Virus record (IMG/VR): IMGVR_UViG_3300042866_000818
Coordinates: 1 to 37,182 of that record
DNA from: a virus
Length of the DNA: 37,182 nt
Reading direction: 5' to 3' (one strand)
The notes beneath the pieces are model-generated. The model made no database searches. It saw nothing but the letters and a program-made list of their open reading frames with translations, and was not told the origin of the DNA. A program made the position numbers and the translations under genes. Position 1 is the stretch's first letter; every line of letters begins with the position of its first letter. Positions 1 to 37,182 of this stretch are shown in pieces.

Positions 1-2
1 TG

Positions 3-380
3 CTGACGGCTGCGCCTGCTCATGCTTATGAAATTACCCGCATCATTGACGGCGATACCGTGGAGATTGCGGTGGATTTTCTTCCGTCGCCCCTGCCGCC
101 CAAGCTGTCAATCAGGGTCATCGGCATCGATACGCCCGAGAAAGCACCTCGCGCTCAATGCGATGCGGAAGCAGCTTTGGCTAAGAAAGCCAGCGCCTTT
201 ACAAAAGACGCGGTTGCCAACGCCCTCGAGGTCGATATCAAAATCCTCAAGTGGGACAAATACGGCGGCAGGGTGCTGGGCGAGGTCTACCTTGACCACC
301 AGAGCCTAGCCCAAAGCCTGATCTCTGCGGGCCTAGCCCGTCCATACAAAGGCGAGGCCAAGTCCTCGTGGTGCGAATAG
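3..380 (+). CDS. Staphylococcal nuclease-like (SNase) protein, 5' partial
   Basis: The reading frame is open from base 3 and starts outside the window; 125 residues are visible. The first visible residues (LTAAPAHA, then YEIT) look like the end of a Sec signal peptide with an AxA cleavage site, so the mature protein is probably exported. The SNase-fold active-site pattern is complete: DGDTVEI near residue 16, RVIGIDTPE near 40 (the conserved Arg, Asp and Glu) and GGRVLGEVYL with the second Arg. In the family these residues bind calcium and cut DNA or RNA by phosphodiester hydrolysis. The stop lies 10 bases before the endolysin start, so the two are probably cotranscribed. A role in degrading host or competitor nucleic acid at lysis is inference. 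Confidence 0.85.
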   Translation: MTAAPAHAYEITRIIDGDTVEIAVDFLPSPLPPKLSIRVIGIDTPEKAPRAQCDAEAALAKKASAFTKDAVANALEVDIKILKWDKYGGRVLGEVYLDHQSLAQSLISAGLARPYKGEAKSSWCE

Positions 381-390
381 GAGCCCATAA

Positions 391-1245
391 ATGAGCCTGA
401 TTACCGAAGGCCAGCTGGCCGCAATGATCCCGACCAACAAAGAGATCAAGGCTTGGTGCGAGGAGCTGAACAAAGCCCTGCCCAAGTACGACATCACGAC
501 TGACCAGCGTATCGCCGGGTTCATCTCGCAGTGCGCGCACGAGTCGATGGACTTCAACGCCATGAGCGAGAACCTCAACTACCGCGAGGAAACGCTGAAC
601 AAGGTCTTCCCACGCTACTTCGGCCCCGGCAAGCGCAACGCCGCCGAGTACGCCAAGAACCCCGAGAAGATTGCCAACTACGTCTACATGGATGAGTTCC
701 GTACCTCAAAGCTGGGCAACACCCAGCCGGGTGACGGCTGGCGGTTCCGTGGCCGTGGCCTGAAGCAATTGACCGGGCGGGACAACTATACCCGCTTTGC
801 CAAGGACTACGACATGACGGCAGAAGAGGCTGCTGTGTGGGTCGAGACCAAGGAAGGCGCGCTGGCATCGGCCCTGTGGTTCTGGAACACCAACAAGCTG
901 AACGCCGTCGCTGACACTGGCAACGTGGCCGCGCTGACCAAGAAGATCAATGGTGGCGACATCGGCCTCGCAGACCGTCAGGCGCGCTATGCCAAGGCCA
1001 TGGCTGCTCTGGGTGGCAAGATCGATACCTCGGCTCCTGTGGCCTCTCCCAGCGCCTCTGGCGGCACACTGCGCCGTGGGTCCAAGGGCGATGACGTCAA
1101 GAAGATGCAGGCCAAGCTGGGCTTGACGGCTGACGGCGACTTCGGTCCCGGCACAGAGGCAGCCCTGAAGAAGTGGCAAGCGGACAATGGCCTGACCGCT
1201 GATGGCATTGCTGGTCCGAAGACATTGGCGAAGCTGCTCGGGTGA
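391..1245 (+). CDS. Endolysin: GH19 chitinase/lysozyme-like with C-terminal peptidoglycan-binding domain
   Basis: 284 residues. Residues about 1-205 match the glycoside hydrolase 19 family used by many phage endolysins. The probable catalytic Glu is E51 in QCAHES, followed by the GWRFRGRGLKQLTGR segment typical of the family. A Ser/Pro/Ala linker leads to a PG_binding_1-type domain at about 227-284 (LRRGSKGDDVKKMQ, DGDFGPGTEAALKKWQ, DGIAGPKTL). It would cleave peptidoglycan glycan strands at the end of infection. No signal peptide or N-terminal membrane segment is seen, so a holin should exist, but none is recognisable in this window. AGGAG at 379-383 overlaps the previous stop codon and sets the ATG at 391. 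Confidence 0.93.
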   Translation: MSLITEGQLAAMIPTNKEIKAWCEELNKALPKYDITTDQRIAGFISQCAHESMDFNAMSENLNYREETLNKVFPRYFGPGKRNAAEYAKNPEKIANYVYMDEFRTSKLGNTQPGDGWRFRGRGLKQLTGRDNYTRFAKDYDMTAEEAAVWVETKEGALASALWFWNTNKLNAVADTGNVAALTKKINGGDIGLADRQARYAKAMAALGGKIDTSAPVASPSASGGTLRRGSKGDDVKKMQAKLGLTADGDFGPGTEAALKKWQADNGLTADGIAGPKTLAKLLG

Positions 1246-1274
1246 TGTAGTATCTCCACCAACAGGAGACCGCC

Positions 1275-3137
1275 ATGGCACTCACGAAGCTTGTATTCCG
1301 GCCCGGTATCAACCGAGAAACCACTGCATACGCCAATGAGGGCGGATGGTGGGATGGAAACCTTGTGCGGTTTCGGGCTGGAAAGCCAGAGAGCATTGGC
1401 GGCTGGACACGCTACACTAGAGCCCAGATGCTAGGGACGGGTCGATCCATTCTTACGTGGACCGCTCTTGATGGAACGATCTACACGGGGTCAGGTACCA
1501 ACCTGAAGTACTACGTCATCCGTGGTGGCGGCCTTAATGATATTACGCCTCTGCGGGAGACTACCACGGCTGGAGCTGTGACTTTTGCCGCCACCAATGG
1601 CTCTGCCGTCATCACTGTTTCTGACACGAACAACGGCGTCCTACTTGGTGACTTCGTCACATTCTCGGGCGCAGCGTCACTTGGCGGCAATGTCACCTCT
1701 GGTGTCCTCAACGCTGAGCACAGGGTGACGCGAGTTGTCAATGCTAACACCTACGAGATAACAGTGAGCGTGGTGGCAAACGCGTCCGACAGTGGCAATG
1801 GTGGCGCATCGGTTGTGGGTGCCTACCAAATTAATGTCGGGCTAGACACCTCAGTGTTTGGTACTGGGTGGGGTACTGGCCCATGGTCTCGCGGGACTTG
1901 GGGTTCTGGGTCAAGCACGACCGTTGCTGGCGCTCAGCTCCGCATCTGGTCGCAAGACAACTACGGTGAGGACCTCATCATCTGCGTTCAGGATGGCGGC
2001 ATCTACTACTGGGACAAGAGCCTCGGCCTTGCTTCTAGAGCTGTGGCTCTGGAGGACTTGGCTGGGGCTCAGGCCGCGCCGACCATCGCGAAGACCATCA
2101 TTGTGTCGGAGCGCGATAGGCACGTCATCGCCTTTGGCTGCGACCCAGAGGCGACTCCCGGAGTTCAGGACCCGCTTGTCATTCGGTTCTCAGATCAAGA
2201 AGACCCGGCTGAGTGGCGCACCCTGCCGACCACCACGGCTGGCGAGCTTCGCATCGGCACTGGCTCCGAGATCATCGGCGCGGTCCAGACGAAGCAGCAG
2301 GTCATTGTCTTTACCGACGTATCTGTCCACGCCATGCAGTACATCGGCGACCCCTTCACATTCGGCCTTCAGGAGGTCTCCTCCTCCATCTCACTCATCA
2401 GCCCGAACGCCATGGTTGCTGTGGGTGACGTTGTGTACTGGATGGGGAAGAACGAGTTCTACGCCTACGACGGTGCCGTGGTGCAGATTTCATGCGACGT
2501 CAAGGAGTACGTCTTCTCTGGCATGAACATCCAGCAGCAGCTCAAGGTCTACGCTGGCCACTCAAGCTCATTCTCCGAGGTGTGGTGGTTCTATCCAAGC
2601 TCGAGCAGTCAGGAGAACGACAGCTACGTAGTGTACAACTACGAGCAGCGCGTCTGGTACTACGGCACCCTACCTCGCACTGCATGGCAAGACAGGAACG
2701 TCCTGTCGTTCCCCCTCGCAGTGTCCCCGGATGGGTACATCTACTACCAAGAAAGCGGCCTCAATGATGGCAGCGCCAACCCGCCAGTGGCTCTTGCTCC
2801 GTACATCGAGTCGAGCGTTGTTGACATGGGCGAGGGCGACCAGTTTATGTTCGCAACCCGGGTCATACCCGACATCACGTTCAGGAACTCCACCAACGAA
2901 ACCCCGACTGCCACCCTGACCATCAAGGCGCGGAACTTCCCCGGTGGGGCGTACTTCGCATCCGACTCTGACCCTGTCACCAAGACAGCCTCACTCCCGG
3001 TCGAGCAGTTTACCAACGAGCTCTACGTGCGACTGAGGGGGCGATCCATGTCGCTGCGGATCGAGTCCAACCAGCTCAATACGGCTTGGCGCTTGGGTGA
3101 CCCGCGGCTGGACATGCGTACCGACGGGAGGAAGTAA
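1275..3137 (+). CDS. Putative virion structural protein (tail or DNA-stabilisation type)
   Basis: 620 residues, starting at ATG 1275 with AGGAG at 1264-1268. The N terminus (FRPGINRETTAY then NEGGWWDG and VRFRAGKPE) is a pattern I recognise from large structural proteins of marine and alphaproteobacterial phages, where it is annotated as a tail or stabilisation protein. The rest is beta-rich with many Gly, Ser, Thr and aromatic residues and no catalytic motif, which suits a repeated beta-propeller or beta-sandwich in the virion. It follows the endolysin by 29 bases and its stop overlaps the next start in TAATG, so the two are translationally coupled. The exact place in the particle is unknown; a tail-needle or head-tail connector role is possible. 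Confidence 0.7.
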   Translation: MALTKLVFRPGINRETTAYANEGGWWDGNLVRFRAGKPESIGGWTRYTRAQMLGTGRSILTWTALDGTIYTGSGTNLKYYVIRGGGLNDITPLRETTTAGAVTFAATNGSAVITVSDTNNGVLLGDFVTFSGAASLGGNVTSGVLNAEHRVTRVVNANTYEITVSVVANASDSGNGGASVVGAYQINVGLDTSVFGTGWGTGPWSRGTWGSGSSTTVAGAQLRIWSQDNYGEDLIICVQDGGIYYWDKSLGLASRAVALEDLAGAQAAPTIAKTIIVSERDRHVIAFGCDPEATPGVQDPLVIRFSDQEDPAEWRTLPTTTAGELRIGTGSEIIGAVQTKQQVIVFTDVSVHAMQYIGDPFTFGLQEVSSSISLISPNAMVAVGDVVYWMGKNEFYAYDGAVVQISCDVKEYVFSGMNIQQQLKVYAGHSSSFSEVWWFYPSSSSQENDSYVVYNYEQRVWYYGTLPRTAWQDRNVLSFPLAVSPDGYIYYQESGLNDGSANPPVALAPYIESSVVDMGEGDQFMFATRVIPDITFRNSTNETPTATLTIKARNFPGGAYFASDSDPVTKTASLPVEQFTNELYVRLRGRSMSLRIESNQLNTAWRLGDPRLDMRTDGRK

Positions 3138-3388
3138 TGCCCAGCAGCTCGCCAGCGCCATTCTTCCCAACTCCGCCCGAAGAATACAATCGCCAGTACA
3201 TGGCGCAGCTTGTCCGTGCATTCTCTGTGTTTGTGCAGCAGGTCAACAACCCGGGCGATGCGATCTTTACCACCCTTCGCCTCACAGCCCTGCCTGTGTA
3301 TGCCAATAATGCAGCCGCATTGGCTGGTGGCCTCATCGAGGGAGACGTGTACAAGACGTCTACTGGAGAGCTTAGAATCGTTGTGTGA
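3137..3388 (+). CDS. Small tail-fibre-type structural protein
   Basis: 83 residues. The ATG overlaps the preceding TAA by one base, and GGGAGG a few bases upstream serves as ribosome-binding site. The C-terminal half (ALPVYANNAAALAGG, then GDVYKTSTGELRIVV) matches a short module often found at the end of phage tail or appendage proteins. No enzymatic motif is visible. It closes this gene pair, since a hairpin with a T-run follows at 3400. Function assignment is by module resemblance and position only. Confidence 0.65.
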   Translation: MPSSSPAPFFPTPPEEYNRQYMAQLVRAFSVFVQQVNNPGDAIFTTLRLTALPVYANNAAALAGGLIEGDVYKTSTGELRIVV

Positions 3389-3399
3389 GGATGAGCGAG

Positions 3400-3419
3400 A
3401 AAGTTCTATGGAACTTTTT
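3400..3419 (+). terminator. Hairpin with T-run between structural genes
   Basis: AAAGTTC (3400-3406), loop TATG, GAACTTT (3411-3417), then TT. The 7-bp perfect stem with a short T-run looks like a weak intrinsic terminator in the gap 3389-3471. The same inverted repeat recurs at three other junctions (25195, 29892, 35488), so an operator or promoter role is an alternative. Confidence 0.5.
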
Positions 3420-3471
3420 CCCTGCATTATGCTAGAATCCCGCAAAGCGGAAAGATGTACTGGAGCAAGAC

Positions 3472-4656
3472 ATGGTTCTTCCACTGATTCTCGGCGCTCT
3501 TGGTGGCACCCTCGGCGGTGCTGGCATGCTGGGCGGCATCGGGGCGCTGGGTGGCGCTGCTCTTGGCTCTGGCCTTGGCGGGTACGCTCAGACAGGTGAC
3601 ATCGAGACAGGTATCCTGACGGGCCTTGGTGCCTTTGCTGGTGGCGCTCTCCTTGGGCCGATGATGGGTGGTGCTGGTAGCGCTGGAGCTGCCGCCGCGA
3701 ATACCCCCGCCGTTGGCGCTGGACTTGGCCCAGCTGCAATCCCCGGAGCCACTGGGGCCGCTTCCCTTCCGATGTCCGCAACCCTCGGTACCACTGGTGC
3801 CGGATCGGCAGCCATGAATGTCGCCCCCGGTCTCGGCATCAAGGGCCTCGGTCAAGGCGCGATGAATTTTGCGAAGAGCGGCATGGGCATCGGCTCTGGT
3901 GTCGGCGCAAGTGTTGGTGCAGCGTTTGCGCCGCCTCCGGGTGGCGGAGACAAGAAGAAGAGCGATAGCAAGTACGCCGACACACCCGGCCCGTCGCTGT
4001 ACAGGACCCCCACATTCCCCGGACCCGGCGGCTCCCCGGGAAGCAGTGAGTTTGATTACGGTGTCGGAGGTCTTCCGACTGTTGATCAAATCATGGACTA
4101 CAGGACCACTGGAACCAGACCAACTGGATACTATGGTGGCGGCATGATCCGCAGCCTAGAGGACAGGTTCGGCCCAATCCGCTTGGCCGAGGGTGGTATC
4201 GCTACGCTCATGCAGGACGCACCTGCACCGCCCGGAGGCAACGAGAAGGACGTGGTCAACGAGGCAGTGAAGGCCATCAAGGGTGAGAGCTCAAACCCAG
4301 AGATCGCCCTTGCTGCATTCCTGACCGCATACGGAGAGGATGCATTGCGCGACCTCGTGGACAAGGTTCAGTCTGGCGAGATGGACGAGACAGCGACCCG
4401 CAGCGAGGGAAAACTGCGCGGCCCCGGTGACGGCATGGATGACCTGATCCCAGCCACCATTGAGGGCGAGCAGGATGTACTCCTCAGCGATGGAGAGTTC
4501 ATTGTGCCCGCTGATGTGGTGTCAGGCCTCGGCAACGGCTCATCGGATGCTGGCGCTCGCGCCCTTGAGGAGATGATGGGTCGCGTCCGCACGTCGCGCA
4601 ACGGCAGCCCTGAGCAGCCTCCGCAGGTCCCGCAGGAAGAGGTCATGCCAGCGTGA
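3472..4656 (+). CDS. Gly/Ala-rich virion structural protein
   Basis: 394 residues. GGAG about eight bases upstream supports ATG 3472. Residues about 1-150 are Gly/Ala-rich and hydrophobic (glycine-zipper-like), as in proteins that insert into or cross the host envelope. A Pro/Gly/Ser linker with a KKK patch follows at about 155-200. The C-terminal part contains GPGDGMDDLIPATIEG, then LLSDGEFIVPADVV and GLGNGSSDAGA. I recognise this module from structural proteins of many podovirus-like phages, upstream of internal virion proteins. Its last bases overlap the next start (GTGA). A role as internal or ejected protein is inference; no enzymatic motif is seen. Confidence 0.7.
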   Translation: MVLPLILGALGGTLGGAGMLGGIGALGGAALGSGLGGYAQTGDIETGILTGLGAFAGGALLGPMMGGAGSAGAAAANTPAVGAGLGPAAIPGATGAASLPMSATLGTTGAGSAAMNVAPGLGIKGLGQGAMNFAKSGMGIGSGVGASVGAAFAPPPGGGDKKKSDSKYADTPGPSLYRTPTFPGPGGSPGSSEFDYGVGGLPTVDQIMDYRTTGTRPTGYYGGGMIRSLEDRFGPIRLAEGGIATLMQDAPAPPGGNEKDVVNEAVKAIKGESSNPEIALAAFLTAYGEDALRDLVDKVQSGEMDETATRSEGKLRGPGDGMDDLIPATIEGEQDVLLSDGEFIVPADVVSGLGNGSSDAGARALEEMMGRVRTSRNGSPEQPPQVPQEEVMPA

Positions 4657-5072
4657 GCGACCTTGTCTTCTCCCCGGTACCGAAGCACCTCCTTGGCCTG
4701 ATCTGGCCAAAGGTGGAGGAGTACCTCTCCAAGGCGGTGGATACTGCCAAGGGGAAGCTCACAGTAGAAGATGTGAGGTCTGGCATCGAGTCAGACCTTT
4801 ACCTCTTGTGGGTTGCGGTTGACGGGGATGAGATTATTGGTGCCGTGACGACGAGGATAATCGATTATCCGAGCTGCAACGGTATGGCGCTTGACTGGAT
4901 CGGCGGAAAGCGCATCAAGGAATGGATCGCCATGGGCAACAAGGCCGTGGTAGAACACGCAAGAAGCCATGGGTGTTCGCACCTAGAGGGGTACGGTCGC
5001 CCCGCATGGACCCGCATGATTGAGCGGCATGGCTGGAAGCAGGACTATGTAGCATTCAGGCTGGAGGTTTGA
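4653..5072 (+). CDS. GNAT-like acetyltransferase-fold protein
   Basis: 139 residues from a GTG overlapping the previous TGA (GTGA), so translation is coupled. The layout resembles small phage GNAT-like proteins: a central strand LYLLWVAVDGDEIIGAVTTRI at about 48-68, then a helix KEWIAMGNKAVVEHARSHGC near 90-109, and a C-terminal GRPAWTRMIERHGW near 116-129. The canonical acetyl-CoA loop (R/Q-x-x-G-x-G/A) is not clear, so catalytic activity is uncertain. Its place inside the structural block is typical of these phages, but its target is unknown. It could modify a virion or host protein, or have become a structural component. Confidence 0.6.
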   Translation: MSDLVFSPVPKHLLGLIWPKVEEYLSKAVDTAKGKLTVEDVRSGIESDLYLLWVAVDGDEIIGAVTTRIIDYPSCNGMALDWIGGKRIKEWIAMGNKAVVEHARSHGCSHLEGYGRPAWTRMIERHGWKQDYVAFRLEV

Positions 5073-5073
5073 A

Positions 5074-7281
5074 ATGGGTGGCGGTGGAAATACCACTTCA
5101 ACGGTTACGCAGCAGAACATTCCAGAGGAGTTCTTCCCGTACTTCGACCGGCTCCTCCTGCAGGCCGAGAACGAGATGGGCAAGCCGTATCAGCCCTATC
5201 AGGGTCAGCGGCTTGGTGATGTGTCCGCTGACACCCTCGCGTCTTACAACCTTACGCGAGATATCGCGGGAAGGCCGACCCCCGGTCGCGACCTAGCCTC
5301 CAACGTGGCCGCCCAGAATGTGTTCAGGACCGGGGAGCTGATGGGCTCCGCCGCCCCGTACCAATTCGACCAATACGGCGGCTTCACGGCTGGGGGCGCG
5401 TCTCCGTATGCGGGCTTTGGAGAGTCTCGAGTTTCCCCGTATGCGGGATTTAATGTAACTCGGGGTCGGGAGTTTGGCGGCTTCGAGGCTGGTCGGGCTG
5501 ATCCTTATGCCGGATTCCGGACGACAGAGGTCACGCCGTTCCAAGAGTTTGAGGCTGGTCAAGCGTCTCCGTATGCTGACTTCTCGCAGATTCAAGGTCG
5601 GGAGTACACCGGATTCCGTGCTGGCGAGGCGACGCCATTTGCTGACTTCTCTGAGACTCAGGCCAGAGAGTATGGTGGGTTTGAGGCCGGTCAGGCTGAC
5701 CAGTTCACTGACTTTAGGGAGACGCAGGCCCAGCCCTTTGCAGACTTCTCGGAGGCGCAGTACAGCGAGTTTAATTTCGGACCCTCTGGTGAGTTCACCG
5801 GAGAGGACGCGACTCGCTACATGGACCCGTACATGCAGAGCGTGGTCGATATTCAGAAGCGCAAGGCGCAAGAGGACTATGACATTGCGCGGCAGGGGCG
5901 CAGTGCCCGGGCAGTGTCTGCTGGTGCCTTCGGTGGCTCTCGTGCTGCAATTCAGGAAGGTCTTGCTGAGCGCTCACTGCTAGAGCAGCAGGCTGACATC
6001 CAAGCCCGCGGCCTGTCTTCCGCCTACTCCGACGCACAGCGCCTGTTCGAGGCTGATCGCGCCGCCCGCATGGCTACGGAACGCGCAAGAGCCGACGAGG
6101 CGTCTCGCGTTCAGACTGGCATTGCTGGAGAGGCTGCAAGGGTCCAACAGGCTCGCGCAGCGGAACTTGCTCGCACTCAGGGCATCAGCGTGGAAGAAGC
6201 TGCTCGTGTTCAGCAAGCTCGTGCTGCAGAATTGGCACGGACGCAGGGCATCAGCATTGATGAGGCCGCTCGCATTCAACAGGCTGAGGCTGCGGAGGCT
6301 GCTCGCGTACAGGGCACTGCCCAAGAGGAAGCAGCTCGAGTCCAACAGGCAAGGGCAGCGGAGATCGCTCGCACACAGGGCATCTCAATCGAGGAGGCAT
6401 CTCGCATTCAGCAGGCAGAGGCAGCTGAGGCAGCGCGAGTTCAGGGCATGTCTCAGGAAGAGGCGGCTCGTGTTCAGGCCGCTCAGGCCTCAGAGCTCGC
6501 ACGGGTTCAGGGTATCAGCGTTGAGGAGCTTGGTCGCATTCAGCAGGCGAGAGCCGCTGAGCTTGCCCGGACCCAAGGCATCAGCGTCGAAGAGGCCGCT
6601 CGAGTGCAGCAGGCCGAGGCTGCTGAAATCGCCAGAACGCAGGGTATCAGCATCGAGGAAGCGGCTCGCGTACAGGCGGCGCGGGCTTCTGAATCGGCTC
6701 GTATTCAGGCGATGTCTCAGGAAGAGTTTGCCAGAGTGCAGACAGCGCAGGCGGCTGAGCTTGCACGTGTGCAGGGCATCAGTGTCGAAGAGGCGGCAAG
6801 GGTGCAGCAGGCTAGGGCAGCAGAGCTCGCTCGAGTCCAAGGCATCAGCATTGAAGAAGCGGCTCGAGTGCAAGCTGGTCAGGCTGCAGAGACTGCCCGT
6901 GTTCAGGAGGCTCAGGCCGCCGAGAACAGATCGGCCCGTCAAGAGCAGCTTGCCATGATGGGCTTCTCGGCAGAACAGGCGTCGCTCGTTGCTGACCTAG
7001 AAGAGCAGGCTCGCACTGGCGACATTCAGGCAGCTCAGATGCTCGAGACCATTGGCCGCTCTCAGGAGGCCCGCCGACAGGCCCAGCTTGACCTCGACTA
7101 TGAGGACTACCTGCGCCAGCAGGGCTACAATCAGGACCAGATCGGCTTCATGAGCAACATTCTGCAGGGCTTGCCAATTGCAAACGCTGGAGAAACGGTG
7201 ACGCAAACCCCGTACAACCCCGTCCAGCAGGCACTCGGCGCTGGCCTCGCTGGACTTAGCCTCTACAGAGGGTTCCAATAA
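5074..7281 (+). CDS. Repeat-rich virion protein with 11- and 22-residue repeats
   Basis: 735 residues; the ATG follows the previous stop by one base. Residues about 100-231 are twelve tandem 11-residue units of the type PYAGFxxxxxx. Residues about 235-340 contain a conserved phage module (TRYMDPYMQSVVDIQKRKAQ, then SAGAFGGSRAA) shared by many podovirus-type structural proteins. Residues 353-616 are twelve 22-residue units (EAARVQQARAA then ELARTQGISVE), each being two 11-mers, predicted to form a long right-handed hendecad coiled coil. The C terminus (about 617-735) is non-repetitive and ends in a Gly/Ala-rich segment. It is probably a fibrous internal or tail protein; its stop overlaps the next start. 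Confidence 0.75.
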   Translation: MGGGGNTTSTVTQQNIPEEFFPYFDRLLLQAENEMGKPYQPYQGQRLGDVSADTLASYNLTRDIAGRPTPGRDLASNVAAQNVFRTGELMGSAAPYQFDQYGGFTAGGASPYAGFGESRVSPYAGFNVTRGREFGGFEAGRADPYAGFRTTEVTPFQEFEAGQASPYADFSQIQGREYTGFRAGEATPFADFSETQAREYGGFEAGQADQFTDFRETQAQPFADFSEAQYSEFNFGPSGEFTGEDATRYMDPYMQSVVDIQKRKAQEDYDIARQGRSARAVSAGAFGGSRAAIQEGLAERSLLEQQADIQARGLSSAYSDAQRLFEADRAARMATERARADEASRVQTGIAGEAARVQQARAAELARTQGISVEEAARVQQARAAELARTQGISIDEAARIQQAEAAEAARVQGTAQEEAARVQQARAAEIARTQGISIEEASRIQQAEAAEAARVQGMSQEEAARVQAAQASELARVQGISVEELGRIQQARAAELARTQGISVEEAARVQQAEAAEIARTQGISIEEAARVQAARASESARIQAMSQEEFARVQTAQAAELARVQGISVEEAARVQQARAAELARVQGISIEEAARVQAGQAAETARVQEAQAAENRSARQEQLAMMGFSAEQASLVADLEEQARTGDIQAAQMLETIGRSQEARRQAQLDLDYEDYLRQQGYNQDQIGFMSNILQGLPIANAGETVTQTPYNPVQQALGAGLAGLSLYRGFQ
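5371..5766 (+). repeat. Twelve tandem 33-bp (11-residue) coding repeats
   Basis: Twelve consecutive in-frame units, each with aromatic residues at unit positions 2 and 5 (for example PYAGF, EFGGF, PFADF). The DNA copies have diverged more than the protein, which suggests old duplications under selection for the Y/F pattern. They look extended or beta-like rather than helical. Confidence 0.85.
6130..6921 (+). repeat. Twelve tandem 66-bp (22-residue) hendecad coiled-coil repeats
   Basis: Units begin every 66 bases from 6130; the twelfth, at 6856, is degenerate at its end. Protein consensus: EAARVQQARAA followed by ELARTQGISVE. Arg and Gln are at fixed places and Ala, Val, Ile or Leu fill the core positions. 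The Q-G at unit positions 17-18 gives each unit a possible kink. Synonymous changes are frequent. Confidence 0.9.
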
Positions 7282-9182
7282 TGAACATGCTCGACGTCCA
7301 AGACAAGCTGAAGGGTCTCTCTGAGCAGCAGCTTGTGCAGGAGATGCAGATGCCATCTGGCAGTGCACCTCAGTTCCTTGTGCTGTCGGAGATCACCCGC
7401 CGCAAGCGGATGCGTGACAGCATGCAGCAGCAGCCGGACAACAGCACCGTGGCGCAGGAGGCGGTGGCTGCGGCTGGTGTGCCTCAGGGTGGCATTGCTG
7501 ATATGGCTAGAGCGCTGGCACCCAAGACCGACATGACCCAGAACACTGGCGCTATGCCCGTGCAGGGTATGTATGGTGGCGGGTATGTGCAGAAGATGCA
7601 GCCCGGTGGCCTTGTTGCATTGCAGCGTAACCCTGCCGCTCTGGCTTTCGCACAGAAGGAAGCCCAGCGTCTCGGGATGAGCCTCGAGCAGTACGTCTCC
7701 CGCATGAGCCTGCCGCCTCAGTCCAGAGGGGCCATGGATTCCAGCTCTCTTGATCGCTTCCTGCAGACACAGGCTGAGCGCAACCGCATGCTTGGATTTG
7801 AACCTGTCGGTGATGGGGCGGAGTTTCCAACTCAGTCGGACCTTGACCGCCGCTTCCAACAGCAGCAGCAGGCGGAGCAGTTCGCCTTCGGCGCGTCGAG
7901 CCCCCTGACGTCGCCCGGTCCCCTAGATGCAAACGTCGGCATGCCGCGGCAGGCTGGTCGAGTCATCGGCGCTCCGTCCGTTGCTTCGGTCGCTCCGCAG
8001 ATGCCGTCCATTGGTGATGTCTTTGATGCTCGAGTGGAGAGCCCCCTCTCCCCGCTCCCGGCTTCTGGACCATACTCCATGGTTCCAAGCGCCCTTATGA
8101 CGGCGGAGAACGAGCGCGTTCGCCTAGAGCGTGGCATCCCCGGCGGGGAGGGCTTTGACGAACGTGCGTACAACGCACCCGGACCAGCAGCCCTTCCGTC
8201 TACCGGACCTTACTCGAGGGTGCAGAGCGCCCTTGAGCTGGCACAGGAGGAGTATGATCGCACTGCCTCCGGCATACCCGGCGGTGAGGGCTTCGATGAG
8301 CGCGCATACACGGCACCCGCAGTGCCGGAACCCGATCCAATTGTTCGTGGTCCCGCGAGCGTTAGGCAGAGAGTGTTCGAGGAGGCCCGCAGGCAGGGGG
8401 ACCCCAATATCCTCGGTGGGGCGACAAACGAGGTTTTCTCCGCCCTGTCCGGCGAGACCGTAGCGGAACGTGAGGCGAGAAAGATTGCCGAGGCCGAAGA
8501 GGCTGCCCGGAGAGAAGTGGAGATCGGGCCTGACTTTGAGCAGCGTGGCCGCGAGCAGTCCCCGACCGATGCACTGGAGGCCATTGCCGCGCAAACTGCA
8601 GCGGCAGAGGCATCCGCCGAGGCTGCCAAGAGGGCAGCGGCAAGCGACATCACCACTGGTGGCACGAGAACCTCCGGCGGCGCTGGCGGTGTGGGGAGCG
8701 CAAGCGGTGCCACGTCCTATGAGCAGGAGCTCATCAACGCCATGCAGCGGGCGGAGCGTCGCGCAGAGCAGGACAAGTGGCTTGCCTTGGCTCAGGTGGG
8801 TCTCGGCCTCATGTCGTCTACACAGCCCACCATTGGTGGCGCTCTTGGCGAGGCTGGCCTTGCTGGCCTTCAGTCCTATCAGGGTGCTCGCGATGAGTAC
8901 GAGACTGAACGTCTTGGCCTGAGCAAGGAGCTGGCTGGTATTGCCTCCGCACGGGCATCGCAGCGGGCAGCTGCGGCGAAGGCAAGCTCCGGGCCGACCC
9001 TGAAGGAAATCAATGACAACCTTGAAATGCTCACCACTGAGGTGACTGGGTATGATGAAGCGGGCAACGAAGTCACCCGCAGGGTTCCTGTTGACGATGA
9101 CCCTAGGACGAAGGGCCTCATTAAGCAGTATCAAGAGCAAAAGCTCGCCTTGCTGTCTGGCCGCATAGCTCCACAGATGTGA
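7281..9182 (+). CDS. Virion structural protein (internal-protein type)
   Basis: 633 residues; ATG overlaps the previous TAA by one base. The N terminus has APQFLVLSEITRRKRMRD near residues 29-46, a short module recurring in phage internal virion proteins. Residues about 259-301 and 304-346 are a tandem duplication, each starting SGPYS or TGPYS and ending RGIPGGEGFDERAY or SGIPGGEGFDERAY. Residues about 395-450 are Glu/Ala/Arg-rich and probably coiled coil. The C-terminal segment near 486-560 holds WLALAQVGLGLM then PTIGGALGEAGLAG, also familiar from podovirus structural proteins. No catalytic residues are recognised. Position between the repeat protein and the giant protein suggests an ejection-type protein. 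Confidence 0.7.
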   Translation: MNMLDVQDKLKGLSEQQLVQEMQMPSGSAPQFLVLSEITRRKRMRDSMQQQPDNSTVAQEAVAAAGVPQGGIADMARALAPKTDMTQNTGAMPVQGMYGGGYVQKMQPGGLVALQRNPAALAFAQKEAQRLGMSLEQYVSRMSLPPQSRGAMDSSSLDRFLQTQAERNRMLGFEPVGDGAEFPTQSDLDRRFQQQQQAEQFAFGASSPLTSPGPLDANVGMPRQAGRVIGAPSVASVAPQMPSIGDVFDARVESPLSPLPASGPYSMVPSALMTAENERVRLERGIPGGEGFDERAYNAPGPAALPSTGPYSRVQSALELAQEEYDRTASGIPGGEGFDERAYTAPAVPEPDPIVRGPASVRQRVFEEARRQGDPNILGGATNEVFSALSGETVAEREARKIAEAEEAARREVEIGPDFEQRGREQSPTDALEAIAAQTAAAEASAEAAKRAAASDITTGGTRTSGGAGGVGSASGATSYEQELINAMQRAERRAEQDKWLALAQVGLGLMSSTQPTIGGALGEAGLAGLQSYQGARDEYETERLGLSKELAGIASARASQRAAAAKASSGPTLKEINDNLEMLTTEVTGYDEAGNEVTRRVPVDDDPRTKGLIKQYQEQKLALLSGRIAPQM

Positions 9183-9199
9183 GCCAGTAACATCTAGAG

Positions 9200-9220
9200 A
9201 TAGCCGCGGAATGCGGCTAT
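9200..9220 (+). other. Intergenic stem-loop before the giant gene
   Basis: ATAGCCGC (9200-9207), loop GGAAT, GCGGCTAT (9213-9220): a perfect 8-bp stem in the 66-base gap before the giant gene. No T-run follows, so it is more likely an mRNA processing or stability element, or a weak attenuator, than a classical terminator. Confidence 0.6.
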
Positions 9221-9248
9221 ACTCCCTCTCGCATCAGGGAGTTTGCAG

Positions 9249-12200
9249 ATGGCAGTGATTTCCGTACCCTCTTCCGCAACGGGCGCGACGTACTCTGTTC
9301 GCATCGCGGGTGACACTCCAACTGCAGCAGAGCAGGCTCGCATCGATGCCTATGTCGCGCAGATGGATGCGACCATGGCACCAGTTGCGCCTCCCCCGGA
9401 GGACACGGGTCCTGACACCTCCTTCGCTGGGGCGCTTCGTTTCTCCCTAGATCAGCCCCTCGAGAACATGGCCGTGACCTCGAGAGCACTCGGCGGTGAG
9501 GGTATTGCTTCCTTCTTGAGCGGTCTCACCGAAGCGCCGACTGGATACCAGCCAGCGTTCGAGGGCTTTATGAACGAGGACGGCTCGTTCTTTGACTTCT
9601 CGTATCTGCCACGCGCTGCGGTGGAACAGACTGGTCAGGTCGTCGGCGCTGTCGGCACTCGTGCTGCTGGTGCACTTCTTGGTGGTGCAGCAGGCTCCGT
9701 CATCCCGGGCGTTGGCACTGCTGCTGGTGCTGTCGCTGGCGGCTTTGCTGGACCAGCACTGTTCGAGGCGGTTCAGGTCCTCGGACCCGTCGCCTTGGAA
9801 AGGGCTAGAAACAATGGAAGGGAAGAGCCCAACGCCGAAGACTGGCTTGGCGCAGCGTCCACTGCCGCGGGCTCCGGTGCTCTTAACGCCATCGCCCCCG
9901 GTATGTCTGGGTTCTTCAAGAAGACCATCGTTGAAGCTGGCACCGAAGGCCTTCAATCCGTAATCCAGCAGGCTGGCGAAACCGCAGCCACAGATGTCGG
10001 GCTGCAGATCGACCCGAGACAGGCGGCGGCAGAAGCCATCCTCGGTGGCACCGCTGCCGGGGCCATTGCTGCCCCGTTCGCCATTGCAGAAAGCCGCGCA
10101 GCCAAGCGTGACGCCGCAAAGAAGGCAGACGAGAAAGCCCTAAGCGACCTCGAGGAAGATCAGAGGGAGGAGGCTGAAGACGCAGCCAAGCGCATTGCAT
10201 TTGGCGATGCTGCCATGGCACCGACTCCAGCCGAGGAGGCCCCTCCCGTCGAGCCCGTGGCACTTCTGCCAGCCCCGGCTAGTGCAGCCGCCGCGACGCC
10301 ACTGCCTCAGGCACCAGCTGCCGTAGAGCCATCAGGCACCGTGGAGGAGGTTCGCCGAGCTGATGCACAGAAGGTGCTCGCTGAGGCTGGCACCCTAGAG
10401 CAAAGAATGCCGTCACCTGAGGTCGGTGCGGAAGCAGCGCAGCAGCCGCCAGCCGCAACAGCCGCCCCCACGCCAGTCCCTCCGGCCCCTGTGCTCGAGA
10501 CATTGCAGCGCGCACGAGAGCGTCAGGTCGCAGGTAGCAACCAGCTGGTCAGCAAGAAGGGCGCACAGCGTCTAGCTGACGCTGGCCTACTCGCCCCCGA
10601 AGACATCGATGTCCCGGTGGTCGCGAACACCAAGGTGAGCGAGCTTCTCGCGCTCGGGCCAGAAGAGATTACGCGGCGCATTCAGGGAACGCAGCCCACT
10701 CAGGCTGTCCCTCCTGCGCCAACCACCCCCGCCGCTGGCGTTGGCACCGCCCCAACCCCGGAGAGTCTTGTCACACCTGACACTCCACGCCCGCCGCAGC
10801 CCTTCCGCTGGCGTGACTACACTGCAGCAACTCAGGCCGTGGTCAACGCCAAGGACGCGTCTGTCCCTGCCATTCAGAAGGCTGCAAGCACTGACCCAAA
10901 GAAGCCCGCACCTCCTGCAGTGGCCAAGGCTATCCGTGACCGCATGGTTGCCGACGGCGTCATCGTGGCCGACAAGAAGTCCAAGGGCGGCTTCCGCGTG
11001 GTCCCGACCCGTGTGCCTGATGTCGATCAGACCGAGAGCTACCGCCGCACCCTTGATGACCTGCAGCAGGATGCACAGGACGCTACTGCAGCGCAGCAGA
11101 AGGCGCTCCTAGACGCACGTCGCGCAGAGCAGACTGGCTCCAAGGCCGACGCCCGCAAGTTCAATCTGCAGGCAGATGCTGCCGCAGAGACGCTGACTCG
11201 CATTCAGGCAACGCGTCAGGAGGTAGAGGCTCGTCTGCCCAGAGCTGCCGCCGAGGTCGCTGTGCCACGCACTGAGGCACCGCTGTCGCCCATCGCAGAG
11301 GGCAGAGCTGCAGTCCCCATCACCGAGGCACCAGCTCCGATCCAGACCGTTGCGGTATCTGACCGCGCCAAGCGCCTGAAGCAATCCATGGATTACTACC
11401 AGCGTGAGGCGGCTCGCAAGGCAGCCGAGGCACGTCGCCTGCGTGAGTCCGGCAAAAAAGTTCAATTGCCCAAATCTGACCAGCAGCGCATGCTCGATCT
11501 GGAACGTGATGCCGCCGCAGACTCTCGCATGGCGCAGGCCATCCGTGGACAGCTTGCACGTCCCGCTGCAGACATCGAGCAGGACCGCGCACAGAAGGCA
11601 GCAGCTGTAGCCAAGGAGGCGTCCGACGCAGCAGAAGCCGCAGCACGGGCACCGATCTACACTGCAAAGGAGGGCCAGCTTTTCACCGCCCTCCGCCGCC
11701 GCCTAGACAACCTCGGCCTGTCCGACGTGAAGCTTGTGGCCGAGCGCGTCATTCGTCCCGCAAATGCACCACAGAATGCTCTTGTAGAGGGCATGATGGA
11801 TGTGGACCGCCGAAATGGCAACCGCATCATCGCGCTGGCTCTAGGCGTGTACGACCCAAAGATGACACAGCAGGAGCTGTTCGATGCCATCTCCGGCGTG
11901 ATGAACCACGAGGTCATCCACGCGATCCGTAGCCTCGGCCTCTTCACCGATGGCGAGTGGAAGACCCTCAGCGATCTGGCCGCACGTCAGCGCTACATGA
12001 AGGTCAAGGACGGCAAGAGCGTTGAGCGTGGGTACACCTACCTGCAACGCGCACAGCAGATGTATGCCAGTGACAGCCCTGAGATTCAGTCCGAAGAGGC
12101 TGTCGCGGAGATGTTCCGTGATTATGTTGCTGGTCGCCTGAAGATTGGCGGCAAACCGAAGACCCTCATGGATCGCATCAAGGGCTTCTTCAAGGCCCTG

Positions 12201-15200
12201 TGGGGTGCCCATGCAGAGACTGGCCTCACCGACCCCAACGCCATCTTCGAGGGTGTGCGCTTCGGTGACATCGGTCGTCGTGAGCGCAAAGCTGTCGAGC
12301 CGGAGGGAGATGCTCGCCTCAGCATGGTTAAGCTTGGCGACAAGGACCGCAAGCTCACTGTTCTTGATCGCTACGAGCAGGGCCGCTTCCGCGACGACAG
12401 ACCTCGCAATGCCAAGGGCATCCCCGTATCAACGCGCTCCAAGGAGAGCGCCATGGTGCGCCTGCAGGCCGACCGTGGAAATAAGGTCTTCGAGTCAAAC
12501 GAGACGAACAAGAAGGTCATCGCCCGTCTCATGGCTGCAGAGGCAGAGGCGGCGCTCAACTCAGACCGCAGCGCCATCGGGTGGTATGACGCAAAACTCC
12601 GAGCAGCGAAGTCAGTCCTCGCCCTGCTGCACCCTGAGATTGCCACCGATCCGGGCGCGAATGCAGCCATGGACTATGCCACCGCTGTCACCTCAAACGG
12701 CATGGCCGTCGTGGACAACTATCGTGCGGCCAACGAGCAGTACGAGTACTGGCAGAAGAACGGCAAGTTCTTGGTCCGCGGCTACGGAAATCAGGGCAAG
12801 TCGATGGAGAAGGCATTCTCCTTCTACAACAAGCTCAAAGATCGCGGCATGTCGGACGCTCAGATTTCTGACTATCTGAGCCAAGACACCACCGTGGCTG
12901 AGCTGCGGAAGAACGATATCATCCGAGAGCTTGGCATCGAGATCGACTCCAAGGAGTTTGCCGCAGCCAAGGTGAAGGTGTCATACGTCATTGGGCCCAA
13001 GATCGGGCAGGGCTTCTACCAGAACCTGCGCGGGAACTTTGAGCCACTGACGATGGACCGCTGGTGGATGCGTATGTTCAACCGACTGACGGGCAACCCG
13101 TTTGTCGTGGTGACTGATGAGACCTTGAAGAACAACGCTGACCGCGTCGTGTTGTCTGCGAGTGAACCTCTCAGTGACTACGAACGTGAGGTCATCGAGC
13201 AGGCAAAGCTTAACAGGGACATCGACATGGTGACCGAGGGCAATGCCCTCGAGTTCGCCAAGGAGGTGGATCGCATCTTCCAGAAGGCGTACAAGGATGC
13301 GGATGAGGGTCAGCGCCCAGAGAAGACTAGGCTCTTCCTTGCTGCTGGTCGCTACAAGCTGAACTCTGCACCTCAGCTGGAGGAGAGCCCGCGTGGGCCG
13401 GGTGATCGCCAGTTCATGCGCGATACCACTAACGTCGCCAGAAAGTACTTGAAGGACGCTACCGGCGTCGATATAACTCCTGCTGACCTCCAAGCGCTCT
13501 TGTGGTACGCAGAAAAGCGTCTCTGGGATTCACTCGGAATCCGCAAAGGTCAAGGCGAAGACAACGACTACGTTGACGGTGCCATCGCACTGCTCCGGAA
13601 CAAGGGATATGGTGATGACTCAATCCTCGAAGCACTCCCCGCAGGTGAACGATTCCGAATCGATCCTGTCCGATATCCCGTTGGACAAGATGGATCAGTT
13701 CGTGGACCAGATGCTGAAGGCGATACCGCCCAAGCCGAGACCCGATTCAGTGCAATCCCCACCGCTGCAGGCGAAGCCGGAGCAGGACGTGGAGACGGAA
13801 GAGGGGGCGGGGCGGTACGCGGAACTCCGGCGCTTGAGGGCTCGCCGGTCGTTCAAGGTGCCTCAGGACCGGACCAAAACCTCGTCCTAGTTGCCGAGAA
13901 GTATGCCCGCGAGAACGGCATCGATCTCCGCCGTCAGGGTAAATACGTCGAGGTTGATGAGGAGCTGGCAGGGCGCATTGCCAAGGCCTTCGATGACATG
14001 GAGCATGACCCTCAGGACCCGAAGGTCCGCGAGGCATATGCAGAGCTGATCCGCCAGACCAGAGCCCAGTACGATGCTCTGTCTGACGCTGGCTACAAGT
14101 TCTGGTTCATTGATGGGGATAACCCCGGAGAGTATGCATCGAGCCCGTTTAATGCGATGCGCGACCTGCGGGCCAACCGGAGCATGGGTGTGTTCCCCAC
14201 CGAGTCCGGTTTCGGCACCAGAGAAGAAGTCGATGTGTCGCAGAATCCCCTCCTCGAGGAGACCGACCTGATGTGGCCGTATGGCGGGCCCGACGGAACT
14301 AAGGTTCCAGTTCTTGCCAACGACCTGTTCAGGGCTGTGCATGATGCGTTTGGCCATGGCATCGAGGGCTCAGGCTTCCGCGCCCGGGGCGAAGAGAATG
14401 CTTGGCAGGCCCACATCCGCCTGTTCACCGGGTTGGCCAAGGGTGCCCTCACGACTGAGACCCGTGGCCAGAACAGCTGGCTGAACTATGGCCCCTTCGG
14501 TGAGCAGAACCGCAACGCCAAGGTCGAGGACACTATCTTCGCTGACCAGAAGGTCGGCCTCATGCCGGAGTGGACTTGGACTGAAGGTCTGGCTCCGGAC
14601 GGAGAGGCGTATAGCCCCGACGCCCGCATGTCGATCCGCTATGCCGTCAGCCCCATCACTGCCAACGTGCGGCAGAACATTCAGGCCAACCAGAAGGCGC
14701 TGATGTATGCCCGCTCGTCGGACCTGATCGCGAGAATCCTCACTGGCACAAAGCTGGTCAAGAAGGACACTGCCCGTGAGTTCGCCGACGGGCTGCTGCG
14801 CCGCTTCCAAGACAGCATGCTGCCGATTGGGCGCATGGTTCAGGAGCTGTCAGCCAAAGGCATGACCATCACTGACGCGATGGACCCGTATCTGCAAGAA
14901 GAGCTCATGCATGGTGTGGTCGGTGACAAGATCAGCGCCAACCAGAAAGGCCTGTACGAGCCCGTTGTTCAGGCCATCAAAAAGCTGAATGTGCCGAAGG
15001 CTCGGATTGACCAGCTCATTTCCGCATCGAACGCGGCATCGAAGGACGGCAAGGGTTACGTTGCTCTGGCCATGGAGCAGAGCGACAGTCCCCGCATGGT
15101 GCTGGCAGATGCCTACCTGTACGCCAAGCATGCCCGTGAGCGGAACCGCTACATCAGGGCCAACAAGGATAAGACCAACGACTCTGGCTCCGGGATGACC

Positions 15201-17546
15201 GACGCAGAAGCTGAGGCAATCCTGCGTTGGTTCGAGGGCCTTGATGCTGGCAATATTCAGGCCATCAAGGACTTCACGAAGGGCATTCGCTTGATTGTGG
15301 CGAGCACCAACCAGACCCGTGTTGATGGCGGTCTCATCGCTGAAGATGCCGTGGACAAAGACGGCAACACCGTCGTTCTTGGGTCGCAGTACAAGTTCTA
15401 TGTCCCCCTCCGTGGCGTCACAGATGGCGACGTGGACACCAACGAGGACGACTTCACTGGGCCTCCGGGGACGCCCCGCTATGGCGCTCGTGGCCGAGAG
15501 GACCGCAGGGCTCTGGGTCGCTATGACTATGCCGCCGATCTGGTGGCAAACGTCTTCACTCAGAACCAGAACGCCATCCTCCGCGCTGAGCGCAACAAGG
15601 TGGGGCAGTCCCTCCTGAGGCTGCTTCGTGCTGACCCGAACAAGACGACGGCATACGCTGAGGTCCTGAAGCGAGCCCCCACCATGAGGGCATCGGTTGA
15701 CGGCACCATGCGCGACGTGCCCGATCCTCGCGCATACAACGATCCCGACATCCTCGTGGTGAAGGAAGACGGCAAGGAGGTGTTTGTTCGCTTCCGTGAT
15801 GAGCGTGTGGCTGGGGCCATGAACGGCAAGAACGGCTTCTCACCCACCACCGGGGCGTCGCTGACCTCCGCCATGCAAACGATCAACCGCTACCTCGCCA
15901 ACATCAACACCTCGTACAACCCCGAGTTCTTCATCACGAACATGTTCCGCGACCTCTCGACCGCGGGCGTGAACATCAACCAGTACGAGATGGAGGGTCT
16001 GACGTCTGATGCGATCAGGAACGTGAAGTCGGCTCTGGTCGGCATCAAGCGTGTGATCCGCAACGGCGACGAGACATCGGAGTGGGCTAAGGTCTACAAG
16101 GACTTTGTTGCCGCTGGAGGTCAGAATGCGACCAACCAGTTCAACACCTTGGCCGACGAGCTGTCCAACATCCAAGGCATCCTTGGTGACATCTCTGAGT
16201 CCGGTGCCCGTGGGCAGTGGGCCGCAGTCAAGAACAGCTTCATCGGCAAGAAGACTGGGTCCCTGCTCAACCTCGTCGAGAACTACAACACGGTCGTCGA
16301 GAACGGCATCCGTGTCGCCACCTACAAGGCACTCATCGACCGAGGGATGTCCAAGCAGCGCGCAGCTCAGGCTGCCCGCAACGTGACGGTGAACTTCGCC
16401 AAGGGTGGCGACTATCGTCAGCTCATGGGCGCTTGGTACTTGTTCTACAACGCATCACTGCAGGGCTCGTTCGCCCTCCTGAATGCGGCTGTCCGCTCAC
16501 CAAAGGTCCGCAAGATGTGGGCTGGCATCATGGTGGCTGGCCTTCTGCAGGATCAGCTCAATGCCCTGCTGTCGGACGAGGACGAGGACGGGGAGAAAAT
16601 CTACGACAAGATTCCCCAGTATGTGCTGGAGCACAACTTCATCCTGCCGGATGTCTTCGGCATCACCGACCGCTCCTACATCTCGATCCCCATGCCGTAT
16701 GGCTTGAACATGGCGCACAACCTTGGCCGCGCCGTGAGCAGAGCTGCGCGTGGGGAGTACGATGCGGGTGAGGCCACCTCTTCTATCTTCGGAACCATCG
16801 GTGACACACTGAACCCCATCGGTGGCGCTGAGAGCTGGGCAAACTTTGTCGCCCCTACCGTCGCCGATCCGTTCATCGACATCCTTGAGAACGAGGACTT
16901 CGCCGACAAGCCCATCTACAAGGAGGGCCTGCCGTTCGACCGCACCCCGGCACCAGCCAGCCAGCTTTACTGGTCCACAACCAGTCCGTCTGCAGTCTGG
17001 ATCACCAATAACCTCAACGCCATCACTGGGGGCAATGAGGTGCGTCCGGGCTTCGTTGATTGGTCGCCTGACGTCGTGGACTTCTGGTTCGAGTTTGCTA
17101 CTGGTGGCGTTGGTCGCTTCGTTCAGCGCATCGCTGAGCTTCCGTTCAAGGTGGCAGACGAGGGCCTGTCTGATGAGGTTGCCCGGGACATCCCGTTCTT
17201 CCGAAAGATCGTTGGCTCTGTCTCGGAGCGCGAGGACATGGGTTCCTACATCGAGGGAGCCAAGGCCGTCCTGACTGCAGGCGAGGAGCTGAAGCGGGCT
17301 CGTGAGGTCGGTGATGCTGCGTGGGCGAAGGAGACGATCCAGCGCTACAGCAATGAGCTTCGCCTCGTTGGACCCATCAAGTCCTTGGAGAGCGCCCTTC
17401 GCGAGACGAGCAAGATGCGGAACCAGATCAATGCCAATCCGAACATCCCGGATGAGCAAAGGAAGGTCCTGCTGGATCGCATCGAAGAGCGCAGGCAGAT
17501 GATCCTCAGCAGGGCGAACTCACTGCTCAGGGACGCAGGGCTGTAA
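9249..17546 (+). CDS. Giant polyvalent virion protein with zincin metallopeptidase motif and LPD38-like domain
   Basis: 2765 residues. I prefer ATG 9249, with AGGGAG at 9236-9241 at good spacing, over TTG 9243, which almost touches that site. Residues about 120-185 are a Gly/Ala-rich hydrophobic stretch. About 270-860 is Ala/Pro/Glu-rich and partly coiled coil. HEVIH (H887, E888, H891) with an EEAVAEMF segment at 949-956 is a gluzincin-type zinc site. A conserved block near 1095-1190 (IGWYDAKLRAA) and another near 1640-1785 (HDAFGHG at 1698, ENAWQAH, TTETRGQNSW) recur in other giant phage proteins. INTSYNPEFFITNMFRD near 2220 matches LPD38-type polyvalent domains. By family knowledge such proteins are packaged and injected with DNA. 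Its 3' end overlaps the convergent gene by 20 bases. Confidence 0.85.
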   Translation: MAVISVPSSATGATYSVRIAGDTPTAAEQARIDAYVAQMDATMAPVAPPPEDTGPDTSFAGALRFSLDQPLENMAVTSRALGGEGIASFLSGLTEAPTGYQPAFEGFMNEDGSFFDFSYLPRAAVEQTGQVVGAVGTRAAGALLGGAAGSVIPGVGTAAGAVAGGFAGPALFEAVQVLGPVALERARNNGREEPNAEDWLGAASTAAGSGALNAIAPGMSGFFKKTIVEAGTEGLQSVIQQAGETAATDVGLQIDPRQAAAEAILGGTAAGAIAAPFAIAESRAAKRDAAKKADEKALSDLEEDQREEAEDAAKRIAFGDAAMAPTPAEEAPPVEPVALLPAPASAAAATPLPQAPAAVEPSGTVEEVRRADAQKVLAEAGTLEQRMPSPEVGAEAAQQPPAATAAPTPVPPAPVLETLQRARERQVAGSNQLVSKKGAQRLADAGLLAPEDIDVPVVANTKVSELLALGPEEITRRIQGTQPTQAVPPAPTTPAAGVGTAPTPESLVTPDTPRPPQPFRWRDYTAATQAVVNAKDASVPAIQKAASTDPKKPAPPAVAKAIRDRMVADGVIVADKKSKGGFRVVPTRVPDVDQTESYRRTLDDLQQDAQDATAAQQKALLDARRAEQTGSKADARKFNLQADAAAETLTRIQATRQEVEARLPRAAAEVAVPRTEAPLSPIAEGRAAVPITEAPAPIQTVAVSDRAKRLKQSMDYYQREAARKAAEARRLRESGKKVQLPKSDQQRMLDLERDAAADSRMAQAIRGQLARPAADIEQDRAQKAAAVAKEASDAAEAAARAPIYTAKEGQLFTALRRRLDNLGLSDVKLVAERVIRPANAPQNALVEGMMDVDRRNGNRIIALALGVYDPKMTQQELFDAISGVMNHEVIHAIRSLGLFTDGEWKTLSDLAARQRYMKVKDGKSVERGYTYLQRAQQMYASDSPEIQSEEAVAEMFRDYVAGRLKIGGKPKTLMDRIKGFFKALWGAHAETGLTDPNAIFEGVRFGDIGRRERKAVEPEGDARLSMVKLGDKDRKLTVLDRYEQGRFRDDRPRNAKGIPVSTRSKESAMVRLQADRGNKVFESNETNKKVIARLMAAEAEAALNSDRSAIGWYDAKLRAAKSVLALLHPEIATDPGANAAMDYATAVTSNGMAVVDNYRAANEQYEYWQKNGKFLVRGYGNQGKSMEKAFSFYNKLKDRGMSDAQISDYLSQDTTVAELRKNDIIRELGIEIDSKEFAAAKVKVSYVIGPKIGQGFYQNLRGNFEPLTMDRWWMRMFNRLTGNPFVVVTDETLKNNADRVVLSASEPLSDYEREVIEQAKLNRDIDMVTEGNALEFAKEVDRIFQKAYKDADEGQRPEKTRLFLAAGRYKLNSAPQLEESPRGPGDRQFMRDTTNVARKYLKDATGVDITPADLQALLWYAEKRLWDSLGIRKGQGEDNDYVDGAIALLRNKGYGDDSILEALPAGERFRIDPVRYPVGQDGSVRGPDAEGDTAQAETRFSAIPTAAGEAGAGRGDGRGGGAVRGTPALEGSPVVQGASGPDQNLVLVAEKYARENGIDLRRQGKYVEVDEELAGRIAKAFDDMEHDPQDPKVREAYAELIRQTRAQYDALSDAGYKFWFIDGDNPGEYASSPFNAMRDLRANRSMGVFPTESGFGTREEVDVSQNPLLEETDLMWPYGGPDGTKVPVLANDLFRAVHDAFGHGIEGSGFRARGEENAWQAHIRLFTGLAKGALTTETRGQNSWLNYGPFGEQNRNAKVEDTIFADQKVGLMPEWTWTEGLAPDGEAYSPDARMSIRYAVSPITANVRQNIQANQKALMYARSSDLIARILTGTKLVKKDTAREFADGLLRRFQDSMLPIGRMVQELSAKGMTITDAMDPYLQEELMHGVVGDKISANQKGLYEPVVQAIKKLNVPKARIDQLISASNAASKDGKGYVALAMEQSDSPRMVLADAYLYAKHARERNRYIRANKDKTNDSGSGMTDAEAEAILRWFEGLDAGNIQAIKDFTKGIRLIVASTNQTRVDGGLIAEDAVDKDGNTVVLGSQYKFYVPLRGVTDGDVDTNEDDFTGPPGTPRYGARGREDRRALGRYDYAADLVANVFTQNQNAILRAERNKVGQSLLRLLRADPNKTTAYAEVLKRAPTMRASVDGTMRDVPDPRAYNDPDILVVKEDGKEVFVRFRDERVAGAMNGKNGFSPTTGASLTSAMQTINRYLANINTSYNPEFFITNMFRDLSTAGVNINQYEMEGLTSDAIRNVKSALVGIKRVIRNGDETSEWAKVYKDFVAAGGQNATNQFNTLADELSNIQGILGDISESGARGQWAAVKNSFIGKKTGSLLNLVENYNTVVENGIRVATYKALIDRGMSKQRAAQAARNVTVNFAKGGDYRQLMGAWYLFYNASLQGSFALLNAAVRSPKVRKMWAGIMVAGLLQDQLNALLSDEDEDGEKIYDKIPQYVLEHNFILPDVFGITDRSYISIPMPYGLNMAHNLGRAVSRAARGEYDAGEATSSIFGTIGDTLNPIGGAESWANFVAPTVADPFIDILENEDFADKPIYKEGLPFDRTPAPASQLYWSTTSPSAVWITNNLNAITGGNEVRPGFVDWSPDVVDFWFEFATGGVGRFVQRIAELPFKVADEGLSDEVARDIPFFRKIVGSVSEREDMGSYIEGAKAVLTAGEELKRAREVGDAAWAKETIQRYSNELRLVGPIKSLESALRETSKMRNQINANPNIPDEQRKVLLDRIEERRQMILSRANSLLRDAGL

Positions 17547-17964
17547 CGGTGAAGCGGGATATCGGGATCAGGCACACTGGCTCGATGTCCTGCTCATCAC
17601 CACGGTCCATCCTGCCACCGATAGACACGGTGATGTGTGGTGCCATCTTGATCTCGGTGTAGCCCCAAGCGTCAGACCACCTGACGGCCAGTATGCACTT
17701 GAGTCCGGTCGCCCTCGAGAGGGCGTCGGCATGCATGAACTTACCTGAGGATATCATGTAGGTCGGGTACTGACCCACTGGGTTAGTCCTGACCTTGGCC
17801 TCCACAAATGCGACAACGCGCCCATCCCTCACGGCGCTGAAGTCTAGGCCGTAGCGGATGGGGAGCTTCGAGAAGGTGCAATTGAACTTATTGGATAGGA
17901 GGAGGGAGAACTCCGCCTCCCTCCCTCTGTCAGCCCGCGTCTCGTAGATCGGCCTTGTGGTCAC
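17527..17964 (-). CDS. PD-(D/E)XK-type nuclease-like protein
   Basis: 145 residues. RYGLDFSAVRDGRVVAFVEAKVR at about 37-59 fits the PD-(D/E)XK core: Asp on one strand, then E-x-K after about eleven residues, followed by a Gln/Tyr-containing helix-strand segment. Such folds cut DNA as restriction, repair or resolvase enzymes. Small size suggests a single-domain phage nuclease. It is the last gene of the leftward recombination block, and its 3' end overlaps the giant gene's 3' end (17527-17546). Its start lies inside the preceding AlpA-like gene's 3' end. Family-level call only; substrate is unknown. Confidence 0.6.
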   Translation of the reverse strand: MTTRPIYETRADRGREAEFSLLLSNKFNCTFSKLPIRYGLDFSAVRDGRVVAFVEAKVRTNPVGQYPTYMISSGKFMHADALSRATGLKCILAVRWSDAWGYTEIKMAPHITVSIGGRMDRGDEQDIEPVCLIPISRFTVTALRP

Positions 17965-18139
17965 CGCTCAGCCACTCCTCGACTTCTCTCTTGCGCCAGC
18001 GGCTCAGCCGTGGCCCGAACTTGATGGCCTTCGGAAAGGCATCAGCCTCCTCGGTCTTCAAGAAGTTGTAGAAGCTCCGCTTGCCTAGCCGGAGCATGCC
18101 AGCCACCTCATCGGAGTCGATCAAGATGTTCTCGTTCAT
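17930..18139 (-). CDS. AlpA/MerR-like helix-turn-helix DNA-binding protein
   Basis: 69 residues. The pattern DSDEVAGMLRLGKRSFYNFLK, then FPKAIKFGPRLSRWRKREVEEWL is the AlpA / excisionase-type winged helix: recognition helix, RLSRWR wing and C-terminal E-x-x-E-W-L helix. Members act as transcription regulators or recombination directionality factors. No integrase is visible, so a regulator of this block is the simpler guess. It overlaps both neighbours (18108-18139 and 17930-17964), which suggests coupled translation. Confidence 0.8.
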   Translation of the reverse strand: MNENILIDSDEVAGMLRLGKRSFYNFLKTEEADAFPKAIKFGPRLSRWRKREVEEWLSGDHKADLRDAG

Positions 18140-18596
18140 TGGGTCGTCCTTGCTTCCAGTTCCTAAATTCGCCCCTCAATGCCTCGAACTTTTCTCGTGC
18201 GGTCTCGTTGTCTCGAAACTCACTGCGGCTCTGGATGCCGCATACTTCTCTGATCGCGTCGGCTGACCGCGTCTCCATCTCGTCGGCGCGGGCCGTAGGC
18301 TCTGCCATACCATAGTCTACAAGAAAGGCAAAGAAGTCTTCATTGCGACTTAACAGTCCAGCAGAAGCAATTAGGCGCTGAATGGCGACATATCCGCGGT
18401 CGTCCGGGGTGTCGTCATCCTGCAGCCTGACCATCGCCACGACGTAGCGTGTGCCCACCCAGTCGGTGTGCAGCTCCTTGGGGCAATCGTTGGGGTGCAC
18501 GTTCAAGCGCAGGATGATCCCGTTCTTGTCCTGAGACATCGATACCTTCACGGCCTCGAAGTTCATGGCGATGTCCCTGATCGGTGTGTCGTTCAT
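18108..18596 (-). CDS. Conserved hypothetical phage protein
   Basis: 162 residues from ATG 18596, chosen because it overlaps the stop of the preceding gene in ATGA; a longer upstream frame has no ribosome-binding site and low-complexity content. The N-terminal part (residues about 8-70) looks like a beta-rich domain: GIILRLNVHPNDCP, then WVGTRYVVAMVRL. The C-terminal part is helical and charged (ETAREKFEALRGEFRNWK). I do not recognise the family. Its place between HNH and AlpA-like genes suggests a recombination or DNA metabolism accessory role, which is inference. Confidence 0.7.
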   Translation of the reverse strand: MNDTPIRDIAMNFEAVKVSMSQDKNGIILRLNVHPNDCPKELHTDWVGTRYVVAMVRLQDDDTPDDRGYVAIQRLIASAGLLSRNEDFFAFLVDYGMAEPTARADEMETRSADAIREVCGIQSRSEFRDNETAREKFEALRGEFRNWKQGRPNEREHLDRLR

Positions 18597-18865
18597 TTTG
18601 GCCCCATCAGCTTGTTGAGGACGATAACCTCCTCGATCATGAGGGGCATGGCGTCGATGAAGGATTTGACTGGCAGCTTGCCATTGACGTAGCGCCCATC
18701 CGACACGATCCTCGTCGAATCGTTCATGGTGACGGTATCCCACACGGTGATCCTGTGGTGCCTAGACATCGCGTCCCACTCCATGACCATGGCGATGGAG
18801 ATGGTGTCATCAGGTCCGATCATAGTATCTGCCAGCATCACGCTGGACGTATCAATTTGCGCCAT
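18593..18865 (-). CDS. Hypothetical phage protein
   Basis: 90 residues, MAQIDTSSVMLADTM at the start. It is rich in Asp, Met and Val with alternating hydrophobics (beta-like), ending in a helix PLMIEEVIVLNKLMGPK. No motif is recognised. It overlaps the HNH gene upstream by 14 bases and the next gene downstream by ATGA, so it is firmly within the operon. AATGGCGCAA context gives only a weak ribosome-binding site, consistent with coupling. Confidence 0.65.
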   Translation of the reverse strand: MAQIDTSSVMLADTMIGPDDTISIAMVMEWDAMSRHHRITVWDTVTMNDSTRIVSDGRYVNGKLPVKSFIDAMPLMIEEVIVLNKLMGPK

Positions 18866-19142
18866 TGAACTTCTCCCAGTTCGATCTTGCCCATTCCAAG
18901 GGCTCCACCCCCTGCAGGTCCCACCACGTCCTCTCGTCGCCGTAGTGGTGTAGCTGCATGTGGCAGCGGTGGCAGAGGGGCACCGCCCAGTTGTCGCCAG
19001 TCTTCAGCGACACCCCTCTGCGCTGACCATACATGACATGATGCGCTGACCCCGGCATTCCGCAGATCAGGCAAGGCTTGCCACGCACCGTCTTCAGGTA
19101 CGCATCACTCCGAACATATGTGTCCTTCGGAATGAGCATCAT
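18852..19142 (-). CDS. HNH-type nuclease, DUF968-like
   Basis: 96 residues. CLICG at about 25-29, then SAHHV, and AVPLCHRCHMQLHHYG at about 53-68 give two Cys pairs for structural zinc and the His/His/Asn-type beta-beta-alpha-metal arrangement. The ERTWW and W-x-x-W-x-x-W tail fits DUF968/Ref-like phage recombination proteins. Known relatives nick or cut DNA, some only with RecA-type filaments. Neighbours (SSB-like, annealing protein, exonuclease) support a recombination or repair role. Confidence 0.8.
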   Translation of the reverse strand: MMLIPKDTYVRSDAYLKTVRGKPCLICGMPGSAHHVMYGQRRGVSLKTGDNWAVPLCHRCHMQLHHYGDERTWWDLQGVEPLEWARSNWEKFNGAN

Positions 19143-19155
19143 CTAAGCCATTGAT

Positions 19156-19530
19156 TTAGAACGGGATTTCATCGTCGATGGCGTTGCCAGCCGGGGGTTG
19201 CCACCCAGTCTGCTGTCCACCCTGCGTGAAGCCACCGCCAGAGCCATTGTTCCAGCCACCCTGCGGTGCCTGACGCTGCTGCCCAGCCTGCCCATCCTTG
19301 ACGTAGGGCTTGCGGCCCGACATGGAGATGTAGGTGGTGCCGCTGTTCGACGTCTTGCGCCAGCCCGACACCTCCAGCGCCGGGAACTGGACCCCGGACC
19401 TCAACTGCTCGACAAGGTTCTCCACCACCTCCTTCGAGATGCGAAGCTCACCGCGATAGTCCGGTGCATTCTGTGCTGTCTTGCGGGTGTTCGCGAAGAA
19501 CGCTCCGCCTTCTCTGTCCTGACCAGCCAT
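19156..19530 (-). CDS. Single-stranded DNA-binding-like protein with acidic C-terminal tip
   Basis: 124 residues. Residues about 1-75 form a compact domain (GGAFFANTRK, DYRGELRISKEVVENL, then FPALEVSGWRKTS and YISMSGRKPY), followed by a Gly/Gln-rich disordered tail and the terminal DDEIPF. A Gly/Gln tail ending in an acidic-Pro-Phe tip is the hallmark of bacterial SSB, which uses it to recruit partner proteins. The N-terminal domain is not a canonical full-length SSB OB fold, so a phage-specific ssDNA binder is likely. It sits directly between recombination genes. Confidence 0.7.
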   Translation of the reverse strand: MAGQDREGGAFFANTRKTAQNAPDYRGELRISKEVVENLVEQLRSGVQFPALEVSGWRKTSNSGTTYISMSGRKPYVKDGQAGQQRQAPQGGWNNGSGGGFTQGGQQTGWQPPAGNAIDDEIPF

Positions 19531-19532
19531 GC

Positions 19533-19850
19533 TTATTCTCCTTGCTCAGATGCTGCGGCTTCTTCAACGCCATAGAGGCGCTTGCGGGCGCGGACGTAGA
19601 AGGTCTTGAAGACCTTGTCCCCGCACACTCGGATGATGTCGTCGTTGTGCATCACCATCCAATCTTCCGGCAGGACGTTCTCCGTCATGCCTGCGTAGAT
19701 GATCTCGAGGCCGTGGCTCGTGAAGCGCAGGTTGCCAGAGCCCATCGCTGTCCACACCCACTGAGGCACCTCGCCAGCGAACGGTGCGCTCGCAACGCCC
19801 GTGTACTGGATTGCCTCAACCTCTTCCGGCTTCGTTCTGTAGAGTCCCAT
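19533..19850 (-). CDS. Conserved phage protein of the PEDW/PGDW type
   Basis: 105 residues. The N terminus LYRTKPEEVEAIQYTG and the middle LPEDWMVMHNDDIIRVCGDKVFKTFYV match a widespread small phage family in which an E-x-x-Q-Y/W-T strand is followed by an x-G/E-D-W turn and a (D/E)-x-F-x-x-x-Y segment. The biochemical role of that family is unknown to me. AGGAGA 7-12 bases before the ATG supports the start. It lies between the annealing protein and the SSB-like gene. Confidence 0.75.
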   Translation of the reverse strand: MGLYRTKPEEVEAIQYTGVASAPFAGEVPQWVWTAMGSGNLRFTSHGLEIIYAGMTENVLPEDWMVMHNDDIIRVCGDKVFKTFYVRARKRLYGVEEAAASEQGE

Positions 19851-19861
19851 GGCGTGTCTCC

Positions 19862-20605
19862 TTATGCCTTGGCTGCTTTGATCTCTGCCTTGCGGGATGC
19901 GAAGGCAGCAACGACCTGCTTATGCAGATCGGGTTTCTGTTCCTTGAGGTACGCAATGGCGGTCTTGTTCTTGGCGTAGAACCCGTTGAGCATATCCTCG
20001 CCTTCACATGTCGGGATGAAGGCGGCGAACACCTCAGCCACCATGCTCACGGGGTGACCGCTGTTGACGCCATCAGGGCCGACCACACCCATCACCGCCT
20101 CTGTGGCCGCAGGCTCGTTCTGAGAGGCCACAGGGGGCTGAGTCGGTTCCTTGGCTGGGGTAGGTGCCGGAGCGGGCTTGACGCTCTTCACCGGCTCTTC
20201 CTGCGCTTCCTGCGGCATGTCCTCCCCTGCGTAGATGTAGTGGCCAAGACCGTGGTAGGCGATGGCCTTGGCAAGGCAGCGCTGCAATGCGTTGTTCACC
20301 TCGAATGCATTGGGCCCTTGGATGGGCTTGTTGCGGTGGTCCAGCACTGGCAGGCTCTCGGTGACCTCATGATCCCCGGTGCGGTCGAGACCCACCGTCA
20401 CGCGGACGAAGGCGTAGCCCTGCACGTCCATGAAGTATGGGTATCCGGAGGCACCCTCGTGCTTGCGGAACCACGCGTGGGGGTAGTTCTCCTTGAGCTT
20501 ACCCCATGCCCATGCCCACGACAGGTAGGACAGGCCATTCTTCTTCTCGATCTTGTCCGTCACGTCGATGCGCGACAGCACTTCCCACGGTGTCTTCTCA
20601 GTCAT
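19862..20605 (-). CDS. Single-strand annealing protein, Sak3/DUF1071-like
   Basis: 247 residues from ATG 20605, with GGAGAG six bases upstream and an 8-base overlap with the exonuclease gene end. IDVTDKIEKKNGLSYLSWAWAW at residues about 13-34 and the segment ALQRCLAKAIAYHGLG near 125-140 are signatures of the DUF1071/Sak3 recombinase family, which anneals complementary single strands. Residues about 150-195 are an Ala/Pro/Glu-rich linker to a small helical C-terminal domain. Pairing with an exonuclease mirrors the lambda exo-beta and RecE-RecT design. Confidence 0.85.
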   Translation of the reverse strand: MTEKTPWEVLSRIDVTDKIEKKNGLSYLSWAWAWGKLKENYPHAWFRKHEGASGYPYFMDVQGYAFVRVTVGLDRTGDHEVTESLPVLDHRNKPIQGPNAFEVNNALQRCLAKAIAYHGLGHYIYAGEDMPQEAQEEPVKSVKPAPAPTPAKEPTQPPVASQNEPAATEAVMGVVGPDGVNSGHPVSMVAEVFAAFIPTCEGEDMLNGFYAKNKTAIAYLKEQKPDLHKQVVAAFASRKAEIKAAKA

Positions 20606-21506
20606 TCGTCTCTCCAAACATTTCTGGTGCCGCCAATGCAGCACGTTCCATTGCCCACTGTGTGCAGAAGTCTGCGACCGAGCAGTAGTTCTCGCAGCGG
20701 GTGCGCCCGCCCTTTCGTTCCTGCACTGAGTACTGGACACCCAGCGACAGCGCGTGATTGATCGCGCCCTTATTGCTGTCGAACACCTTGGTGGCCCGCT
20801 TCGCGCCCTTCTTCACGACCGCCCATGTGTCGGGCTTGGTCCAACGCTCCTCGTCGCTGCACTCGACCACCGCCTCCTGCGTGTCCCATGCCGCCTGAGC
20901 TTCCTGATGCATAGTCACGCGGTCCTGCATGTAGGCCATGGCCTCAGCCTCAGGCCACAGCGGGATATCCACGCTGACCACTGGGGACTGCGGATAGTCG
21001 GGCTTGAACTGTGCCTCTCTGCGCTGCCAGTCGCGCAGGATGGCCACGATGCGGACGCTGCGAACGTCACGACCCTTGGCCATGCGGACGAGCTGTGCGT
21101 AGCAGTTGAGCTGGCGCACCCAGTCCTCCTTGCCATAGATCACCGACCAGACGGACGTGACCTTGTAGTCGGAGATGTGGATCATGCCACCGATCTCCTC
21201 CTGATGGTCGATCTGCCCGGAGACTGTCCAGCCGTTGATGTCCACGAAGAGGCGCTCCTCCATCGTGACGTTGCCCTTGGGGTCAGATGTCTCGAGCATG
21301 TGGTGCACAGCCGTGCCAAGCAGCGGCCAGATCATATCGACAGCATCGACCTCGATCTTGTCGCGCTCTTGCTGCCGAAGAATGTTCACCCGCGGTGCGT
21401 CGATCAACGTGGTGACGCTGATGTCGGACTTGCCCTTGGAGTAATTGTCCTTCCGTGCGAAAGAAAGGAACGTGTCAGGCAGGTTGTGCCTGTTTGTGAT
21501 CTTCAT
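20598..21506 (-). CDS. Cas4/RecB-like PD-(D/E)XK exonuclease
   Basis: 302 residues. ATG 21506 is chosen over 21530 because AAGGAG precedes it at eight-base spacing and a promoter -10 candidate lies at 21531-21536. Motifs: GTAVHHMLE near 64-72, GQID with D100, SDYKV with D113 and K115, and QLNCYAQL with Q132 and Y136, which together make the RecB-family nuclease core. C271, C275 and C281 near the end resemble the C-terminal part of a Cas4/AddB iron-sulfur motif, but no obvious N-terminal fourth Cys is present. It would resect DNA ends for the neighbouring annealing protein. Confidence 0.85.
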   Translation of the reverse strand: MKITNRHNLPDTFLSFARKDNYSKGKSDISVTTLIDAPRVNILRQQERDKIEVDAVDMIWPLLGTAVHHMLETSDPKGNVTMEERLFVDINGWTVSGQIDHQEEIGGMIHISDYKVTSVWSVIYGKEDWVRQLNCYAQLVRMAKGRDVRSVRIVAILRDWQRREAQFKPDYPQSPVVSVDIPLWPEAEAMAYMQDRVTMHQEAQAAWDTQEAVVECSDEERWTKPDTWAVVKKGAKRATKVFDSNKGAINHALSLGVQYSVQERKGGRTRCENYCSVADFCTQWAMERAALAAPEMFGETND

Positions 21507-21530
21507 TTTGGTTGCTCCTTTTCGAGACAT

Positions 21531-21559
21531 TAAGTACCATTAGGGCGACAACAAGTCAA
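21531..21559 (-). promoter_or_regulatory. Candidate leftward promoter for recombination block
   Basis: On the minus strand, TTGACT (21559-21554), 17-base spacer, TACTTA (21536-21531). The -35 matches the two other TTGACTT promoters at 22159 and 24442; the -10 is weak. Transcription would start near 21524, just upstream of AAGGAG and ATG 21506. Confidence 0.5.
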
Positions 21560-21583
21560 CATTAAATCCAACAGGAGTAAGTT

Positions 21584-22009
21584 ATGACACTGGACGTTAA
21601 CGGACGTTATGGGACTACACTGGTCATCCTCGGCGAACCAGCGTCGAAGGCAAACAGCCGGAGGATCGTCAACATCAGGGGCAGGATGGTGCCCATCAAG
21701 TCGCAGAAGGCGCTCGACTATGTCGGGTCGCTCAGGCTTCAGGCTGCGGCTCAGGTGTCTGCCATGATCGAGGGCGACCTCCGCGTGGAGATGATGATCC
21801 ACTACGCCTCGCGCAGGCCTGACCTCGATGAGAGCGTGATCTTGGATGCACTGCAGGGCATCGCCTATGCCAACGACAGGCAGGTCAAGCAGCGCATGAC
21901 GTACTGGGGTCTCGACAAGGACATGCCTCGTGCCGTGATCAGGATCACGCAGTGCGACCTCGACGATGTTCCAGAGTACCTCCGCACCACCCCTACTGGC
22001 ACAGCCTAG
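21584..22009 (+). CDS. rusA: RusA-like Holliday junction resolvase
   Basis: 141 residues; AGGAG at 21571-21575 sets ATG 21584. GEPASKANSRR at about 17-27 and RRPDLDESVILDALQGIAYANDRQVKQ at 77-103 match RusA: D80, D82 and D98 are the likely metal-binding aspartates and K103 the conserved lysine. RusA dimers cut four-way junctions symmetrically, here probably to resolve recombination or replication intermediates before packaging. The gene is divergent from the exonuclease operon with a 77-base shared control region and is followed by a terminator at 22057. Confidence 0.9.
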   Translation: MTLDVNGRYGTTLVILGEPASKANSRRIVNIRGRMVPIKSQKALDYVGSLRLQAAAQVSAMIEGDLRVEMMIHYASRRPDLDESVILDALQGIAYANDRQVKQRMTYWGLDKDMPRAVIRITQCDLDDVPEYLRTTPTGTA

Positions 22010-22034
22010 TACATCGCGCGGATGGACTCTTGGA

Positions 22035-22056
22035 GTAGTATATATATATTATATAC
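22035..22056. other. AT-rich TA-repeat tract
   Basis: A 22-base stretch almost entirely T and A with alternating TA steps, in an otherwise GC-rich sequence, immediately before a GC-rich hairpin and 170 bases upstream of the primase-helicase gene. It would melt easily, so an origin or promoter element is possible. Confidence 0.55.
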
Positions 22057-22082
22057 GGGACCCCCCTAAAGGGGGTCCCTTA
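22057..22082 (+). terminator. Strong GC hairpin after rusA
   Basis: GGGACCCCC (22057-22065), loop CTAAA, GGGGGTCCC (22071-22079), followed by TTA. A 9-bp perfect stem located 48 bases after the rusA stop fits an intrinsic terminator, though the T-run is only two bases. It insulates the resolvase gene from the primase promoter. Confidence 0.65.
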
Positions 22083-22101
22083 CATAGGTACTAACAGTAC
22101 G

Positions 22102-22116
22102 TGTACACCGTGTACA
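22102..22116. promoter_or_regulatory. Operator-like perfect palindrome
   Basis: TGTACAC, central C, GTGTACA: 7-bp perfect arms, 43 bases upstream of the -35 of the primase promoter. The size and symmetry suit a dimeric regulator. A second inverted repeat, TTATC-N7-GATAA (22136-22152), lies closer to the promoter. Confidence 0.5.
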
Positions 22117-22158
22117 TTACGGCACCTATCGTCGCTTATCGACGCGTGATAACCGTTA

Positions 22159-22187
22159 TTGACTTGGCTATGTGCCGAGCGTATGGT
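22159..22187 (+). promoter_or_regulatory. Sigma70-type promoter for primase-helicase unit
   Basis: TTGACT (22159-22164), 17-base spacer, TATGGT (22182-22187). The expected start near 22194 leaves a ~29-base leader to GTG 22223 and explains why an upstream in-frame start at 22172 cannot be used from this promoter. Confidence 0.65.
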
Positions 22188-22222
22188 TGTCGCAGGCAAG
22201 AGCAAAACAGACGAGGTCTAAC

Positions 22223-24043
22223 GTGGGAATCGAACAGTTGGTTCGACCGATAATCCATCAATTGAGGCCGGGGCAGCATCGAGTTGTCTGCCCATCGTGC
22301 GGAACCCAGCGCAAGAAGAAGGGCGACAAGACGCTCTCCGTTAAGGTCGATGGTGTATCCGCAGTGTTCCAGTGTTGGCATTGCCAAGAAGAAGGCGTGG
22401 TCAGGATGGGCGGGGACTATCAGCCCAGACAGACATGGCAGGCAGAGAGGAGACAGCCCGTGGCCGTGGCACCCAAGAAAGAATGGTCGGCACTGACCGA
22501 CAGTGGCATCGAGTTCCTGAAGGCTCGAGGCATCAGCAAGGCGACAGCCGACAAGGTCGGCGTCAAGTCGGCGCAGCATTACATCCAGTCTGTGGGTTCA
22601 GTCGTTGACTGCGTGGTGTTCCCGTACCTCAACAAGGGGCAGGAGTACGCAGCCAAGATCAGGGCGACAGGTGGCAAGGGGTTCTCCTCCAACGGGGCAC
22701 CAGCCACGCTGTGGAACCTAAACAACTTCAGCAATGGTGACTGGCTCATCATCTGCGAGGGCGAGATGGATGCCCTCACCCTGATCGAGGCAGGCTATGA
22801 GGGTGCCACGTCGATCCCGACAGGGGCAGTGATCAAAGTCGCGGATGGTCAGGTCAACCCCATGGAGGACGGCAAGTTCCGCTTCGTGTGGGAAGCCAAG
22901 GATCAGATCGACCGGGCATCACGCATCGTCATCTGCTGTGACAACGATGACCCCGGGCAGGCTGCGGCAGAGGAGATTGCACGGCGCATTGGCAAGGACA
23001 GGGTCTGGACTGTCGAGTACCCAGAGGGCTGCAAGGATGCCAATGACGTATGGCTGAAGCACGGGCAGGAGGGGATCGACACCCTGATCTCTGAGTGCAG
23101 ACCTTGGCCCATCTCCGGCTTGTATGACAGCGGCCACTTCTTCGACCAGCTCGATGAGATGTATGAGCGTGGCATGGGCAGGGGAGAACTGACAGGCTAC
23201 CCCAGTGTAGACAAGCTATACACAGTCTCTCCGGGCATGCTTACAGTGGTTACAGGACACCCATCATCCGGCAAGTCAGAGTTCGTTGACCAGCTCATGA
23301 TCAACCTCGCCGTCACCAAGGGGTGGTCGTTCGCCATCGCAAGCTTCGAGAATGAGCCTCGCCTCCACATCGCCAAGCTCATGGCCAAGCACATGAAGAA
23401 GCCGTTCTTCGAGGGCAACGTCGAGAGGATCACGCCGGACGAGCTGAAGATCGGCAAAGAATTTGTTCAAGCGCACTTTTCCTTTATCTATCAAGCGGAT
23501 GGCAGCATGGCCGTGCTTGATTCCGTCCTTGAAAGGCTGAAGGTTGCCGTCATGCGGCATGGTGTGAGGGGCGCAGTGATCGACCCCTACAACTACATCC
23601 AGAAGCCGAGTGACACCAACGAGACGGAGTGGGTCAGCACGTTGCTGTCGAAGGTCCGCCTCTTTGCTCAAGCCCACGACATGCACATCTGGTTCGTTGC
23701 CCACCCCGCCAAGATGATGCGTCAGGCCAACGGTGATGTGCCTCCACCTAAGGGCTATGACATCTCCGGCTCCGCCGCTTGGTTCGCCAAGGCTGACCAC
23801 GGCATCACAGTCCACCGCCCCGATCCTGTGCACTCTCTTGTGTCCGAGATACACTCATGGAAGTGCCGCTTCTCTTGGCTGGGCCGGCAGGGCACGGCGG
23901 AGCTTCTCTACTCCACCATCACAAACACATACGTCGAGGTTGGCGATGACCCGTTTGCGAATATCGTCCCCGTTGATGACCCCTTCGCTGGCATTGGGCC
24001 AGCCCCAATGGACAAGGATGAAGACAATGACTTCCCATTCTGA
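22223..24043 (+). CDS. Primase-helicase, T7 gp4/Twinkle-like
   Basis: 606 residues from GTG 22223, with GAGG at 22213-22216; the start is also set by the promoter at 22159. Zinc-binding primase domain: C23, C26, C51 and C54 (CPSC, CWHC). TOPRIM: IICEGEMD near 176-183 and ICCDNDDPG near 237-245, with E179, D240 and D242 as metal ligands. RecA-like helicase: Walker A GHPSSGKS (K351) and Walker B AVIDPYNY near 451, then WFVAHPAK near 492. The tail is acidic and ends DNDFPF, similar to SSB tips. It would unwind DNA and lay primers at the fork; no DNA polymerase is visible in the window to partner it. Confidence 0.92.
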   Translation: MGIEQLVRPIIHQLRPGQHRVVCPSCGTQRKKKGDKTLSVKVDGVSAVFQCWHCQEEGVVRMGGDYQPRQTWQAERRQPVAVAPKKEWSALTDSGIEFLKARGISKATADKVGVKSAQHYIQSVGSVVDCVVFPYLNKGQEYAAKIRATGGKGFSSNGAPATLWNLNNFSNGDWLIICEGEMDALTLIEAGYEGATSIPTGAVIKVADGQVNPMEDGKFRFVWEAKDQIDRASRIVICCDNDDPGQAAAEEIARRIGKDRVWTVEYPEGCKDANDVWLKHGQEGIDTLISECRPWPISGLYDSGHFFDQLDEMYERGMGRGELTGYPSVDKLYTVSPGMLTVVTGHPSSGKSEFVDQLMINLAVTKGWSFAIASFENEPRLHIAKLMAKHMKKPFFEGNVERITPDELKIGKEFVQAHFSFIYQADGSMAVLDSVLERLKVAVMRHGVRGAVIDPYNYIQKPSDTNETEWVSTLLSKVRLFAQAHDMHIWFVAHPAKMMRQANGDVPPPKGYDISGSAAWFAKADHGITVHRPDPVHSLVSEIHSWKCRFSWLGRQGTAELLYSTITNTYVEVGDDPFANIVPVDDPFAGIGPAPMDKDEDNDFPF

Positions 24044-24470
24044 GCCGCACCAAGTGGACATCGAGGAGTACATCGCAGAGGTGAAGGGCGAGGTGCGTGG
24101 GCCTTGGAGGCCTGCGCCACTGAAGGCAGACTATGAAACGATGGCCACCATGTATGCCCCCCTGAAGGAGGCACTAAAGGCTGCGTATGCACAGGCCTCA
24201 GCTGGCAAGGGCAAGGATCGCCACGCCAATGGCAAGTCGTTCCTAGAGCAACCGATCATGGAGATTGGTCGCATGGTCGGCATGGGGTATCAGACAGGGC
24301 AGGCCATGAAGAAGGCGCAGGAGGCTGGCGGCATGGTGTCGCGACAGCAGTACGAGGCTGCAAGGGCGGAGCTTCTGGGTGCCATCAACTATCTGGCAGC
24401 AGCATACATCTTGATCGGTGAGATTTCTTCGAAACAAGATGTTGACTTAGGCTCCAATAGGAGTCTATAA
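24027..24470 (+). CDS. Conserved hypothetical phage protein in primase operon
   Basis: 147 residues from ATG 24027, with AAGGA eight bases upstream; the start overlaps the helicase end by 17 bases. Mostly helical, with a conserved-looking core LEQPIMEIGRMVGMGYQTGQAMKKAQE at about 71-97 and a C-terminal hydrophobic helix AINYLAAAYILIGEI. The family is not recognised. Close coupling to the primase-helicase suggests a replication role. Its final codons contain a candidate promoter (24442-24471) for a downstream small RNA. Confidence 0.7.
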   Translation: MTSHSEPHQVDIEEYIAEVKGEVRGPWRPAPLKADYETMATMYAPLKEALKAAYAQASAGKGKDRHANGKSFLEQPIMEIGRMVGMGYQTGQAMKKAQEAGGMVSRQQYEAARAELLGAINYLAAAYILIGEISSKQDVDLGSNRSL

Positions 24471-24471
24471 G
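24442..24471 (+). promoter_or_regulatory. Candidate promoter inside gene end, ahead of small RNA region
   Basis: TTGACT (24442-24447), 18-base spacer, TATAAG (24466-24471). Good -35 and good -10, sharing the TTGACTT start with the promoters at 21559 and 22159. No gene follows before the terminator at 24517. Confidence 0.5.
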
Positions 24472-24477
24472 GTCATC

Positions 24478-24544
24478 AGACACCGTCTGTGTCTGTTGCT
24501 CAATGCCTGACAACTTAGGGGTGGCCGCTCAGCCACCCCTTTTT
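24478..24544 (+). ncRNA. Candidate small RNA (two hairpins, ~67 nt)
   Basis: Between a candidate promoter and a strong terminator lies a second hairpin, CAGACAC (24477-24483), loop CGTCT, GTGTCTG (24489-24495), then a single-stranded stretch TTGCTCAATGCC and the terminator stem. No open reading frame with a ribosome-binding site fits here. The layout is that of a small regulatory RNA, but a simple 3' UTR of the upstream operon is an equally plain reading. Confidence 0.35.
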
Positions 24545-24548
24545 GTTT
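24517..24548 (+). terminator. Strong rho-independent terminator of primase unit
   Basis: AGGGGTGGC (24517-24525), loop CGCTCA, GCCACCCCT (24532-24540), then TTTTGTTT. A 9-bp perfect GC-rich stem with T-run between convergent units; the leftward L2 unit ends at 24552 right next to it. Confidence 0.9.
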
Positions 24549-24551
24549 GCC

Positions 24552-25181
24552 TCAGTCCTCCAGCTCGATCTCGTTGATCAGATCAAGGAAGGTTTCATGC
24601 TGGGCGGCGTACCACACGTCAGGCGACTCGTCGCTTGCTGACTTGGCCACCTTGCATGACGCCAGTGTCCCGATCTCGTGCATCTTATCGATCCACGTTG
24701 TGATGCGGGCGCACATCTCGTCCGTCACGACCATGCCGGGGTAGAAGCCGCGAAGCTCGACGATGATCTGCGTGATGGTCCAAGCTCTACTCTTGGAGAA
24801 CATCTCGTTGATGGAGGTGCGAGCGTCCTCGAGCGTCACTGCCTTTGGTGCCTTCGCTTCGACATCCTTATCGCGACTGCCGACCAGAGCATCGCTCGCT
24901 GCGCTCCCCGGCAGGATGTCGTTGAGGCGTTGCTCCACCCTCATGCGGATCACGCGGTATCGCGCACTACCGGACACATCGTTCTGGTTCTCGTCGAGAG
25001 ACTGATCGATGCAGTAGCATGTGAGCGAATCGCCGATGTCGATCCTAGCCTGCTCGACCAAGCGCACCGGGATGTAGACCGACTCCTCGTTCTCATCGAC
25101 TGCAAAGGCCGAGCCTGTGCGTGTGATGTGGGAGACAGAGCATGGTACAGTGACGATGTCACTGGGCTTGAAAAACTTCAT
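24552..25181 (-). CDS. Hypothetical phage protein with OB-like N-terminal and winged-helix-like C-terminal part
   Basis: 209 residues; GAGGAAACC before ATG 25181. Residues about 8-60 (VTVPCSVSHITRTGSAFAV, YIPVRLV, GDSLTCYCI) have the alternating strand and Gly pattern of a small S1/cold-shock-like barrel. A charged linker leads to residues about 125-195 (WTITQIIVELRGFYPGMVV, CARITTWIDKMHEIG), which look like a winged helix. This suggests nucleic-acid binding, but I do not know the family. It is the last gene of L2 and is preceded by the GTTC-type inverted repeat at 25195. Confidence 0.6.
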   Translation of the reverse strand: MKFFKPSDIVTVPCSVSHITRTGSAFAVDENEESVYIPVRLVEQARIDIGDSLTCYCIDQSLDENQNDVSGSARYRVIRMRVEQRLNDILPGSAASDALVGSRDKDVEAKAPKAVTLEDARTSINEMFSKSRAWTITQIIVELRGFYPGMVVTDEMCARITTWIDKMHEIGTLASCKVAKSASDESPDVWYAAQHETFLDLINEIELED

Positions 25182-25194
25182 TTGGTTTCCTCTG

Positions 25195-25214
25195 AAAAGT
25201 TCGATTGCACTTCT
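25195..25214 (-). promoter_or_regulatory. GTTC/GAAC inverted-repeat element (copy 2)
   Basis: On the minus strand, AAGTGCAATCGAACTTTTCAG sits in the 36-base gap before gene 24552-25181, a few bases upstream of its GAGGAAACC. One arm carries a C/T change. It matches the element at 29892 over GTnCAATCGAACTTTTCAG. Confidence 0.5.
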
Positions 25215-25217
25215 TGG

Positions 25218-25403
25218 TCACTGTCCGGGGTTTAGATCATTGGCATCCTCCCTGTGCATCATAAGGTCGAAGTCTAGGACCTCTTCATACATGTCCCAAG
25301 CCTCCTGTATCTTGACCGACCCCTCAGAGATGATCGCCTTCCTCAGGCGGTTTCTCCTGTTGATGATCTCCGCTGCGCTCATCTTTCCGTATGACCTTGC
25401 CAT
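25218..25403 (-). CDS. Small hypothetical phage protein
   Basis: 61 residues from ATG 25403, chosen because GGAG lies five bases upstream; an earlier in-frame ATG has no such site. Charged and helical: SAAEIINRRNRLRKAIIS, then KIQEAWDMYEEVLDFDLMMHRED. Basic N-terminal half and acidic C-terminal half. No family recognised. It overlaps the 3' end of the preceding helix-turn-helix gene. Confidence 0.6.
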   Translation of the reverse strand: MARSYGKMSAAEIINRRNRLRKAIISEGSVKIQEAWDMYEEVLDFDLMMHREDANDLNPGQ

Positions 25404-25593
25404 GTGATCTCCATTCCAAAGCGAGGACATTCATTAACTCACCGGACTCGCGAAGCCTACTCACCTCATGCCTGACGATGGTGTCGCTGATGTGCAGCCC
25501 CATCTTCCTGACCTTGATGGTGATGTCCTCGACGCCGAAGCCTGCCCTCAGCATCGAGTGTATCAGGTGCCTGCGATTGAGGAGTCCTGTCAC
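25324..25593 (-). CDS. Helix-turn-helix-like small phage protein
   Basis: 89 residues. I place the start at GTG 25593, overlapping the previous TGA, with GGGGGA about six bases upstream. LLNRRHLIHSMLRAGFGVEDITIKVRKMGLHISDTIVRHEVSRLRESGEL reads as a three-helix homeodomain-type helix-turn-helix. The hydrophilic tail (KDERSGDHQQEKPPEE) is probably disordered. It is one of three consecutive DNA-binding-type genes here. Targets unknown. Confidence 0.6.
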   Translation of the reverse strand: MTGLLNRRHLIHSMLRAGFGVEDITIKVRKMGLHISDTIVRHEVSRLRESGELMNVLALEWRSHGKVIRKDERSGDHQQEKPPEEGDHL

Positions 25594-25877
25594 ACTTGTC
25601 CCCCGATCCGCTTGAGCGCCCGCTCGATGGCGGCTGGGCTGCACGACCAGATGGCTGGGGTGCGGGTGTCGTTGGCCTCTGGTGCTTGGCTCTTCCTAGT
25701 CTGCGATGGAATCGCGGGCGAGAACTTGTGCATCGGCAGGGCAATGCCGAACCTCTCGCATGCTGCGTCGATTGTGCTGCGATGCATCCCGTAATGCTGT
25801 GCCGTGAGTGACACGCTCCACCCCTTGTCCCGCGCCGCGATGATCATATCGCGTGTGACGATTCTTCTACCAGTCAT
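25590..25877 (-). CDS. Helix-turn-helix phage protein
   Basis: 95 residues. RDMIIAARDKGWSVSLTAQHYGMHRSTIDAACERFGI at about 9-45 is a clear helix-turn-helix of the transposase/homeodomain-like type found in small phage regulators. The C-terminal half is Pro/Ser/Ala-rich, then ends with a short helix PAAIERALKRIGG. Its start overlaps the preceding gene's end, and its TGA overlaps the next start. Likely a regulator of early transcription. Confidence 0.7.
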   Translation of the reverse strand: MTGRRIVTRDMIIAARDKGWSVSLTAQHYGMHRSTIDAACERFGIALPMHKFSPAIPSQTRKSQAPEANDTRTPAIWSCSPAAIERALKRIGGQV

Positions 25878-26046
25878 GTCTGTCCTCTGCTTCTTGTTTG
25901 ATGCGGTTGATGTCCGGCAGGTTCTGCCGAGCCATGTATTGCAGCAGCTCGAACTGCTCTTGTGTCAGCCACCACGCTGGACACTTCACGTACCCAGCTT
26001 GCCTCAAGGCCCTCGCGCCGGGGCTGTTGCTGGCTTCACGGGGCAT
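25867..26046 (-). CDS. Small hypothetical phage protein
   Basis: 59 residues. Start set at ATG 26046 with AGGGA five bases upstream; an upstream TTG at 26058 overlaps that site. Sequence features: CPAWWLTQEQFELLQYMARQNLPDI near residues 21-45, a Trp-rich turn followed by an amphipathic helix. No family recognised. Overlaps neighbours on both sides by about ten bases. Confidence 0.55.
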   Translation of the reverse strand: MPREASNSPGARALRQAGYVKCPAWWLTQEQFELLQYMARQNLPDINRIKQEAEDRHDW

Positions 26047-26350
26047 CGCTTCCCTCAATCTCGGCCAGCAGGGCGCGCAACTTCAGATGAGCCTTGCATC
26101 GGGCGCAGCCGCACTCAGCCAACTCCTCCGTGGTGTCCTCGAAGGACGTGACCCGCTTTGCTATGCTCATCGCCTTCGCCAGCTTGGCCTCGGCCTCTGC
26201 CAGCTTGGCGGTCAGGGCTTCGATCTTCTCCCCGTTGATAACGTCGAGATCGTCCATAAGTTTGACCTTGGCGGTCAGGGCTTCGATGCGGTCGGCGGCT
26301 TCGTCCCACTTCTCGTAGCGCAGCGCGTTGCACAGTACTTCGTCATTCAT
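26036..26350 (-). CDS. Coiled-coil phage protein
   Basis: 104 residues; ATG overlaps the previous stop in ATGA. Residues about 12-68 contain two near-identical stretches, IEALTAKVKLMDDL and IEALTAKLAEAEAKLAKAM, giving a continuous coiled coil. CGCARC near 79-84 could bind a metal or form a disulfide. This shape is common in small phage accessory proteins (Ea22-like in style). Function unknown. Confidence 0.6.
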   Translation of the reverse strand: MNDEVLCNALRYEKWDEAADRIEALTAKVKLMDDLDVINGEKIEALTAKLAEAEAKLAKAMSIAKRVTSFEDTTEELAECGCARCKAHLKLRALLAEIEGSDAP

Positions 26351-26535
26351 GGCAGCATCTCCACTTCAACGGGCAGGCTCGCGCACTCCATGCTGTAGTC
26401 ATAGTCCAGAGTGTCGCCCACGGGCTTCATCGCCGCCTTGCAGGCAGCTTCGGTTAGGAACGGGATGCCATAACTGGCACCCTCGATAGGCCCGCCGTGC
26501 ATCGTGATCCAGAGGATCGTCAGGTATGTGGTCAT
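26347..26535 (-). CDS. Small phage protein with hydrophobic N terminus
   Basis: 62 residues from ATG 26535, which overlaps the previous stop by one base and has GGAGGG just upstream. MTTYLTILWITMHGG is a short hydrophobic start, too brief for a certain membrane anchor, followed by FLTEAACKAAMKPVGDTL and a Tyr/Glu-rich end. Two Cys residues suggest an exported or membrane-facing peptide. No family recognised. Confidence 0.55.
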   Translation of the reverse strand: MTTYLTILWITMHGGPIEGASYGIPFLTEAACKAAMKPVGDTLDYDYSMECASLPVEVEMLP

Positions 26536-26726
26536 CAGTCCCTCCATGTTCCCATGAGCCTTGAGTTCAGGTCAATTATTTCAGTCAGCCGCGCATAGCG
26601 CCAGCGACCCCACTTCCAATTCCCCACCCCCCAGTCTGGCACGGCCACACGGACCATAAACACGGGCAGGAAGCCAAACTTCATGTGGATCGCGCCCTGC
26701 TGGGCTTCTCTTGTCAGTTCTTTCAT
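26535..26726 (-). CDS. Small hypothetical phage protein
   Basis: 63 residues from ATG 26726 in an ATGA overlap. A hydrophobic stretch HMKFGFLPVFMVRVAVP (about 14-30) precedes a Trp/Gly/Arg-rich segment WGVGNWKWGRWRYARL. The basic aromatic segment might bind membrane or nucleic acid. Family not recognised; coupling with the neighbours argues that it is real. Confidence 0.5.
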   Translation of the reverse strand: MKELTREAQQGAIHMKFGFLPVFMVRVAVPDWGVGNWKWGRWRYARLTEIIDLNSRLMGTWRD

Positions 26727-26938
26727 CTCCGTCCCCGTTCCCAAGCCGCCCGCGACAGGCGGTTCGCCAGATCGTCTATTGCTTCTGTGCTGATCTGACG
26801 GTTGGTCACGATGGCCCAGTAAACGAGGGCCATGAACCGCCCTGCTGGCAGCACGGACGCTGCGTTGCTGATCCCAAGTGCTGCCTCTGCCTGCACGTCC
26901 CTGTGCGGCATGGTCTCTACTTTCTTTCTCCAAAACAT
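26723..26938 (-). CDS. Small hypothetical phage protein
   Basis: 71 residues. ATG 26938 overlaps the previous TAA (TAATG) with GGGGAAGAG upstream. MFWRKKVETMPHRDVQ begins like a membrane-proximal peptide; residues about 30-60 (GRFMALVYWAIVTNRQISTEAIDDLANRLS) are helical and partly hydrophobic. No family recognised. Confidence 0.55.
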   Translation of the reverse strand: MFWRKKVETMPHRDVQAEAALGISNAASVLPAGRFMALVYWAIVTNRQISTEAIDDLANRLSRAAWERGRR

Positions 26939-27318
26939 TATCTCTTCCCCTTCAGTGGATCGTTCCCTGCCATGATGTCCATGACGATGTCTTCCAGTGC
27001 GGTGAGGGCCTTGCGGGCCGTCACCTCGTTCATCTCGCCGATCCTGATCGGCCTCGACCACCCAGCCCTCTTGGTCATCTCCCCCAAGACGGTGAAGGTA
27101 TTGTTGCTCACACCCAGATCGCCGATCATTGCGTTGACTTGCTGTCGCAGCTTGTGTGTCGCGGCGTCAGCAAGTGGCGCTCTGTTCCACGACCACAGGC
27201 CGCAGCACTCAGCCCGGATGCCGTACTTTGTCCCGGTCTCCCAAGCCAATTGCCCACACTTGGGGCATGTCGGTGTCTCCTTCAGGTTAACGTCGTTTGG
27301 GGCGCTTCGCACGGCCAT
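26938..27318 (-). CDS. Zinc-ribbon phage protein (DUF3268-like in style)
   Basis: 126 residues. CPKCG at 18-22 and ECCGLWSW near 37-44 form an N-terminal zinc ribbon; LADAATHKLRQQVNAMIGDL resembles the helix after the zinc site in DUF3268-type phage proteins. The C-terminal part includes IGEMNEVTARKALTALEDIVMDIM, a helical pair. It overlaps the upstream gene by 32 bases. A nucleic-acid-binding or adaptor role is inference. Confidence 0.6.
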   Translation of the reverse strand: MAVRSAPNDVNLKETPTCPKCGQLAWETGTKYGIRAECCGLWSWNRAPLADAATHKLRQQVNAMIGDLGVSNNTFTVLGEMTKRAGWSRPIRIGEMNEVTARKALTALEDIVMDIMAGNDPLKGKR

Positions 27319-27535
27319 CTCCCGCCTCTGAATGCATCCTGCGGTACACGTCCCGCTCCACGATCACCTCCTCGCACCGCGTTGCATATATGCCCCGCCG
27401 TGCAGCCTCATCCCTCAGTGCGATCATCGCCTTGGGATGCCCGAAGAACGGCTTCAGCCCGTGCCTCTTGCCGATCATCAGCAGGCGCTTGACGGTCTTG
27501 TCGCTGAGCCTGCTTAGTGTCGCCACCTCACCCAC
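27287..27535 (-). CDS. Helix-turn-helix-like small protein
   Basis: 82 residues from GTG 27535, supported by GGAGGT about six bases upstream and overlap with the previous TGA. VGEVATLSRLSDKTVKRLLMIGKRHGL is a typical helix-turn-helix. The C terminus is basic (GRAKRPKRR) and may contact the DNA backbone. A longer upstream frame lacks a start signal. Probably a regulator; targets unknown. Confidence 0.6.
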   Translation of the reverse strand: MGEVATLSRLSDKTVKRLLMIGKRHGLKPFFGHPKAMIALRDEAARRGIYATRCEEVIVERDVYRRMHSEAGDGRAKRPKRR

Positions 27536-27716
27536 GCTCCACCTCCTTCTTCTTGCGTCCCGGTTTGCCCTTCGTGAACTGGATGCCGTACCTGTTGGCC
27601 ATGACCTGCACACTCTGGTGCTTCACATCCAAGCGGGCAGAGGTCTCGGCCATGCTCAGGCCCTCCTCTGCCAGCCGTCGATAGTCGTCGGGCGTGTAGC
27701 CCTTCTGTCGTCCCAT
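27528..27716 (-). CDS. Helix-turn-helix small protein with basic tail
   Basis: 62 residues from ATG 27716, with AAGGA about eight bases upstream. YTPDDYRRLAEEGLSMAETSARLDVKHQSVQVMANRYGI (7-45) is a helix-turn-helix of the same style as gene 25590-25877; the tail KGKPGRKKKEVERG is strongly basic. The two may be distant paralogues. It starts right after the metallopeptidase-like gene. Confidence 0.65.
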   Translation of the reverse strand: MGRQKGYTPDDYRRLAEEGLSMAETSARLDVKHQSVQVMANRYGIQFTKGKPGRKKKEVERG

Positions 27717-27720
27717 GTTC

Positions 27721-28815
27721 CTAGTCCTTGATGATGATGCGAACGGTCTCGCCGATGGGTGCCGTGTGGCCGGGGCCACCGCTCGAAACCCACAGCAGTG
27801 GGTAGTCCACGCGCTTGGGGAAATCGAAGACCTCAAGGTCGGTGAGGTAGACCATCTGATCGCATTGCAGGTTGTTCTCCTCGACGTAGTCGAAGACGGG
27901 CATGACGAGGGTGCCACCGCGGTCCTTGTAGTTGAACCGTGTGACCTCATCGCCCTGATCGAAGGTGTCGATGTGGTTGATCTTCATCGAGCAGTAGATG
28001 ATCGTGATCGACTGCGGCTGCACCTCGGTCGAGATCGCGTTGACCTCGCCGAGGAAGTGGGTCAGCTCCTTGTCGGACACTGACCCAGAGGTGTCCACCC
28101 CGATGACCCAGTGGCCTGCGCCCTTGTGGTCAACGCTCGGCGAGATGATGCGCTGATGGTGGTACATCTTCCGCTCTGGCTTCTTGAAGGTGTAGTCGTC
28201 GGGCTGGTCGCCCGCAAAGAACCGCCGCATCTTGTCGCGGTAGTCCACCTGTGCATCCTTCATGTCGGTCAGCATGCCCTCGACGAAGGCGGGCAGCTTG
28301 CCGATAGCCTTGGCAGCGTTGGCAGCGTTCATGACCTGCTGGTCAATCTCGTTGTCCATCTCTGCCTTCTCATCCTCGCTCATGTCGTCAACGAGGATGC
28401 CCCACGATGGCATCTCGGGAGGGTCAGGGATCAGGTCGTAGACCTTCTCCGATGTCATGCCCTGATACTTGCGGTCGAACAGTCCATCCGATGGCAGCTT
28501 GAACCCCTCGTCGATGACGATCAGGTTGATGGTGTAATCGGTGGCGTAGTTCCACTTCTTCGCATCGCGTGTGCCGCGCCGTAGCATGTGCTTCAGCGCC
28601 TTGTGTGCCAGCTCATGGACGATGACGCCGAGGGTCTCTTCCTCGGTCATCTTGTCAGTGAACGCACGGTTCCACCTGATCCACCTGCCGTTGGTACACA
28701 TGGTGGGGATGGAGTTGTCCTCGATGAACTCCGTGGCCATGGCCAGCGAACCCCAGAAGGGCTGCTGGAGCAAGAGCCGCGTCTTGCAGCGGCTGATCTT
28801 CAACTGTGCATCCAT
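27721..28815 (-). CDS. DUF2201-type metallopeptidase-like protein with VWA domain
   Basis: 364 residues; AGGAGG about six bases before ATG 28815. VIVHELAHKALKH carries a zinc-protease HExxH (H67, E68, H71) in the N-terminal DUF2201-like domain. Residues about 235-360 form a VWA-like domain with the metal-ion-dependent adhesion site DTSGSVS (D241, S243, S245). DUF2201 proteins typically pair with MoxR ATPases, as here with 28838-29872 just upstream. By analogy the ATPase would remodel or load a target bound by the VWA domain. Whether the HExxH site cleaves protein is untested. Confidence 0.88.
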   Translation of the reverse strand: MDAQLKISRCKTRLLLQQPFWGSLAMATEFIEDNSIPTMCTNGRWIRWNRAFTDKMTEEETLGVIVHELAHKALKHMLRRGTRDAKKWNYATDYTINLIVIDEGFKLPSDGLFDRKYQGMTSEKVYDLIPDPPEMPSWGILVDDMSEDEKAEMDNEIDQQVMNAANAAKAIGKLPAFVEGMLTDMKDAQVDYRDKMRRFFAGDQPDDYTFKKPERKMYHHQRIISPSVDHKGAGHWVIGVDTSGSVSDKELTHFLGEVNAISTEVQPQSITIIYCSMKINHIDTFDQGDEVTRFNYKDRGGTLVMPVFDYVEENNLQCDQMVYLTDLEVFDFPKRVDYPLLWVSSGGPGHTAPIGETVRIIIKD

Positions 28816-28837
28816 TGATGCCTCCTGTGTGATGGTG

Positions 28838-29872
28838 TCAGAGGATCAGTGCCTTGCCCTCGGTCAGGACCCACTGCCGCACCGCGTTGGACTTCTTCAA
28901 CTCGGCATCCCGGTTGATGGCGTCCTTCATGATGAAGGCAGCGAACTCCTGCTGAGGCAGGCGCTTCATGTAGGCGATGATGCGATCCGCGTTGATGTCC
29001 GACATGCGCTTGGCCAGCGCAGCGCACACGGCATGCAGGATCGACAGGTTGCTTGGGATTTCTGCCCGCTGTGGGTTGGCGATGATGCCGTCGATGTCGG
29101 GCATCTGCGATGTGACCTTCAGGTAGACTTGGAAGTCAGACGCAGCCTCAGTGCCGACCTGTCCTGCGATGGAGTAGGACATGCACAGGGGATCGACGTT
29201 GAACCGGGACAGGATCGTGCTGACCCGGTCCCATGAGCGGGGCGAGGGGCATGCCGTCTGGTCGCGGTCGAACTTGTGCAGGTACTCAGGACGTGCGCGA
29301 AGGTAGCCGCACACGCGCTCATCGCCACCGTTGCGCGACAGGTAGGCGACCACATCCTCGAGGTCAGCCTCGACGGGCAGGAACATCATGCGGTCACGCA
29401 GGTGGGTCGGGATAGCGCTGGTGCCAGCCTTGTCCGACAGTCGGTTGCCTGCCGCCACGATGGCCACGTTGTCGGGAAGCTGACGCTTGCCAATGCGGCG
29501 CTCGTTGGTGAGCTGTGCGAAGATGTTCTGCACTGCGGTGGTGGACTGCGGTAGCTCGTCGAGAGACAGCATGGTGGGGGTCGATCCGTCCGGCCACCAG
29601 TCGGGCTTGCTGCGCTTCATCTCGTCCGATCCCTCGATGGGCAGCGCCCACCCTGCAAGCTCTGCCGGGTCATACTGCGAGCCGATCAGGGTGATGACAT
29701 CAAGGCCAAGGCGCTGGGCCACCTGCTTGTGGCCCTCGGTCTTGCCAAGGCCCGGTGCGCCCTCCCAGTATGGGATGATCATGTCGGCGGCTCGCCATTT
29801 GCCCGTTGCGAGGGCGTCGAGTTGTGCTTTGACTGCTTCACTGGTGATCTGGATAGCTTGGGAAATCTTCAT
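28838..29872 (-). CDS. MoxR-type AAA+ ATPase
   Basis: 344 residues. ATG 29872 is chosen over 29920 because GAGGAGG precedes it and the GTTC-type element lies in between. Walker A GAPGLGKTE (K44), Walker B MLSLDELP (D105, E106), sensor AAGNRLSD (N143) and arginine-finger region THLRDRMMF (R159, R161) are all present, so it should bind and hydrolyse ATP as a hexamer. MoxR ATPases act as chaperones with VWA partners; the neighbour 27721-28815 is such a partner. Confidence 0.88.
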   Translation of the reverse strand: MKISQAIQITSEAVKAQLDALATGKWRAADMIIPYWEGAPGLGKTEGHKQVAQRLGLDVITLIGSQYDPAELAGWALPIEGSDEMKRSKPDWWPDGSTPTMLSLDELPQSTTAVQNIFAQLTNERRIGKRQLPDNVAIVAAGNRLSDKAGTSAIPTHLRDRMMFLPVEADLEDVVAYLSRNGGDERVCGYLRARPEYLHKFDRDQTACPSPRSWDRVSTILSRFNVDPLCMSYSIAGQVGTEAASDFQVYLKVTSQMPDIDGIIANPQRAEIPSNLSILHAVCAALAKRMSDINADRIIAYMKRLPQQEFAAFIMKDAINRDAELKKSNAVRQWVLTEGKALIL

Positions 29873-29891
29873 GGTTGCCTCCTCAGGCGCT

Positions 29892-29911
29892 GAAAAGTTC
29901 GATTGAACTTT
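29892..29911 (-). promoter_or_regulatory. GTTC/GAAC inverted-repeat element (copy 3)
   Basis: On the minus strand AAAGTTCAATCGAACTTTTC: perfect 7-bp arms AAAGTTC and GAACTTT with a four-base loop and a T-run, located directly upstream of the MoxR gene's ribosome-binding site. Could be a weak attenuator or an operator for the ATPase pair. Confidence 0.55.
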
Positions 29912-29916
29912 GGCGA

Positions 29917-30000
29917 TCACCCGCCAAAGAAATTCTCAAGGATCGCCCCGAACACGACGATGACGATCAGGAAGACGATTGGGATGATGGCTGCGTCCAT
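29917..30000 (-). CDS. 27-residue single-pass membrane peptide
   Basis: ATG 30000 follows the previous TGA by one base (TGATATG). The peptide starts MDAAIIPIVFLIVIVVFGAI and ends LENFFGG: residues about 5-20 form one strongly hydrophobic helix. Length and composition resemble small phage membrane peptides. No separate ribosome-binding site is seen, so expression relies on coupling. It precedes the MoxR gene and might anchor that module to the membrane, which is speculation. Confidence 0.5.
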   Translation of the reverse strand: MDAAIIPIVFLIVIVVFGAILENFFGG

Positions 30001-30001
30001 A

Positions 30002-30271
30002 TCAGTGCAGCGTGTCGCCGTCATTGCGATCTATGAGCATCGCGGCAGTCGCGACGAGAAGCTTTGCGATGTTCTCATTCCGGTAGCCCTTCTCCTGCGC
30101 GAAGGTCACTGCAGCGCTCAGGAGGACACCGACCCCGATTATTGTCTTGTTGCCGAGGTAACCGTTGACCATGGTCAGGACCAACGCAGTGACCTCATCT
30201 GCCGTCATTTCCTCTGGCAGCATGTTGAGTGCCAAGGCGACCACCTCCCCTAGGTCTTGTTCTTCATTCAA
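30002..30271 (-). CDS. Small helical phage protein
   Basis: 89 residues if it starts at TTG 30271, which has AGGAG eight bases upstream. GTG 30280 is in frame but lies within that AGGAG. Helical: LGEVVALALNMLPEEMTADEVTALVLTMVNGYL at about 8-40, then a moderately hydrophobic segment TIIGVGVLLSAAVTFAQEKG. Might associate with membrane. Family not recognised. Confidence 0.55.
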   Translation of the reverse strand: MNEEQDLGEVVALALNMLPEEMTADEVTALVLTMVNGYLGNKTIIGVGVLLSAAVTFAQEKGYRNENIAKLLVATAAMLIDRNDGDTLH

Positions 30272-30444
30272 AACGGGCACTCCTTGCCTTGCTTGTACCA
30301 GTCGCTGGTCTCCGCCTTGGGGCAGGCCTTGCGCTGTGTCGGTTGTTTCGGTTGCTCCTTGGCCACGTCCCTCAACCCCACGAGGTCGAGGAACGCGCCG
30401 AGGTCATCGTCTTCTGTCGTGCAGACAAGCTCCCACCGCGCCAT
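30268..30444 (-). CDS. Small hypothetical phage protein
   Basis: 58 residues. ATG 30444 overlaps the previous TGA (TGATG). MARWELVCTTEDDDLGAFLDLVGLRDVAK then a Pro/Lys/Gln-rich part and a terminal CPF. Two Cys residues (CPKAE, ECPF) near the end could form a metal site. Family not recognised; support is the coupled position and conserved-looking composition. Confidence 0.5.
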   Translation of the reverse strand: MARWELVCTTEDDDLGAFLDLVGLRDVAKEQPKQPTQRKACPKAETSDWYKQGKECPF

Positions 30445-30731
30445 CACTTGGCGTCCGGGTGCTTGGGCATGGGCATCCATGCCAAGGGTGGCACTTCACG
30501 GGTGAACATCATCCACCGCCCCTCATCGCGGCGAAGCTCCCGCTTCTCCCCCTTCTTCAGCTTGTCTGGGACCCAGCGGCTGATCGTGACGATGCCGCCG
30601 TTTGCTGCCGCGATGATCAGGTCAGGCGTGAACACCTTTATATTTCGCGTTCTATTCTCACCCACTGGCTGCGAGACGATGCTCCACGTCCCACGGGGTG
30701 CCTCCTCGATGTCAAAGTTCCATTCGGTCAT
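30444..30731 (-). CDS. Conserved phage protein with DUF551-like C terminus
   Basis: 95 residues; ATG in an ATGA overlap. The opening MTEWNFDIEEAPRGTW and the ending GRWMMFTREVPPLAWMPMP belong to a common small phage family in which a W-x-P/M-x-P strand closes the fold, similar to DUF551. A basic middle (KLKKGEKRELRRDEG) separates them. Role unknown. Confidence 0.65.
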   Translation of the reverse strand: MTEWNFDIEEAPRGTWSIVSQPVGENRTRNIKVFTPDLIIAAANGGIVTISRWVPDKLKKGEKRELRRDEGRWMMFTREVPPLAWMPMPKHPDAK

Positions 30732-30898
30732 GCGTGAAACTCCTCTACGCCAAAGTCATTGCCGCCTATCACCGCGAAGGCGAAGGCGTCCGGGTTGTCG
30801 GACTTGAACCGCAATGCGGCCTCGTCCTTGGTGGCACATGAGTAGACCTCGTATGCCATGCTCAGGTCCTCGCCCTGCCAGATGAACAGCCAGCGCAT
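30728..30898 (-). CDS. Small phage protein (56 residues)
   Basis: ATG 30898 overlaps the preceding TGA, and its TGA overlaps the next ATG, so both junctions are coupled. It begins MRWLFIWQGEDLSMAYEVYS and ends GGNDFGVEEFHA, with a central helix TKDEAALRFKSDNPDAFAF. The pattern resembles small phage proteins that place a D-E-A segment before a short beta strand. It is a complete, uninterrupted small gene in the only gap between confident neighbours. Confidence 0.65.
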   Translation of the reverse strand: MRWLFIWQGEDLSMAYEVYSCATKDEAALRFKSDNPDAFAFAVIGGNDFGVEEFHA

Positions 30899-31143
30899 CA
30901 CTCATCCTCCCCTTTGAAGCTTGCATTCTTGAAGTCATCCTCATGCAGGGCGGGCTTGCCCACCCCCTCGAAGATGTACTTGTTGAAGGTGTGGCGGGCC
31001 TCGTCGAGGGTGTCACCGCCGATGCAGGCATCAGCGAAGCCCATCAGGGTTCCGTCATCGTTGTAGAACACCTCCTTCAGTTCGAACCAATCATCTCCGC
31101 CGTTCTCTGACGGGGTGTTCACAAGGCGATAGTTCCAGTGCAT
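30898..31143 (-). CDS. Conserved small phage protein
   Basis: 81 residues; ATG 31143 overlaps the previous TGA. The N terminus MHWNYRLVNTPSENGGDDWFELKEVFYNDDG is a recognisable small phage family (Y-R-x-V, then W-F-E-L-x-E-V-Y/F strands). The tail is acidic and helical. Function unknown. Confidence 0.7.
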   Translation of the reverse strand: MHWNYRLVNTPSENGGDDWFELKEVFYNDDGTLMGFADACIGGDTLDEARHTFNKYIFEGVGKPALHEDDFKNASFKGEDE

Positions 31144-31628
31144 CACACCGCCTCCACGCCACGCAGTGACACCGCGATCTCTTCCAGCGGGCTGACATCC
31201 ACACCGATGTTTTCGGCGCACCCACGGTAACGGTTGAGCCACGATGTCAGGGACACCGCAGCCTGACGGCGAAGCTCTGCCTGATCGATCTCTGACCGTG
31301 GGTCGAACGGTGCATAGCCACCGCCATCCTTGCGGCCATCGACGGGCGACACGAATGCAGGGTACTCGCGCACCACGATGGTGCTTGTCTCCGGCTCCTC
31401 GTCCCGCACCACGATCCGCAGGCCGCTTGCCATGCGCCGCGCCAGATCGATGCGCCACTGACGCGCCGCATCGCCGTCCGTCATCCCGTAGAACCACGGG
31501 TATGCTTCATGCTTTGGCTGGCCCTTCAGCCAATCCACAAACTCACCCGGCACAAACATGTTGCGCCCGGTGGCCTGCAGGTATTCGTCAACGATCCGCT
31601 GACGTTCTTTTGTGGGAAAACCCGACAT
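31143..31628 (-). CDS. Hypothetical protein, first gene of leftward unit L2
   Basis: 161 residues from ATG 31628 with AGGAGAGAG just upstream; an upstream extension would run through the terminator stem. Features: FPTKERQRIVDEYLQATGRN, FVDWLKGQPKHEAYPWFYG, then a beta-like region LRIVVRDEEPETSTIVVREY and a helical end QAAVSLTSWLNRYRGC. No catalytic motif recognised. As the first gene behind the attenuator-like leader it may be the main regulated product. Confidence 0.65.
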   Translation of the reverse strand: MSGFPTKERQRIVDEYLQATGRNMFVPGEFVDWLKGQPKHEAYPWFYGMTDGDAARQWRIDLARRMASGLRIVVRDEEPETSTIVVREYPAFVSPVDGRKDGGGYAPFDPRSEIDQAELRRQAAVSLTSWLNRYRGCAENIGVDVSPLEEIAVSLRGVEAV

Positions 31629-31647
31629 CTTCTCTCTCCTGTGTTGA

Positions 31648-31682
31648 TGAAAAAAGGTCCATGGATCATCGACCCATGGACC
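31648..31682 (-). terminator. Perfect 11-bp intrinsic terminator in leader of unit L2
   Basis: Minus-strand AAGGTCCATGG (31682-31672), 9-base loop, CCATGGACCTT (31662-31652), followed by TTTT (31651-31648). The ribosome-binding site AGGAG of the next gene lies within about ten bases, so the hairpin sits inside a leader and looks like an attenuator. Confidence 0.85.
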
Positions 31683-31719
31683 TTGTGCTTGCGTTTGACC
31701 GTCAGGCCGCGCCCTGCTC

Positions 31720-32150
31720 CGCCTAACCCCGCGTTGCCGGACCCCGCCTAGACCGCCTCGCCGATCCGGGACTAACCCAGACATGCCTCGACCGCCTGAC
31801 CAGACCTGACCGTGCCATGACCAACCAACGCCATGACATGCCTCGACCGCCTCGCCGCGCCCCGCCGCGCCTAGCCTGACCGTGCCTAACCGGGACCGCC
31901 CAACCTAAGCGAACCCGACCTAACCGAAACTAGACCGCCTAGGCGCGCCGCGACTAGACGCACCCGAACACACCGAACCCTGACCGCCTAGCCCTGCCGA
32001 GCCGCGCCGCAACTAGACGCACCCGGACACACCGAACCTTGACCGCCTCGCCTCACCCGGCCCTAACAAGCCAGACCAGAACCGCCGATCCCAACCGATC
32101 CGCGCAATACCACGCCGCACCAAGACACACCGAGACCGCCATCCTTGACC
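31720..32150 (-). repeat. Degenerate pentanucleotide array (GG every 5 nt, NRGGY)
   Basis: For about 430 bases, GG on the minus strand (CC on the plus strand) recurs with a 5-base step. Between 31850 and 31890 nine consecutive CC dinucleotides start at exactly 5-base intervals. Typical minus-strand pentamers are TAGGC, GAGGC, CCGGT, TCGGG. Other positions vary, with TAG and TGA scattered, so it is not coding in any frame. It lies between the L1 end at 32187 and the terminator at 31648. Confidence 0.85.
31945..32052. repeat. 49-base direct repeat inside the pentamer array
   Basis: 31945-31993 and 32004-32052 differ at only four of 49 positions. Each copy contains ACTAGACGCACCC and CACACCGAACC. 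A second pair, GACATGCCTCGACCGCCT, is at 31780 and 31835, 55 bases apart (eleven pentamers). Confidence 0.85.
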
Positions 32151-32154
32151 ACAT

Positions 32155-32174
32155 GGGGCGGCTTGCACCGCCCC
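32155..32174 (-). other. Intercistronic stem-loop E
   Basis: GGGGCGG (32155-32161), loop of six, CCGCCCC (32168-32174), flanked on the minus strand by GGTGTG before and CATGTGG after. It follows the stop of gene 32187-32939 and resembles the four other L1 stem-loops. Confidence 0.65.
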
Positions 32175-32186
32175 ACGCACACCGCA

Positions 32187-32939
32187 TCACGCAGAGCGGC
32201 GCATGACCTCGTCATGGTAGAACCCAAGAAGCTCTGCCGTGTCGTGATCCGCAGGCTCAGGGTTGTCGAATGCATGCTGTTGCACATCCCGCGCCTCGTT
32301 CATCAGATCGTCCCACGTGGGCGAGGTCTCTTCGTCACCCATCACTGTGAAGCAACCGTTCGATCCCTTGCCCTTCTCCTGACGGAAGTCACCGATGCCG
32401 ATGATGGTTCCAGCGTTGGTCAGGATCGACGCAATCGAGTGCGCGTTGAGGGTGGGCTGAACGAATGCCACCGTGACCTCAGCACACCAGCGTGGTAGGT
32501 ATGCCCGCGTCCGCACGTCCGGGGTCTTGTTCATGTCAGCCGACCGGACAACGTCCATCTTCAGGTAGGGCTTGCCCCACACCTGAATGTGCATCTCAGG
32601 CAGGAAGATCAGGCGCTGCACATCCACCTTGGTGATGCCTGCCGTTGCCAGTGCAGCGGTGGCCATGGCACCCTTGACGCCCGGTGCAGGGAAGCACAGG
32701 AGCGTTTCCCCGGTGGCCTTGCGGTACATGCTGTCCCGAAACTCCTGTTCTGGGTGGTGCTTGAGGTTCACACGCTCAGCCTTGGTCTTGCGGGTTGACC
32801 CCAGCAAGAGGTCGCGCTTTGCCTTCACGCTCATGCTGTTGAAGTACAGCGGGGTCGATCCGACCATGCGTAGGGTCAATCGGCCCTGCTTGAGGCGGTC
32901 GATGTGTAGCTCTGTGGTCTCTTTCTTCGCGATAGCCAT
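32187..32939 (-). CDS. Conserved phage protein, RAMP-like in appearance
   Basis: 250 residues; GAGGAG before ATG 32939. The pattern LTLRMVGSTPLYFNSMS, KAERVNLKHHPEQEFRDSMY, FPAPGVKGAMATAALATAG, then VVRSADMNKTPDVRTRAYLPRW and IIGIGDFRQEKGKGSNG is a phage family I recognise but whose function I cannot name. The Gly-rich loop (IGDFRQEKGKGSNG, near 200) resembles RAMP/Cas-type RNA-binding folds, and this is inference. It is the last L1 gene, directly upstream of the pentamer array, so a protein-array link is conceivable. Confidence 0.65.
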   Translation of the reverse strand: MAIAKKETTELHIDRLKQGRLTLRMVGSTPLYFNSMSVKAKRDLLLGSTRKTKAERVNLKHHPEQEFRDSMYRKATGETLLCFPAPGVKGAMATAALATAGITKVDVQRLIFLPEMHIQVWGKPYLKMDVVRSADMNKTPDVRTRAYLPRWCAEVTVAFVQPTLNAHSIASILTNAGTIIGIGDFRQEKGKGSNGCFTVMGDEETSPTWDDLMNEARDVQQHAFDNPEPADHDTAELLGFYHDEVMRRSA

Positions 32940-32972
32940 TTGTTTTTCTCCTCAGGTTTCAGTTGTTGCTTG

Positions 32973-33188
32973 TCACAGGTTAGATTCCGCCGCCCTGATG
33001 GCGGTGAACAGGCGCTGCCGCACCTCTGCCCGCTGCAGGTAGAACATCAGTTCTGACACGTCAGTGTAGTTTGGCCTGTCGCCGTGGTCGCTGTGGCTGA
33101 TGTCGTTGTCGATGCATTCAAGCGCCACCTTGGCCTGAACGACAGTCAGGACGACCACAGGTTCGCTCTTCCATTCTTCCTTCTTCAT
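32973..33188 (-). CDS. Small hypothetical phage protein
   Basis: 71 residues from ATG 33188, with AAGGAGG upstream; a longer frame would start inside the stem-loop. MKKEEWKSEPVVVLTVVQAKVALECIDNDI, then LMFYLQRAEVRQRLFTAIRAAE. It reads as one strand pair plus two helices. Family not recognised. Confidence 0.6.
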   Translation of the reverse strand: MKKEEWKSEPVVVLTVVQAKVALECIDNDISHSDHGDRPNYTDVSELMFYLQRAEVRQRLFTAIRAAESNL

Positions 33189-33217
33189 GCTTTCCTCCTT
33201 GATTGGTGCATGGGATG

Positions 33218-33236
33218 GGGGCGGCATCACCGCCCC
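33218..33236 (-). other. Intercistronic stem-loop D
   Basis: GGGGCGG (33218-33224), loop CATCA, CCGCCCC (33230-33236). It lies 11 bases after the stop codon of gene 33248-33892 and before the ribosome-binding site of the next gene. TGCAT at 33207-33211 and ATGCA at 33243-33247 can pair as an outer stem. Confidence 0.7.
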
Positions 33237-33247
33237 GCACCGATGCA

Positions 33248-33892
33248 TCACAGGCTGTTGAACACCTCGTTTGCCAGATCGTTGGCGCGCTGCGCCTCAA
33301 GCTCAGCCTGTTGCGCTGCGTCCGATGCTGCGGCCCGCGCAGCCTTCAGTTCGCGCATGGCATCCTCGAAGCGGTCCCAGTCTTCTTGCTCGTACTTGCT
33401 GGGCTTGAACACGCCCTGCACACGGTTGCCGTCATCGTCCTTGCGGGTGGTGAACTTGCCGATCAGGTTCTCGGCCATGATCACCATAGGGTCCTTGTCG
33501 CTCTCACCGCTCACAGCCTTGGCAAGCTTGTTCTCGCTGTCGATGTTCTCGCTGTCCAAGATCGCCTTGACCAGCGCGGGGGTGGCCTGCGTTGGGATGT
33601 CCAGAACACGCAGTGCGCCGACAGAGTTTTCAAGGTACCGCTTGGCGGTCGCCTCCTTGACGCCTGCGTCCTCGATCAGGCCTTTGTACACCTGCTTGGC
33701 GATGGCGCGGGGCAGGTTGCCCTTGACCAGCTTCTGGCCGGACAGGCCTGCGATCAGGGCCGAATAGGCACCGATCTTCTGGCCGTTGGCCTCAGCGGTG
33801 CGTTCCTTCGCCTCGCCTTTGAGGTTGGTGATCGAGGTCTCACGGGTGGCGATCTCGTCGAACACTGCGCGGTCGATGGTGGTGCTGTTCAT
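33248..33892 (-). CDS. Hypothetical phage protein, helical
   Basis: 214 residues from ATG 33892, with AAGGAG upstream. Helical throughout: TIDRAVFDEIATRETSITNLKGEAKERTAEANGQKI, then SGQKLVKGNLPRAIAKQVYKGLIEDAGVKEATAKRYLENSVGALRVL, which has a KEATAKRYLENS recognition-helix style, and an Ala/Glu/Arg coiled coil near the end. A DNA-binding role is possible from the helix-turn-helix-like middle. Family not recognised. Confidence 0.6.
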   Translation of the reverse strand: MNSTTIDRAVFDEIATRETSITNLKGEAKERTAEANGQKIGAYSALIAGLSGQKLVKGNLPRAIAKQVYKGLIEDAGVKEATAKRYLENSVGALRVLDIPTQATPALVKAILDSENIDSENKLAKAVSGESDKDPMVIMAENLIGKFTTRKDDDGNRVQGVFKPSKYEQEDWDRFEDAMRELKAARAAASDAAQQAELEAQRANDLANEVFNSL

Positions 33893-33949
33893 GGTAGTCT
33901 CCTTGGGTTGAGGTCTCTTTGATCTTCTGCGGACCCGAAGCATGGGATG

Positions 33950-33967
33950 GCCACCCCGCAGGGTGGC
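33950..33967 (-). other. Intercistronic stem-loop C
   Basis: GCCACCC (33950-33956), loop CGCA, GGGTGGC (33961-33967), after the stop of gene 33983-34246. The flanks are GGTGTG and CCATCCC on the minus strand, as in the other copies. Confidence 0.7.
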
Positions 33968-33982
33968 ACACCGATGATCCAG

Positions 33983-34246
33983 TCATGGGTGGTCTTGCAG
34001 GCTCAGCGCCTCATCGATGAGGTCGTTGGCCATGGCATCCAACGCGCTGAACCGTGCGATGTAAATGTTTCGGTCGGCCTGCCACGCTTCGATGCCGCTG
34101 TTGCCTAGGTAGTCCCGCATGTGCGGGCTAAGCTCCTGCATGGCCTTCATCGCATCGCGCAGGGCGCGGACGGCGGCTAGGCGGGTGTCGATCAGTTTCT
34201 CGCGGCTGGTGCCGTTCAGGTTGGCGATGGGATGCATGATGGGCAT
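33983..34246 (-). CDS. Small helical phage protein
   Basis: 87 residues from ATG 34246, with GAGGATCG upstream. MPIMHPIANLNGTSREKLIDTRLAAVRALRDAMKAMQELSPHM and a C-terminal IARFSALDAMANDLIDEALSLQDHP. Two helical halves joined by YLGNSGIEAWQADRN. Family not recognised. Confidence 0.55.
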   Translation of the reverse strand: MPIMHPIANLNGTSREKLIDTRLAAVRALRDAMKAMQELSPHMRDYLGNSGIEAWQADRNIYIARFSALDAMANDLIDEALSLQDHP

Positions 34247-34257
34247 GATGGCGATCC

Positions 34258-34347
34258 TCAGAAGGGCAGGGTGGGAAGGGAAACGGGCTTGGCCTGCCCG
34301 TACTGGGACAGTTCGATGGTGCGGGCTGCGTAGACGATTTTTGACAT
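34258..34347 (-). CDS. 29-residue phage peptide
   Basis: ATG 34347 with TGGAGACC upstream. MSKIVYAARTIELSQYGQ, then KPVSLPTLPF. The short open frame has a proper ribosome-binding site and sits alone between stem-loop B and the next gene. No family; supported by position and start signal. Confidence 0.5.
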   Translation of the reverse strand: MSKIVYAARTIELSQYGQAKPVSLPTLPF

Positions 34348-34391
34348 GATAGGTCTCCATGGGTTGATTGATTGCACTGGCACACAGGATG

Positions 34392-34409
34392 CCTGCCCCG
34401 TGGGGCAGG
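34392..34409 (-). other. Intercistronic stem-loop B
   Basis: CCTGCCCC (34392-34399), loop GT, GGGGCAGG (34402-34409), with ACTGG (34376-34380) and CCAGT (34413-34417) able to pair outside. It follows the stop of gene 34421-34582. Confidence 0.7.
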
Positions 34410-34420
34410 TCACCAGTAGG

Positions 34421-34582
34421 TCAGTCGCAGGACGAATAGCGGGACGACTGCAGCATCCACACGTCGCCGGACTGCCACACCGTGTAGGTGTAGCCGTACC
34501 CCGGCCCAAGCATTGCCTTGCTGCGCTGGCCCTCAGCCTCAGCCTCGGCCTGCGTTTTGAATATTTCCATCTTTCGGATCAT
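34421..34582 (-). CDS. Small hypothetical phage protein
   Basis: 53 residues from ATG 34582, one base after the previous TGA. KMEIFKTQAEAEAEGQRSKAMLGPGYGYTYTVWQSGDVWMLQ, ending SRYSSCD. The Y-T-V-W strand and terminal S-C-D are seen in other small phage proteins. Function unknown. Confidence 0.55.
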   Translation of the reverse strand: MIRKMEIFKTQAEAEAEGQRSKAMLGPGYGYTYTVWQSGDVWMLQSSRYSSCD

Positions 34583-34583
34583 G

Positions 34584-34748
34584 TCAGTACCCCAGCCACT
34601 GCAGGACGTCCTGCGCCGGGTACTCTTCCCGGTCGCCCAGATCGTCGATGAACGTGCCGATCTCATCGCTCAGGCCATGGTCGGCAATCTCTTTCAGGGC
34701 GCGGTCACGGGTGACCATGACGCCCTCGGCGCTTTCGTAATAGGTCAT
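34584..34748 (-). CDS. Conserved small phage protein
   Basis: 54 residues from ATG 34748, after TGA by one base. VTRDRALKEIADHGL then IGTFIDDLGDREEYPAQDVLQWLGY matches a common small phage family with a W-L-G-Y end. Function unknown. Coupled to its neighbours. Confidence 0.65.
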   Translation of the reverse strand: MTYYESAEGVMVTRDRALKEIADHGLSDEIGTFIDDLGDREEYPAQDVLQWLGY

Positions 34749-34749
34749 C

Positions 34750-34977
34750 TCAGGCCTCCTCACGCAGGCCAGCAACGATGCTGGCGAAGTCACCAAAGCA
34801 GTCCAGAAACATCTGGTACTGAGGGGGCGACATCATGCTTTCGACGATGTCTAGGATGGGGTTGACGTGGGTGCTTGCCATCGACGCCCGCTGCCATCCC
34901 TCCGCGCGGTCGGTGTCGGCAAGGTTGGCCTGATAGGCGATGTCGTGCAGGCGGCGAAGGTACTCGATTTTGGTCAT
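34750..34977 (-). CDS. Small hypothetical phage protein
   Basis: 75 residues; GAGGAG before ATG 34977. MTKIEYLRRLHDIAYQANLADTDRAEGWQRA, then ILDIVESMMSPPQYQMFLDCFGDFASIV. Helical with a hydrophobic C-terminal third. No family recognised. Confidence 0.6.
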   Translation of the reverse strand: MTKIEYLRRLHDIAYQANLADTDRAEGWQRASMASTHVNPILDIVESMMSPPQYQMFLDCFGDFASIVAGLREEA

Positions 34978-35004
34978 GGTTTTCTCCTCAGTTTTGTTGG
35001 CCTT

Positions 35005-35036
35005 TTGGATGCCAGCCCCGCAGGGCTGGACACCAA
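35005..35036 (-). other. Intercistronic stem-loop A
   Basis: CCAGCCC (35012-35018), loop CGCA, GGGCTGG (35023-35029), with outer TTGG (35005-35008) and CCAA (35033-35036) pairing. It follows the stop of gene 35041-35262. This copy gives the longest total stem of the five. Confidence 0.7.
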
Positions 35037-35040
35037 AGGG

Positions 35041-35262
35041 TCATTCGGTGTCGCGTCCACCCCAATGCACTTCAACGTGCAGGATGTGGTCCGGGTTGAA
35101 AAAGATGTGTCGGGTGTCACCGTTGTGATCCAGCACAAACACTTGGCCCTCTTTTCCGGGTTCACCGAAAAAGGTTTGCCCGTTGGTCAGGGTGACCGTC
35201 AGGTCGAAGTATAGCTGTTCGCGGGATGCGACCTTGATCGCGTCCAAGATGGGGTTGTTCAT
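35041..35262 (-). CDS. Small hypothetical phage protein
   Basis: 73 residues; ATG overlaps the previous TGA (ATGA). IKVASREQLYFDLTVTLTNGQTFFGEPGKEGQVFVLDHNGDTRHIFFNPDHILHVEVHW is beta-rich, with a small barrel or SH3-like look. No family recognised. Confidence 0.6.
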   Translation of the reverse strand: MNNPILDAIKVASREQLYFDLTVTLTNGQTFFGEPGKEGQVFVLDHNGDTRHIFFNPDHILHVEVHWGGRDTE

Positions 35263-35417
35263 GCTGCCACCTCATGTGCGCGGCGCTCAGCCTCTGCCAT
35301 GGTGACGCCCTCGCGGATGGCGTAGGTTTCGATCAGGCCAGCACAGCGTTCTGCTGCACCGGGATACGATGCGCGAAGGATGCGGGCGGCGTTCTGCAGG
35401 ATCATGGTCGATGACAT
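35259..35417 (-). CDS. First gene of leftward early unit L1 (52 residues)
   Basis: ATG 35417 with AAAGGAAA upstream. MSSTMILQNAARILRASYPGAAERCAGLIETYAIREGVTMAEAERRAHEV: two helices with a Cys in the first. A longer in-frame start at 35453 lacks a ribosome-binding site. No family recognised. It begins the leftward early transcripts that flow to 32187. Confidence 0.55.
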   Translation of the reverse strand: MSSTMILQNAARILRASYPGAAERCAGLIETYAIREGVTMAEAERRAHEVAA

Positions 35418-35487
35418 GTTGTTTCCTTTCGGTTGGTTGTTGTTCACTGGCACTATTGAACCACCAGAACACCCGGCAGTGCCGGAT

Positions 35488-35513
35488 GCTCAAATTGTTC
35501 AATTGAGCTTTTT
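35488..35513 (+). promoter_or_regulatory. GTTC/GAAC-type inverted-repeat element (copy 4)
   Basis: GCTCAA (35488-35493) and TTGAGC (35503-35508) form a 6-bp stem, followed by TTTTT. On the plus strand GTTCAATTGAGCTTTTTCAG matches the minus-strand copies at 25195 and 29892. This copy points toward terS. Confidence 0.5.
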
Positions 35514-35854
35514 CAGTGTGTCCTGCCGTGTCCCGTATCCACGGGCTAGAGCCGCGCCCCCAGATCAGCCATCAGCGCACCCTGCTTTCCCTGCGTCACG
35601 CCATGTGGCGCGTTGTCAGTCTCAGGTGCGGTCCTGCCAATCGGGCCTGCCCATCTAGGGCGTGGCCGGAAGGTGTCACACTGCCGGGGCTATCCCCGGC
35701 CCCATCATCGCCTCGCGGCTAGGGGTGTGTCGGTCCAACGATGTCAAAGAGCGGTAATCGGTAACAGGTCACTGGGTACGCCCTATGTAGGCCATTTGCA
35801 CAGACTGTCTGTCAATTGGGTTCAGATGCACTTTGATGTCGTTTGGTGCATTTT

Positions 35855-35872
35855 ATCGACCATATCGACCAT
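35855..35872. repeat. Tandem 9-bp repeat (ATCGACCAT x2)
   Basis: Two exact adjacent copies, 35855-35863 and 35864-35872. They are flanked by another direct repeat, TGTCGTTTGGTGCA at 35837-35850 and TGTCGTTGGTGCA at 35877-35889, 40 bases apart (about four helical turns). Confidence 0.8.
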
Positions 35873-35965
35873 TGTGTGTCGTTGGTGCAACACATTGGTA
35901 TTGTCTTGGTATGCTGCTGGTGTGGTGTTGGTATGGTTTGGTCCTCGTTCTGCGCTGGCCGAAAG

Positions 35966-36013
35966 AGGGTGATTTCTGGGGTGATTCGTGGGGTGATTCG
36001 TTTTGTGATTGTG
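35966..36013. repeat. Four 12-bp iteron-like repeats
   Basis: Units of GGGGTGATTCGT: a diverged copy (35966-35977), two exact copies (35978-35989, 35990-36001) and another diverged copy (36002-36013), all with a TGATT core. This layout resembles replication iterons or a terminase binding site and ends 175 bases before terS. Confidence 0.75.
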
Positions 36014-36188
36014 CAGTGATATCAATGGGTTGTGTGCCATGTGGTGCCGGGGTTAAAGCCCGCCCTTTTGTGTCCGGTTTCTGGCGTCCCCGAGCGCAGC
36101 GACATGCAGGTGCAATTGGTCCTGTCGGGTGGTATCTTTCAGGGACAGATCACAGGCGTTTGTGCCTGCACCAGATGAGGATCACAGC

Positions 36189-36806
36189 ATGACGGATGAC
36201 ATCGAAGAGACCCCCAAGCCCGCCAAGGGTTCGCGCCCGATCCGAGCGAAGCGACACCTTGCGGTCGTAGCAGGAACAGACACTGCATCACCAAAGGCAA
36301 AGCCAACCAATGGAGGGAGCGTTGGAACATCCAAGGGTGCATCGCCTACCGGGACAAGGCGCAAGTCAGGGAAGAACCTGCTTCTGGGTCTCACGTCCAA
36401 GCAGGAAGCGTTTGCTGAGGCGGTGGTGTCCGGCATGTCACTGACAGCAGCCTACAAGTCAGCGTATGAAGCTCAGGCGATGTCGGAAGAGGCCATCAGG
36501 GTAGAAGCGTCAAGGCTGCTGACCCACCCTAATGTTTCCCTGCGGGTTAAATCGTTGAATGCTGAGAAAGAAGACCAACGGCGCATGTTGGCAGTCAACC
36601 GGGCAGAACGCGTCCTTCAGCGCTTGGAAAAGCTGGCCGACAACGCGACCGCTGAGAGCGTCAAGGTCAGGGCCAATGAGCTACTGGGAAAGACCGCTGG
36701 CCTGTTCACTGAGCAGATCGAGATCGAAGACAAGACAGATCGCAGCACGGCTGACATCGAGCGGTCCATCGCTGAGAAGCTGGCAAGGCTGGGGCTGACA
36801 GGGTAG
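36189..36806 (+). CDS. Terminase small subunit
   Basis: 205 residues from ATG 36189, with GAGGATCACAGC upstream. Residues 1-60 are a basic, Ser/Thr/Gly-rich disordered leader. LTSKQEAFAEAVVSGMSLTAAYKSAYEAQAM near 68-98 is the Terminase_2-type helix-turn-helix that binds the packaging site; ASRLLTHPNVSLRVKSL follows. The C-terminal part forms helices for oligomerisation, with a long charged helix (AERVLQRLEKLADNATAE). It brings the large subunit to the packaging start site; the large-subunit gene should lie beyond the right edge. Confidence 0.88.
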   Translation: MTDDIEETPKPAKGSRPIRAKRHLAVVAGTDTASPKAKPTNGGSVGTSKGASPTGTRRKSGKNLLLGLTSKQEAFAEAVVSGMSLTAAYKSAYEAQAMSEEAIRVEASRLLTHPNVSLRVKSLNAEKEDQRRMLAVNRAERVLQRLEKLADNATAESVKVRANELLGKTAGLFTEQIEIEDKTDRSTADIERSIAEKLARLGLTG

Positions 36807-36974
36807 CCGGGGAAAAGACCCCCCCCCTCCCCCTCCTGTGCGGTGTGTTGCAGGGGCGAGCCGTACAGCGCGATGTGTGCTGTCAGGTAGGGTGACCTAG
36901 GCCAACCCATAGATGGCCCTCTGGCGGCTCTCCTATCAAGCGCACGGCCCATCGATGGTGGCCATGGTGGCCTG
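36807..36974. other. Gap between terS and the edge ORF
   Basis: 168 bases with no gene that I can support. It contains the C-runs at 36813-36838 and a GC-rich stretch, and I see no strong promoter or hairpin with a T-run in it. Confidence 0.5.
36813..36838. other. Purine tract followed by C-runs after terS
   Basis: GGGGAAAAGA followed by nine C and then T with five C, just after the terS stop. Long single-base runs are prone to sequencing length errors, so the exact count is uncertain. It might mark an end or packaging feature. Confidence 0.4.
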
Positions 36975-37182
36975 ATGGTGAGCTGCACATGGTGTGACGG
37001 CCCTGTCAGGCGCACTGCAGCACTGCATGAGCGGTGCGGTGCAGGGTGTGATGGCTGTCAGTGGTGGGTCATGGGGCGGGCGCAAGAGGGAACGGACCAC
37101 CCGCGGACCCCACCTACCCCCAACCCCCCGCTGATCGACGGCGGCCCGGCTGGACACATACATGATGTTCCCCTCAAACGAT
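36975..37182 (+). CDS. Cys-rich putative zinc-finger gene, 3' partial
   Basis: An ATG at 36975 opens a frame running off the right edge with no stop (69 visible residues). It starts MVSCTWCDGPVRRTAALHER, then CGAGCDGC, so residues C4, C7, C21, C25 and C28 resemble a CxxC plus CxxxCxxC zinc site. After that it is Pro/Gly-rich (PRTPPTPNPPLIDGG). The ribosome-binding site is weak (GGTGGCC). It would precede the large terminase gene. Small zinc-finger genes beside terminases are common, but composition is unusual, so the call is cautious. Confidence 0.35.
   Translation, partial: MVSCTWCDGPVRRTAALHERCGAGCDGCQWWVMGRAQEGTDHPRTPPTPNPPLIDGGPAGHIHDVPLKR

Follow-up and report, generated by a model that had tools for sequence, protein, structure and literature searches.

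A probable VIPR locus with guide modules packed head to tail in the genome of a tailed phage

A noncoding array of about 80 five-base units in the genome of a tailed phage is very probably the guide-RNA array of a Viral Interference Programmable Repeat (VIPR) locus, which would comprise a vipr gene, an array of vrRNAs, and an accessory gene, with guides aimed at competing phages. The array runs on the minus strand from 32150 to 31697 (Table 1) of the virus DNA IMGVR_UViG_3300042866_000818, whose 37,182 nt were analyzed as a whole and are called the window here; the location in a phage follows from the nature of the window as a virus record with virion genes. VIPR was described in a preprint of April 2026 and proposed there as an ancestor of CRISPR (PMC13142463, bioRxiv 2026.04.26.720920). 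As set out in that preprint, Vipr is a phage-encoded ancestral RAMP protein and the vrRNAs alternate GGY and NN, with each NN pairing to double-stranded DNA and a skip of one target base between NNs; the output is repression, and the natural targets are competing phages (PMC13142463). Both the idea of a RAMP protein and the division into modules predate our comparison with this preprint, and what we show here is the array structure, gene linkage, the RAMP fold, Vipr homology, and the reading code in relatives.

Table 1. Coordinates of the features of the VIPR locus in the window.
Feature	Positions	Strand	Basis
Putative vap (VIPR accessory protein), 161 aa	31143..31628	minus	position and conservation
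11-bp hairpin with T-run, intrinsic terminator	31648..31684	minus	sequence; perfect inverted repeat 31684-31654
vrRNA array, ca. 80 NN-G-K-Y pentamers, modules of GGTC + n pentamers	31697..32150	minus	sequence, lag statistics, segmentation
Module m9 (n=10) and closing GGTC	31697..31754	minus	segmentation
Module m8, n=7	31755..31793	minus	segmentation
Module m7, 55 nt, internal one-base register slip	31794..31848	minus	segmentation
Module m6, n=9	31849..31897	minus	segmentation
Module m5, n=7	31898..31936	minus	segmentation
Module m4, n=9	31937..31985	minus	segmentation
Module m3, n=11, near-duplicate of m4	31986..32044	minus	segmentation
Module m2, n=7	32045..32083	minus	segmentation
Module m1, n=10, NN = TC GT TT GC GT AT GC TC TG (TC)	32084..32137	minus	segmentation
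Hairpin between vipr stop codon and first GGTC	32151..32178	minus	stem conservation in relatives
vipr, 250-aa RAMP/Cas7-like protein, presumed guide-RNA-binding subunit	32187..32939	minus	linkage, AF2/Foldseek, profile match

Pentamers of the form NN-G-(G/T)-(C/T), or NN-G-K-Y for short, fill the array. Pairs of them at lag 5 number 67, compared with 12.6 ± 3.7 and never more than 27 across 5000 Markov shuffles. Lags 10 and 15 show extra peaks, and the dinucleotide CC gives 38 pairs at lag 5 versus 18.3 ± 5.9 in shuffles. Within the window, the array ranks first among lag-5 stretches and near the top in period-5 power. An initial annotation of the window had described a 5-nt rhythm of about 80 units that is not coding in any frame and had proposed a lag-5 autocorrelation of GG against shuffled sequence as a check; the peak is clear above the controls, so the rhythm is real, and stop codons break all six frames, leaving a longest open run of 68 codons. 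From its consensus NRGGY, the GG-type step of 5 nt stands, but the unit is better written as NN-G-K-Y: in the modules of relatives, both N positions are nearly free and are followed by G (95%), then G (69%) or T (24%), and then a pyrimidine (96%). The array RNA shows no excess of structure over shuffled sequence, and no Rfam family matched the array at E values up to 1.

A second level of order, absent from the initial annotation, lies above the pentamers. At intervals of 7-12 pentamers, and typically behind a unit that ends in GGC, the tetranucleotide GGTC appears and thereby divides the array into modules that measure 54, 39, 59, 49, 39, 49, 55, and 39 nt in array order before the last one; the likeness of the third and fourth modules also appears as a 59-bp repeat pair at 31930-32052 in a TRF search. 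Among 395 distinct modules of relatives, the length follows 5n+4 in 312 of the 386 that have at least 24 nt. When similar modules are compared, NN change at 35% per position and the three positions of G-K-Y at 1.7, 8, and 12%, with the GGT of the separator being invariant, in a set gathered with a motif filter that makes G-K-Y and GGTC look more conserved than they are. Whole modules are gained or lost between close relatives. Such turnover would also suit a decaying satellite repeat or a low-complexity coding sequence without function, and some look-alikes on cellular contigs, e.g., in L209, do lie in open reading frames. However, the strict 5n+4 spacing, a rate of change at G-K-Y that is roughly 3- to 20-fold below that at NN, the absence of an open frame through the array, and the linkage to vipr described below leave this reading with a negligible likelihood.

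Several look-alikes on cellular contigs (L209, L213, L222, and others) either lie in open frames or come without a Vipr gene in the fetched stretch and were not counted as VIPR. Part of an Anaerolineales contig (L209:5500-6812), for instance, shows NNGKY-like periodicity inside a 1335-nt open frame with glutamine/glycine-rich repeats, and pattern searches must filter such cases. At the other end of the scale, the largest array that we have seen spans 2.6 kb with 43 boundary motifs (L104, ca. 9482-12121 of the reverse complement), and another one of 2.3 kb holds 28 boundary motifs (L171).

The gene directly upstream of the array is what ties it to a RAMP protein. A vipr homolog is found on the array strand in 166 of 218 fetched array loci and upstream of the main array in 165 of them, with array loci and targets often being near-identical contigs, so that these counts do not represent independent events. 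Array and vipr share their strand in all cases. The linkage also holds in loci found by DNA pattern alone, i.e., in an IMG/VR scan without any protein bait that returned at least 119 stretches. One scan yielded 185 relatives of the vipr protein, which speaks for VIPR being common in uncultured phages. In a Foldseek search of the PDB with an AF2 model of the protein (pLDDT 85), Csm3 and other Cas7-type RAMPs came out on top (best E 5.4e-5, TM ca. 0.4). Pfam gave no confident match for the vipr family, with RAMPs appearing weakly in two members (best E 0.12), whereas the profile of the family matches a single solved chain, the "SUSP1 Vipr protein" of PDB entry 36pp (E 1.3e-5, 47 residues that surround the glycine-rich loop), and scores 27.5 bits against the SUSP1 gene itself.

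A number of contigs carry two arrays per locus, among them a clade that includes L015, L030, L047, L078, L127, L157, and others. Another VIPR locus sits on a viral contig that is unusually large with 375,937 bases (L135/L315, vipr at 332718-333479) and may represent a jumbo phage or a provirus within host DNA. The same phage-like content is shared by an IMG/VR record (L119) and a metagenome-assembled genome binned as Nealsonbacteria (L219), probably as the result of a binning error.

On the other side of the array, position and conservation point to the adjacent gene as a putative vap, and its family is present in 144 array loci, every time on the array strand. Its AF2 model (pLDDT 86, pTM 0.56) found no fold match in the PDB, and the protein has no significant similarity to the neighbor gene of SUSP1. 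PADLOC likewise returned no match for the neighbor genes of the array and only a weak Cas4 for a distant nuclease. The array strand also carries, farther downstream, a MoxR-like AAA ATPase gene that adjoins a DUF2201 metallopeptidase/VWA-like gene (27721-29920, minus strand). Elsewhere in the window, a 735-aa gene at 5074-7281 with a weak match to DNA ejection proteins contains 66-bp tandem repeats (22 residues) at 6244-6891.

What the guides read can be learned from the related arrays. For this comparison, modules with n of at least 9 from all loci were searched against 2.3 Mb of fetched phage DNA in which the arrays had been masked. With one target base skipped between NNs (skip-1), 10 modules found a match with at most one mismatch, compared with 0 each for skips of 0, 2, or 3 bases and for shuffled NN, and minima of at most 2 mismatches numbered 35 for skip-1 versus 8-11 in the controls. 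A core search limited to units 2 to n-1 gave 84 matches at E < 0.02, representing 17 distinct pairs, versus 7 with shuffled units. The best matches fall within coding sequences, where the skipped base coincides with the wobble position. The rule of pairing NN and skipping one target base is thus recovered from the arrays of relatives and agrees with the preprint (PMC13142463). Since this one-base skip aligns the NN of related arrays with coding DNA in rival phages, we take the array to be a set of guide RNAs.

Several of these guides converge on the same genes. Modules of L100, L089/L145, and L090-L092 (with near-variants in L132 and L148) match a single site within a 504-aa gene in L015 and its homologs, those of L041/L190 (near-variants in L039 and L170) match the gene that precedes it, and the targeted genes of L015 and its homologs encode the large and small subunits of the terminase (terL and terS). 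These terminase matches have 0-1 mismatches over 18-22 positions, and the target phages possess their own vipr gene and array between terminase and portal. The gapped VIPR reading code has hence been recovered independently, and the aim that it shows is the terminase genes of rival phages that bear VIPR themselves. L015 illustrates both sides, with a VIPR cassette between its terminase and portal genes and a terminase that is targeted by guides of other phages.

The matches of relatives also inform about the extent of a guide. Inner units match at 1.7-2.0 of 2 bases, whereas the last pentamer matches at 0.76, near the 0.5 expected by chance, and the matches stop at module ends without extension into the next or previous module. 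Both observations together suggest that one module corresponds to one guide, with the last unit and GGTC as boundary, and the small numbers make this assignment provisional. Guides overlapping neighboring modules were rejected because the matches do not run across these ends.

Searches of IMG/VR and of 397 genomes from a single bacterial family yielded no confident target for the nine modules of the window itself. In IMG/VR, exact skip-1 scans with m1, m3, m4, m6, and m9 gave 0 to 5 loci each, which is the level of chance, with no match for m9. In the 397 genomes, a mismatch scan with m3 returned 10 matches versus 6 for the control, and m1 had only two matches with one mismatch. Module m2 has a 14/14 skip-1 match in L052, though the statistics are weak with 14 positions. 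A 16/16 skip-1 match of m4 falls into a large ORF, portal-like by eye, on L316/L317; its frequency is at the level of chance, and it was kept as an unproven candidate. Judged by its relatives, the array of the window would be directed at other phages as well. An array that instead acts on the phage's own genes or RNA would fit the absence of a foreign target for these particular guides, and repression is an output described in the preprint (PMC13142463). Yet, we consider such self-regulation improbable: the guides of relatives match the terminase genes of other phages almost perfectly, double-stranded DNA binding has been shown for SUSP1 (PMC13142463), and the best skip-1 matches of the nine modules all lie outside the window.

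The target matches bear equally on the idea that the array works at the DNA level, be it as a filament-binding site, a replication origin, a packaging site, or a G-rich R-loop or quadruplex region. Base composition at the array is strongly asymmetric between strands (C 46%, G 22%, and T 10% on the plus strand), and the GGN3 spacing could permit two-layer quadruplexes. Nevertheless, the strand of the array is always that of vipr, many units have no GG because K is T in 24%, and modules of 39-64 bp would, from their lengths, alternate in helical phase, so that together with the guide-target matches in relatives a DNA-level element appears very unlikely. The ideas of an origin, packaging, G-quadruplex, R-loop, or chi site were set aside on the link to the protein and the target matches, and that of T7-like primase sites (GTC) was dropped.

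Two hairpins flank the array. The initial annotation had pointed out an 11-bp terminator with a T-run, which is indeed present as a perfect inverted repeat (AAGGTCCATGG...CCATGGACCTT followed by the T-run) next to the ribosome-binding site of the downstream gene. It had proposed that array and terminator form a leader switch in which an oligomeric protein on the pentamers could decide read-through into this gene. The known precedent is the trp leader, where TRAP, a ring-forming oligomeric protein, recognizes repeats with a 5-nt step. This step is common to both, and the position of hairpin and T-run beside the ribosome-binding site would suit such a switch. However, among 74 distinct regions that precede the downstream gene, only 1 has a terminator of this form, while array and upstream RAMP gene occur together in most loci; the triplet is GKY here and (G/U)AG there; and matches to foreign coding DNA assign a guide function to the NN of related arrays. 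In addition, the linked gene encodes a RAMP rather than TRAP, and no TRAP match was found by Pfam among ten proteins of the window, array neighbors included. With the terminator not being conserved, TRAP-like attenuation was rejected as the function of the array, and we see hardly any room for a leader switch. What survives of the earlier proposal is an element that most likely works at the RNA level, probably with one protein subunit per pentamer, and the triplet and the linked RAMP gene uphold its suggestion that the system differs from TRAP. The terminator may be a clade-specific device that ends the array transcript.

The hairpin at the other end is GC-rich: of 62 distinct relatives, 57 have a stem of at least 5 bp there (mean z -3.3 against mononucleotide shuffles). 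Its alignment was too gappy for a covariation count. A median of 0 T in the 8 nt past the stem argues against a classic terminator; the hairpin may act as a 5' boundary or else terminate vipr weakly.

For the workings of this VIPR locus, we infer transcription, processing to single guides, filament binding, silencing, and a role of the accessory gene. The array would be transcribed from the minus strand into an unstructured RNA that is coated by Vipr subunits, as Cas7-like RAMPs, with one subunit per pentamer holding G-K-Y and presenting NN. Each module of 7-12 pentamers, from GGTC to GGTC, would form one guide whose NN pairs read a DNA target as NN-x-NN-x with the skipped x mostly at the codon wobble position, and the last NNGGC together with GGTC would serve as a non-reading boundary. 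As outcome, genes of competing phages such as those of the terminase would probably be silenced.

The compact packing raises the question how one long RNA yields many guides. One tentative answer, which we regard as conceivable but somewhat less than probable, is a distinct VIPR array subtype with guides lined up head to tail in one RNA, the 4-base GGTC shifting the register by one and the last pentamer being a non-reading boundary. If true, it would be the register shift that terminates one Vipr filament and initiates another, without any need for tails, repeats, or ribozymes. The tail-less, register-shifted packing, the non-reading last pentamer, the conserved hairpin ahead of the array, and the occurrence of the same packing in Gordonia phages (see below) are absent from the main text of the preprint; its fig. 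S18 mentions "staggered arrays with overlapping vrRNAs" (PMC13142463), which may already cover the tail-less packing.

With VIPR as published, the locus shares a phage-encoded protein of RAMP fold, a vrRNA of GGY/NN with hypervariable NN, and a putative accessory gene beside vipr, and the targets of relatives obey the 1-nt skip at the wobble position with rivals as targets. It differs by modules that follow one another head to tail, lack an individual tail, and have GGTC as their sole separator (5n+4, register shift -1), by n of 7-12 compared with 9-16 as published, and by G-K-Y instead of strict GGY (published as YNNGG). Type II VIPR of Escherichia phage SUSP1 resembles the locus in Vipr homology at the profile level and in GGY/NN tracts beside vipr, but there each vrRNA stands alone between constant flanks and has a structured 3' tail (PMC13142463). 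No structured 3' tail, as would mark type II, accompanies the modules in the window, where GGTC alone stands between them; consequently, the locus was not filed as type II but as VIPR without placement in one of the seven types.

Closer parallels in packing come from two cultured Gordonia phages, Ecliptus and UmaThurman, whose proteins gp19 and gp39 are clear relatives of the vipr protein (1e-38 and 1e-37, respectively, in a small search set) and are each followed by an array. The spacings in Ecliptus are all 5n+4 (54, 44, 44, 49) with GGC-N-GGC as separator, and those in UmaThurman are mostly 5n+4, which suggests that this spacing, combined with another separator, is a general principle. Inside the UmaThurman array behind gp39 lies gp40, a "hypothetical protein" (NC_031249.1 33362-33685; L322:4625-4948) that is probably not a gene. 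Class 1 CRISPR-Cas differs from the locus by palindromic repeats, contiguous spacers, and a cas operon, none of which were seen here, where guides are gapped and the separator has 4 nt. What connects both systems is the RAMP fold of the protein, with Cas7/Csm3 on the crRNA there and a Foldseek match to Csm3 here (E 5e-5, TM ca. 0.4).
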